Assembly: GCA_943737045.1 (NCBI GenBank)
Contig: CALSFV010000204.1
Location: forward strand, 1,839,501-1,903,500
Reading direction: 5' to 3'
From: Parapristionchus giblindavisi
Lineage: Eukaryota > Nematoda > Chromadorea > Rhabditida > Diplogasteridae
Length of the DNA stretch: 64,000 nucleotides
Part shown: one piece after another, positions 1-64,000 of the stretch
How the letters are laid out: each line of letters starts with the position of its first letter
Numbering within the stretch: position 1 is the stretch's first letter
Translations under genes and position numbers: made by a program
The notes under the pieces: model-generated
What the model saw: only the letters and a program-made list of their open reading frames with translations
Told to the model about the DNA's origin: nothing
The model's database searches: none

Positions 1-270
1 AACATAAGTTCGTGGATCCTTCTCCTAGCAGGAATGACACCCAGGAGAAGTAGTGTCACAATGAGTGGAACCACAACCATGTTGAAGAATGGAAGTAAGG
101 CAGGTCAACGATCAATCAGGATTGGTACGATGAAAAAAAACATCTCTTCTCAAAGGGTAATAGAGGCGGATGGGCGCGCAAGCGAAATGCTCTTCCCGCA
201 CATAAGTATAAAACGCTCGCAAGTAAAACAATTTATGGATCCCCCTAGCACTGCTAGGAATCTACTATAA
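1..270 (+). CDS. Possible 3' end of a gene entering from the left edge
   Basis: Two frames are open at the left edge. Frame 1 runs 89 codons to a TAA at 268-270. Frame 3 (from base 3) ends after 16 codons at a TAG at 51-53 with a hydrophilic tail, HKFVDPSPSRNDTQEK. Either could be the last exon of a gene starting outside the window; an AATAAA-like signal lies at 419-424. I recognise neither product. The frame-1 peptide is Ser/Thr/basic-rich and could be chance. Confidence 0.25.
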   Translation, partial: NISSWILLLAGMTPRRSSVTMSGTTTMLKNGSKAGQRSIRIGTMKKNISSQRVIEADGRASEMLFPHISIKRSQVKQFMDPPSTARNLL

Positions 271-1507
271 ATTATTGTTAATCCATCACACATATAATTT
301 GTCTCTGTCTCATTCGATCACTAAACTAAAAACATCCTTAAAACATCCGTTTGTCATCCATTTCTCTTTGTAATATGTTATTTCAATGTTAATTGTTTTC
401 AATTATGACTGATTTCTCTAATAAATGTATCTTATCTAACATTAGTTTTGACATTGTACTTCATCATTCCTTGAAGAGAGAGAGAGAGAGAGCGAGGAAG
501 GTTTGGGGGGCTCACACTCGTTCTTTGTTGTTCAAATGCAACTCTGTTCGCTCAGAGTTTTCTAACATCTCCATTTCGTGTAGTTGTCAGATGTTAGTCT
601 CCCTTCTCCTTTTTTTCTCTCCCTGTCTGTTCACGAAAGAGCGTGTGGGAGTGAGAGAGCGGATGATGAGCAGTCGCGCGGAGTTGGGGCGCGCGCGTGT
701 AATTTCGATGGCGGATATCTCGGCTCTAAGAGCAGGTAGGCCTTCACTTCCAAAAATATAAATGTTCAAAAACATTATAAGAAATATTATAAAGATTAAT
801 TAACATTACTGAAACGTTTTTTCCACGTGGAAAAGCAAAATACGGTTTTTTTCAAATTTTTCGGAACTTGGTGATTTTGTGTTTCATATAACTGTCATAT
901 ATGGGTATTTTGAGCTCGTAATGTTTTTTCGGATGTTTTTGAGTCATTTTAGCTCCTTTGCTGTTTCTTGATAAAGGAATAAGCCGAGGTCGCGTCACTA
1001 AATAAAGGAATAAGCCGAGGTCGCGTCACTAAAATCAACGCTTTTTTTTTTCCAATTCGGAAATCCTCTGAAACTTGGGTCATTTTTAGACACATATGGG
1101 TGCAACAAAACGCGCATAGAAGCAAAGTGCACTTTTTCCGATTAGGAAAGTTACGTCACTTTTTCATAAAACCGACCGCCCAGCACCGGCGCATGGTCGA
1201 AAAATGACGTCATCAACTGGTAAATGTTGCGCAAGATCTCCTCTTTCGATGCTTTTTTTGAAAAAGTGTCTATCATTATTTTGAACGGAGTTATGATCAT
1301 TTTTCTGACGCACACTCGAGCCAAAAAAACCGTACCTGCCAACTTTGACCTACCGCTATTCGAAAACGAGAGCAGATATGCAAATTCGGAAAACGCAGTT
1401 TGATAGAGCATCGTTCAAAGTACTTATTCTGAATTTTTCAGGGGGTCGAATTTTCTATGTCCGCGGACCCTCCGAAACGGTCGATTTTCTCGCGATTCCT
1501 CTCATAT
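271..1507. other. Non-coding stretch with GA-rich tract and short tandem repeat
   Basis: No supported gene. It holds a GA-rich segment (about 475-500 and 640-665) resembling the foldback repeat seen throughout the window, and a 31-bp unit repeated twice at 971-1032. A short ATG-initiated frame at about 1459 follows a splice-acceptor-like site and could be a first exon of the gene at 4853, but nothing confirms it. Confidence 0.5.
971..1032. repeat. 31-bp tandem repeat, two copies
   Basis: A unit beginning ataaaggaataagccgaggt occupies 971-1001 and is repeated exactly at 1002-1032. Confidence 0.85.
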
Positions 1508-2465
1508 ACAGTAGCGGTCAAAAGTATTCGCCCAAAACTTTGCAATGTCATAACTTTTGACTCAGATGAGCAATCGGGCTCATCTTTTGATAGGATACTA
1601 TGGTACTAGTGGGCATCATATCCAACTCCCCTCGTTGGGATTCGTCATCGTATTATTGTGTAGTGATCCTGGAACCCCTCTGTACTTACTCAGCGATAAT
1701 TATTTCCTCAGCTGGATTTTTCTGGGACTTGTTGTTAACAGTGTATGAACAACATTTGCTGATGAGTAGTCCTGATTCATTCCTGTGAGAAATTCGAAAT
1801 TTTCGACACCCTTGAATTTGGGCAAAAATGCCATAACTTTCTGTTCAGTGAAGCTGCAGGCTCCAAACATGGCAGAGGTAATAGTCCATGTGTGACACAA
1901 ACCATGGCCGAGTATGAGCCCGATCGGTTTAATTTTGAAAAATTTCGAAAATTTATTTTTCTCATTTTTCGAGGTACAGGAAGTACCTGCCTAGGTTAAT
2001 TTCGGTGCAATGTTGAGTTGGAACATTTTTCCTGGAACTCTGTATTTCGAAACTTCTAGTTGGGTACTTTTTAAAAAGAACTCTCACTTCAAAACTATTC
2101 ATTCGGACACCGCTGTTTGGGGAAAGTTTTTATTGGAATGAAAGGGCTGGAATTCTCATTTCGTAATTATAATATTGGAAACCACGTTTCGGAACTTTTG
2201 TTTCGGAACTATGTTTTGGGAACTTTTTTATCGGAACTTTCGTGTTGGAAAGTAATCTCCGAAAACTGATGTTTGTTGAATTTTTGATCTTATTGGTCAT
2301 GGTAATTTCTCATTTGCAACTCATTTGCATACCCATTTTCATTCTTATTGTTTGTTTGGCGCTTATCTCCTCATAAATCTCGTGTCTCTCGCTGTAGGAA
2401 TCGGTGGTACAATATAATATAATATAATTTAATATAATATGCGTTTTGGAGAAACACGGTACTGA

Positions 2466-3496
2466 TATGAGACCTTTTGCTTAAGACTCGACCAAAATAT
2501 GTGAAATCTGGAACAGTAAAAAAACCAAAATTTGGAGATCGGGGTTCTCAAGGGTGCTGATGATGATGGTGATGTTCATTTTGCACCTAGATCCACCGTT
2601 AAGGCCAGACGGTGTCGCGTTGAAATCGCATTTTTAGTCATTTCTCGTCATCCGATCTTGCTAAAATTTGTGGATTATGCCCCCAAGGGCAGAATTTGAT
2701 GGCGATCACGCCTGTCCAATTCATTTTTCATGAAAAAGTTTCATAAATTTTCAAAAATGAAATTTCTATCAAAGTCAAAAATATTTTTAGCGAGATACAT
2801 AGATCGGACCGGAATGGTTTCAGGATCCCATGGAAAAAATTTCAGCCAATTTGCGCTCCGTTTTTTCGAGAAAATCAACTTTTAGTATAGTCATTTTGGC
2901 ATTGAAGAGGAGGCAAGAGGCGAGAGAGTATGGTATTGAGAGAGAGAGAGCAGAGAAGGTTGAAGGGAAGGGCATCCTGTCCACCCCTTCCTTCCCATGC
3001 CGGTCGTCTCACCTGCCTCTCTGCTCTCTCGCCCCACCACACTCTCTCGCCTCATGCCTCCTCTTCAACGGCAAAATGACTACACTAAAAGTTGATTTTC
3101 TCGAAAATACGGAGCGCAAATTGGCTGAAATTTTTTCTATGGGATCCTGATACCATTCCGGCCCGATCTATGTATCTCGCAAAAATTTTTTTGACTTTGA
3201 GAGAAATTTCATTTTTGAAAATTTATGAAACTTTTTCATGAAAAATGAATTGGACAGGCGTGATCGCCATCAAATTCTGCCCTTGGGGGCACAATCCACA
3301 AATTTTAGCACGATCGGATGACGAGAAATGACTAAAAATGCGATTTCAACGCGACTTCGTCTGGCCTCAACGGTGGATCTAGGTGCTAAATGAACATGAC
3401 CATCGTCATCAGCACCCTTGAGAACCCCGATCACCAAATTTTGATTTTTTGACTGTGCCGGCACTTAGTCGAGTCTTACGCAAACGGCCTCATATG
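2466..3496. mobile_element. Palindrome nested inside the 1508-4782 element
   Basis: Arms of about 510 bp pair around a centre near 2981. For example atatgagaccttttgctt near 2466 pairs with the mirrored segment near 3480-3496. The central 2890-3080 is GA/CT-rich and itself a complement pair. The apparent 106-codon frame at 2830-3150 is a by-product of this symmetry. Confidence 0.8.
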
Positions 3497-3797
3497 AATG
3501 AATAAAATGTGTGAAAGGTATAAGAGGCCAGAACATAGTTCCATTGAAAGAGTTCCAGAAAAAAAGTTCCGAGATGAGGTTTTTGAAAGAATAATTTCTG
3601 AAATGCATAATTCCGAGCTGGTCATTCCGAAAGAAATGAGCCGAGATGAGCGGTCCAAAATGAAGGATTCCCAGAACATCATTCTGAAACATTTTGTTCC
3701 CTGAACGGTGATCCAATAAAAATGGTCTGATAAATGAAGTTACAGGAAAAATGTTCCAACTCAACATTGCACCTTAATTTCCATTCTGTTTAACAGC

Positions 3798-4245
3798 CAT
3801 ATATCTTCTATATATAGTAGACGACAATTTATTATTGTTACATGAAAGCGCGAGTTCTTCGAGAGAAGTTATAATTGGATAAATGAGGTAGAAAATAGTA
3901 AGGACACGAATTTTTCAGGACATAAAAAAATAAAATGATTTTTTTAGTGAACTAAAAGAACATCGATAGCGATTCTACTATATGGATAATCTTCTGTCTT
4001 CATGATAATTATCGTGGCAATGTCTGAGCCTAATCGGACAAATTCTGAGAATTTTGAAAAAATAGTGACAAAAATCATATCGATGTTCTTTTAATTCCCT
4101 AAAAAAATCACTTTATTTGTTTTATGTCCTGAAAAATTCGTGTCCTTACTATTTTCTACCCTCATTTATCCAATTATAACTTCTCTCGAAGAACTCGCGC
4201 TTTCATGAAACAATAGTAAATTGTCGTCTACTATATATAGAAGAC
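3798..4245. mobile_element. MITE nested in the right arm of the 1508-4782 element
   Basis: Inverted ends cagccatatatcttctatat and its mirror (about 4225-4245) enclose a 450-bp AT-rich foldback centred near 4020. Short TTtAA/TTgAA flanks are compatible with a target duplication. The outer element's axis (about 3145) is displaced from that of the inner palindrome (about 2981) because this insertion lengthened the right side only. Confidence 0.75.
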
Positions 4246-4852
4246 TGGCTGTTGAACTGAATAGAAAGTATCTTGATCAGGTACTTCCTGTACCTCGAAA
4301 AATGAGAAAAATAAAATTTCGAAATTTTTCAAAATTAAACCGATAGGGCTCATACTCGGCCATGGTTTGTGTCACACATGGACTATTACCTCTGCCATGT
4401 TTGGAGCCTGCAGCTTCACTGAACACAAAGATATGACATTTTTGCCCAAATTCAAGGGTGTCGAAAATTTCGAATTTCTCACAGGAATGAATTGGCCCGA
4501 ATGGGTGGCATAGCGGATTCTACTCATCAGCAAATGTTGTTCATACACTGTTAACAACAAGTCTCAGAAAAATCCAGCTGAGGAAATAATTATCGCTGAG
4601 TAAGTACAGGGGGATTCCAGGATCACTACACAATAATACGATGACGAATTCCAACGAGGGGAGTTGGATATGATGCCCACTAGTACTATAGTAACCTGCC
4701 AAAACATGAGCCTGATGGCTCATCTGAGTCAAAAGTTATGGCATTGCAAAGTTTTGGGCGAATACTTTTGACCGCTACTGTATATTATTTCATTTTATCA
4801 ACATGCACACGCATGCAACGACACATGAAAATGAATATGATCATATTCGCAG

Positions 4853-6702
4853 GAGACCCCGCCAGTAACCGCCGCACCAGTTTCGGCTCAGACCGCAATC
4901 GGCACCGGGAATGGTGCGACAGTGAAAGAGCATAAACAGATGAAGCCGGTCAAGGCGGCCCATCGAGATAAGAAGTCTAAGGATAAGAAGGATAAATCAA
5001 AGTTCGAATCAAAGGACGAGAGTAAAGCAACAACAAGAGATAAGGTTGTTTAGTATATTTTTGAATGAAATATAATCTCACATGTTGCGAGTACCAGTTT
5101 TTTTAAAAAGATTTTCTGGGTCTGGTACATGAAATGCTTTAAGATTTTGTCATACCGTTCAACGAATTTTGCCTGTGGCTTAATTTTTATCACGTATTTT
5201 CCAATCTCTAGAAGCCACTTCAATGTTTATTCAAATAGTTCAAAATTAATTTTAGCTCAAGCGTAGTAACTCTCAAGCGGACAGACGAAAGTTGAAGGAA
5301 AAGAACAGATTTTTCAAAGATCCGGAGGAGGTATACGGTAGGATACGGTAGAATACTGCATGTGTAAATGGTATAGAGAAATATCAGTGAAAACCAGAAG
5401 GGTTAATTACATATCGTCGAGAGTGACCGAGTGGGAATTGTGACCTTACTATTATTATATCTCAACTCTACATTGCCTCACCACATCTGTTGAATTCGAA
5501 GCAGATATTTTGTCAATACCAAAACATGAGAATGGTATTTGGCAACTCTCGTACCGAAAAAAAAAACAAATGTTTTAATGGAATGTTTCATCGCAGTTTG
5601 ATTCAGGAATCGCATCCCAAGTACGTCAAAGCGAAGAAACTAATGAAGATATTGAGACGGTTCGCCATATTTTCGAGGGAGTTCAAATTTTGATTCTTTT
5701 TTCCAGCAATAATTACCTGGAGAACGCGCTGAGATTCGAGCATAATGAGAAACTGCGCAAGTTCTTCGAGAGTGGAGCTGTCAAGCGGAAGGAACAGCCA
5801 CCACAAGAGGTTGATCTTTGATCTTTCGCTTTCACAAATTGATCTTTGATTTTTTCTTGATTTATAATCTTTGAACTTCTAGATTATTGATCTTCTCATA
5901 CGCGCGATGAATTTCGTCCTTGATACTATTTTCTTCCGTTCTGATGACTTGGATGAGCTCTTGTCGCCTGATCTGAAGAAATTCATGGAGAACCGAGCTA
6001 AGGTATGGTATGAGTATGAATCGAGCTAAGGTATGAGCTAAGGTAGCTAAGGTAATCGAGCTAGCAATAAGGTACTTATGGATGGAGCTTGAAATGGGGG
6101 GGGGTCTTGATGCTGGAACAGCTTTGTTTGGTTGTGTGGAGTTTCAAGTGGGCGGATAAAGCTTGGCATGAGCGGAGTTTAATTTTGGCGGAGCTTCATG
6201 TGGATAGAGCTTGATATGGGCGGAGCTTGAGAAGGATTTCAGGCTCGCGAGTACATGATCGCAGTGCTCTTCAATCATCCCGAATTGATGCCGACTAAAT
6301 GGGGCGGAGCCAATTACAGTATACTTTTAAATTAAAATTGCAACATCAAATACTGAATTTCACAAATTATTCGAATCTGCACAACACGATTTACATTTAT
6401 TTATTGTTAGATACAATTTATTGTTATAGAAACACTGTTCTCTGTTCATCTCATTTATTCACACATTTAATTTTATTTGTTCTTTTCTGTACCGTGTTTC
6501 CTTGAAAACGCATAAATATTATTGTTTCGGCTATATGTTCTAGGCACCGAACCTCAACTCAATGGTGTTGGGCATCTTCAATAAACCCTCATTGAGTTGG
6601 GCAACAATAATTTATTATAATACTTGGAAACCATGCAAAATTTAAAAAAAAACAATTTCGAATTTTGCAGCTCGAAAAGCCAGAATTCATCGTACTAAGT
6701 AA
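4853..6702 (+). CDS. Uncharacterised nematode protein, paralogue A (5' end not located)
   Basis: I do not recognise the family. Seven exons splice in phase: 4853-5044, 5256-5330, 5607-5659, 5707-5809, 5883-6002, 6243-6318, 6671-6702, giving 216 visible residues and a TAA stop. The order is an Ala/Thr-rich then Lys/Asp/Ser-rich low-complexity part, a short KYVKAKKLMKIL helix-like segment, NNYLENALRFEHNEKLRKFF (charged amphipathic), IIDLLIRAMNFVLDTI (hydrophobic helix) and a conserved AREYMIAVLFNHPELMPTKW block. Exon phases and several exon lengths (53, 103 and 120 nt) equal those of paralogue B on the other strand at 10177-14520. Paralogue B has five exons upstream of the homologous region; their A counterparts were not found. 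The 3.3 kb palindromic element lies just 5', so A may be 5'-truncated. Introns carry gggcggagctt and gatctttgatctttg motifs. Confidence 0.75.
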
Positions 6703-7061
6703 TCGAGGAAAGGGTATGTAATATTTTTTTCACATCTGTCTGACTCTTTCTTACATCCTTTGCCTACTCGACAGTGTATTAGCCTAACGACAGACCCGGG
6801 ACAAATTTGAAGCTCTACGCTCTCGTAGCACTCTCTCACATTCTCTCTTAAAGCATGGCTAGTGTATTTCTTGAATGGTATGATTCCATTGAAGACAGGA
6901 ATGGATAATTTTTATTGAATATTGTATAATATAAATAATATTGTATTAATATTGTATTTATTTAAGCCTCACCAAAATCTTCTCGTTCTTCCCATACACA
7001 CTAACACGTCTATCAACAGAAATTACTCGTGCATCGCAATCGTATAAAGTCATTTCATGTC
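6703..7061. other. AT-rich intergenic DNA
   Basis: No gene seen. A partial copy of the foldback repeat (CT-rich, 6800-6860) and AT-rich sequence lead into the minisatellite. Confidence 0.6.
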
Positions 7062-7810
7062 TCATATATTTGATAGACAAATGTAATGCCAGACAGATTA
7101 TATTTGACAGAGAAATGTAATGACAGACAGATCATATTTGACAGAGAAATGTAATGACAGACAGATCATATTTGACAGAGAAATGTAATGGCAGACAGAT
7201 CATATTTGACAGAGAAATGTAATGACAGACAGATCATATTTGGCAGAGAAATGTAATAACAGACACATCATATTTGACAGAGAAATGTAATGGCAGACAG
7301 ATCATATTTGACAGAGAAATGTAATGACAGACAGATCATATTTGACAGAGAAATGTAATGACAAACAGATCATATTTGACGGAGAAATGTAATAACAGAC
7401 AGATCATATTTGACAGAGAAATGTAATGGCAGACAGATCATATTTGACAGAGAAATGTAATGACAGACAGATCATATTTGACAGAGAAATGTAATGACAA
7501 ACAGATCATATTTGACAGAGAAATGTAATAACAGACAGATCATATTTGACAGAGAAATGTAATGACAGACAGATCATATTTGACAGAGAAATGTAATGGC
7601 AGACAGATCATATTTGACAGAGAAATGTAATGACAGACAGATCATATTTGGCAGAGAAATGTAATAACAGACAGATCATATTTGACAGAGAAATGTAATG
7701 ACAGGCAGATCATATTTGACAGAGAAATGTAATGACAGACAGATCATATTTGACAGAGAAATGTAATGACAGACAGATCATATTTGACAGAGAAATGTAA
7801 TGACAGACAA
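7062..7810. repeat. 34-bp minisatellite, about 22 copies
   Basis: The unit atatttgacagagaaatgta followed by atgacagacagatc is repeated head to tail about 22 times with few substitutions. Variant units (tgacag, tggcag, taacag, tgacaa) recur in a four-unit order, giving a partial 136-bp higher-order period. Confidence 0.95.
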
Positions 7811-7939
7811 AGGATCGTAATGAATGATTTTACCGTTTGCTTAACAATCGCTGTGCTGTGTGTATATCAAAATGATAGCTAATCTTGATAAAGAATGTTT
7901 TAATGATAATGAACAATAATTGAGCGCATCAAAATTATT

Positions 7940-9226
7940 GAGCGTATAAAAATCACTTGTTTTATTTGTATAAGAGAACTTTCTTGTTTTGCATGGTTCA
8001 GAAACTATGCCGATCTCTTTTATATATCATATAGCGCGCGGCGAAGGTCAGCCGGGTTAGAGAGAGGCAGCGGAGAGACAATCGAGAGGCGGGGCGAGAT
8101 GTAGAAGGCTATATCTCGCCCGCCTCTCGATTGTGACTTCCGTTCGTTAGCACCGTTTGTCATTTTCTTATGCAAGTACATTTTATACGCACAATACTTG
8201 TCTTTTTGTACGAGAGCGTCTACAATATCTTTTTTTTGTCAGTCATTGTATGTTCACTTACACTGTTCGGAAATACCGTCAAAACGAAAAAAAGTGAAAC
8301 ATTTTTCAAAAATTTTGAAAAATTTTGACAAAAGTTCACAAGATTCCCTGTTTGAGCATTTTTCACGATCTTGATGATGTATTATCTAAGGTTTTTCATT
8401 GTGGATGTGTTTGCCTAATACAGTTACGCACGACAAAAGTGAAAAAAATAATCTGGAACACTCCACAGCAGAATTGGTATACTGTAGCATACTGTAGAAT
8501 CTTACTGTAAAACTGCTGCCATCGAGCTTTTTTTGTCTAATAATGGTTATATATAGCATTACCTGACTTCCTATAGCACTGTTTGGATCTTGGCAAAGAT
8601 CAGGCTGCAAAAGTGGTATACTGTAGAAAATCCTACCGTATACCAGTTTCACAAAACAGCCTTCACAGTGATTTATCTCAAAATTATTCTTCACAGGTAA
8701 ATTAGGCAAGCTCAGAGATGCTCAAAACCCCTATTATCTAATAAAAAACTAGCCACCCCATTTAGATATCATGATTCAAAATTTTCAAAATCTTGTGAAC
8801 TTTTGTCAAAATTTTTCAAAAATTTTGACAAATGTTTCACTTTTTTTCGTTTTGACGGTATGTACGCGCTCTTATGAATATCAGATCGGTGCGGCGAAGG
8901 TCAGAGGGGTTAGGTGTGAGTTAGTCGAGTGATAATCAAGAGGAAGGATAGAGAGTGCATGCGACATATTTGGTTATTCTGCGTATAAAATGTACTTGCA
9001 TAAGAAAATGACACTAAGCTCTAAAGAACGGAAGTCGCTCAAAGGCTAGATCTCGCCCCGCCTCTCGATTGTCTCTCCGCTGCCTCTCCCTAACCAGGCT
9101 GATCTTTGCCGCGAGCTATTTGATATAAAAGAGATCGGCATAGTTTCTGAACCATGCAAAACAAGAAACAGTCTCTTCTACAAATAAAACAAGTGATTTT
9201 TATACGCTTAATACGAGTGTTCCTTT
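7940..9226. mobile_element. Palindromic element with internal rRNA-free hairpin arms (family copy 1)
   Basis: Arms at about 7940-8200 and 8985-9226 are inverted copies. Each contains gagcgtataaaaatcacttg-like ends, a segment near gatctcttttatat, and a strong hairpin built from caatcgagaggcggggcg and its mirror (8078-8137). A third, single copy lies at 55440-55700. The 104-codon frame at 9154-9468 starts inside the right arm and is not supported as a gene. Confidence 0.8.
8266..8866. mobile_element. MITE nested in the 7940-9226 palindrome
   Basis: Ends accgtcaaaacgaaaaaaag and its inverse (8845-8866) define about 60-bp terminal inverted repeats. The middle contains the ctgtagaat/ctaccgta type motifs common in introns here. 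No coding potential. Confidence 0.8.
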
Positions 9227-9229
9227 TTA

Positions 9230-10080
9230 CACCCGTTCTTTCGATATTTACAGGAGATTTGTCCTTTTCTCATGCATGTACATTTTATACGGACAATAGA
9301 AAAAGCAAGTCATCTTTGATAGTCATATCAAATCGTATAAATCAAATCAATCTAAATCGATGCATAATTACGCAATTCGGTTACAATTCATCACTGAAAA
9401 CCAAATCGACACTGTCAGAAGGAATCGTTGAAACTGGAATCGGCACGGTTTACTTTTTTTCGATTTGAAAAGAAATGCGACTAGGATTATGAGCTATGTA
9501 CTTTGGTACATTCAAAACTACCGCTGACTCACCATACAATGCTGAATTACTGAATTAAGAATTATAACTGAATTATACTTATTTATGAAACTATGTGGTG
9601 TTGATCGTCTACTGTTGGTAGTGTGCGCTACTCACCTAGTCTAAAAGCGTCTACTGGACGAGCAACATTTCACGGGATATTTAAATATTTCGGTTAATTT
9701 TCGAATTCGGACGTTATCTTGGATGGAGAAGATTAATCTCTCAGATACTGAAGAATAGAACTATCGAATGACAAAATTCTGTTCAACATGTCAAAACATA
9801 AATGTGATCAAGTACATTATATTGCAATGTGTTATTAACTGTAACTGCATTTGTATCGGTGTCACAATATGACTTTATTCGATTACACTGCACGAGTAAT
9901 CTTGGCCAGGTTTTGTCGAACACCGCCGGCTATTTCAAGAATGATAGAACTCTTGTAAGTCTGAAAATATTGACATTTGGTAATCAGAGCACTCCAAATA
10001 ACACCCCAATATAGTTGAACACTCCATCAACCCTCGACAAAGGAAGCTAGAGTGAAAATATCTTTAGTGATTCTTTAAAC
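9230..10080. other. Non-coding, no supported gene
   Basis: AT-rich sequence with short frames only. Nothing recognised apart from the repeat fragment that begins near 10085. Confidence 0.5.
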
Positions 10081-10176
10081 GCCCATAACCGAGCGAATTT
10101 GAAGCTCTACGGTCTCGCTCTCTCGCTCAACGAGAGTGATTACCAGAGCGAGTTTCAAAATATCTCGGAGAGTGGC

Positions 10177-13100
10177 TTAAATTCGCACAAACCCCTTTCT
10201 GGATCCTTTATGGCCTCCCGTCGTCTTGGCCTTCGCTGAAAAAAATTAGATAACACTTAGAAGATATCAGTAAATCGTCATTGGCAGAAGAGAATGAACG
10301 ACGAATTGTTTACGACAGTAGTGAGCCTTGTGTGACTTCATCAAGCCTACACCAATTTGTACTTTTGTGGCATTCATTCCATCTCGAAGGGATCTATGGT
10401 TGATGATTGTATTGTAAAAAAGCTACGGACCTAGATCTTGCCGAGCTCCACCCCATTTCGATGGCAGCAAATCAGGATGATTGAAGAGTGCGGCAATCAT
10501 GTGCTCGCGAGCCTGAAAAGTACGTAACGCCCAAATGAAGCTCCGCCCATACAAAGCTCCGCCCAGATCGAGCACTGCTCACATGAAACTACATAGATTT
10601 TCCGGAAAAGGGAGCTCCGCCCATTTAAAATGGCACCATCCAATTCTGTAACGGGACGTTCTACAGCGACAGCTGTGTTTTGATCTGTTAACGTATGTTG
10701 TAGACACGCAAAAATGGCCAGTGATCCAGAATATTTGAGTGTGAGATACAGAACGTGCCGTTCAGAAATAGAAAATTTGCTAATGAATGGGATAGTGCCT
10801 CGAGCTGTATCCACATGAAGCTCCGCCCAAATGAAGCTACTACAAAATCAAGCTCCGCAAACAACTGTGGTATACCTCAATTCGATTCTCCATGAATGCC
10901 TTCAAATCGGTCGAGATGCCTTCGTCTAAATCATCGGCACGAAAATGTATCGTATCGAGGACGAAATTCATCGCGCGTACGAGCAGATCGATAATCTAAG
11001 AAAGATCAAAGATCAAAGATCAATCAATAGTTGCCTAAAAATCAAAGATCAAAGATCAAATATGCCAACATGCTGTGGTGGCTGCTCATGCAGTGCGGCG
11101 CCTCCGCTTTCGAAGAACTTCCGAAGTCTCTCACTATGCTCGAAGCGCAGAGCGTTCTCCAGATAATGGTTGCTGCAATTTAATAATTCAAATATCCATC
11201 CAAAAATATAATTCAAATTTTCCTCAAAAAACAGAATTCGAATTTCCCTCCAAAAACAGAATTCGAATTTCCCTCCAAAAATAGAATTCAAATTTCCATC
11301 CAAAACAGAATTCAATTTCCCTCCAAAAATTCGCCCAACCGTTTCAATATCTTCATAAGCTTCTTGGCCTTCTCGTACTTGGGATTCGGTGCCTGAAATA
11401 ATTATTACATTTTACAGTATGTAATGTATGTTCCCTTCACAAAGTACAGTATTCTACCGTATACCTCTTTCGGGTCTTTAAGATATTTGTTCTTTCCTTT
11501 CGACTTAGACTCGCTTCGGTGTCGCTTGTGCTTGCCCTGAAATTAAAAAAAAGCTTCTTGTCTTCCGCTTTTATCGTCCCATGATCCGGCACCTTTGCAG
11601 CGGTGCCACTCTGGAAGTTCAAATTTTACAGTTTGAATAAAATACGTCTGTGACTTGAAGTTTACTTTTTTCAAGTGAAAGAGCATTTGGCGTAATGCAT
11701 TACAGTATATTATACATCACAACACTTGAAGTAGACTTACAAGTCTACTTCAACTGAAAATAAAAATACACGTTTAGTTTTGAAATACCAGAGCAGGAAC
11801 GGTTGCGGTTCCGGTTAAAGGTCCGGATAAATTTCCGGACTGAGTCAGAGTTGACAAGGTGGACAGGGTTGAGAGCGTCGAAGTTCCTGTGTCTTCCTGG
11901 AAAAAAAATTATATTAACATATGATTATTATAAAAAGATTAGATATCGAATATCCATGGTTGGTGGTCTCTCCTATTTCACAAATATCTCTCTGTGCTTT
12001 GTCCGAGCATTCTGAGACCGTAGGTCGCGATTCCATTTTATGTACAGTAGTTTCCTTACAATAGTTCCTTCTAAAGTGGCATCCACGGCCTCCTCCGAAC
12101 TTGCGGTTTTCCATTGGAGCTTACGAGTTTTGACCCTGAAAACAATGCATGTGCTTATGAGCTCTCCACACCTTGTAATGAGCTTTACGCAGATTCGCTC
12201 ACACAAAGCAAAGGAACTGTGAGATATTTTGGTATCATAACGTGTTTTATTATTCTAATTTCTAATTTAATAATTTAATATTAATTATTATAATTTATAA
12301 TAATTATAATAGATTACTGTACCTGAAATTGGTTGGCACTACATCTGCGGTGTTTCCAATGTTCTCAAAGCTCTCCATCTCGGAATCGATGTTCTGCATC
12401 TGCGAGACGACCGGAACATTCTGCCTGCAGTGGGGCGAATGAGAGGAGTCGGAGCTCTCGTAGAGCTCATAGAGCCAGAATTAGAGGTGTCGTAGCTCTG
12501 CCAGAGCTCATAGAGGTCGAATTAGACGAGTCGGAGCTCTGCCAAAGCTCCTAGAGCTAGAATTAGATGAGTCGGAGCTCTGGAAGCGCTCATAGAGCTC
12601 ACCATTTCGTGTTCGTGTTCTTCTTACAGGACCTTAGCCAAGTAGGTTGCTTGATAGGCGACGCTTCTCCTGTTACATAATTCCGTTATATGAGCAGTAG
12701 AAGTTTTATAATATTATTTTGGAGATAAATATTTTTTCATCCGTAAAAGTCTATATCTACACAGTAAAATTGCTTATCAATAAGCCAATAATTCCCTGAC
12801 ACAGTCTCTTTACGGTCTTCTTCCCTTGAAGGAATTCGACCCTATTTCCTAACTATAAGGGAAGAATTCCATAGGAGACGATGTAAGGGAATTGTTTCTC
12901 TTTGTGTTTCTTTAATCGGTTTGATAAATCGCTAATGTTATGGCGCAAACGCTGATTAATAATGATGTTGGACCTGCACCTTCGGAGCTGCCGGATGAAG
13001 CTGCGGAACCGGCTGATGAGCTGCAAAATGAGCGGAGTTAAGATTTTTAAAGAAGGGGACCCACGAGATTTTGGCTGCGCTATTGACATGAAGAACGTGG

Positions 13101-14520
13101 GACATAGGAAGTGACATCCTGTTCTTTATTACTAGGGAATGGTTTCTTTGATGGTTGAAATTACGGGGAGTGACCTACATAGTAATATTCAGCATGGTCG
13201 ACTTAGTAAGAATCAACTTTGAAAAGTTGCCATTGATCGATTTTTTAAACGAGATCCGTCGCATATCCGCCGCACGAAAGACAACCAAAAAAGATTTTTT
13301 GGACTTGATTTCCACTGAAACAGCATTTTTTTTGCTTGAGTTACCATGCAGACATGAAATGCTGTCGGGGGAATCGAACTCGTGTTCAAAAAGTGAAAAA
13401 TGAAAAAAAAATGCAACTTTTTGGCTGTCTTTCGTGCGGCGGATATGCGACGGGTTTCGTTTAAACAATCGATCAATGGCAACTTATCAAAGTTGATTCT
13501 TACTAAGTCGACCATGCTGAATCTTACTATGTAGGTCACTCCCCGTAATGTCAACCATCAAAGAAACCATTCCCTAGTTAGATTTGACTGGTTGAACGCG
13601 TAGAGCGTGTGGCTCAGTGGTTAGCAGTCAGCGCTTGCTTGTAACCGCGACACACGAGTTCGATTCCCGTTTGCAATTTTCTATACAGTTGTGCTTCAAT
13701 TTCAAAAACTCGCGCCTTTCCCTGGGCATATCAATGAACTTTAAGTCCGAATTACGGTATTCCGGGGCATCTAAAATTTTTAAAAAAATTGTTCTTGTAT
13801 ACAAGGAGATGTGATCAATTGTTCTGTCTGGCCAGTTTAGTCGCGAAAAAAATCGTGGGTTCCCTTCTTTAAAGGAGCATGGCCAGCCAATTTTACACTC
13901 TTTTATTGATCTATAGTTCGGCCTGACTAGAAATGGTTTTAGCAGACTAACATTCTCGAAATTCTAACATTTTGCTCTCTCTCTCTCTGAGCGGCCAATT
14001 TTCCAGAGAATAAAAGAGAATAATATAAAGAGAAATTAAACGAAAATATGTAATAAATTTGAAGTTAGTCCGGACTAAAATGGGCCACACGTTTCCAGAA
14101 CAAAATGGAAAATGCATGGGTGCTCTGGAATAAATTAGTCGAGATTAAATGCAACTTTAGTCGTGAACAATACGCGAATTAATTATTCAAGATAAAAATG
14201 AGAAAATGATTTTCTATATAATATCGATTCTGAAATATTTTTCGAAAACTTATAATAAGTATATTCTATTTGACACCACTACTGACCAGTTTCTACGTAA
14301 AGCTATGTATTAGTGGCAAAGTAGCAAATTTGTCTAGTGTTGTAGATTATAACGCATTGAGAGGATATTCTCCACGAACCTTGGTGGAATAGGACGAGGC
14401 TCCCGTGACTGCAGCTCTTGACCAATGCCAGGCATCGGCGACGCAGCAGGAGGAGCATCTTAAGACCAAAGATCAAAGATCAATTTCGTGATATCGAGAT
14501 TGAGACTTACCATGGCTCAT
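10177..14520 (-). CDS. Uncharacterised nematode protein, paralogue B
   Basis: Twelve exons splice in phase on the minus strand: 14511-14520, 14380-14458, 12323-12424, 12060-12135, 11789-11896, 11593-11610, 11465-11536, 11340-11392, 11070-11172, 10876-10995, 10431-10512, 10177-10235. They encode about 293 residues. The ATG is in a 10-nt first exon (MSH). The order is a Pro-rich N-terminus, VKTRKLQWKTASSEEAVDAT, a Thr/Ser/Leu low-complexity run, a Lys/Arg-rich run (KHKRHRSESKSKGKNKYL), then the four blocks shared with paralogue A: KYEKAKKLMKIL, NHYLENALRFEHSERLRKFF, IIDLLVRAMNFVLDTI and AREHMIAALFNHPDLLPSKW. No catalytic motif is evident, so I assign no function. The 1.96-kb second intron carries a TIR element and a SINE-like repeat. 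The last residues and stop fall in a copy of the foldback repeat, so the C-terminus may be repeat-derived. The exon at 11593-11610 is only 18 nt; the model could be slightly wrong there. Confidence 0.85.
12433..12603. repeat. ~42-bp imperfect tandem repeat, about four copies
   Basis: Units of the type gagtcggagctctgccaaag followed by ctcatagagctagaattag recur in the second intron of paralogue B, each containing short gagctc palindromes. Confidence 0.8.
13131..13577. mobile_element. TIR element in intron 2 of paralogue B
   Basis: Ends tagggaatggtttctttgat and its inverse form terminal inverted repeats of about 140 bp with few differences. The loop contains a gggggaatcgaactcgtgtt segment that resembles the complement of a tRNA T-arm. 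The apparent 82-113-codon frames on both strands are mirror images from the arms, not genes. Confidence 0.85.
13604..13875 (+). mobile_element. tRNA-headed SINE-like repeat
   Basis: A tRNA-like head (13604-13672) has an A-box-like tggctcagtggttag and a B-box-like gagttcgattcccg, but the anticodon stem pairs poorly, so it is not a functional tRNA. It is followed by about 190 bp (from ttctatacagttgtgcttca to gtgggttcccttctttaaag) that recurs almost unchanged without the head at 30910-31109. Confidence 0.7.
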
Positions 14521-16775
14521 GGTCGACCGTTTCGGTCGACAACAAAGAGTAGAAATGATAAGAAGATAGCGAAAGAATTTGATTCGGCACTTTTGAATTA
14601 ATTCAGCGAAATATGAACAATGAATGAATACATAGTCAATATGCAGATGTTTGCGTGATTTATGCGTGCAGATTTGTGTTATTCGAATATATTTCTTTAA
14701 AATTTTCGGTCGACTGTCCGATCCAGTCGAGAATGAAAGGGAAAAAATGGAATAGGGGATGAATCGTCCTCTTATTATTCTAATTCTCGAATAAATTTAC
14801 ATTTAGTCTGAAAATATTCGAAATTGTTAGTTGAAGCTAACGTTAAAGGCTCACGCAGAGCTACTCTGTATTTTTCGTTCTAGCAATGTTCTCTTCCTTA
14901 TAATTATAATTTGCATACGAGAGAAGATGTGCATCAGGTCATTCAAAAAAAAGGAAAATTCTACGTTATACTTGTTATCACTGTCCTAACAGTGATCTCC
15001 CGCAGAACTCCGTGTGCCTTGAATAACAGACTATACCTTTACCTTTTTATCTCAGTTTCTACTTTTTCGACTACTGCGCTCGTCAGAAACTGTTTAGTGT
15101 TGGTTGTTATCGCGCCAATGAAACATGATTTATCGAATTCAGTTTGGCACAATACATCCATTAAATGCAAACACCTAGACATTTTGAAATTCTCCTCTCT
15201 GACCATACTCTCTCGTAAAAAAAGACAGCGAGAGGGCATTGCCAGAACGGAGACTTTCAAATTATTTCTGTGTGCGTCTTTAAAGGACACAAAGCACCTC
15301 ATTCACATTACCGGATTTGTCCACACCTCGATGCATGCATAATCCCAATATTTCAAAAATATTAAACATATTGTTGTTGTATGTGTGGACCACACCGGCT
15401 CGATTATCTTCAGCATGAGTGGTCGAAATAATTTCAAATTAGTTTGTGGTATTTACCCCCATCTGATTAGTTAGGAAGCTCCGCTTACGTCTTTGGACTG
15501 AAAATGATTAACGGTCCGCAAATGGTTTCCTAAACAGTTTTCCATTTTGAACACCCTAAAAAACAGAGAAAAATGTTGTACATAGTGCACGAGACCGGTA
15601 AGTCTTAAAGTTAACAGTACTTGAGTTAAAAATAACACAAAAAATGCTAAATATAAAAGGTCTTGGGAACTATAGAGTACAATTTTTTTTTCACTGTGTA
15701 CATCAATCATCTACACTGTGTGTTTGTAGTTTCATCTAATAATATCACCTTCCTCGTTCAGTGATTAAAAAAAACTAAAAGATACTGTAATTACGACGAA
15801 AGATAAAAGCAAATTTACTTTTTCTTATACAGGTTCCACTATATCTCAGTTTTCTGCATAACCTTGACCATAAGGCGGTTCTGTTCTCGTATTGCTAACT
15901 GGATAGATATCATTTTCAAAGATCGACTACAGACTACAGAATTCGCAAAGGGCATTTATCGATTAGATGGATTTCCATCGATGGCTTCGGGAGTGCCATT
16001 TTTGGGAGCCATAGTTGCTCATTGCCACGAGGGGCTCCCACCGTCCTTCCCCTTTCTCATGTCAACAGCATTAAATATAATTTCATTTATAAAGCAATAG
16101 TTCGTTTGGTTGATGGTTCTAGTGTGTATATATTTATATATTTTATCTACATGCACAGGCATGCAACGACACATGAAAATGATATGAACAAAAATAAATA
16201 GGTGATGATAATGACTTCGCTATCTAGAAGAAAGAAATAAGTGAAAGGTGACTCGGGGCGGGGGGTGGGGGGGGGTGAAAGGGATCTCCATACTTGATCA
16301 GTGGTCCCACTCGTAGATTATCTTGATTGCACATGGAGCGTGAGCAAGGAGCAGTGGACGAGGCTGCATGGAATGAACAGTGGATGAGGCTGCATGGAAC
16401 CGTATGCTGTTCCAATTCTTGCTCGTGGCTTCGCTTAGGAAGTTAGCTATAACTGTCTTCCGAAGGAAATCAACAATGGAAATATCGATCGATTATTGAT
16501 TTATTGATCAACGAAGAGGTCATGCGATTGCATCAGATAAGGGCGGCGACGTGTTCGTTTAACTGAAACCGTTGCCCTCGTTCGTGCATTACCACATTTT
16601 TTGGAGATGGCAATAAATAAAGAGATAGAGAAAAGTTTAGAGATTTATGTGAAAATGACGAATTTAGGAACTCGATCATACTTGTTATGGTTGTCGTGTT
16701 AGCCTTACAATTAGGTACAGTCTTAGTCTTACAATTAGTATTAAGCTTAGCCTTAGCGAAAGTAGTGTATGCAAA
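14521..16775. other. Gene-poor intergenic region
   Basis: No supported gene. The 143-codon frame at 14911-15342 contains a copy of the foldback repeat (15180-15290, ctctcgtaaaaaaagacagc region) and ends beside it, so it is probably chance. G-rich tracts occur at 16255-16277, and a 17-bp phrase aggctgcatggaa is duplicated at 16345-16400. Confidence 0.5.
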
Positions 16776-16990
16776 TCGGATCGGCACTCTCTACAATGCA
16801 AATCGGATAGACACTCTTTACTTGTCTTAAAAGTTGTACTTTTAAAACGCATAACAAGCTTCAAACATATCTTCAAGCAATGTCAAATATGTAAATATGT
16901 CTTTCGGGTCTTGTGATCAATCTCTATAATTTTACCCGAACAGTCTTCTTACGAAAAAACTCGAGGGTTTCCATCTTTAACCTTAGCCTT
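16776..16990. repeat. Dispersed repeat, also present inverted at 54776-55071
   Basis: The segment with gcaaatcggata, gttgtacttttaaa, cataacaagcttcaaacata and ctcgagggtttccatcttta matches the reverse complement of 54780-54975. The 54.8-kb copy has both terminal repeats; this one is partial. Confidence 0.7.
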
Positions 16991-18870
16991 AGCCTTAGTC
17001 TAAGCTTTAGAATTATTATTAAACCTATTGTTAGCCTTGGTATTAAACTTAGCCTTAGCCTTACTGCTCCAGAGTTAAAGGTAGTTAGCGATCCCCGATG
17101 AGAATGATTGCTAAATTGTTCGAAAGATATTCGCTGAATAGCCATAGTGACTGTTTCGATGTGTTGAACGTTAACTGATCAATTAGCTCGATGTTGTTAG
17201 TTTTACAAGGCGAATAAAATAGTGAGTCAATCTCTATCACCGACTGATATCAAGTTAGGCAATGTGTGAGATCAAAAGTTCATTGACAAGGGTGTATACT
17301 GTACTCGATGATACTGTATTAGTATACTGTATATTCTACTGTTATATAACTAAAATTAGATAGCGAGAGCGGAGAGTTTCAAATTAACTTGGGCCGTGCC
17401 TTTAAAGCACGTTTGAGGCAGTAGGAGAAGGTACCAGAGTGCGGTAAAATAAATATGTTTCACGAGTTGAAGAAAAGAATATAACAACTAAAATGTAATA
17501 ATGATTCGATTTTCGAGAAAACAAAAATATTTAAATTTAATAATTTATAATACATAGTAAGACTATCTATCCCATTCAAATCAGAATTTTTCACACTGGC
17601 CATCTTCTGCACTGCAGTCCACGAAAAAAACGTTAAGTTTATTGTTTTAACATGAGTCTACAACATGAGGACACGCCGTGCTAAATGAAACTCAGCAACG
17701 CTACCTCGCATTCTGCGTCTGAGAGAGAATATTACCAGAGCGGAGAGTTTCAAATTTAACATGAATGAACCACTCTCGATTTGTTATTGCGCACTCAACC
17801 TTGACTGGATTATACCGGAGTAGATGGACAAGGGTTGTTTCAGTGGGTTTGAACGAAGGTCACCTATGTAGATTTGTTGTGATAATGGAACCGATGTCGA
17901 GTTCAAACGTCCCTAAACTAAAGAAATGACAATGTGGTTCGAAAAAACTGTGGGTTTGTCACCTTCTTTTTTGTTTGATACTTTGTATCATAGGTGATTG
18001 TGAATGCGGAACCGTTCTGTATCCAATTGATATACGAACAAGATATGGAGATATTTCAAATAGAGATTTGAGATATCGGAGATATGAGGAGATATGGTGA
18101 TCCCTCGCATGGAACCTCAACGATTTCAGTCCTAAATTATTATTTTTTAAATACAGTTGAAAATTCTGTCCGAGTCAAAGGAATACCCAAGCTGTCTGTC
18201 CAAATTTGCAAAGTTTCAATCAGAAAGCGGATCCTATAATTAGCTCATGATGCTACTTTAACGTAAGCAGATGGAACAATGTGATCAAGCGGAAACCGAT
18301 CAGTTACCACAACAAAATCGTTACAACACACATCTTGATATTCACCAAAACTTATATTCTTCTACTGCATACTTAACCCAATTCGCTCTAATGAAACCCA
18401 TTTGGGACGGTGTTTACAAAGTTTCTTGAAAGAGCGTAAGTGCATTTTGGCCCAGTCAATGTTTTTCCCAAAGCCGATGAGAGGTCATTGACTTTGTAAC
18501 TCGGCTGACCTCTGCGAATGGAAGAGGAGTTACCGCGAAAAGTAGTTAGCAACCGAGGGACACACGATCATTGAAGAGACCGACAGAGAAAAAGAGGAAC
18601 GGTTATCTACTAAACCTATATCGCTGAAAGATGAAAAACACTGATTAGAAATATTGCGATAGAGTAAGAGACTAGAGAGCGAAGGGTTCGAAGAGTATCC
18701 AGACGGCTAGAGTGTGCTAGAGAAACTACCTCGATTATTTGTTGTTCATGAAACAGTTAGGGAGCACCTGCGAGATAGTGTGTGCAATCATGAGGGTGGC
18801 AGACGGCTCGAGAGCGGGCGAGAGTGCACGGCGAAGCGAGAGGGCAGCATTACTGCAGTAAGCACGCACT
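16991..18870. other. Intergenic region upstream of the collagen gene
   Basis: Contains ccttagccttag-type short repeats (16976-17065), partial foldback-repeat copies near 17340-17420 and 17700-17790, and gagatat-type repeats near 18040-18100. No coding exon recognised. Confidence 0.5.
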
Positions 18871-18874
18871 GTCG

Positions 18875-18882
18875 TATATAAG
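18875..18882 (+). promoter_or_regulatory. TATA box of the collagen gene
   Basis: tatataag lies about 330 bp upstream of the collagen ATG. A donor-like aag|gtaggt near 18934 and an acceptor directly before the ATG (19206) suggest a short non-coding first exon and a 5'-UTR intron, or alternatively a trans-splice acceptor at the ATG. Confidence 0.6.
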
Positions 18883-19206
18883 GGCGGTTAGCTGATCGGC
18901 AAGCAGACTCGTCTTGTGTCTCTTCCTCTCAAGGTAGGTCTCAAACCGATCTTTCGTTACCGTATGTCGATTATCGTAGCCGCGAATCATACTGTATTTT
19001 GTAACCTGGAATATAGTAATAAGTAAATTACATATTTAAATAATTTATGCTGATCATCGAAATAGAGTAACCATGCAGTAAATTAATGCTATAGAGATCT
19101 TTCATAAACGTGAAATAGTTGATAAGTGGAGCCGGGGAATAGTAAAACCCGAGTTATAGTCGGGAAATAGTTTTTAAAAAAACCACAGTAACCCCATATT
19201 ATACAG

Positions 19207-20851
19207 ATGGAGACGGATCACAAAGTGAAGGCTTACCGCTTCGTCGGCTACACCTCAGTCGTCTTCTCGGCTGTGTCCATTCTGGCTCTCGTAGTCAGGT
19301 ACGAGACTTGTTTCTGAGGCAGACCCCATACGGGTTTGGTTCCTGCTTTCAGTCTGCCCGCCCTCAACAACTACGCCGCCCACTCACGCCAGCAGGTCCT
19401 CCGCGATCTTCACGATTGCAAGGTAATCGATCTTTGATCTCTGAACTTTATTTCCTTGAAGTACACTTTATCATTCGATTTCAGGCCGCCGTCGCTGGAG
19501 TGTTCGCCGGCATCGGAGGAATGCAGGTTTGTTATCTTGATCTACCGTAGTCTAATCCTACCGTAAATCGATACATTCCTACCGTATTCTCAAACTACCG
19601 TAACCCGATACATTCCAACCGTATTCTCAAACTACCGTAACCGCTCCGTATTTTCAGCAGGCCTTCCACCAGAAGAACCGTACCGCTCGTTATGCCGCCT
19701 ACAACTACAGAAGTGATTATTGATTTTTTTGTGAATCATTGAATTTTCAAAAATATCAATTTCAAAAAATGTATTTCAGACACCCGCCAGAACTACGGTG
19801 GATACGACAACAACAACTACGGTAAGCTTTATCTTAATCGATAGACTACAGTATCCCTAGTATACCGTAACCCAATCGTTGCAGGATCCAACAGCGGATA
19901 CGGAGCTTCATCAAACTACGACTCTGGAAGCTCCTCCAACTATGGATCATCCGGATCCTCCAACTACGGAGACTCCTCATCCAACTATGGCTCAGCTGGA
20001 TCTTCCAACTATGGATCCGCCGGAGCCTCATCATACAGCCAGAACTACCAGGCAACCGACTACCACCAGGATGCCCAGTGCAACGGATGCTGCCTTCCCG
20101 GACCCGCCGGACCCCAGGGAGCCCCTGGCCGACCCGGAACCCCCGGACACCCCGGAGCACCCGGACAGCCCGGAAACCCCGGACGTCCTCCCAGCACCCC
20201 TTGCCAGCCCACCACTCCTCCTCCCTGCCGCCCTTGCCCCGCCGGACGCCCCGGAGCCCCCGGAGCTCCCGGAGCCCCTGGAAACGACGGACGCCCTGGA
20301 GGACCTGGACGCGCTGTAAGTTGTGATTTAGCGATATATCTATAGTATCATCAATATGTTAAATCCCAACATTTTAGGGACCCGACGGAGCTCCCGGAGA
20401 GAACGGAGGGCGTGGACAGCCCGGATTCGCTGGACGCCCCGGAAACGACGGAAGACCCGGAGCTCCCGGAAAGTCTGCCAACTCTGGCCGCCCCATCCCC
20501 GGAAGAGACGGACAGCCCGGTCGCCCCGGATCTCAGGGACCTCAGGGTAAGCGAGCTCTCGGTGCTCCTCGGAACTAAGACGAGAGCTCTATTCAGGACC
20601 CGCTGGACGCCCCGGAAACGACGGACGCCCTGGAAACAACGGATCTCGTGGACAGCCCGGAGCCCCCGGTGGACCCGGTGCGTAGTCTGCAAATATGGAT
20701 TTAGTACTGACTTTGTTTTGCAGGAAACGATGGAGCTCCCGGAAACGCTGGACGTCCCGGAAACTCCGGAGGACGCGGAGAGCGCGGTATCTGCCCCAAG
20801 TACTGCGCCCTCGACGGAGGAATCTTCTTCGAGGATGGAACTCGCCGTTAA
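19207..20851 (+). CDS. Cuticle collagen
   Basis: A structural collagen secreted by the hypodermis into the nematode cuticle. Nine exons splice in phase: 19207-19298, 19353-19422, 19485-19526, 19658-19712, 19780-19821, 19885-20315, 20378-20546, 20597-20677, 20724-20851, encoding 369 residues. The N-terminus has the family's cytoplasmic lead and hydrophobic signal/anchor ([18 protein letters not shown], about residues 18-36). A long Ser-Asn-Tyr-Gly-rich insert (about 101-155) precedes the first cysteine group CNGCC (about 166-170), interrupted Gly-X-Y blocks with a second Cys cluster, and a C-terminal CPKYC group ending FFEDGTRR, a well-known cuticle collagen ending. Exon 4 has a tandem CAGCAG acceptor, so a one-Gln variant is likely. 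Two donors are GTGATT and GTGCGT rather than GTAAG/GTGAG. The symbol is not assigned because col genes are too similar. Confidence 0.96.
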
Positions 20852-20882
20852 ACGACGATGCGACACGATCAACATTATCAGC

Positions 20883-20888
20883 AATAAA
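20883..20888 (+). terminator. Poly(A) signal of the collagen gene
   Basis: AATAAA 31 bases after the TAA stop, the usual spacing for nematode 3' UTRs. Confidence 0.75.
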
Positions 20889-22960
20889 GAAATCACTCAG
20901 CATATTTACCTTTTTTTGCTGTTCAATGCACCTTAAAACATGGGGAAGCCATATAAACAAAACAACAAACAAAACATACACGTACACAGTTTCTTAGTAA
21001 CTCATTATTTAGAGACTTCGACCAACAGTTAAAAGAGCAATGTGGTGTCGCAATCGAGGGATTTCTGCAAACGTCTTATTGTTAGACTGCCCATGTGGCC
21101 CCACGTTCGTAGACAAACGGTTTGATGGATGCTTCATGGATGCAGTAAAATGCTGAGGAATTGTGGGGTATAAACATCAATGTTGGAGGACTACTTCCTT
21201 TAAAGCCGTTCGGAATCTGTAGTTTTCCTTGTTGGGACAGGCAAATAATCACGTTAACGATATCCCGCATGCATAAGACAACGTATCGTTTTTTGTTTCA
21301 CATGAAATTTCTACAATTTCTATCGTTTTCTGGTTGATCAAAATACTGTAGAAGATCATGGCATATGTCACGTCATATGTAATATCGTTTATCTCTTCGT
21401 TGAATCGGCATTTTGGTTCATCGGCGGAACAGAAAAATACGGCGAACAAGTTTGGACAGAGTGTGACCAATTTAATGTAGACAAATTGAGAGATAGAAAT
21501 CAATCGGTTTCTGTCCACCAATCTAGGTACCGAGATTTGATCGATTATTGCAGTGGCGTATATGCAAAAGGGCTGAATGGGCTAAATATTACCATTATTC
21601 GTAAATTGACAACTATTCCCTTGTTTGTGATACAATATCGAAAAATTATATATCACTGTACCATCTAAACAAACATACTAAAAATAGAGGGAAACGGTCT
21701 ACTGCGAAGAATGTTATGGTTGAAAAACCAAAATATCATAGAATATTGGCCAGCACATTTCTCGTATCTCCCACTGTAACAGCAAAATGTTCTTCAATTG
21801 TCAGTCTTGGAACAACCAATACAAACAATGCCAATATACGTAGCAATGTGTTGAGTCATCGATTAATCGATTGATTTATTGATTGATTAATCGATTGATT
21901 GATCGATTGATCCATTTTTCGTGGTTCTCATATCATACGATTGAAAATACGATAGTTTCACGAAACGAGAGACTTTACGGACGAGAATAGCTTCCCGACT
22001 TCGCAAATCCAGACAAGACTTGAAGGAAAACCTCGCGCTAATTTTAAACTATCCGCTCTGGCAATGCTCTCCCACTTTCTTTGTCTGCTAGAGAGCGTTG
22101 CTCGAGCGGAGAATAAATTAGCTCGATGTATGCTTTTAAATGAAAGATTAACAGTTACAGTTTAAGCACATTTATCAAGAGTGGGCTCTGATGTGTATAT
22201 TGGGGCAACTTTTTGCATTTCTCGTAGACAGTTGAGTAGATCTAGGAATTTATTTAATCGAACATGTTGAAAATTAGAGCCGGATCCATGCAATATATTT
22301 CCGTGGCATTAAGGTATGGACTGAGATTAGTAGGAATTCCCGTTGCCAAATCAGTACCGAATATCCGGCAATGAACCAGTGATGAATACCACCGACTCAT
22401 AGAAATCTGAGCATTAATGCCTGACATGGTAAAGACATTGAAATTGAACTACTCTGACGAAGAGTAGACCTTCAATATGTAATAATTGTTGATAGTTGTG
22501 AAAAACTGTCTTGTGATCTTCCCCATCCTCACAAGCCAATCTTCCTGCCATATGTCTCACCCCTATTCCGATTAATATTATTATTATTTATTTATTTTTC
22601 CTTCAATATATTTAACAGAAATAAATGAAATTTGATCAGTGGAACTAGAAATTATGAAATATCACTGCAATGTGTTGTGAAGCCTTGTGATCTTCCTTAT
22701 CTCACGCCAATCTTCCTGCCAGCCTCTCGTCTATCCCAATTACGCCTAATCTCCTTGTTCCGCCGGATCAATTGTTCCACAAGGTCTCGTCCCATCCGAC
22801 ACTCTCTCACTTTCCCCTACTCTCTCACGCATGACCATACGACTCTATCGAGGGAGTGAGTAATCATAATCAATCTGTGGACACGATAACTCTCATAGAT
22901 GAGAATCTCCCACCGCCTGGCCCTCTCATCGTGGGACTATCAGCATAAGTGAATAATAAG
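20889..22960. other. Intergenic; ATCGATT simple repeat and a ~65-bp duplication
   Basis: No gene recognised. 21857-21915 is a run of attgatcgattaatcgatt-type units. A copy of the foldback repeat lies at 22024-22140. A phrase running from cttgtgatcttcc to caatcttcctgcca occurs at 22510-22555 and again at 22684-22722. Confidence 0.6.
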
Positions 22961-22968
22961 GCGCCCTG

Positions 22969-22976
22969 TATATAAG
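22969..22976 (+). promoter_or_regulatory. TATA box upstream of hairpin cluster
   Basis: tatataag, identical to the collagen TATA box, about 90 bp before the first of three hairpins and not followed by any plausible coding exon. Confidence 0.45.
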
Positions 22977-23065
22977 GTCTTCACAACTGCCCAAGTTAGT
23001 GTTGTACATGGTTGTTCTTCTTCTAGTACAGTATTCCAAGTCGAGCTACAGTAACACAGTTCTAT

Positions 23066-23145
23066 AGGTGATCGTCTACCCTACCCTTGGGGTACGCCAT
23101 AGCCTGCCCGTTCTATATCGGAATGGTCTGCCGAATTACCTACAG
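23066..23145 (+). ncRNA. Candidate hairpin RNA 1 of a cluster
   Basis: taggtgatcgtctacc can pair with ggtctgccgaattaccta with two small bulges and wobble pairs. The stem is weaker than those of the next two hairpins and is included mainly because of its position and spacing. Confidence 0.3.
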
Positions 23146-23212
23146 TATCCTTGATTTTACTACCGTATACTTGCGATCTACCGTAATCATCGTCCATCCT
23201 CGGGCACTCCTC

Positions 23213-23288
23213 TCTTGAGCAGGCCCCTCGACCTACTTCGTATTGAATAGTAGTAGATCGGTGGCCTGCTCAGAAGAGGTCGTGCACT
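23213..23288 (+). ncRNA. Candidate miRNA-like hairpin 2
   Basis: The arm cctctcttgagcaggcc pairs with ggcctgctcagaagagg almost perfectly. The pairing continues inward through cgacctact/agtagatcg and outward through gcac/gtgc, giving about 30 bp of stem and a loop of roughly 15 nt, which is the size of a miRNA precursor. I do not recognise the seed from known nematode families. Confidence 0.45.
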
Positions 23289-23357
23289 AATTGAGTAGTG
23301 GTGCGTGGTGTGGTGTGCGGTGCGTCAAGTGCCCTAGCAGTGATAAGAGAAGTGCCA

Positions 23358-23431
23358 AACGGCGCTCTCACACACTCCGGTATCATATCCAGTTGAGGCC
23401 GATCTGATACCCCTGTGCGTGAGACTGCCAT
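23358..23431 (+). ncRNA. Candidate miRNA-like hairpin 3
   Basis: ctctcacacactccggtatc pairs with gatacccctgtgcgtgagac with few mismatches; the loop is about 20 nt. The three hairpin starts (23066, 23213, 23358) are about 146 bp apart. No coding potential. Confidence 0.45.
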
Positions 23432-23459
23432 GTCATGCTCATCTTCTTAAACGTCCACA

Positions 23460-26270
23460 GGCATGATAATATCAGTGGAATTAAATTAACTATAACAAAA
23501 ATGTAAAGATATACATAGATTTGCATGCACTTTGATATATGCATTGCATGTAACTATTCGGTTCTAACAAGGGACACGACTCGTCTCGGCCTTATGAGAT
23601 GGCAATTACATCACTAGATAGATTCGGTCATCGTTACTGACACTATTGATATTGTGAGCTGTTTTCCAAAAATTCCTAAACATTCAGGGAAATAACTTTC
23701 AAAAGTCTTAGCACATAATGCACACGACATTCGAATTTGAATTCGGTTATGATCTTGCTCACGGCGGTTGACTGATTGTAGCATAGAGGGTCCCGGAGAG
23801 AAATCCAACTGAGTATTGATAGTCTCCGATGCGCCCGTACCAATCAAGGTCCCCAAGCACCAAAGTTGCTAACCATCAGTTTCAACCATTACAAATATTA
23901 ATTATTATCACTTGTGTTGAGAGTTCTTAGTATGCTGTTTATTATTATCGACTGTCCCTTTTCAGCACGTGATAAATATAAATATAAAAAAGAATATTGT
24001 TTTCTAGTTAGTGCGTGAAGACTCAAGCCATTTCTAATGCGGTCAATGAACACACTTGTTGCTTCTTCTATCTGAAATTGTAGACCTTATTAGGGACCTT
24101 CTCGAAGTTAGCGTATAATATTCATCCTTGCGTCGTTGATTCATGTAGCGTGCACATTCAAAAAAATTTATTTGTAAAGACTGGGCGGCATAACAATACT
24201 TTCCAATATAGTATATTTGACCAACACTTTCGACCTTCGCTCTCTGGATCACACGAGGAAACATCACAATAAATTGTCTCACTTATTGTAACATTGTAAA
24301 GGGCAACATTAAATTAACAACATCACAAGTTGCCAAATAAATATCCTGAGATCTATGTAATTTTTTTCTCAATTTTGTTTTCAATCAATCAAATTCAATT
24401 TTCAAACAATTCTTTATTGAATTTTTTTGTCATTTCAATTCCGAGATTAATTCTTTCCAAGATCAAAGATCATTCCTGAACCGTCAAACATATTTATAAT
24501 TAAATATTTATAATTATATATTTATATAAGGTAGAATCATATTCGTGGAGTAGGATCTAGTCCCAACTCAATACTTTCAATACCGTCCAGAACAAACATG
24601 TATACTTCTCACTTCTTTCTTCCGATTCCGATGTAGGCACTGCGTCAGGAACACTCTCGTTGTCTGTCCCTCTCGTTTCTCGTACTCTCTCATTGTTTGT
24701 CTATTTGTCGCTTGTTCTAAAGGCGCGCAATTCGAATGTCGTATCCCTTTTCACTCCTTCTTCTTCATCTTTTTCAACTTCGTTCACAATTCCCGTACTT
24801 GCGTTACTTTCTTATCCTATTGTATATGGGGAATTATCACTGGCTCCATAATATTGCAATATTGGTACTCAATCCAGTACGAATAGCGTTTTTTTCTCCT
24901 TTTTTCGACAAAGACATAGAGGTGGTTCTAAATAATAGTACTTGCCTATTCAGCGGTTCTTCCGCACTGTAGTTTACTCCATATTTGCTGTAATGTTCTA
25001 CAGTCTGGGCAACTCTCCAATGGATTTACATAGGCTTATTGTTAGAGAGGCCGCCTTCATAGTAGACATGGAAATGACGGGAACGAGCAGTAAATAGCAA
25101 GAGGGAGAGGTAGAGTGCGAGAGAGAACGAGAGAGAGGGAAAGTGAGAAGTGAGAGTTAGAGAACGAGTGTAAACGAGGCAGTTGTCAACAACGCAAAGA
25201 ATGAGTAGATTATATTTTTCATAAATATCGGATTTTCCATTCTCGTCAAGTTTCTGTTCGCCCATTCGTGTACGCCAAAACATATGATGATTTGAAAACA
25301 TGAAAATATGAATTTTAACTTATTTTACTTCCATATTCTTGACAATCTGTCAACTGCCTGGCAATCAAATAGAGTTTCCCTAACCAATTATGTTTAGTGT
25401 ATATTATTCCAAAGATTCGTCCATTATTCTACTCTTGAACCTGTGAGCAATTCATTATCGTTAGCATTATCATCATCTACGTTTATTTTATTTCGATCAC
25501 ACGTTTCACTGTATATTCATGAATACGTATAAATATTATTATTATAACTGCGAATACCTTGTTGTGTTAACTGCATAGAAGTAAACCTTAATCCTCTACC
25601 TCCAAATCCTAAATTGAAAGGCTTCAAGGTTTGCCATAACTATGTTGAGTTCGAAAGTATTTCTTATTTATTAGTTTTATATATTTTGGGTTTGACGGTT
25701 TATAATGGTAGGCGGGCGCGGCTAATGTTTTTCCGCCCTGTAACTGTATCGATTCCTTGGAACACAGCTATTATAGGGTGCTACTTTTCCTGTCAACATC
25801 AAAACTACTACAGCTCTTTCTTTGCGTTATCCGTGCCCAACCAATATCTTTAAACTCAACTCGCAGCAACATGAGACACATTATTAATGAATTTGTTAAA
25901 TCATTTTTTTTAAATTTCGCCGTTAATGTGCAAAGCCTTATTTGCACCATTTAAATGTCATTATTTTAATTTACTCCGAAGGGATGTCCGCGTAAAAGCA
26001 ACGCCTTTTGCCAATGGTCATCCCATTTTACAGCAGTCCTCTGATCTGATGAACCCACTGACCTTTAGAACTTCTTCCGTGTAAATAGTACTCGTCAGTC
26101 GATGTTATTTATCGCTTTGCACTGGCCCTTACTTCCTTCCTCTATTCTTCCCCGTCTCTAGTCTGTGGCTTGTGTCTGTTCTCTGCTTTTGTTGTTCACT
26201 CTACCCAAAGGGCAGAAACTCCCTCCCCACCCTTGGTAAACACAAAATCCACCATTTTCTACTTTCAGGC
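23460..26270. other. Intergenic, no gene supported
   Basis: Short minus-strand frames at 23614-23856 and 24043-24282 have no recognisable domain and no clear splice partners. CT- and GA-rich stretches (24640-24800, 25080-25160) are diverged foldback-repeat copies. Confidence 0.45.
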
Positions 26271-26960
26271 CGTCGTGGACTCTACGAGACAGCCACAACA
26301 CCTGACCATGCCCTTGGTATTTGCTTACTTATTTATCATCATATCACTAACGCGTTCCCTAGGGCTTGTATCTGACTGCAACCCCTGGCGGATAGAGGGA
26401 GTGAGAGAGTATGGTCAGAGCGGACAGTCGGGATACTGTTTGTTACATACAGTGTTATTATATATTGATAAATATAGTCACTATGGAAACCCGCTCACGA
26501 TGCAATTATTAGCAGAAATTCTTGAGTTATGAATCTCCAAAGCAATGCCAGAGAAAGTGCAAACACGTAGCCACGGCTCTAGTTTCATATATTTTTCTTG
26601 CACTCGAACACTTTGTACTTGTTGAAACACCCTTGCATTGTACGATAAATAAAATTAAAATATAAAATAGTCATGCCCTCCGGCAGCGCCAGACATTGCG
26701 CATGACTATTACAAATGCTATTTCGAGAATTAATGAGATCTGCAATATTTTCTCCCAGACCATTGCAAGCTAGACAGTCATGCTGTAAGTAAGATTTTCA
26801 AATCTTTGAAGAAAAATACTCTTTTTTCAGCTTACACCGAAAACCAGTGGCTTGAAATTACCATAAAAAATATGTAAAAAATATCTTCATATTACAGGGA
26901 GAGAACGAACGTGCGCTCCATGCCTATCTCCTTAAAGCAACTACTTCGAATGACCGTCAG
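26271..26960 (+). other. Two orphan exon-like segments
   Basis: 26271-26318 is bounded by ctttcag| and |gtattt, is 48 nt long and open in two frames (AVVDSTRQPQHLTMPL in phase 0). 26898-26960 is bounded by attacag| and |gtatct, is 63 nt long, and reads GENERALHAYLLKATTSNDR in phase 0. Together they splice in frame. I found no start, stop or neighbouring exons and recognise no family; they may be remnants of a gene broken by the palindromic elements on the right. Confidence 0.3.
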
Positions 26961-27065
26961 GTATCTTTCCAATTCACACTGAGGACATCGGTATTTGGGT
27001 AATTGGCTAGAACCTTTGGCACATAAAAGGTGCGTATTTGCAGCATTGAAGTGTATACTGAGTTA

Positions 27066-27557
27066 TCATGAGTGTGGATGGTATGATGGTGTTGTGCTTA
27101 GTTATGCCATAGTTTTTTTGTACAGTCTCCGCAATTTTAGGGGGGCCAATAATTTGGTCGAACATTTTTGGGTGCCTAAAATTTGGCTACCAGACAAGCC
27201 CCACTTTTAAGTTGAGTCAATAATTTGATTTTTTTCAAGTGGGGCTGTTATTTTAGTCTAAATTTTTAGCCAAAGTTTGGCTAAAATTTTGGACTAAAAT
27301 AATAGCCCCACTTCTAACCAAATTATTGGCTCAACCACCAAATTGTTGACTCAACTTTAAAAGTGGGGCTTGTCTGGTAGCCAAATTTTAGAGTCAACTT
27401 TTACGGTCCACCAAATTATTGGCCCCACTTCGACCAAATTATTGGCACCCCTAAAATTGCGGAGGTTGCATAATTTTATCAATCAGACCGATTTTTTTAG
27501 ATGACCCTAATCTTCACAAACTATGATATAACTAAGCATAACACTACCATACTTGCA
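27066..27557. mobile_element. Nested palindromic element
   Basis: The outer arms (gttgtgcttagttatgccat near 27090, mirrored near 27520-27545) enclose a second inverted pair, ctccgcaattttaggggggc (27127) with its inverse at 27445-27468. Multiple internal copies of ccaaattattgg-type phrases occur in both orientations. Non-coding. Confidence 0.75.
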
Positions 27558-27883
27558 GCAATTAGCGCTCTCGCAATGAGCTGATTATGTTTTCCAATGC
27601 ATCGCTTCCCCTTGTGTTAGTGCACATGTGATTTTTCTTCAGGAATGCTTTAAAAATAGAAAATTGTACAACCTAGATACCGCGAGAATCTGACCGGATG
27701 CAGTATACCCAAATACCCTAAATCCAAGTATACCACAAACACCAAATACCGCAAATACCTCATGTTTACCCAAATTATAGTCAAGTTACTCCAAAACACT
27801 GCAATCATGCTAATTTACAGCGTTCATGTCTGATTTAATTTTCTGAAACTGTCGGAAATATTGGAGGTCACCTCGTCAACATA

Positions 27884-28515
27884 TACAGTCCCGCACGTTC
27901 GCGCTCCCTAAACGCGGCCCCCCGCGGCCCGCGGGGGGCCGCATCATGCCGCATCGATGAATAATTGTTTTTCAAACATTTCATTGCTTGTGATCGTTGC
28001 ATCATCAGATAATATTAATATCACCGCCGAAACGAAAATTTTTGGTTGAGTGTGGATCGCGTAGCACGTTCGCGCTCCCTAATCGGGGCAGGTTGCGGCC
28101 CCCCGCGGCCCGCGGGGGCCCGCATCATGCCGCATCGATGAATAAATTTTTTTTAAACAATTCGTTGTTTGTGATCGTTGCATCATCAAATAAGGGTGCG
28201 GACATGATGATGCAAAGTTCGCAACCAATGAAATGTTTGAATAAAAAATTTATTCATCGATGCGGCATGATGCGGGCCCCCGCGTGCCGCGGGGGGCCGC
28301 ATCATGCCGCGTTTCGGGGGCACGGCTGGCTTTGTGACGCTGTCCACACTCAACCAAAAATTTTCGTTTCTGCGGTGATATTAATATTATCTGATGATGC
28401 AACGATCACAAGCAATGAAATGTTTGAAAAACAATTATTCATCGATGCGGCATGATGCGGCCCCCCGCGGGCCGCGGGGGGCCGCGTTTAGGGAGCGCGA
28501 ACGTGCGGGACTGTA
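27884..28515. mobile_element. GC-rich palindromic Tc-like element with four hairpin cores
   Basis: Ends tacagtcccgcacgttcgcg and its exact inverse are flanked by TA on both sides (27882-27883 and 28516-28517). The interior holds four GC-rich palindromic blocks of the form ggccccccgcggcccgcggg interleaved with copies of catcgatgaataa and gtgatcgttgcatcatca, all arranged with mirror symmetry. No transposase. The 152-codon frame here follows from the repeat. Confidence 0.85.
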
Positions 28516-30795
28516 TATTTTTTTAAACATTTTGTTTTGTTATTTTCGCAGAAAATGTCCTCGGAACGCACCGAACGTCTCTTATTCTTCTAGCGTTGTG
28601 AACGAAATCGTGTTTACACCTTTTGCATACGGGGAACGCTGTGAAGCGGGAATTGCGGATTGGAGTTTATGTCCTATGTATAGTACTTTGTAGTCAGTGT
28701 GTGTCTATCTCGTAGCTCTAGAAGATATAAGAATAGGAAGGATCCGAGCGACCCTAAGTCCTCAGCAGTTTTTTTTCACAAAGAAAGTTAAATACTCCCT
28801 ACTCCATGGGAATAACTTCCCACCTTTGTTCCTATTTAGTATCATTCCTGCACATACAGATGTGTGCTTTCACAAGATATAAGTGTCAAGAGATAAGTGA
28901 TTGAAACAATGATTTTGTGTTCTCTCAATCTTATATGGAATTTTCCTTGAATAACTTGTTCCTTCTGCCCAATTTTCAATGCAGAAGATGTACAACATAA
29001 TAAATAACTCTTTGACAAAGGACATGCGCGAAAACACTTTTAAAAAAGATCATTTGGCCAAAGTTTACTATTTCCTCATTATAATCTTATTTGCTATCGC
29101 CTTGACAATGTCTTTTTTCCCTTTCACGCCTATATTTTTCTCACAATCTTTTTGCCTTCTGTATTTCCCTATCTTTATATCTCCTAGCATAGAAACAGAC
29201 TACAAACGGCATAATCAGAGACTACAACCACAGAATCTATACCCGCTGTGCCTTCTGTCTTTCTCACTTCGTCTAATACGGCTCTACATAGACTACTCTA
29301 GTAGCAGTGGTAGATATGTACCGTTGCTTCACCTTTCAGACACTCTCGGACCAGAGTAATATCCAGGAAAATTACAATAAGCTCGACCACCGCCACACTA
29401 TCACCATAGCCATAGAGGTACGGTAGCGGTTAAGGGGTACGGTATAGGCAAGAGTTGAAAGTTATTAGGATCATATCCGCTCTGACCAGACGCTCTCGCA
29501 ACGAGAAATTGCGATAACTCTGGTTTCATTTCATTCTTTTGCAATCTCTGACATTCCAAATTGCACATAAACTAACCCTTTGAGGTATTTTATTTGTTGA
29601 CTAACAATTGCAATGGTCTTGATCTTCATTCCCATAGTGTCACACGAATAATATAATACTAAAGTTGTATCACTCGAACCGCGCTAACCGGTTGTGCGCT
29701 AACCCCCTGCCTTGGCTAACCCTCCGAGTTGTTTATCGCGCTCACTCCGACCACACTCTAGTATGTTGTTGTTCCTGTGTCTCTAGTTCGTACTTTCTTC
29801 CGTCCAGCGTACTTCTTGTGCACTTGCCGTCTGTCCCTTTTGCATATCCTGACTTATTATTGTTGCCATCACCTATATATAACTACATCATAGTGACCCC
29901 ATTGTAATCGCTCCACTACGACCTATGGTCGCTCCGCCCACAAATGTCTCAGCATCCTTCGAGCAATCAATTTGTGCGAACTACTTTGATCTCAGGCTCC
30001 GCTCTAACCCATGCACTCCTCGGTCTTGTCCGCACCGATTTCTTCCGCTGCCCGCACGCTTTTCCGTTCGTTCTTTGTGCATCGAGCGTGGTGCGCCCCT
30101 TTAAAGGTGCCAGTGATCTCCTCGTTTAACACATTATTGATCTGTCTGCGAGATAACATTGCGCGATTTAGGGATCGTTGGCAGAGGTTTCTATTAAAAG
30201 GTACACCGCGATCTCATATTGAACTCTCCACTCTAGCAATGTAAAGCAATGTACTCTAGCTTTCTCTAAGCAGAGGGTTAAATTGACTCGCGTGTGCCTT
30301 TAAAAAATGCAACTTTTCTTGAAGGTTCATTGCGCTCTCATTACCACAGTGGAGAGAAATAACAAAGAGAAACCACTTGCGAAAGTTTCTTATTGGCAGT
30401 ATCTTGTCTCTTGATTGATCTCTCAAGTAACTAGATACTTACCAGCGCTCAGATATACATATCATATTACCCATCAATAAATACAACTAGTGAAGATAGT
30501 GAAAGAATTAACGAGCGAGAGAGCGTGAGAAACGAGAGAGTCAGGCAGCTAAATCTTGGCAAGCTGCAACATAATTGTGTGTGTGTGCTTTTCCACAATG
30601 ACATATGCGACATAACCTACGGCATAGCATAGCATATGATATCACAAATACGTAATCCATCGCAACGATCTTTTCGTTTTACGGATTCTTTCTTTGTGCA
30701 CTAGCAACCATGCACCACAATAACAAAGAACACGACTATAGAGTATTTCCATTTCGGTTGCTTAGAATTGCGGGAAGCTGAACCCCGAGGGTTCC
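28516..30795. other. Intergenic, no supported gene
   Basis: The 126-codon frame at 28979-29359 has one hydrophobic stretch but no recognisable family or splice context. Partial foldback-repeat copies occur at about 29440-29525 and 30225-30306. Confidence 0.45.
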
Positions 30796-33700
30796 ATGAA
30801 AAGCCGGAGTATGGTCCTATATCCCGATTAATAAATTATTGCAGGACGACGACGATATGTCCTGCTGCAGAAAGACCGACTTTGAAAAGGTACAACCTTT
30901 ATTTTAAAGAAGTTTTCTATACAGTTGTGCTTCAATTTCTAAAACTCGCGCCTTTCCCTGGGCATATCAATGAACTTTAAGTCCGAATTACGGTATTCCG
31001 GGGCATCTAAAATTTTAGAGAAAATTGTTTTTGTATACAAGGAGATGTGATCAATAGTTCTGTCTGGCCAGTTTAGTCGCGAAAAAACTCGTGGGTCCCC
31101 TTCTTTAATCATTGCTATTCTTATCTATTTTCTATGGTACAGTGGAAATTCGAAATTCATTGAGTAGCCGTAAAAAAACTCCTAAAATTGCACATAAAAC
31201 GTGTAATTCTCGCATATTGAGTGCATATTTCCTTAATTATTCATGCGTTTTCGCTGTTGAAAAAAATAAATAGCATTTGAGAAATTACTAATTTCGGTAA
31301 TTAAAGTAATTTCGGTTTGGTTTTGGATACCGTTTTTGGGTACCGATCCAGATTTTTATTAGCGCTAAATGTAAATTCCAGGAGATCGCTGCAGACAATT
31401 CTGAAGTTGTAGAGGAGGCGGTATGCAAGGCGGACGAGGTCCCCGATGGAACGTACGATTATTGATTTTATTGATTATTGATTTATATTATTTTTTGAAT
31501 TTCGTGTATTTTTCAGTAAGAAAGAGGTCGAACTTCGCGGTCGCAAGATTCTCATCGTCAATGACGGAGGAAACTACATGGCTGTCAATGGCCTCTGTCC
31601 CCACTACAATTGGCCCCTGGTCAACGGTAAGCCACGCCCAATTTCATGAAAATAAGCCCAAGTCACGCCCCTTTTAATGGAAATTTCTTATGTCCCGCCC
31701 CTTTTCAGGCCAGTACTCGAAGGGCAAGATCCGATGCGCGCTGCACGGAGCTTGCTTCAACATGAAGACGGGAGATATCGAGGACTATCCCACATTCGAT
31801 AGTATTCATCCGTTCCAGGTTAAAATAATAAATTAATGCGTTTTACAAGAAAACACGGTAAATAATAATTGATAAATAAATTAATAGATTGATGAACACA
31901 TAACAACACAACAAACGTGGAGGTTGAATAATGAGCAAGGATCTGTGGGGATAATTCAAATACCTTGTCAATTTAACTCAGGAAAACTGAAAATAATTGG
32001 TTGGCATTGATATACACCATATGGCACATGATTAGCTAGCTTACATATACTTTTATATTTTACATTGAAAGAGCAAGTGACTATTATCCAGAACGTTTTC
32101 AAAACTTTTCATGAATTCGTGAAACATATTTCGATTTGGAAACTTCGCATTCCAGTTTTTATGCAATGAGAACGATCGCAGAAAGTGTTAATAATATTTA
32201 TTTAATTCGCGCTAAATAATAATATTAAATTTATCACGTCTCGGAGAGAAGAGGAAGAAAGAAGTCTTTCTCGTAAACAATTAAAAACATATTAAAACAA
32301 GAAGTTGCGACGGTTTATTGTTAGCTGCCAGTACTAAGACATTGATTAATTTTAATTAATATTGATTATTTCTGTAAACAACCATATTTAGCAGTGTTTT
32401 AAGTATATTATAATTCTTTTTTTTTAATTTCAGGTGAAGAAAGTGGGAAATGAGCTTGTTATCAAAACGACCGAGAAGAGACTTGGCGCCGATAGGAGAA
32501 CCCGACACTCATGGATCAAACAAACAACGGCTGAGAGGCCGATTATAGTAGTCGGTGGAGGTAACGCTTTTGCGACATCTACGTCGATTACAAGGGTACG
32601 CAGAGCTATTTTTGCTCTCTCCACTCTGGTCACACTCTTTCGCTTTCTTTGTCAACGAAAGAGTGCTGCCAGAGCGGAGACTTTAAAATTGCCTCGGGTG
32701 TGCTCTAAAACTCTCCCACATATCACAACTCTCATTCTACATATCATCAGGTCCGGCAGGCCAATCGATCGTGGAGAATCTTCGTATCGCCGGCTGTAAA
32801 ACACCCATTATTCTGTTCACGAAGGAATCCATGCCTGCCTATGATCGAGTCTTGCTCTCCAAGGTATACACATTTTAACATAAAATAATTATTTTACGAT
32901 ATAATTATTGATTTTTTAAAATTTAAATTTCCGAACTTCACCTACGATCCGGTCCGGCTTCGTCCTGACGATTACTACACGGAGAACATGATTGACGTCC
33001 GCTGCAATTCGAAGGTTCGTGCCAAATGGTAAATTCAAAATTCAAACCGTATTGATGTGCAGGTGATCGCGCTGGACGCCGCCGCGCACACCGTAACCCT
33101 CTCGGACAAGTCGTCGTATCTGTACTCGAAGCTGGTGCTCGCCCTCGGTGGCACCGTGCGCAAGCTGACGAACAAAGGCTCCGATCTTAAGGTTGGCGCA
33201 AAAATCAAATTTGAATTTTTAATTATTGATTGCCTGATTCAGGGAATACATACGCTTCGCATACACAGTGACCCCAAGGACATTCTGGCGGATGCCACGG
33301 GAGAGGATGTCGTATGCGTCGGAGCCAGCTTCATTGGTTAGGATGAGCATACATTTGCACAATATAATACAACTTCCCATATCAAGCATTGTTCCGTTTC
33401 ACAAAACGGCTGAGTCTGGGCATACAAGGACCAATTTTATCTTGAATAATTATGCGTTCTTAGTACATTACATTTACATTTTACATTAGAACAACTTTAT
33501 TCAGCTTTAGATACAGCTGAATAAAGTTGTTCTAATGAAAAAAATAACGATAAACGTCCTCTCTTAGTACAATATGACTAAAATACAAGTTTTTGCGACA
33601 AAACAACACATTTACATATTTTACGAATTGTGTTCTAATCACATTGTATACTAATTCGCTATTACTCATGTCATCCAATGTAATTCTGAATAATAATTTA

Positions 33701-36700
33701 ATTTTTTTCTGAACTGAAAATAAACTATGCCAGGAATGGAGGCAGCGAGTACGGTCACTGCAGCTGCAAAGTCCGTAACCGTCGTTTGCTCTACGCCCGA
33801 GCCGCTGCCGGTCTTTGGCACCGACGTCGGAAAGGCGGTCCGAACGGTACGGTGGATCATGGGGTAGCACTGACCAATCGATGTCTTGCAGTATTTCGAA
33901 TCAAAGGGAGTCAAGATTATTACCAACGCACGTGTGGAGCGTTTAGAAGGCAAGAACGGTCATGTCTCCGAGGTAACTTCCTTAAAATATTTGTAATATT
34001 TCACAGAATTCATAAAATACGAGTCTAAAGATATTCTTGTATTCTCATGTTCTGAAATTCTCCAATAAGAAAAGGGTCATTTAGCCTGAATAAAGTGACG
34101 AAAAACTCTAAGCTGAATTTTTTAGCCTTAATCGACGTCCCTTCTTGTTTCGTTTCAAAAAATATGGACATAAATATTAAAAATATTCGTATTATATTAA
34201 TTTCATTTTTATTCCAGGTCGTTCTGCAAGACGGCACTCGTGTACCCGCTCACTGCGTCATTGCAGGAATAGGTTCCTTTTTTTAAATTTAAATCCCGAG
34301 CTAATTTGAAACTATCTGCCCATACTCTCTCGCATCCTTTGTCTGCGAGAGAGAGTGTTGCCAGAAGGCGAGAGATAAATGGGCTCGGGTTGAGTCTTTC
34401 AAACTTGATTGGCATAAATATCATTGATTATAGGAATCGAACCCGACACGCAATGGGTGAAGAATCACCAGATCCAATTGGACAAGCGAGGATACATAAT
34501 GGTGATTGCAAAATGGATTTTGATCTTTGATCTTTGAACTTGGTCAGGTCAACGAGAAGTTCGAGACGAATCTGAAGGACGTGTTGGCCATCGGTGACGT
34601 CGTCTCCGCTCCCCTTCCCTACTGGAACATTCCGTCTCTGAATATTCAGCACTTCCAAGTCGCGCAAAGACACGGTATGGTCCCATAGAGGAGAATTCAT
34701 ATGTTTCAAATCTTTAAAGCGACACCCCAAGCTAATTTGAAACTCTCCGCTCTGGCCACGCTCTCTCGTTTTCTTTGTCTGCGAGAGAGTATTGCCAATG
34801 CTGAGAGTAAAATTAGCTTGGGGTGTGCCTTTAAAACTTCTCCGGCCGAGCCATCTCACTCTGTTTTTGTTATTTATCTGGGTCTTGAATACAGTATCAA
34901 GCACTGAGGCAACAGAAATTCAAAATCTCGTGAAATATATTTTGCTTCACCACTCACGTGCACACTTTCACTTATTTAGGCCAACTCGCTGCCTGGTCCA
35001 TGTTGGGCAAACCTCAGCCCGGCAAGCTCATTCCATTCTTCTGGTCTCTGTTCTTCTTCGAAAGGGCCATTTCCTTTGCTGGTAGGGCTCTTTATAATTT
35101 AAATAAATTTTAAAATCAAAAATTTTAAATTTTGAAACAAGCTAAAATTGTAGGTAGCTCGGAGGGCTACGATGAGATGTTCTGCAGAGGCGAGGTGGAA
35201 GAGATGAAATACGTCAAATACTACCTAAAGTGCGTTTGATTCTTTCTCTATTTTACGCCTTACCAAAAGACTAGATCATGCGGTGAAGTAGGTCCGAAGA
35301 AGAGATTCGGCCTTCCGGACTGAATTGTCCTTGCAATTATCACTACTGACCAACACCCGCCGGACTTTGTGTGCCCCCCACGGCCTTTACCTTCACCTTT
35401 TGCCAAAAGAGGGCTGGTGATGAAGAAAGGATCAAAGAAAGTAGATATCCTACCCAAGGACCAGTTACTATTATTGATCCTGATAAAGACACTAAACTGT
35501 ATCGAAACGATGGTATGCTCTGATTACTCTCTCGTAGGCAAAAAAGGGGGAGAGAGTGGAGAGTATCATGTTAGTTCTCGGTATGCCCTTGCGGGGGGGG
35601 GGGGGGATCATTTTGCCAACGGATCATAACTCGGTTATGAGATGGCCTATGGCAACAAAAGTTGTATCATTGCTATCAGTAGGGGTGTACGGAATTGGTC
35701 TACGGTAACCGTAGGAATCGCGAACTGATTTTTTCATTCGATCAATGATTCTCAACCATGGAGTTCATGGTTGAAAATTGCCGAAGTCGAAAAATTCATG
35801 ATACTCCGAGACCAAATAGTAGTTGTCATTATAGCAACAGCGAGCCAACTTTTATCTTTCTGGATACCGCAACCCTAACTACCGTAATCAAACCTTTATT
35901 TGCCTTTAATTTCGACATAATATTGTAGGGTACGGTAGCTATATTACTGTTAGGGATACTCCCTATCTCCATATACCCCAGGCTAACCGCCTCCCCTATT
36001 CCCCTTTTCCCCTTTTCGACCCCTAAACCCCTTTCCCTTTTGTTAGAATGATTTTTGCACCATATTGTACTTTCTTTGTTTTATAATTAGGTTACCCTGT
36101 TCTTGTCTTTCTTATCATTTTAATTTAATTAGTATTGCATATAAATAGAGGCTTTAAGCCTCTTTCATTTGGTCTTCCCTGTGTCTCTTCGCGCCCCTCT
36201 CTCTCGTCTCCCTCGTGTAGTTTGCGTTGTGTTGGTTGAAGATAAAGGTTTAAGGTAGTCTTGAGTATCTGTACTTAACCGCAAGTCTAAAGAACCCGGC
36301 CATTGTTATCATTACATGGGGGCCGAACCGACTCTTGCTTGTTAAGTACTTAGACTCTTGATTATCTTTGCCTTGCGAGGGTGGAGTGTAGTCGTGAGAG
36401 ACGTTAAGATCTTGAGGCTAAGAAGTCCAGCGAGACTAGAAAGCCAGTGTTGTTAAGATCTTGAAGCTAAGAAGTCCGGCGAGACTAGAAAGCCAGTGTT
36501 GTGTAGATCTTGAGGCTAAGAAGTCCAGCGAGACTAGATAGCCAGTGTTGTGTAGATCTTGAGGCTAAGAAGTCCAGCGAGACTAGATAGCCAGTGTTGT
36601 GTAGATCTTGAGGCTAAGAAGTCCAGCGAGACTAGATAGCCAGTGTGGTGTGGCGATATTGAGACTAGGAAGTCTTAGAAGACTTGGAAGTCCGTGAGGT

Positions 36701-39700
36701 GGGAATGTGGTGAAGTGTTGAGATCTGAGGTGTGGAGATCTGGAGGTAGCCTTGAGGTGCTACGGTCTTGAGTTGTGACCTTGAGGTGTTAAGGTGTGGT
36801 GGTGTTGTGGTTTTGAGACGTTGAGGTGTGGAGTTGTTGAGGTCTTGAAGTTTGGAGGTCTCTCGCGGAGTCTGGAGACGTGAAGTTGTTGTGGTCTTAA
36901 GGTGTGAAGGCACTGAAGTATTGAGTAGTTGAGGTGCCACAGTAAATTATTGTGATTAGTTATCGTGTGGTGATATCGATTGAAATTTTTTGTTGTGTGA
37001 TAGGGAGGATATGTTTCAACAGACCGAATGTAAACAACTGGTGAATGTGGAGATGTTTAAAGAGTGTGTGCAGATGATGATCAATTCAAATGTTGAAAGT
37101 GTTAAGGCGATGAGAAAGAGTAATGAACAAGCGCGTTTATCTATGCTTACTCCTTTGGGTAATTTTCATGCCAATAAAGATGAGAGATTCGATATGTTCA
37201 AGAGGCAATTCACTTTGCGTTTCAAACATTTAGATGATCATTCACGCATTTCTTATTTTGAATCATTCTTGAGAGGAAGAGCTAGTGATATCTGGAAAAC
37301 TATGCCAAGTACTATACAAAGGAGAGAGAATTATGGAGAGATAATAGGCTGGTTTGAGGATAAACTAGATGGAATATATGATGCTCGGGTAGATGATGTC
37401 GTTGGTTATAATAAGGAACATGTGAACAGAGTGAATGGTAGTCTAAATCATTCAAAGGATGATGGAAGACGGGTTGATAAGTATTATGTTGATAATGTAT
37501 GTAGGCGTAATTATGACTATCTAACTCGAAACAGTAGATTAAATAATAATATTATCGATCAAAGTTTTCTAAGAGGGAGGGATATGAATGATGATTTTCA
37601 TACCGATATTTGTTCGAATTGTGGTGGAAAAGGTCATATTGTTAATGGATGTCCATCTATAGTATATTATGGTTATTATGGGAATTATGGTTATGGAATG
37701 AAGCGTAAAAGTCGTCAAGGTTACAGTAGTCAGAGACGATACGATAGAACTGAACAAAAAGTCAAACCAGCAAATAGGAGTGGTGCTAAAATTGTTGGTC
37801 ATTTGAAGAATTTCGTGAATTGTAATAATAGTAAGATTGATAATCAACCAGTAATTGGGAAGAATGATTTGTGTGCGCTTGGTGTCAGTAGTACTGTTAG
37901 TGATAATGAAGTGAAAAGAGAAAGAATAGAGGATAAAGGAGTTGATTGTGATAAGAATGAACTATTTCACCTATTTCATGAGTATGAATTTAATGGAAAT
38001 CGTGATCATTGTATGCATGACAAGAGTATTATGTGCACTAACCATGAGAATAATGTAGTCGTGAATAAGAATAAGGAAGATACAGTACCAAAGGTGCTTT
38101 TGCAAGATGTCGATGAACGAGAATTGGATCATGTGGTAGGGAATCAGAGAAGTACTGTAAATGAGATTACTGTATTAAAGAAGTCAACGATCGATCATGG
38201 TGATATTCAAGAAAAATCTGAAAATCTGGTGAATATTGATTGGACTAGTGTAAAAAGGAAGGATCCCCAAAAGGATAAAAGATGTGAGAATAAGGATGAA
38301 ATCGATGAGAGTAAGGTGGATCATCGGAGTGATAAGGAGAGCAAAGATGATGATAATGATAATCAAATTAATTTAGTAGATCAAGAATGTGATAAAAAAG
38401 AAGAAAATGGTCAAATTGATGAGAAATTGTGTATGGTAGAACACGTAGCGTCTGATCATAAGAAGAACACTTGTGTTGGATCAGAGAACATTCGGGAAGT
38501 AATGATTTGTAAGGTTTCTAAAAGAACTAACAAAGTTATCAGTATAGGAAAAGGTGTAGATCAATACGGTAGATTCGGTGGTAATCAATACAATGGTGTG
38601 TCGCGATACGGTTGTTGGAATCGTACCGCATGGAGAAAAGTCCGTAGTAGATTGAAATCTTATTATGGTCAGAAAAGAGGACATGTTAATCCAGGTGGAA
38701 GTTTCATGTGGAGAGGATATATTGTGAAGAGTAACTTGAAATACTGTAAGGGTGCAGTGATTGACAGAGGTCGTGAAGAAGATTGCCCCATGGGTCCATC
38801 TGATATTGATAATGATTGTGGATATCCACTGAACAGTGAGGGTATCAATCAAGATTCTGTAAGACATCGTAATGAAGTCATATCTCCATATGAAGGTGCA
38901 AAGGAAGAAATCAGAATGTCGAAGTCCGAAGAACTACTGAATTCGATAGAAGATCGTCTAGAAGAAAGAAGAATCGTCTATGAGCCAGGAGGCTCATTTT
39001 CGCAGGAGGAGGGAGATGTTAGGGATACTCCCTATCTCCATATACCCCAGGCTAACCGCCTCCCCTATTCCCCTTTTCCCCTTTTCGACCCCTAAACCCC
39101 TTTCCCTTTTGTTAGAATGATTTTTGCACCATATTGTACTTTCTTTGTTTTATAATTAGGTTGCCCTGTTCTTGTCTTTCTTATCATTTTAATTTAATTA
39201 GTATTGCATATAAATAGAGGCTTTAAGCCTCTTTCATTTGGTCTTCCCTGTGTCTCTTCGCGCCCCTCTCTCTCGTCTCCCTCGTGTAGTTTGCGTTGTG
39301 TTGGTTGAAGATAAAGGTTTAAGGTAGTCTTGAGTATCTGTACTTAACCGCAAGTCTAAAGAACCCGGCCATTGTTATCATTACATTACGGTAGTTCGGG
39401 TTACGATACTCAGAAAGATAAATGTTGGCTCACTGTTGATATAATAGCACATAGTATTTGGCATTGGATCATCATGAATTTTCGACCTCAGCCATTCTCA
39501 ACCACGAATCAACCAGGGTCATGGTTGAGAATCATGGATTGACTGAAAAAAATCAGTTCTCGATTCCTGACGGTTACGGTACTCCAATACCTTACACTCC
39601 TACTCATAACAATGACACTACTTTTGTTGCCATAGGCCATCCCCCAACCGATTTAGGATCCCTTGGCGAAATGATCACCTCCCCCCTGCCTTGTTACCCT

Positions 39701-39843
39701 ATCAATGTATGTATAAGTGCAAAATGTTCAGGAAAGGCAATGTAGTCGCCGTGTCCACTTCTGGCGGATCACCAGCGTGTGTCCAATTCCTCGCACTCTT
39801 TGATCAAGGAAGAGTCGTCACCATCAAGGATGTCGAGAGGTAG
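30796..39843 (+). CDS. AIFM3-like Rieske / FAD-NAD oxidoreductase
   Basis: Homologous to apoptosis-inducing factor 3: an N-terminal Rieske [2Fe-2S] domain, then a pyridine nucleotide-disulfide oxidoreductase. Exons: optional 30796-30813, then 30857-30889 (coding part from an acceptor at 30844), 31382-31452, 31517-31626, 31709-31818, 32434-32560, 32751-32863, 32934-33014, 33063-33191, 33243-33336, 33734-33846, 33892-33972, 34218-34272, 34434-34501, 34548-34674, 34980-35081, 35154-35229, 39732-39843. From the ATG at 30857 it has 533 residues; an upstream 18-nt exon would give 543. The Rieske ligands are CPH (62-64) and CALH (81-84). FAD-binding GGGPAG is at 149-154, the NAD-binding GASFIG at 285-290, and a second FAD motif TNLKDVLAIGD lies later. 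All phases fit. One oddity: exon 32934-33014 is preceded by tttccg instead of tttcag, with no AG anywhere in that intron. The last intron is 4.5 kb and holds a palindromic element with a retroelement inside it. Confidence 0.93.
30903..31109 (+). mobile_element. Headless copy of the 13.6-kb SINE-like repeat
   Basis: From tttaaagaagttttctatac to cgtgggtccccttctttaat this matches 13675-13872 with few changes but lacks the tRNA-like head. It begins and ends with tttaaagaag and its inverse, so it could equally be a TIR element. Located in an early intron of the AIFM3-like gene. Confidence 0.7.
32595..32711. repeat. Foldback repeat copy (AIFM3 intron)
   Basis: Member of the ~115-bp foldback family: ctctccactctggtcacact pairs with gagtgctgccagagcggaga across the centre. 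Confidence 0.75.
33485..33536. repeat. Perfect 22-bp inverted repeat
   Basis: attagaacaactttattcag plus ct pairs perfectly with its inverse across an 8-nt loop, inside an intron of the AIFM3-like gene. Could be a minimal foldback insertion or an RNA hairpin. Confidence 0.85.
34288..34404. repeat. Foldback repeat copy (AIFM3 intron)
   Basis: Same family: gagctaatttgaaactatct and its degenerate inverse around ctttgtctgcgagagagagt. Confidence 0.75.
34712..34835. repeat. Foldback repeat, best-preserved copy
   Basis: ctttaaagcgacaccccaag is mirrored by cttggggtgtgcctttaaa, enclosing ctctccgctctggccacgct and ctttgtctgcgagagagtat. About 120 bp long, ends TTTAAAG/CTTTAAA. Other partial copies lie near 6800, 10085-10185, 15180-15290, 17340, 22024-22140, 29440 and 30225. 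Confidence 0.85.
35948..36316 (+). repeat. Left LTR
   Basis: Canonical TG...CA ends. Contains a TATA-like tataaatagaggcttt (about 36140-36155) suitable as an LTR promoter. Confidence 0.92.
36407..36651. repeat. 49-bp tandem repeat in LTR-element leader, five copies
   Basis: The unit agatcttgaggctaagaagt followed by ccagcgagactagatagcca and gtgttgtgt is repeated five times between the left LTR and the gag frame. The later three units are nearly identical. It may serve as a packaging or spacing element. Confidence 0.9.
37011..39095 (+). CDS. Gag-like protein of the LTR element
   Basis: About 694 residues from the ATG at 37011. The N-terminal third has a capsid-like helical region (YFESFLRGRASDIWKTMPS, about residues 80-100). 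A CX2CX4HX4C zinc knuckle, CSNCGGKGHIVNGC, follows near residues 200-215. The rest is very rich in Asn, Asp, Lys and Glu (low complexity). The frame runs into the right LTR, with its last about 27 codons and stop inside it. Structural particle protein of a retrotransposon; no enzymatic domain. Confidence 0.88.
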   Translation: MFQQTECKQLVNVEMFKECVQMMINSNVESVKAMRKSNEQARLSMLTPLGNFHANKDERFDMFKRQFTLRFKHLDDHSRISYFESFLRGRASDIWKTMPSTIQRRENYGEIIGWFEDKLDGIYDARVDDVVGYNKEHVNRVNGSLNHSKDDGRRVDKYYVDNVCRRNYDYLTRNSRLNNNIIDQSFLRGRDMNDDFHTDICSNCGGKGHIVNGCPSIVYYGYYGNYGYGMKRKSRQGYSSQRRYDRTEQKVKPANRSGAKIVGHLKNFVNCNNSKIDNQPVIGKNDLCALGVSSTVSDNEVKRERIEDKGVDCDKNELFHLFHEYEFNGNRDHCMHDKSIMCTNHENNVVVNKNKEDTVPKVLLQDVDERELDHVVGNQRSTVNEITVLKKSTIDHGDIQEKSENLVNIDWTSVKRKDPQKDKRCENKDEIDESKVDHRSDKESKDDDNDNQINLVDQECDKKEENGQIDEKLCMVEHVASDHKKNTCVGSENIREVMICKVSKRTNKVISIGKGVDQYGRFGGNQYNGVSRYGCWNRTAWRKVRSRLKSYYGQKRGHVNPGGSFMWRGYIVKSNLKYCKGAVIDRGREEDCPMGPSDIDNDCGYPLNSEGINQDSVRHRNEVISPYEGAKEEIRMSKSEELLNSIEDRLEERRIVYEPGGSFSQEEGDVRDTPYLHIPQANRLPYSPFPLFDP
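39017..39385 (+). repeat. Right LTR
   Basis: Same length as the left LTR and nearly identical; followed by the ttac target duplication. Confidence 0.92.
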
Positions 39844-39913
39844 GCTAGTTTCGACAGAATTATTCATGTAATTGGGCGCTTAATTAAGTCCTAGAGCGAA
39901 TATTTCTCGATTC

Positions 39914-39919
39914 AATAAA
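39914..39919 (+). terminator. Poly(A) signal of the AIFM3-like gene
   Basis: AATAAA 70 bases after the TAG stop at 39841-39843. Confidence 0.6.
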
Positions 39920-41111
39920 ATTTTTTTTTATTTCTTTCATTGAAGGAGGTTTTTTCGTATGATTTGGTCACTGTCTTCGCAACATAACATATAAATGCAA
40001 AGATTTATAGATTCAAAAAAGATTTGTTGAAAATGAAACGCTCTGCAAAATCGTATACCACCAGCATAGCCTGTCTTCTTAAGAAGACTGCTTCAGATGC
40101 TATAGTAATGTTATTTATGTTCAGGAACACAACGGACGACTGGGCATTTCTTCTCAAATAATCATGATTTTTCTCATATTTAATTATTATTCTAAATAGA
40201 TTACCATAGACTAAACACGTTTCGCTTCCTCATGTATATAATATAATTCATGCATAATTATCATTCGATAAAGGATTGGTTCCATATTTCACAATTCACA
40301 CCCACAAGGGATTTGTCTCCACGGCGATTAGATTTACTCTTCGCGTACTTTTGTAGTGTCTTTAGAGTGCGCTTAATTTATTTTGTCTTTTCAGGAGTAT
40401 ATCACTAGTCTATTTTCTATATTACTTCATCATAGGTTATGATGAGGAAGATATCCTACTACCTTCTTCCTAAATCCCAACCCCCCCCCCCGCCCAAATC
40501 TCACCGATTCGCATTTTCGACGGACAGCCTTCAAAAGATAACACCATAATAAGACACCATAAAGACACTATAATTTCACTATTTGACACTATAATATTCC
40601 TAGCTAAATCGTATGATTGATTAACTTTTTTTTCGATTTATCGTTGCATTCCGACTACTGAATTACTATTCCCAATCTACTTTTAATCAATTCGTGAAAC
40701 TTATTTCGTTTTGGAAATTTGTTTACCAGTCTTACCTTCAGCATCTTCGCTTAATCTTCCCTCAGTTCTTTTGCATGCCAAGGAGCGTCGTGACGAACGT
40801 TTGTGAGCTACCTTCAAGGTAGTGAAGTGGAGTGAGTGAGGAGCGGATCACTTGGTGATGTTCGGAATTCGACGTTCGCCCAAGCGATGGAGTGAATCGC
40901 CGAGGGAATGTTCGGTAGGAAAGCAGGGCAAGAATCAGTAGGATAGTATGATTGAGGTCCTAAAGGGGACAATCAAAAGGTTATGCGCGTTTGCAGTGGC
41001 AGAATAGACTTAATCTTTTTTAGAGTTTTGGAGTGAAGTGAATTTTTTTAAAATTATTTTACCTAACGGAGAATGCAAATGTTTGGTGGGAAAACTTTCC
41101 AACAAAAAAGT
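39920..41111. other. Intergenic, no gene supported
   Basis: AT-rich with a C-run (40480-40492). An aattcgtgaaacttatttcg phrase near 40690 recurs near 32110 and 50270, a small dispersed repeat. Confidence 0.5.
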
Positions 41112-41183
41112 AGGGGGCACCCGGATTTGAACCGGGGACCTCTCGATCTGCAGTCGAATGCTCTGCCACTGAGCTATACCCCC
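41112..41183 (-). tRNA. tRNA-Cys (GCA)
   Basis: 72 nt, no intron. The acceptor GGGGGTA pairs with TGCCCCC, the D arm is GCTC...GAGC, the anticodon loop is CTGCAGA (GCA), and the T arm CCCGG TTCAAAT CCGGG is fully paired. It forms an inverted pair with the copy at 41312. Confidence 0.96.
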
Positions 41184-41311
41184 GATATTATTGAAGGAAA
41201 GAGCGACATTGAAGAGATGTTTACACCGATTATCATGTCAAAACGTTTGACAAGCTCCTTAGGAGTCTATTCTCACAAACAACACGCTCCCATTTGATCC
41301 CTCGTTCGCTC

Positions 41312-41383
41312 GGGGGTATAGCTCAGTGGCAGAGCATTCGACTGCAGATCGAGAGGTCCCCGGTTCAAATCCGGGTGCCCCCT
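41312..41383 (+). tRNA. tRNA-Cys (GCA)
   Basis: Identical in sequence to the minus-strand copy 128 bp to its left, with all arms paired. Confidence 0.96.
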
Positions 41384-41439
41384 ACTCGTTTTGCAATTTT
41401 AATTGAAGTAAAGAGGTAGAAAAGACAAGATAGACTTTT

Positions 41440-41690
41440 AAAAGTTTAATTGGTTTTAGTTTACTTCTGTGACGTCACAGACTAGTAGTTTACAGCTAGT
41501 TTACTTTTAGCTTCTAGTTTTTTTAGTTTTCAAGTGAAAGAACATTTGACGAAGTGCATTGTTTACCGTATTATACACCACTTCTAGTAAACTTACGTTT
41601 AACTAGCCGTAGACTTGCAAGTCTACGGATGGTGGGAATGATAAGTAAACTACAAGTTTGAAAATACCAGAGTGTGAACTCTTCAATCAT
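41440..41690. repeat. Dispersed repeat with aagtctac palindrome, also at 11630-11790
   Basis: The phrases tttcaagtgaaagaacattt, cattgtttaccgtattatac and acttgcaagtctac, ending in gaaaataccagag, match 11650-11790 in the same order. Confidence 0.65.
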
Positions 41691-41861
41691 ATGGGGTGAA
41701 TAATAGTTTATTAATGATCATTATCTTATAATGTAATGCATACGCAATCTTCACTGTATGTAAATGCACAACGGAACGACGATAAATGATTATTTAGTTC
41801 GTTAAACAAATTGCTTCGAAATTTTAATACCGAAGTACAATTTCCAAGGTCGCTTCACCAG

Positions 41862-41991
41862 TGGCCGTATGCAAGAACAGTTTTCCAGGAAAATGTGACG
41901 TCATTAGCGTAGGCGGAGGATTATTGGAAAACGCCTCCGCCTACGCTAATGACGTCACATTTTCCTGGAAAACTGTTCTTGCATACGGCCA
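41862..41991. mobile_element. Perfect 130-bp hairpin (MITE-like)
   Basis: Two 57-bp arms beginning tggccgtatgcaagaacagt are perfect inverse copies around a 16-nt loop. Each arm contains the CRE-like octamer tgacgtca. Perfect pairing implies recent insertion or gene conversion. It lies just downstream of the chemoreceptor pseudogene. Confidence 0.9.
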
Positions 41992-42511
41992 CAGGATTGG
42001 CTTTCTCTTTGCTGTAAAAAGATATTATTAGATTTGATAATTCATATCGGTAATCAACCTGTCACACATTTTGCCCAAATTTCGTACAATGTTCTGAAAC
42101 AACTTCTTACATTCAAACTATGAGTGATTTGCAGTGTACCTTCGGTAGGGAGTAATGACAAAAATGTTTGTTATCGAAGCAAGCACATTTTGTAGACTAG
42201 CAATCTGAAAATATTCCCGTATTACAGCGTTTCAAATCGATTCGGACAGGAATAGACACATATTGCGGCCAGGTATCATGTATAAGATGTAGGCCGTCAA
42301 GTATATAAATGACAGCTCCAATCATGAAACATGAAACTGTTATCAATTGTATATTCAAAGCCTAAAATATATACACGATTTATCGTTAAATTATTGCATT
42401 TCACTCACTCGAATCAACATTTTGTGCTGTTGTCGTGTTGTCTGGCTCATTAACTCCTGCAAATTTGAAAATAACAGGTAAACAGAGCTTTACCAAAAAT
42501 ATTAGGGTGTC

Positions 42512-43668
42512 CGGAAAGTCTTTGCACTTTTTCATCATTCATATTTTTTTAATTAACAAAAGAAGCAACCGTATTTAAATTATGTTATACTGCACTTGGT
42601 TAACAATAACTGTCCTCCATCTCGTAGGCAACTGCATGACACTATACTACCTGAACTCCTTTGTACACGAGGTAATTCATATGTCGGTCTCTTATTTCAC
42701 ATCGGTCTGTTTGCGAAAGGATTTTCCTCTGCAGCAGTGCCCGAGAGATCGGAAAGCATGGCAATCGCAAGGGCATAGGTCGGGAGAATACGGTTGATGG
42801 TGAAGTCAGCCGATAGCTAAATTCTTCAGTTTTTTCTGCGTCTTGTTAGTGTGATGTGTCTTTGCATTGCCCATTACAAGTAATACTTTTAATCACACAA
42901 AATCTCTGAGGAGGACTCGGTCCACCATCTCCTCCACTTATTCGCAGAAAACATCGATGTTAACAGTCTGCCCCTCAGGTAATTGTTCAAGATGCTCCCC
43001 ACCAAGAGAGCAGAAGAGGAAAAAGAGCCACACATTTCTTCCATTCGGATTGCGTCTCGGGACGGTTTTAGCACCCTTCCAAGCGGGCCATTCCATCAAT
43101 ATGTCGTGGTTGTCGTACGATATCCACTGATCATCTTGGCAGGCAATACACATCACCCAATCAGTGGATCGAGAACGGCCGATATTTGAAGTGGAGATGT
43201 CGACTCGGTTTCTGGAGAGCGGTGAAGAGATAACATGGGGAAACACTTAAGGTGTCCTGGGGCGAAGAGAAGACCGAACGAGGATGCGATGGATGGTGGA
43301 TCTTGGAGTACCAGTTGCCTGCTCCATGTATCTCTAACTCTTCTTCGGCTGACTTGGGACAGTGCGAAGAACCAGGTATTGATTTGAACTAGGACCTTGG
43401 TTTTTCGATCAAACACAAATTGTTTTCTTGAACTGACAATACCAAGAGAAGACTGTTACACGATACTGCCCCTAGGCTTCATTCACTGGGATAGTTAGTG
43501 GTTCGGTTCTAATGCAGTCCGCCCCGTACAGTACAAATGAAGAGGGACATTCCTAACACTTGTCAACTGTCACATAGCTAAAAAAATAAAATTTCGTCAA
43601 GGAAAGAAAGTTGGCAAATGAAATTTGTCACATTTGCTGGAAAGTGCAAAGACTTTCCGGACACCCTA

Positions 43669-43669
<1 letters not shown>
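42512..43669 (-). mobile_element. Degenerate mariner transposon
   Basis: The 1158-bp element has ttagggtgtccggaaagtct inverted ends and TA target duplication (42510-42511, 43670-43671). The minus strand encodes broken transposase fragments: WISYDN (about 43120) is the mariner catalytic-region signature, and LPEGQTVNIDVFCEQ-like sequence follows. Several frameshifts make it non-autonomous. Located in intron 6 of chemoreceptor copy 3. Confidence 0.9.
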
Positions 43670-43914
<245 letters not shown>

Positions 43915-44875
43915 TATACCTCTGCATGTTCAAGCCTTTGTTGTATTTTGTATATCAAGGGCAGAGCAAACAAAAACGGGAGTATCGCTGTTATTATAGA
44001 ATATGCGATTAAGCTAGCGGTTTTCCAATCATGAAGAAATGCAAAAGCTTAACGATTAAATTATAATATAATGACAGATTCACCCCTAGATACCGTAGTT
44101 TAAGTCTGTCCGAAACCATTCTGAGCTAGACATAGAGAGGGCATAGAACTCCTTTTTGCCTCTTTCAAAGGCAACATACGAACCATACATTAGTGCGGAG
44201 TTAGGAATGATAACTGTGGAGATAAGAGCATATGGAAACTTAAGATATCGATTTTTGGATTAATATTTTAAGTAAATGAACAACTCGTTTGGATGGAAAT
44301 GAATTTGAAATCACTTGGTATCTATAAAGAAATGAACAGAGAAGAAGGCCACTTGTTGATGTGAACATGTACTGTAATAAAGCTGAAATGTTTTTAATAT
44401 TTTTTTTAAATTTCAAGTTTCTGAAAATCACCAAATGAAATCCAGCAAAATTTCTCTCCCACATATGAACAGACTCCATTGAATTGCATTACGGAAAGAA
44501 AAGTAACGCGAGGAAAGAAAAGTCTGAGATAAGAGCGATTAGTTCTTCCGAGCTACTTTTTGAACTCCTGCGAATTTTATTTTCCTAGTTTATAAAAGAT
44601 TTACCAAATCCACTGTAAATAGTTCATATTTTCAATCTTTTTTGTATTTACTCGTAGAACCGATTTTTTTTCTTTTCACACATGGAAAAGCAGGTTTCTA
44701 AAAGTATCTCATAACTAAGACTCACCTTGGAAGCGATGATAAAAATGCAAGATTATTGATCTGATCACATATAGCTGATGCAAACATTATAATTGAATAT
44801 CTTTGCATACATGACGGCGTTCTGAAAATCTTCGTATGATTGAAAGAACTAATTTTTGTGGTAAAGGTAAACGAG

Positions 44876-45738
44876 GGAACCTTAAAAGTCGGGGACGATC
44901 AGGACGACGACGAAAGTCGGGGAAGGGTTAGCTTTTTTAAGGTCGTGGGTTCGAATCCCCCCCTACTAGAATTTCTTTTGCTGTATTTTTTCATAGCTTT
45001 CCAACAGAAATTTTCAACAATAACAACAACCACAAATCAACAACACCGGGGACGCATCGGGGACAGATGCTACAACCGCGAGACGAGCAGAAAGAGCCAT
45101 CCATCCTTTGCCGAAGATGAACTCCTTAGGGACGACGAAGCGAGGAGGGCGGTCCGCGATGAAGCCGCCCTTGAAGAAGCCGTACATGATGAAGGGCTTG
45201 AACTGATCAGCATCCATGCAGAAATAGAGCTGGGAGACGAACTTGAGCAGGTTGCGAGATTTTGAAGTTGATACCTCTGGCCATGATTATGCTCTTGAGT
45301 CTTGAGAAGATCTACCGATGACGGGATCGATAGCTCCGTGCTCTTTCTGCTCCTCTTGCGGTTACTGTATCATTCCCCGATGCGAAAAGCTTACTTCTCT
45401 ATCGCTGTTGATTTGTGATTGTTGTAATTGTTATTGTTGAAGATGAAGTTTGACTTTGAAAGTGTCTCTTTTAAAGCAATGAAAAAATACAGCAAAAGAA
45501 ATTGTAGTAGTTGAGATTCGAACACACGACCTTAAAAAAGCTAATCCTGCGCTCTAACCACTTGGCTACGGAGGACACAAACTATATTCTTTGAGTGTTT
45601 GACACTAATCCACGGGGCTCGCGCCCATATTTCGAGCGCATTTTCATAATCGATTTTCGGTACCAAAGAAGCAAATATGGGGAAATTTCAATACAGTTCT
45701 GTGACCCCATGATCGTCCCCTACTTTTAAGGTTCCCTT
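44876..45738. mobile_element. Palindromic element with tRNA-like arms and a captured coding fragment
   Basis: gaaccttaaaagtcggggac at the left is mirrored near 45718-45738. Each arm contains a tRNA-like stretch, e.g. on the minus strand near 45500-45580 tagccaagtggttagagcgc with gtgttcgaatctc, and the mirrored one near 44920-44970. The unpaired middle (45030-45290) holds a non-repetitive coding-like segment. Sits in intron 1 of chemoreceptor copy 3. Confidence 0.75.
45030..45262 (-). pseudogene. Exon-like coding fragment inside the palindromic element
   Basis: The minus strand reads about 77 codons with strong protein character: KSRNLLKFVSQLYFCMDADQ, then FKPFIMYGFFKGGFIADRPP and RFVVPKEFIFGKGWMALSAR. 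An upstream ATG (about 45283, MARGINFK) is in frame only if one base in the caaaatc run is removed. I do not recognise the family. It looks like a host gene fragment carried by the element, with a frameshift. Confidence 0.5.
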
Positions 45739-45979
45739 GTAAGCCAGTGAAAATTCATGGCCATTTCTGAAAATCAGTACCACAAATTTCAAATTTTCAC
45801 GTGCAAATATAATGTGAATTTTCGCGTGTGTACGGTATAATTAAAATAGATGGATTAAGTGAAATAATCTATAGAACTCACCTATATATAATCAGGAAGA
45901 TCAATGTCATATTAGCAATGGTACCAACTACGGTAATGATTGATGATGAAATGATTCTAACACACAATATATAAGTCAT

Positions 45980-47283
45980 ACTATCAGAGGCACGATTGAC
46001 ACTGAGAGAACTTCGATCTTTTTCACATCGTTTTTCTTCTGATTTTCCAAATAATAATAATAATATACATTCATGCATAAATGATACGAGTCGTAGAATG
46101 GCATGCGCGATGATAAAAGAAAATAACAATACGATAATGAATTCCGTAATGGTGAATACGAAAGGAGGATTGTTTGGAACGAGAAAGATGTACTAATGAA
46201 CATAATCAATTAGAGGAATATTTATGATTTGAGTTAGACTTACATTAGGGACTTATGCCGTATACGTTCTTATGCTATCAACGTTGTGAAATGAAATAGT
46301 CAAACGTCAAACTTCGAACGCAGTGATAAGTTGAAGCCATGTAATGCTATTTTTTGAATAATAAATCACCTGGGAAATAAGACTGACGCGACTTCTTCAA
46401 AATATCATCCTAATCATAGTGTAGTTCAACGTTCTTGCTTACATTTGAAAATATCATTAGACTATCCCAAAAGTCTTTGCATTTTTTTCTAAGGGTCCTT
46501 TGGGTCCTTCCTCGGGTGCCTTGTGGCATTTTCCTGCATCGAAGGCATATTGTTCAGTAAATGTGATCAGTTTATCAACCCTCTTTCCTTGATTTTATTT
46601 GATTTTTGAGCAGTACCACATTACCCAGTATTTGGCATGCCGTTCTTCACAGGTATCGGAAATGCTGCAGAAGCATTAACTACACAAACTATCACTAACT
46701 ACCCCCCCCCCCCGTCAATCAAGCTTAGGGCGCGTTGTCGCATAACAGTCTTATACTGTTATCGTCAGTTCAAGGACAACCATTTTTCTATAGTAGACAA
46801 AACAAGGTCTGGGCGTCGTACCAGTTTGAATGACAACACAAACAATTTGAACTGGTGATTTCACAGACAAAAAATCGGGCGGACAAATGCGCCAAAGCAT
46901 TTCGAGAGCGATGATGGTGTGACAGAGGAGAAAAAAGTAGAGCGAAAAAAGAGACAATACGCAAAAATGAGAGAGCTCAGACAAGAGCACACCATGGTGT
47001 AGCAATACCGTAATGTTCATATCATTTTTTTCTGTGCGCTCTCCCTGAGTTGTAGAAACGCTCTGCGCCCCGGATCTCGGGGTGGATTTTAACAGGGAGA
47101 TTCTGGTGCACTGTATGAGTAATAATAACCATAATAAAAATGTACATTAAACATTCACACTTCACACTCACAACACACCCGATTCTGTAAGCCTTATTGC
47201 CTAGCTATTCTTACAAGGGAAGCACCAGTCTTGACGGGAACGATTCAGAAAGCGACCCACATGGGTGGTTAGGGTTGGTCACT
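45980..47283. other. 5' flank of chemoreceptor copy 3; repeats only
   Basis: 46256-46480 parallels 55300-55920 upstream of copy 2 (gttctta, ataataaa..cc.gggaaata, ttcaaaatatcatc, then a mariner end cccaaaagtctttgca), showing the duplication included upstream DNA. A C-run lies at 46702-46714. Confidence 0.6.
46459..46860 (+). mobile_element. Truncated mariner fragment
   Basis: A terminal-repeat-like actatcccaaaagtctttgc at 46460 is followed at 46733-46840 by a mariner N-terminal helix-turn-helix relic: VLYCYRQFKDNHFSIVDKTR then SGRRTSLND, which matches the family pattern YxxFKxGxxSxxDxxRSGRPxxxxD. The rest of the transposase is missing. Confidence 0.7.
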
Positions 47284-47381
47284 TCTTCTTGGGGCTTTTC
47301 GGCTTCTTTTCGCTGATGGCAGCCTTCTTGATTACCTTCTTAGTCTCGGTGACTGCCTTGTCCGTAGCACAACAATCAAAA
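47284..47381 (-). CDS. Terminal exon-like segment of a small basic protein
   Basis: Minus strand: DKAVTETKKVIKKAAISEKK then PKSPKKK and TGA. The Lys/Pro/Ser tail is like histone H1 or another small chromatin protein. A possible partner exon with an ATG, MNAVSTAETQAKVT, lies at about 49600-49642 on the same strand beyond the big palindrome. The junction would need a non-AG acceptor (ctac|G), so this may be a pseudogene split by transposon insertion. Confidence 0.3.
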
Positions 47382-48942
47382 CGAGTATTGTGTAATTTTC
47401 AAAAATCATGTAGCAGCAAATAAAGATAACATTCATCTGACAAGGGAAGTCTTTTTAGTCTCACAAGGAGTCTCTTATGTCTTAAGGTGGCGAAAAGTGA
47501 CCATTTATAGCTTATTAGAAAGCCATTTCTCTGTAGAGTAAGAATGTATGTTTAAAAATCCTGCGGGGCTCTGTACACGGAGTTAAAAAAATCCAAAGTT
47601 TGAGCAATTTCTGCCTTGAAATTCCCGCCTAATGGCCGTGAAATTGCCCTGCAATGATGGGGTAGTTCTGCGCGCTCTCTCTCCAAGCTAGTGGTCGTGC
47701 AGTGGTAAAGATGTCGCTTACAATTTTTGCGCAGCTGGTTCGATCCCCGCCGAAGCCACTTCTTTTGCACGGTTTTTACACTCGACTTTTTATGATTTTT
47801 TTTGAATTACCTAATATACATGATTGACAGCCGCGCATCTAATTTGTCCTAAAAATATATCAGTGATCATGGCGAACTACAGAGAGAGAGGGAGAGAGAC
47901 AAGTAAACGAGATTGCGTAAGTGCGTTATATGTGACAAACTTGGGTTCGGTTATACGCACGAAAGATGTGAGTAACTACTGTAAAAAGAAAAATAAAATA
48001 AAAAAAATTGGAAATTCACTCGGAAACGGAGTACGAGAAAGGTTGTTGTAAAATCTTTCCGAAAATCCATCGCTTCATTACCGTCTTTGTAAGAATTTCT
48101 TTTTATTTGTAATTTTCATCTTTGCTAACCAAGTCGTAGCATCGTATTTATGCGTACTCCGCTACCTATCAAATATTTGATCAGAAATTATACTTTACTT
48201 TCGCACCGCATAAAGTATATATTATTATTATTATTGTCTGTCTTGCTGTTATTCATTCCCCTTGGCGACTGATCTCTCTCTTCCTCTCTCTCCTGTAGAG
48301 GAGAAGTATTGGACGCACTCACAGAGAAAGGTCCATTCATGAATACCTGCACTATATGGCCAGTGGGGAGAGTACTCATGAGAAATGTTCGCTACACTAA
48401 TTTGTATAGGTTGTCGTATTTCACTTTTACATAAATGAATTCTCTGTTATTTAATAATATACTGATGTTAGATAACAATAAAACAAATAGATATTTTGAA
48501 ATAAAACTGTTAAAAAATGCAAAAAAAAGGCAAAAATTACCTTCGTTGAGTCAAAATTATGTATGACGTTTACTTGTCTCTCTCCTTCTCTCTCTGTAGT
48601 TCGCCATGATCACTGATATATTTTAGGACAAATTAGATGCACGGCTGTCAGTCATGTAGATTAGGTAATTTTTAAAAAAATCATAAAAAGTCGATTGTAA
48701 AAATCGTGCAAAAGAAGTGGCTTCAGCGGGGATCGAACCTGCTGCGCAAAAATTGTAAGTGACATCTCTACCACTGCGCGACCACTAGCTTGGAGAGAGA
48801 GCGCGCAGAACTACCCCATCATTACAAGGCAATTTCACGGCCATTAGACGGGAATTTCAAGGCAGAAATTGCTCAAACTTTGGATTTTTTAACTCCGTGT
48901 ACAGAGCCCCGCAGGATTTTTTAAACATACATTCTTACTCTA

Positions 48943-49121
48943 GATTCTTACGCGTTGCTGGACGACCTCCACCGAGATGGAGGGATGATTTGACAAGAAC
49001 TATCGGAACTACATGGTGGAGTATGAATAGTCATGACTTTACCCGTTCCATCCCCACCTAGCGATGATCGCTTGACGTGATACATTTATTATTATTATTA
49101 TTACTATTATTATTCTTACTC
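48943..49121 (+). mobile_element. LINE 3' end with 12-bp target duplication
   Basis: 179 bp encoding the end of a non-LTR reverse transcriptase: FLRVAGRPPPRWRDDLTRTI, stop at 49059-49061, then a tattatt-type tail. It is flanked by attcttactcta at 48931-48942 and 49122-49133; the uninterrupted left arm of the palindrome shows this sequence once. A textbook 5'-truncated LINE insertion. Confidence 0.93.
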
Positions 49122-49194
49122 TACAGAGAAAGGGCTTTCTAATGAGCTATAAATCGTCACTTTTCGCCACCTTAAGACATAAGAGACTCCTTGT

Positions 49195-49569
49195 CAGTGA
49201 TACTTTTGAATAAGACTTTTATTCCTTTATAGGTATAGGAAAAATATGATACGAACCAAAACATTAGCTGCTGCCATACACTTTCAGATTTTATATAATC
49301 AATTTTAATTTTGTAAATTTTTTTAAAAAATGTTGAAAAAATCACAAAACGTAGGCTAAAAGCCGTATATGAAATAAGGAGCCCCAGAAAGAGCCGTGAA
49401 AACTTAGCGGCGTCAAAAATAATGCATGCGCACTTGAAAATTGCATTTTTACAAAATTGAAATTAATTATAAAAAATCTGAAAGTGCATGGCAGCAGCTA
49501 ATTTTTTGGCTCCCATCATATTTAACCTAAACCTATCGAGGAAAAATACTCTTATGCAAAAGTCTCACT
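49195..49569. mobile_element. Palindromic MITE in the right arm of 47440-49591
   Basis: Ends cagtgatacttttg and caaaagtctcactg. Arms include ggaaaaatatgatacg, ttagctgctgccatacactt and cagattttatataat with their inverses. The interruption is absent from the mirror position in the left arm. Confidence 0.8.
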
Positions 49570-49641
49570 GAGACTAAAAACCTTCCCTTGTGAAGGGCGT
49601 ACGTCACTTTGGCTTGTGTCTCGGCCGTGGAAACGGCATTC

Positions 49642-50599
49642 ATAATTAAAAAATATATTTCGTGATTTTGTTTTCGTCGAAATTTAACTTTTTTCACTTG
49701 GCAATATTTCACATTCTAACATTCTACAGTGGTGCACACTCTTCTTTCCTACAGGCATTTCCCCGCGTGTCCCCTGATGTCCCCTTATTTTTTGTTCCGA
49801 TGGCATTTGATTGTATTTCGATCGATTGAACGATCGATACTATTAACATATTTTTAAGAAGTATATTCGCAGTGAAAACGCCAGGGGACATCAGGGGACA
49901 CGCGGGGACATGCCTGTAGGAAAGAAGAGTGTGCACCACTGTAACATGTATCCATTGTATTGCGATCAATCTCGAATCCTTTCCCTTTGTGACGGAATCA
50001 TAGGGACAACACGCTATCAGTCCATGATGACCATGAGAAGATTTTCACTTTAGTTCTTATAATATGTTCGTAATGTAATGCTGTGATCTAATTGTTACAG
50101 TTCTTTTCGCATCTTCTTATTTTATCATTAGTTCTATCAATTATTTTCTTTTAACTCTGTCATTAAATTGAAAGATGCGATAAATATTTATTATTATTGT
50201 ACAGTTTTGTTATGAATCAGCAACCAACCTCGAATTAACTTCCCCTATGTATTCTAAACTTTTCACCAATTCGTGAAACATATTTCGTTTTGGAACGTTG
50301 CTTTCCAGTTTTTATGCGAGGAGAACGATCGTTTTAGACAGACCCGAAAGGGTGGAAAGCAAAAGGCAAAAGGTTCTCTGCGTTGATAATTTCCGAATAC
50401 CGTGCGTCTTTCAATCGATTATGGGTATTTATGGTATTCAGAATTTTAAACATCAATTTTTTTTTCAAAATTAGTTACTTTTAGTATTAGTTTTACCGAA
50501 AGGAGAGAGCTGATACAGTTGTTGTTCAATGTCAACCTAACTGAGAAAGTTCCTAAAGCACGGATAGTTTTAATTTCTTTTTATGGGGGACACAATGCA
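49642..50599. other. Intergenic with one MITE
   Basis: Apart from the element at 49737-49941 and a gaaacatatttcgttttgga repeat at about 50275, nothing recognised. Confidence 0.55.
49737..49941. mobile_element. Tc-like MITE with 60-bp inverted ends
   Basis: cagtggtgcacactcttctt and its inverse bound 205 bp, with TA on both sides. Arms include ccccgcgtgtcccctgatgt and pair nearly perfectly over about 60 bp. Confidence 0.9.
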
Positions 50600-50627
50600 A
50601 ACGGTAGAAAAAGTCCAACAAAAGGGT

Positions 50628-50699
50628 AGGGGGCACTCGGATTTGAACCGGGGACCTCTCGATCTGCAGTCGAATGCTCTGCCACTGAGCTATACCCCC
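50628..50699 (-). tRNA. tRNA-Cys (GCA), third copy
   Basis: Same 72-nt gene as at 41312 with one change in the T stem (CCGAG for CCGGG, leaving a mismatch). Its 5' flank matches that of the 41312 copy and its 3' flank matches that of the 41112 copy. Probably functional but slightly diverged. Confidence 0.9.
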
Positions 50700-50789
50700 G
50701 AGTGAAAGGGGGATCAAAAGGAAGCGTAATGTTTGTGCGAGATAGAAAGGAGCGTGTCAAACGTTTTGACATGATAATTCAAGAAAAAA

Positions 50790-52161
50790 AAACACTCCAC
50801 GTTAGTTAAATCGTAAAAGCTGGCGTATATGTAATAGCCGCGTAATGCCCATTGGTGCAGTATGCAACTTTCATGAGCATACTGTATGTACGCAAATTGG
50901 TATGTCTGTTCCAAAATCTATTAGCAACGCTTTATGGTGTCTAGACGTAGCGGCCGAAACACCATAAGGCACATTGCTAGTTAACTTATTTAATCAAATA
51001 ATTTATATTTAAAGTGCATGCATACTTATTCTTGTACATCTATTAATAATATTAATTTAATAATAACCATACTGCACTCTAGCTTGTACATTTGCATTAC
51101 CACATATTCCATGTTAAGGACACCTCATTATAGTTGACGTCCTGTCTATATAGGTCATTCCTTCATTTTTATATTTGTTTCTTCCTATCGCACGTAGCGC
51201 TTAATCGTCTATCTCTAATAAATATAGTTCTCTACAATTGGTGTGTCTCAATACATAACACAAGTGCACAATAGAATGACGAGAAATGATAATCGTACTC
51301 AAAAATACGGCAACTACCTGAATACTATCTCACAATTTGCCTACTTCATTCTTCAATTGCTTTGTCTCCTCCATTTACACTACCCCTCACGATGTAATTC
51401 GTCTGGTATTCGCCTCGCTCATTTTATCTCTTTCAGATCGATTTCTGATCAAATAAGATCAGCTGGAACGGAAGATTCTCGTATAGCCTAGTGGTGGTAG
51501 GCTGACTGTCCATCCAGAATAGAAGCAGGTTCGAATCCCAATGAGCGCATCCATAATGTCTCTTTCATCCTTATTATATGCTCTGAAGATTACATGGGCG
51601 CCGACATGGAGGTGTCCATGGAAAATTAGGGCTTATCGAAAATTTGTGGAATGCTCCATAAAAAAATGTTTAGGTGATTTTTTTGAAAAAAAGTGAAGCC
51701 CCCCCCCCCCCCTGTAAAATTAAATTTTTCGTTAGGATCCCCCCCCCCGTAGAATCGAGCTCCAGCCCATGTATGCTCTGAACTTATGAGAGGGATTACA
51801 CCCGCTCAACTTGATCCTAATAGAAAACTATGTAACGTCGTATTTCTTTAGCACGAATTTGACCGGTACTTTAGTTCGGAAGTACATGAAACCACTTGCT
51901 TCTACCTGTTCATTAATACAGAAATTCAAATGATACTTTACGAGGATATAGATTAGAAAATTTTTCATTTAAAGGTGGTGTCCGAGCAATATTATCGTGA
52001 ACAAACTGTGAAGACAGAAAGATAGCAAAAGTTATTCTGCATACCTTACATAAATTATTTTATGCTAATTCAGCGTATTGATCCCTAGAATCATGAATGA
52101 ATCCATGTTTGATGTACAGGCAAAGGCGCGAAATTTTGAAAATAGGAAAGCTCAGCAATAG
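50790..52161. other. Intergenic; C-runs and tRNA-like relic
   Basis: Two C-runs (51701-51714 and 51740-51750) and a SINE-like head at 51482. No gene recognised. Confidence 0.5.
51482..51549 (+). repeat. tRNA-like SINE head or tRNA relic
   Basis: tagcctagtggtggtaggct resembles an A box and caggttcgaatccca a B box, but acceptor and anticodon stems do not close. Confidence 0.4.
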
Positions 52162-52281
52162 CACAGTATTCTGGTCCAAGCCATATTTCTTCCAAAGCAA
52201 GACAAAGGAGAGACCATTGTATTCGAGAGAGTTTGTATGTTGAGCGGTCGTTCTTGCTTTGAAAATCATGAGAACGCTGTG
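52162..52281 (+). mobile_element. 120-bp MITE, copy 1
   Basis: CACAGTATTCTGG...AACGCTGTG, exactly 120 bp, flanked by ATAG on both sides. Same family as 57684-57803 and 60760-60879. Confidence 0.9.
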
Positions 52282-52347
52282 ATAGGTTTCGAACCCGTGA
52301 CGTTACGCTTACTAGTGAGCACTTTTACTACTGCGCTACGGGATTGA
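52282..52347 (-). repeat. tRNA-like relic (minus strand)
   Basis: On the minus strand cccgtagcgcagtagtaaaa and cgggttcgaaacc are A- and B-box-like, but there is no clean cloverleaf. It directly abuts the 120-bp MITE copy. Confidence 0.4.
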
Positions 52348-52666
52348 AGAATGGCCGTGCTAATTTCTTGCATATAACTTGTCCCTTGCATAATAGATAT
52401 GTTATACATTTGCATATACATTCGAGGGCCTCCATCTTTTAACACTTTATCGAACCAGTGTCCACTATGGATGCGGTGGGTCACCGGATCTGTAGTGACA
52501 TGATATGGTTCCACTGATCCTTGTTTCTCGCCCTTGTTTCTTGTTTCTTATAGATTATAAATATGGAGGTAAAATAGCATAAATATCTATGATGTGACCG
52601 ATGTAATTACAGTCGTTCTCTTTGCTGAATGAAGATATTATTAGATTTAATGATTCATATTTATAA

Positions 52667-55247
52667 TCAACCTGGCACACATTTTGTCCAAAATTCATAC
52701 AACGTCCTGCAATTACTCGTTATATTCAAAATATAGGACAGCGTATTTGAAAATTTCTACAATTCTTGTCAAGCAAAAAATCGGCAAATCATTCTTCCCT
52801 TTTTTCTCGCCTTTTTCTCTTCCCGGTCACCGCAAAAAAGCACAACACCGCGAAAAAGTGAAGAATGATTTTGCCATTTTTTTGCTTGACAAGAACTGCA
52901 AAAAGTTTTTTAAATACTCTGTCCTATATGTGTGGTTTAAAGTATACCTTCGATATGGCGTAATGACAAAAATGTTTGTTATCGAAGCAAATACATTTTG
53001 TAGACTAGCAATCTGAAAATATACAGGGACCCAAATGTAAATCAACTGATCAAGCAATCAATTCATTGACTGATTCAATTTATTCAAACCGGAATAGAAA
53101 CATATTGCGGCCAGGTGGCATGTATAAGATGTAGCCCGTCAAGAACGTAAATGACAACTCCAATCATAAAACATGAAACTGTAATCAATTGTATGTTCAA
53201 CGCCTGAAATAAAAACTCGAATTATGATTAAACTATTGCTTCTCACTCGTATCAGCATTTTGTGCTTTTGTCTTGTGGGCTGGCTCATTAACTCCTGCAA
53301 ATTGGGAAAGTAAGGCAGTACTTTAAAAACAATAAAATATTATTTAAATAATACCGCGGCCTCTGCAAGTCTTCGCAGAATTCTGTATCTCAGTGGTAGA
53401 GCTAACAAAAATGGAAGTATAGCTGTTGAGACGGAATATGTGAGCAGACTCGCGGTCTTCCAATCTTTAAGAAATGCAAAACCTAAAAAGGAAAAAAATG
53501 TAATTACATAAAATTAAGTTTCATTAAATTTTCTCAAGTTCGTCCCTGAACCCCCTCCTTTGAACACTGCCACCGAGCCCAATCCGAAATCGCGTTTAAG
53601 TTATTAATGTAATTATGAACATATATATTTGATAGAATAAAGAAAGAAAGAAATAAATATAAGATTTAAACTTGGTACCATAGTTCATCTGTGTCTGAAA
53701 CCATTCTGGCATAGACATTGAGAGGCCATGGAATTCCTTTTTGCCTCTTTCAAATGCAGTATAATAGCCATAGATTAGTGCGGAGTTAGGAATAATAACT
53801 ATAGAGATAAGAGCATATGTAAACTTAAGATATTGATTAATGAGTTGATATATTAAGAGAATGAATAATAACTCGTTTGGATGGAAATGAATGAAATATC
53901 ACGTGATATCTATAAATAAATGAGCAGAATAGAAGGCCACTTGTTGAAGTGAACATGCACTGTAATAAAGCTGAAATATTTTTTTTAAATATTTTATGAA
54001 TTTCTATTTTCTGAAAATCACCGAATGAAATCCAACAAAATTGCTCTCCCAGATATGAACAGGCTCCATTGAACTGCATTACGGATATAAAACCAGGAAA
54101 GAAAAGTCTGAGATAGGATCGAATTAGTTCTTCCAAACCGCTCTTTTAAACCCCTATTTACAGGATTTCTTTCCCTTTTTTCCTCAAAACAGTCCTTTAG
54201 TATTATTAGGCCATTTATTTTTTCTTCGAGGACAAGTAGAAAAAGATCAATAGATCGAGACTATTGGCGACATAATCTATCGATTGGAAAGGGCGATCGG
54301 AGAGGGGGAGTGACATTGTCAATTATTTTTTATTTTCTTGTAACATCTATTAGCTTGTCTTTTCAGAGAATGTTAGATAGAAAAGGCAGGATGAAAGTTC
54401 GCACATTGTTATAGATCATTATGTATTCTTAGAAAAAATCTTGTCTGAAAGTCTCACCTTGGAAGTGATGACAAACATGCAAGATTATTGATTTGATCAC
54501 ATATAGCTGATGCAAACATTATCATTGAATATCTTTGAATAGCCGAAGGGGTTCTGCAAATCTTCCTATTGTCGATAGAAATAATTTTCTTGAGTAGAAA
54601 AAGATAAAGGTTACAATGTTATTCAAGGCTCACGATATCCTCTGGGAGACATCAGTGGTGTCCAGTTCAAGGCCTATTCAGACCAGAGTGCAATATCTTC
54701 GGTCATATTTTACTACGTACGTGATCTAGCATCTACGAATTCCGCTTTCGGTAGCCTTGTTTGGGGGAGGGGGACGTTTAAAGAAGGAAACCCTCGAGTT
54801 TTTTTCGTAACAAGACTGTTCGGGTAGAATGATAGAGATTTATCACACGAACCGAAAGACATATTTCATAATGCGTGATGATATGTTTGAAGCTTGTTAT
54901 GCGCATTGAAAGTACAACTTTTCGTAGAGAGTGCCTATCCGATTTGCATACTTGAGTCTCTCACTTTACCATTGTCACTTACACTAATTTCCATACAATA
55001 TTAACATTCTATCCCATGTTAATCGTTGCGGGAGTCAGTCATGCCAACTCAAGGGTCTCCTTCTTTAAAGGTAAGGATGGAGTAAATTTTCATGTTTGTG
55101 CGGTATAATAAATATCGATAGATTAAATAAAATAATTTATATAACTCACCGAAATATAATGAGGTAGATCAATGTCATATTAGCAATGGTACCAACTACG
55201 GTAATGATTGATGACGAAATAATGAGAACACACAACATCGATAGCAT
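52667..55247 (-). CDS. Nematode seven-transmembrane chemoreceptor, copy 2 (intact)
   Basis: Chemosensory-type G protein-coupled receptor expected in sensory cilia. Ten exons in phase: 55150-55247, 54458-54565, 54022-54107, 53873-53970, 53679-53823, 53355-53482, 53247-53294, 53090-53203, 52948-53012, 52667-52706, giving 309 residues, normal for nematode chemoreceptors. In order: TM1 (SSSIITVVGTIANMTLIYLI), TM2 around MIMFASAICD, an extracellular-loop cysteine pair in FNGACSYLGEQFCW, TM3 ending FCSFIYRYHVIFHSF, TM4 (SIVIIPNSALIYGYY), TM5 (VSTAILPFLLALPL), an intracellular loop MSQPTRQKHKML, TM6 (CFMIGVVIYVLDGL), TM7 (VFASITNIFVITPYRR) and a short tail. Exon 3 begins at a ctcag acceptor upstream of the more obvious atgcag. 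Intron 1 contains a TIR element and the last intron a foldback MITE. Family placement (Srh/Str-like) is inferred, not proven. Confidence 0.88.
52757..52915. mobile_element. Foldback MITE in the last intron of chemoreceptor copy 2
   Basis: aattcttgtcaagcaaaaaa and its inverse (about 52885-52905) enclose a 160-bp hairpin. The 110-codon plus-strand frame here is an artefact. Confidence 0.8.
54776..55071. mobile_element. TIR element with tttaaagaagg ends
   Basis: gtttaaagaaggaaaccctc at the left and its inverse gggtctccttctttaaagg at the right. The interior matches 16776-16990 in reverse. Located in intron 1 of chemoreceptor copy 2. The same terminal motif ends the SINE-like repeats at 13.87 and 31.1 kb. 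Confidence 0.75.
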
Positions 55248-56498
55248 AATATCAGCAGCCCGGTTGGAAACTCCGGTCTATTTCACGCCGCTTACCTGAT
55301 ACCGTATGCGTTCTTACACCGAAATAAAGTGTTGTCCACGTAGTATAAAACTTGCGAATCGTTATATTTAACACTTTTGTGCTCAAAAAGCTAAATATAA
55401 CACTTCACAGGTCCTATGATCTTTGGATAAAACTTTTTCTCTGATTGTGCGTATAAAATGTACTTGCACAAGAAAATGACAAACAGTGCTATCGAACGGA
55501 AGTCACAATCGAGAGGCGGTCGAGATGTAGCCTTCTACATCTCGCCCCGCCTCTCGATTGTCTCTCCGCTGCCTCTCTCTAACCCGGCTGACCTTCGCCG
55601 CGCGCTATATCATATATAAAAGAGATCGGCATAGTTTCTGAACCATGCAAAACAAGAAAGTCTCTTCTACGAATAAAACAAGTGATTTTTATACGCTCAA
55701 TACCAACGTTGCGGAAGGGGTGAGGGAAGATATGGTGTCGTAACAACCATAACAATATGTATGCATTCAATATTGTATTTTTCTAAATAATAAACCTCCA
55801 GGGAAATAATACTGAAGCGTTTCCTTCAAAATATCATCATTATCATCATGAAAGTCATCTACGGCATAGACTGAGCGTACTCGTTTAGTTTAGAAAAGGG
55901 GGGGGGGTCCCAAAAGTCTTTGCACTTATTTTTCGCACGTACTTTTAATCTCTCATATTCGAGAGAGATTGCTATGCCTTGAAGCATTTTTTTCTAAACC
56001 GAAGGACTATTGTTCAGCAAATGTGGTGGGTTGCAACACCACTAGCTACTCCAATCAATGAAATACAGGGAACGTATAACAGTATTTTCATGTACAGTAT
56101 TATAAATTGAAATATTATTATTATTTATTATATCCATTTTTCTTTGGTTGAAAAACCTGACTTGGTACTTCGAACTGTTGGCTGCGAAAAAGTTTACCAT
56201 TTCATTTTAGAAAAGAAAAACTATAAATATATTACCGTACTGCATCAACAATGTTTACAATTTTCTTCAGAAGACGAGAACGATCATTCATTGTCGCACA
56301 TGGTAAATACCAAATGATGATGATATTTTGGAAGAGTCGCTTCATTCCCTAGTGATTTAATATTTACCAAAACAATATTGTAGGGTAAAAAATGTGAACA
56401 TTGTCACTACGTTGTAAGTCTGGCTCAAGTCATATTATTTGGAATATCAGGTTAGCTGCGTGAAATAGATCGAAGTTCCCAAGAGTGTTGCTGATAAT
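55248..56498. other. Divergent intergenic region between chemoreceptors 2 and 1
   Basis: Holds the repeat at 55440-55700, a solitary mariner-like end (cccaaaagtctttgca at about 55908) after a G-run, and AT-rich sequence; no other gene. Confidence 0.6.
55440..55700. repeat. Single copy of the 7940-9226 arm repeat
   Basis: From cgtataaaatgtacttgcac through the hairpin caatcgagaggcggtcgaga to gtgatttttatacgctcaat it matches both arms of the 7.9-9.2 kb palindrome. Internal hairpin at 55508-55560. Confidence 0.8.
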
Positions 56499-57683
56499 AT
56501 GGCATCGATGATGTGTGTTCTAATCACGTCATCAGCAATCATTACCGTAATTGGAACCATTGCTAATATGACATTGATCTATCTCATTATTTTTAGGTGA
56601 GCTGTATATGATTATTTTATTTATTCCATCGATATTTACTATACACACGCACGCGCACACGCGAAAATTAGTTTATTTCGACCATAGGAACATTTGCAGA
56701 ACCCCTTCAGCTATTCAAAGATATTCAATGATAATGTTTGCATCAGCTATATGTGATCAAATCAATAATCTTGCATGTTTGTCATCACTTCCAAGGTGAG
56801 TCTTTCAGACGAGATATTTTTACAATGTACGCAAATTGAAAGCAGATGGTTCGAATTAGGCCTTCCGGACCACTTTATCGTTACAAAAAAGAGCGGAAAA
56901 CCGAAATTGGCGACCCGGAAACTCGAAAGTTGAATTACCGCACTTTTTTACACTCCCACGAATTCAAATTTGCCAATTTCGGCTTTCCACTCTTTTTAAA
57001 GAGCCATAAATTGACCTTGATTATGAATTTTCGCTGGAAATAGAATAAATAGGCGGTAAAAGAGAACTAATTCGATCTTTTATAAGACTTTTCTTTCCTG
57101 ACTCTTCTTTTCTTTCCGTAATGCAGTTCAATGGAGCCTGTTCATATCTGGGAGAGCAATTCTGTTGGATTTCATTTGGTGATTTTCAGATTTTTTTAAA
57201 AAAAAGCGGAATAGACACATTTCAGCGGTGTTAGAGCACATGCTCACTTCAACAAGTGGCCTTCTATTTTGTTCATTTCTCTATAGATATCGAGTGATAT
57301 TCCATTCATTTCCATCCAAACGAGTTACTATTCATTTACTTAATATGCAAATCCAATAATCAATATCTTAAGTTTACATATTCTCTTATCTCCATTGTTA
57401 TCATTCCTAACTCCGCACTAATCTATGGTCATTATACTGCGTTTGAAAGCGGCAAAAAGGAATTCTATGTCCTCTCTATGTCTAACTCTCCATGGTTTCG
57501 GACAGACTTATACTACGGTGCCTAGAGTGAATCTTTCATTGTATTATAGCCAAACCATTCTAGGTTTTGCATTTCTTAAAGATTGGAAGACCGCAAGTCT
57601 AATCTCATATTCCATCTCAACAGCTATACTTCCATTTTTATTGGCTCTTCCACTGAGATACAAAATTCTGCAAAGGCTTGCAG

Positions 57684-57803
57684 CACAGTATTCTGGTCCA
57701 AGCCATTTTTCTTCCAAAGCAAGACAAAGGAGAGACCATTGTATTCGAGAGAGTTTGTATGTTGAGCGGTCGTTCTTGCTTTGAAAGTCATGAGAACGCT
57801 GTG
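57684..57803 (+). mobile_element. 120-bp MITE, copy 2, inside a receptor exon
   Basis: CACAG...CTGTG ends, 120 bp, flanked by GCAG at 57680-57683 and 57804-57807. Confidence 0.93.
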
Positions 57804-58097
57804 GCAGAGACCGCGGTATTGTTTAATATATTATTTAATTATTTTTTAAAGTACTAACTTCATTTTGAAATTTGCAGGAGTTAATGAGCCAGCCCACAAG
57901 ACAAAAACACAAAATGCTAATACGAGTGAGAAGCAATAATTTAATGATAATCGTGTATTCATTTCAGGCCTTGAATATACAATTGATTATAACTTCATGT
58001 TTTATGATTGCAGCTATCCTTTATTCTCTTGATGGCCTAAATTTAATCAGTGATCCTCAATATGTGTCGGCTCCGGTCTGAATCAACTTGAAAATCA

Positions 58098-58165
58098 TCA
58101 ATCAATCAATCAATCAATTAATCAATCGATCAATCAATTAATCAACCAATTAATCAATCAACTTC
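58098..58165. repeat. ATCAATCA-type simple repeat
   Basis: Tetranucleotide-like atcaatcaatcaattaatca runs in intron 8 of chemoreceptor copy 1. Confidence 0.9.
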
Positions 58166-58356
58166 TGAAAATCTGTAATACGAGAATTTCAGGTTGCTAG
58201 TCTCCAAAATGTGTTTGCTTCAATAACAAATATTTTTGTCATTACTCCATATCGAAGGTTTGATCTGTAAATCGCACATATTTGAATATAACAAGTAGTT
58301 TCAGAACGTTGTATGAATTTGTGGCAGCATGTGCACCAGGTTCATTACAAATTTGA

Positions 58357-59045
58357 ATTATTAAATCAAAAAATATCTTTATACAGCAAAGAAAACGCAT
58401 GGAATTACATCACTCACGTCTTAAAAAACGAGATATTTATATTAATTTATCCCCATAATTATTTCTAAGCTTCATTTTGTTTTGACTTCATTCTTTATTC
58501 GCTCGATAAAGTTTGTTCATAAATAGTTCAAATTTAAGTATCATGTAAAAAATTGAAAATTGAAAAAAAATTGAAAAATTGTAATTTAAGTATCATGTCT
58601 AGTAGACATGTAGAAATTTTTCAATGCTCATGATTCAATATTAGCATTATCGATCAAAAATGCATGTTCAAAACGGCTTAACTTTCTTCATTATCAAGCT
58701 GGATGATCCGCATTTATGATATAATTGTGATCAGAATAACATTCACGTCTTGGTTAACAATAAGTCGGCCCCCCCCCCCCTTCTCCGGTGAAGATATTTT
58801 TTCCATTGGGTTCATTGTAAACTAATGTGTTTTATATCGTACACGACACAACACACAGAAATTACTCCACTGTGTTACATGAACAACATTTGCATCCTGC
58901 GTAGCAGATAAATTTTATATCAGCATGGTAATGACAATACAGGTTGGGTGTATTATCAAATTGATGAAAGACAGGGGAAGAATGGATTAGCATCATAGGT
59001 AATGTACACCTCGAGCGCCGCCTGTCTTGGGGTGAAAGGTTGACT
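58357..59045. other. Convergent intergenic region
   Basis: AT-rich with a C-run (58768-58779). Holds the 3' ends of chemoreceptor copy 1 and of the kinase; nothing else recognised. Confidence 0.55.
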
Positions 59046-62000
59046 TCACTCCTCCTTTGAACCTTCGATGGGTTCTGAAAACAATCATCATCATTCTCTA
59101 CGAATATGAAAGATTGTTCATACTTGGCTTGGCCACATCCTCATCCTCCTGTTGATCCTCTCCGGTCTGCTCGTAGCTCACCTAAAGAGACCGAAAAGAT
59201 AAAGCTGAGGTTGTAATATCAAGATTTCTATCTATTTATTATCCTGGGTTGTTTTCATGATTCGTCAAGAATAAAACAGTCAAGTGATACCTAGACATAA
59301 AACACTAACCTTAACCCTAGACTTCTAAACCCTAGACTTCTAAACACTAGCTCCTAAACCAAGATACACTTAGACCTAGTAACGTAGACCAGAAAAAGAA
59401 TAAATACATTGATAATGATCACTTCCAAACACAAATATATGCAAGTAGATTATAAAATATATTTCTCGGCGTCCATACCTCCTCTTCCTTTTCTTCCTTT
59501 TCATTCTTGATCTTACCAACCCAATCGAGAGCCTCATTCGACGCGTCAACCTTGCTTACTCTCACCATTTCAACGAGTAAATCCTAAAATGGGCGGAGTC
59601 AGGATTAAAGGCACATCCCGCCCTAATTTTGAACTCTCCGCTCTGGCAGTGCTCTCGTGCAATTTTGTCTACGAGAGAATGTTGCCAGAGCGGAGAGTAA
59701 AATTAGCTCAGGGTCACCCCACATACCATGATCCACTGATAATCTGGAATGTCCAGGTAGTTAAGCTCATTGATATACTTGACGATGCGCATGAAGTCCC
59801 TTGGACATTTCTTTGTTGGAGGCTCTGCAAAGATTTTGAACTTGGCACAATGCCAACTGCCAACTTGGCAAAATGCCAACTCACTAGTGCTCATCATTAA
59901 ATCTTCCTTCTTCTTGAGTATCTTATCCCGGTCAGTATCCCTCTTCCACGGTAGGGACGTGAAGTCGAACACGTCGAATACCATGTAGCACCTATAGGGG
60001 AAGAGAAATAAAGCGTAGCCAACGCACATAAGAACTGCGAGGTGTTTAACACTTTTGAGCTATAGTAACACACAAAACGTGTTAAATAATTCAATTCAAA
60101 GGTGTTGTGTGCTGTTTAGTACACGTTTTTCTCTGTGTGTATATTCGGAGGTTCCGTATCATTGTGGGCGTGGCTTAAGTGGGCGTGGCTTATGTGGGCG
60201 TGGCCTAACCATGTCTCCAGGTCATCCTTGGGCGATTGCTCCTCTTTCTTGTGACAAGCGCGAGCTGCGTAGCGTGGGGTTCCACAGAATGGCACCTTCG
60301 GGCGAGGATTACTGTAGATGAACTTGGGATATCGATTGGATTATGAGCGGCGCTAGATACCGTATCTCTCCCGATGGGGTCTTGTATTCTCGGGCGATTC
60401 CGAAATCAAGAACATAGATGCGAGTTTCATCGTCCGGTGAAAGGCCTGCAATAGTCTGTTGACTCCGCCCACATTTAGAAAAAAACTCGTTATTTATACA
60501 TCGGTACATTTGCCTTATTATTACGTGTCTACGTCGTAACTTCCGCCGTAACGACGGAGATGCGGCGTAGGATGTTACGGCGTGGCACTTAAGGAAATGT
60601 AAAGGTGCATTACCGATAGAGAAATTGGCGGGCTTGATGTCGCGATGGAGAAATCCAAGGACGTGCAGGTCCCAAATCGCATGCAGACTCTGCTTGGTGA
60701 TGTTGAACGCTGTTCCCTTGCTGGAAATATTTGGCTGTGTATATTAGCGCAGACTGAGTCACAGCGTTCTCATGACTTTCAAAGCAAGAACGACCGCTCA
60801 ACATACAAACTCTCTCGAATACAATGGTCTCTCCTTTGTCTTGCTTTGGAAGAAAAATGGCTTGGACCAGAATACTGTGGAGTACACGTTAGTTCAAAAT
60901 GCGAAGGAGATGGGAATAGCGGGGCAAAAGAGATGCTGTGTCGATTTTTCACAAACGTTTGGTGTGCGTCTTGGTGTGTTTTCACAGTCGCATTATATCG
61001 TTCATCGAAAAATCATTGGATCATGAATCGCCAGAAGCACTCTGAGCCACTCTGGTGATTCAACGGCGATTCTGGCAGAATGAGGCATTTTGGTGCTTAT
61101 TCTTTCTTTTCATTGTTTTTCTTTTTCTCTAATCTAGTTAGTCCGCGAGAATCATGCCAAAATATTGCGTTTTCACAAACTTAAGCTGAAACATGATTCA
61201 AGGGAAACACAAAACCGAAGGCGAAACCGGGAAATATTCCGATACACTACATCGGAAGTTGAGATCATTGGAACGATTTATTCATTTACGAACCAGCATT
61301 ATTTTATGAAAACGCAATATTTTAGCATGATTCTCGCGGACTAACTAGATTAGAGGAAAAGAAAAACAATGAAAAGAAAGAATAAGCACCAAAATGCTTC
61401 ATTCGGCCATAATCGCCGTTGAATCACCAGAGTGGCTCAGAGTGCTTCTGGCGATTCATGATCCAAGGATTTTTCGATGTACGATAATGAGACGATAGTT
61501 CATTATTCAGAGCGGCGCACCTCAGACGGGTTTGATGACGCGGCGGAGAGTGTGACAGAGAGAATCATTTGATGCCATCTAGCACGCACACCCTCTCTAA
61601 TGCAGCCCACCAAACCCGCAAGGCATACGCCGCGCACTCTTTATATCTCATCTTTTTCCAACTCTTCTTCAAGACTTTTTTTTGGAGTTACACTATACCG
61701 CTGACAAGGGAATCCCCGGAGGCCACACTCACCGATCTTGACCAAATTTTTACTTGTGGTGAACCTCATATAGGGATGAGGTTTAGCGGTGTCGGGAGCT
61801 GCTTATCATTTTTTTGAAATTTTAAAATTCATTTTTAAGATCGACCAAAAAATGGGCGGTGCGCGCAGTGTGCACATAGAGATTACACCACTCATTATCG
61901 CAAGTTCATTTTGACAGTGAAACAGATGTGTCGGTGGTGTTGTGTTAAGTTTCATGATTTGAGGTCGGTAGGTAGTATGTTCAATCCCTTCTGCGTTTTA

Positions 62001-63982
62001 GTCTTTTGCAAGGACTTGTAAATTTCACAAGCAATTTTTTTATCAGCACATTCAAAATTGATTTTTGAAAAAATATTTGAATATTTATTTACATTGTGTA
62101 TAGTAAAATTTATCAAACAATAAAAATAGAATTTTAACAATAGTGACATTCTGCAATAAAATGATTCTAGATCACAAGTTGCACATTTAATGAGTGGGTG
62201 ATTTAAACAGTTAGGAGTTGAACAGCGATGAGAAAGCGAAGACGGGAACAGTGCCTGCACGGGTGAGAGAAATGGAGCAGGGGTAGTAATAGGGGGAACG
62301 ATCGATTCGGCAACGGATCATAAATCGGTTGGGAGATGGCCTGTGGCAACAAAAGTTGCACCATTTTTATCAGTAGGTGTACGGTATTGGACTACCGTAA
62401 CCGTCGGGAATCACGAACTGATTTTTTCAGTCACACTGCGCGCACCGCCCATTTTTTGGTCGATCTTAAAAATGAATTTTAAAATTTCAAAAAATTGATA
62501 AGCAGCTCCCGACACCGCTAAACCTCATCCCTATATGAGGTTCACCACAAGTAAAAATTTTGTCAAGATCGGTGAGTGTGGCCTCCGGGGATTCCCTTGT
62601 GAGTCGCAGTGTTAGCGCCTCCAATCTATTGGCTGATAGGTCCTATCCTGGTCTGAAGGACCAGTGGCCATGGCCTATGATCAAACTGTGTTTGGAGCTC
62701 TCAGTGGAGGATTTAGATCGTGAGTGAGTAGCATATTACCTGAAGTCGGCCATGCACGTATTCTTTCGAACTGATTCAAGAGAAGGACCGACAACCTCCA
62801 TGCACATGAACTGCAAATGCAAATGCAAATGCAAAAAAAAATTAATAATATTTTTAATAATATTCAATATTTTTAAAAAATACTATTTAGAGCCGATTAA
62901 ACGATAGATTTAAAACTCGTCACCACTTCAGAACACCCGAACAGAGCACCAGACAAATCCGAAAAGACGCGAAAAAAATATGCATGAATAAAAGTTCCTT
63001 TTATTCTAGACTTTTATACTGCAGTTTTGGACGGGCCAGGTGTTCTGAAGAAGTAAACTCTGGGTGAAACACCCTCCAACCTTGAAGTCCTCAGTTGTTC
63101 CCTTATCTCTCAATGTGAGAAAGTGCCCTCTCTTTTCCATGGGTGCCAGTGAGCATCTCTCCAATATGTAAGCCTCGATCTAAACGAACAAACTGGGCAC
63201 CTTGCCAAGCTACACACAGAGTAATAAGTGTAATCCACGGAGCATACGACCTGAGAAGTGTTATATTTGACACTTTTCGAGCTTAAAAAATATTAAATAT
63301 AACACTTATCAGGTCTTATACTCCATGGATAACACTTATTTCTCTGATGTGAGTGTACATTCTCCGATCTACCTTCAGACGCGGCATCTTCGACCCGTAG
63401 AACTCCGTCTTCAATGCCAGTTTCTGCAAATCAATCGATACTACAGTAATCCACACATCCGTTCGGAACACCAACCACATGCGATTCCTCATCCTCGACC
63501 TTGTACACATCTCCGAATCCTCCCGAACCGAGCAATTTGACTACCGTATACCTAAAAAGGGGCGGGGCTTCATACATTACGAGTGGTAGCGTCCGCTAAC
63601 TTGTGATTAGGACTGGCGATGACATTGCCGGGCTCTAGCACTCTCCGTGCCTGCTTCTCCTCTTTTGACTGATAATATTGATTGTTTTTATATCAATCAA
63701 TCACTAATTCCACCTTGGTTCTACTTTGCGATTGCTTCGTCGCTTTCTCTTTCGTTTTGCCCTCCGTTTCCTTCTTGGTCTTTACACCTCGCTTCACACT
63801 GACCTGGAAAATGACTCGTTATGACCATATTGCATTCAGCCTTTCATATGCAGAATTTCATTTCACCAACGATACGGCCTGCCATGCATCATTACCCTGC
63901 TGCCAGAATTAGCCGGCATCTTCGAGGTCTTCTTTCTGCGCTTGACGGAGTTGCGAGCGGTGCCGCGTCTTATCGAGCTCAC
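59046..63982 (-). CDS. CK1/TTBK-family serine/threonine kinase (5' end may lie outside)
   Basis: Nematode-type casein kinase 1 / tau-tubulin kinase-like protein. Exons: 63896-63982, 63714-63803, 63581-63668, 63479-63540, 63373-63423, 63081-63179, 62740-62810, 60614-60720, 60361-60445, 60210-60311, 59885-59991, 59727-59824, 59479-59583, 59124-59181, 59046-59074; 412 visible residues, 391 from the first ATG (63919). The first exon is open upstream of that ATG, so more exons may precede it. Order: basic Lys-rich N-terminus, glycine loop GSGGFGDVY, lysine in LALKTE, FMCMEVVGPSL hinge, catalytic HRDIKPANF, DFGIAREY, GTPRYAARACHKKEEQS, DDLETW, then an acidic C-terminal tail (KEEKEEE, EDQQEDED). The catalytic Lys, HRD and DFG residues are present. 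Many relatives of this family in nematodes are germline or sperm kinases; role here unknown. The 2-kb intron 62739-60721 holds two palindromes and a 120-bp MITE. Confidence 0.9.
59603..59720. repeat. Foldback repeat copy (kinase intron)
   Basis: cctaattttgaactctccgc pairs with gcggagagtaaaattagct across ttttgtctacgagagaatgt. Confidence 0.8.
60760..60879 (-). mobile_element. 120-bp MITE, copy 3 (reverse orientation)
   Basis: Reverse complement of the 57684 element with few changes, flanked by GAGT on both sides, about 40 bp upstream of the acceptor of the HRD-encoding kinase exon. Confidence 0.93.
60975..61500. mobile_element. Palindromic element in the kinase intron
   Basis: tcatgaatcgccagaagcac and gcgattcatgatccaagga mirror each other around a centre near 61248; internal attagtccgcgagaatcatg also pairs. 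Non-coding. Confidence 0.8.
61699..62611. mobile_element. Second palindromic element in the kinase intron, split by other DNA
   Basis: Arms 61699-61873 and 62444-62611 (ctgacaagggaatccccgga ... aaaaaatgggcggtgcgcgc and inverse). Between them lies a partial copy (62290-62440) of the palindrome found at 35591-39691 in the AIFM3-like gene. Confidence 0.8.
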
Positions 63983-64000
63983 CTAAACGATAGAGGATCA

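What the first reader, a model, noticed from the sequence alone, without database searches (positions are those of the whole stretch)
35948..39385. Gag-only LTR retrotransposon, apparently very recent
Complete LTRs of equal length with one visible difference, a 4-bp duplication, PBS-like and PPT sites, and a single long Gag frame with a zinc knuckle but no pol. This is the TR-GAG class described mainly in plants. A nematode example with an intact gag, a 49-bp tandem leader and a gag stop inside the right LTR would be notable. The large Asn/Asp/Lys-rich C-terminal region of Gag is also unusual.
Basis: partly seen in the sequence, partly recalled or inferred. Interest (0 to 1): 0.8.

Follow-up and report, generated by a model that had tools for sequence, protein, structure and literature searches.

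The report
Gag-only jumping element in a roundworm
This is a recently moved piece of retrovirus-like DNA in what looks like a roundworm genome that kept only part of its shell-protein gene; it belongs to a family of such copies that seem to be moved by the enzymes of a rare complete relative.

Summary
Window 35948-39385 is a complete LTR element (LTR 369 bp, one mismatch, TTAC duplication, PBS, 49-bp leader repeats, PPT) with one 694-aa frame and no pol, inserted in a repeated palindrome. It is not a one-off deletion: at least 27 places carry the same gag-only body, 23 of 27 in one unbroken frame. All 17 copies measured have exact 4-bp duplications; 12 of 17 LTR pairs are identical. Two copies with identical 3,023-bp interiors sit at different sites. 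A pol-bearing Ty3/gypsy relative, C564 (2187-aa frame; RT, RNase H, integrase), shares LTR termini, U5 end, PBS and leader repeats; among the RT matches scored only two others are close. TR-GAG-like mobilisation in trans is well supported but not shown directly. Correction: the Gag is not a whole capsid protein. It lacks the N-terminal region and the C-terminal half of the capsid, and carries a C-terminal region shared with larger Gag-protease frames; the three of those read in part have no RT domain. Gag-only elements are on record for animals: a title cited in PMC3286476 names CM-gag in Culex. Moderate interest: a frame-keeping, truncated-Gag family in one nematode genome.

The parts
35596..35888 (.). 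left arm of the palindromic (MITE-like) repeat into which the element inserted
   Evidence: inverted-repeat arms I1-I4; repeated genome-wide, 40 of 1967 candidates scored
35944..35947 (.). target-site duplication TTAC, left
35948..36316 (+). 5' LTR, 369 bp
36317..36329 (+). primer-binding-site-like TGGGGGCCGAACC; primer tRNA not identified
   Evidence: conserved in relatives; tRNA pattern search empty
36407..36674 (+). 5.4 tandem copies of a 49-bp unit in the leader, shared with the pol-bearing relative C564
37011..39095 (+). single open frame, 694 aa, truncated Gag with C-terminal extension, stop inside right LTR
37116..37376 (+). N-terminal half of the capsid region (about aa 36-122); 73% identical to C564 Gag over aa 16-123
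37611..37652 (+). CCHC zinc knuckle CSNCGGKGHIVNGC (aa 201-214)
38286..38852 (+). domain X (aa 426-614), also in larger Gag-protease frames elsewhere in the genome (866-1298 aa in the six named in the report)
39004..39016 (+). polypurine tract AGGAGGAGGGAGA
39017..39385 (+). 3' LTR, 369 bp
39386..39389 (.). target-site duplication TTAC, right
39385..39686 (.). right arm of the interrupted palindromic repeat

Best explanation
The element is one copy of a non-autonomous, gag-only LTR retrotransposon family (TR-GAG-like) of the Ty3/gypsy group in a nematode. Shown by sequence: complete ends, PBS, PPT and leader; a gag-only family whose frame is kept; recent insertion at many sites with 4-bp duplications; a rare pol-bearing relative with matching ends. 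Inferred: its transcript starts in the 5' LTR, its own truncated Gag is made and co-assembles with Gag of a C564-type partner through the shared capsid half, the zinc knuckle and the shared leader bring its RNA into those particles, and the partner's reverse transcriptase and integrase copy and insert it, using the shared PBS, PPT and LTR termini. Also inferred: the family arose from a pol-bearing ancestor by loss of the N-terminal Gag region, the capsid C-terminal half, protease and RT-RNaseH-integrase, and then diversified by itself.
For: Family: 27 places match 359-694 aa of the window frame from residue 1, 23 of 27 in one open frame of 622-795 aa without a stop (64 of 335 candidates scored). 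Movement: 17 of 17 measured copies have exact 4-bp duplications and 12 of 17 LTR pairs are identical; L056 and L057 are identical over 3,023 internal bp at sites with different duplications; L023 and L027 differ by 1 in 2,835. No RT: tblastn of the C564 pol piece against the 64 other sequences held hits only L062 and L063, each over residues 2-79 at most, upstream of the RT domain. Frame kept: 321 of 387 gaps in the ORF are multiples of three against 46 of 288 in the leader; with gaps under 30 nt only, so that the 49-mer copy number does not count, 264 of 311 against 35 of 249. Random placement of half the observed differences leaves no stop in at most 0.7% of 1,000 trials for each of 16 pairs. 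Partner: C564 has RVT_1, RNase H and integrase domains in one 2187-aa frame, LTRs 100% identical, duplication AGCC, the same PBS, leader repeats at up to 92% and the U5 end at 85%.
Against: No pol-bearing element with the window's U3 was found; C564 shares only short U3 pieces and about 107 bp of U5, so the true helper could be another element or one missing from the assembly; RT and LTR searches scored only part of their candidates (46 of 493; 40 of 180). Pooled pN/pS is only 0.78 (0.61 in the capsid half, 0.87 in domain X, 1.23 over aa 621-660), weak for strict purifying selection. The Gag lacks the capsid C-terminal half, so it may not assemble. No primer tRNA was identified. There is no expression evidence. 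The window copy has no near-identical sibling in the list: the nearest copy with a full-length match is 77% identical and carries a stop.
Confidence: 0.76

Rival explanations
1. Passive hitch-hiker: the RNA is mobilised by partner Gag-Pol alone, and the gag frame is open only because the copies are young descendants of a few masters.
For: Weak pN/pS; 4 of 27 places are broken, one of them (L053) with both LTRs and a target duplication; the capsid is truncated.
Against: 16 copies differ from the window by 210-341 substitutions within the frame, yet most indels (321 of 387) keep frame and stops are avoided; the leader does not show this bias.
Confidence: 0.17
2. One recent internal deletion of a single autonomous element, of no family standing.
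For: Leader, capsid half and U5 end are homologous to a pol-bearing element.
Against: 27 places of the same body, near-identical copies at different sites, frame kept across up to 18.5% divergence.
Confidence: 0.02
3. A domesticated host gag gene flanked by LTRs.
For: Long kept frame; a separate tandem array on C19 of gag-X units in one 1945-aa frame looks like another fate.
Against: Exact target duplications and many recent insertion sites; it interrupts a MITE-like repeat.
Confidence: 0.03
4. Copies spread by segmental duplication or gene conversion, not retrotransposition.
For: Some copies sit in tandem-repeat neighbourhoods (L022, L023, L027, L030).
Against: Different 4-bp duplications at near-identical copies.
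Confidence: 0.02

Closest known systems
TR-GAG elements of plants (Chaparro et al. 2015; paper not held; known here from citing papers PMC6022998 and PMC8704663)
   Same: Two LTRs, single GAG frame, no pol; an Arabidopsis TR-GAG was shown to transpose and has a likely autonomous relative (abstract and passages of PMC8704663). Inpactor files GAG alone, or GAG plus protease, as TR-GAG (passage of PMC6022998).
   Different: Nematode host; Gag reduced to half a capsid plus zinc knuckle plus domain X; sits beside Gag-Pro and Gag-Pro-X classes with shared ends.
RLG_Quinta with its partner RLG_Cereba in Einkorn wheat (PMC11302176, passages)
   Same: [quoted passage not shown] it shares LTR termini and PBS with the autonomous partner; it is thought to supply Gag while the partner supplies RT and INT.
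   Different: No centromere targeting was examined here; C564 is rarer than its dependants among the places scored; the window Gag is truncated.
CM-gag of Culex pipiens (Bensaadi-Merchermek 1997; only the title seen, in the reference list of PMC3286476)
   Same: A repeated animal element said to contain only a gag gene.
LARD and TRIM elements
   Same: Pol-less LTR elements mobilised in trans (recalled).
   Different: By the Inpactor rule those carry no coding domain (passage); this one keeps a 694-aa frame.

Membership tests
TR-GAG (terminal-repeat retrotransposon with GAG domain) | two LTRs with target duplication, PBS and PPT | tested here: met
TR-GAG (terminal-repeat retrotransposon with GAG domain) | single gag frame, no RT, RNase H or integrase | tested here: met
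TR-GAG (terminal-repeat retrotransposon with GAG domain) | complete recognised GAG domain | tested here: inconclusive
   no Pfam gag family; zinc knuckle below cut-off; capsid half homologous to C564 Gag, the rest missing
TR-GAG (terminal-repeat retrotransposon with GAG domain) | multi-copy family | tested here: met
   27 places
TR-GAG (terminal-repeat retrotransposon with GAG domain) | transposition in trans shown directly | not testable with these tools
   only indirect: identical copies at different sites
Ty3/gypsy (Metaviridae) lineage | pol order RT-RNaseH-INT in the pol-bearing relative | tested here: met
   for C564
Ty3/gypsy (Metaviridae) lineage | RT phylogeny of this element | not testable with these tools
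   the window element has no RT
RLG_Quinta-like gag donor | shares LTR termini and PBS with an autonomous partner | tested here: met
   most of U3 differs
RLG_Quinta-like gag donor | supplies functional Gag to the partner | not tested
   needs proteomics or an assay
LARD/TRIM | no coding capacity | tested here: not met
   694-aa frame here; one open frame in 23 of 27 places

The most novel reading that the evidence does not exclude
The family does not supply shell protein. Its truncated Gag (capsid N-half, zinc knuckle, domain X) is a selected adaptor that puts its own RNA into particles built by the pol-bearing partner: a satellite-like parasite at the packaging step. The genome shows a graded series towards it: Gag-Pro-Pol, Gag-Pro-X, Gag-Pro and Gag-only, with dependants outnumbering RT-bearing copies.
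Probability: 0.3. Interest if true: 0.72.

Novelty: new variant of a known kind. Interest (0 to 1): 0.52.

Why it matters
It documents, in an animal, a population of pol-less elements next to a rare pol-bearing relative, with copies young enough to follow in living strains. That makes two questions testable: what a non-autonomous element gains by keeping a Gag frame, and whether dependants in such excess hold back their helper.

Tried and rejected
Homologues of the window Gag and of the L029 Gag-Pro protein in the 5.8-billion-protein collection: none at E <= 0.001. Solved structures for a 170-aa stretch of the C-terminal region: none. The primer tRNA: a pattern with the full acceptor stem implied by the PBS gave 0 matches; the tRNA-Cys genes of the window do not fit, two of the three having been read. 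My idea that the stop inside the right LTR is inherited from the C564 pol frame was dropped: the C564 main frame stops before the PPT. Gag-Pro-X elements C6 and C217 do share the stop in the LTR. A protease remnant in the window frame was suspected from the alignment but BLASTP gave only 20-24 residues at E 0.42-0.89 (window 0.80), and no D[ST]GA motif is present in any of 19 gag-only copies. I took C217 for an autonomous partner of the Gag-Pro-X class; no Pfam family was found in its tail and its frame ends in the LTR. The C45 LTRs looked like parts of longer elements, but no family leader or gag lies near them in the stretches fetched. The odds were rescaled so that best reading and rivals add to one.
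Full report
WHAT IS THERE. Window 35948-39385 (in G000:C204; the genome has 251 Mb in 703 contigs) is a 3,438-bp LTR element. Its LTRs are 369 bp with one mismatch, start TGTT and end TTACA, and are flanked by TTAC. Inside lie a PBS-like TGGGGGCCGAACC, a leader with 5.4 copies of a 49-mer, a single 694-aa frame and a purine tract against the right LTR. The element splits a palindromic repeat whose arms lie at 35596-35888 and 39385-39686. That repeat is common in the genome (1967 candidates, 40 scored), and in many of the scored places, for example on C42, C68 and C64, the sequence up to the insertion point runs straight into the opposite arm, as an empty site would.

THE FAMILY. The LTR has many relatives (180 candidates, 40 scored). 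I fetched 20 stretches and later 10 more. The window Gag matches 27 places from its first residue; 23 of 27 are one open frame of 622-795 aa without a stop, and 4 are broken (C233, C289, C239, C285) (64 of 335 candidates scored, so a lower bound). Of 19 gag-only copies held, including the window, 17 keep a long frame; 16 of 19 stop 79-103 nt inside the right LTR, L021 stops 33 nt before it, and L053 and L055 are broken. L054 and L055 gave no PBS in the fetched stretch, so 17 copies were measured: 17 of 17 have an exact 4-bp duplication (15; L051 and L053 read from the ends printed). LTR mismatches were 0 in 12, 1 in 2 (window, L051) and 2 in 3 (L021, L025, L053); for L051 and L053 the script misplaced the right LTR end, which added 16 gap columns each. 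L056 and L057 have identical 3,023-bp interiors at sites with different duplications, and L023 and L027 differ by one base in 2,835. The window copy has no such twin in the lists; its gag stretches match other gag-only copies at about 75-94% DNA identity.

THE FRAME IS KEPT. In 31 pairwise alignments, 321 of 387 ORF gaps are multiples of three, against 46 of 288 in the leader (29 leader pairs). The leader holds 49-mers, so I repeated the count with gaps under 30 nt: 264 of 311 against 35 of 249. Placing half the observed differences at random leaves the window frame open in 0-0.7% of 1,000 trials for each of 16 comparisons. These comparisons share ancestry and are not independent. Pooled pN/pS over 19 copies, the two broken ones included, is 0.78; it is 0.61 in the capsid half, 0.80 over aa 126-199, 0.60 at the knuckle, 0.63 over aa 236-420, 0.87 in domain X and 1.23 over aa 621-660. 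So the frame is kept, but the protein sequence is only loosely constrained.

WHAT THE PROTEIN IS. Compared with the Gag of the pol-bearing relative C564 (piece L060), the window protein lacks the N-terminal region and, just after the shared WFEDK motif, the C-terminal half of the capsid; about 75 unrelated residues lead to the zinc knuckle. That these halves match the two capsid domains of known Gag proteins is inference. The match to C564 is 73% over aa 16-123. Residues 426-614 (domain X) recur at 41-47% in larger frames of 866-1298 aa at C204:1169470, C6, C65, C223 (two places) and C226, and in several other frames. These six frames also match the Gag-Pro protein L029 over its capsid and into its protease region. 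The region aa 241-620 is 9.5% N, 9.7% D and 10.3% K.

THE CLASSES. (1) Gag-Pro-Pol: C564, minus strand, LTRs at 18714-19166 and 26435-26887, 100% identical, duplication AGCC, frame 2187 aa with RVT_1, RNase H, integrase zinc-binding and core domains. (2) Gag-Pro-X: C6, C217 and C66 were read in part; the frames of C6 and C217 end inside the right LTR, and no RT domain was found in the parts read. C217 and C66 keep about the first 79 residues of the C564 pol piece, upstream of its RT domain, then pass into domain X, which points to in-frame deletion of the pol core. Other members of this class were not read. (3) Gag-Pro: 13 places at 90% identity or more over at least 714 residues of L029, 12 of 13 without a stop (60 of 186 candidates scored). 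L028 and L029 carry a knuckle and a protease-like region; their Pfam scores are below the cut-offs, but the D[ST]GA motif is present. (4) Gag-only, the window class. A 70-base stretch over LTR end, PBS and leader start is 97-99% identical to the Gag-Pro copies C391, C236 and C13 and 91% to C564 (40 of 59 candidates scored); 58 bp before the right LTR are 97-100% identical to Gag-Pro copies (40 of 43). The classes thus exchange parts or share ends by descent.

HELPERS. The C564 pol piece finds only two other close relatives: C165 (99%, fragments at a contig end) and C431 (84%, in pieces); the next are 45-48% (46 of 493 candidates scored). None of the listed RT places lies within 140 kb of a gag-only place. 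The full-length C564 LTR occurs only at its own two ends; about 100-107 bp of its U5 end recur at 83-87% in 13 further places on 9 contigs, the window's two LTRs among them. C564 is therefore the best helper candidate, not a proven one.

ORGANISM. 38 matches to SL2 RNA over the cut-off (48 of 23389 candidates scored; best E 5e-5), 0 of 14 control genomes. That SL2 marks rhabditid nematodes is recalled.

PRIOR WORK. The 12 TR-GAG papers listed all concern plants by title. PMC8704663 (abstract and passages) shows a TR-GAG insertion in Arabidopsis. PMC11302176 (passages) gives the closest model: a gag-only element that is thought to supply Gag while its partner supplies enzymes. PMC6022998 (passages) gives the classification rule. 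PMC3286476 (passages and one reference title) cites CM-gag of Culex. PMC12477816 and PMC6696364 were seen only where they cite the TR-GAG paper. In the listings (20 of 47 papers; 15 of 433; 15 of 15; 6 of 6; 6 of 6), I saw no title or abstract start that describes a gag-only element in a nematode; of these papers I looked inside PMC13195028 (passages), PMC3286476, PMC11302176 and PMC12477816. Most subscription papers are not held.

VERDICT. What is added is the family, the helper candidate, the evidence that the frame is kept, and the correction that the Gag is a truncated one, which makes the role of the protein a real question.

Noticed in passing
G000:C19:10875-16535 (L064 covers 12200-13800): At least four tandem 1,428-bp gag-X units lie in one 1945-aa open frame; the unit read has no CCHC motif. 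Array or assembly effect unknown.
   Followed up: partly
L031, L032 and L033 (C45), L063:2137-4320 (C66): A different Gag-protease frame (about 740 aa in L031 and L032, running off L033, 727 aa in L063) recurs; Pfam on the L031 frame gives DUF7083 and protease, no RT. In C66 it interrupts a Gag-Pro-X element. Its end resembles an integrase tail (recalled resemblance).
   Followed up: partly
G000:C13:571850-584177: Tandem copies, about 3.2-3.6 kb apart, of a 66%-identical Gag-Pro class.
   Followed up: no
window 41112-41183, 41312-41383, 50628-50699: Three tRNA-Cys genes; the first two are identical and face away from each other.
   Followed up: no
L031-L033 (C45:472500-504499): Several copies of the family's LTR without family leader or gag nearby sit among short repeated units.
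   Followed up: no
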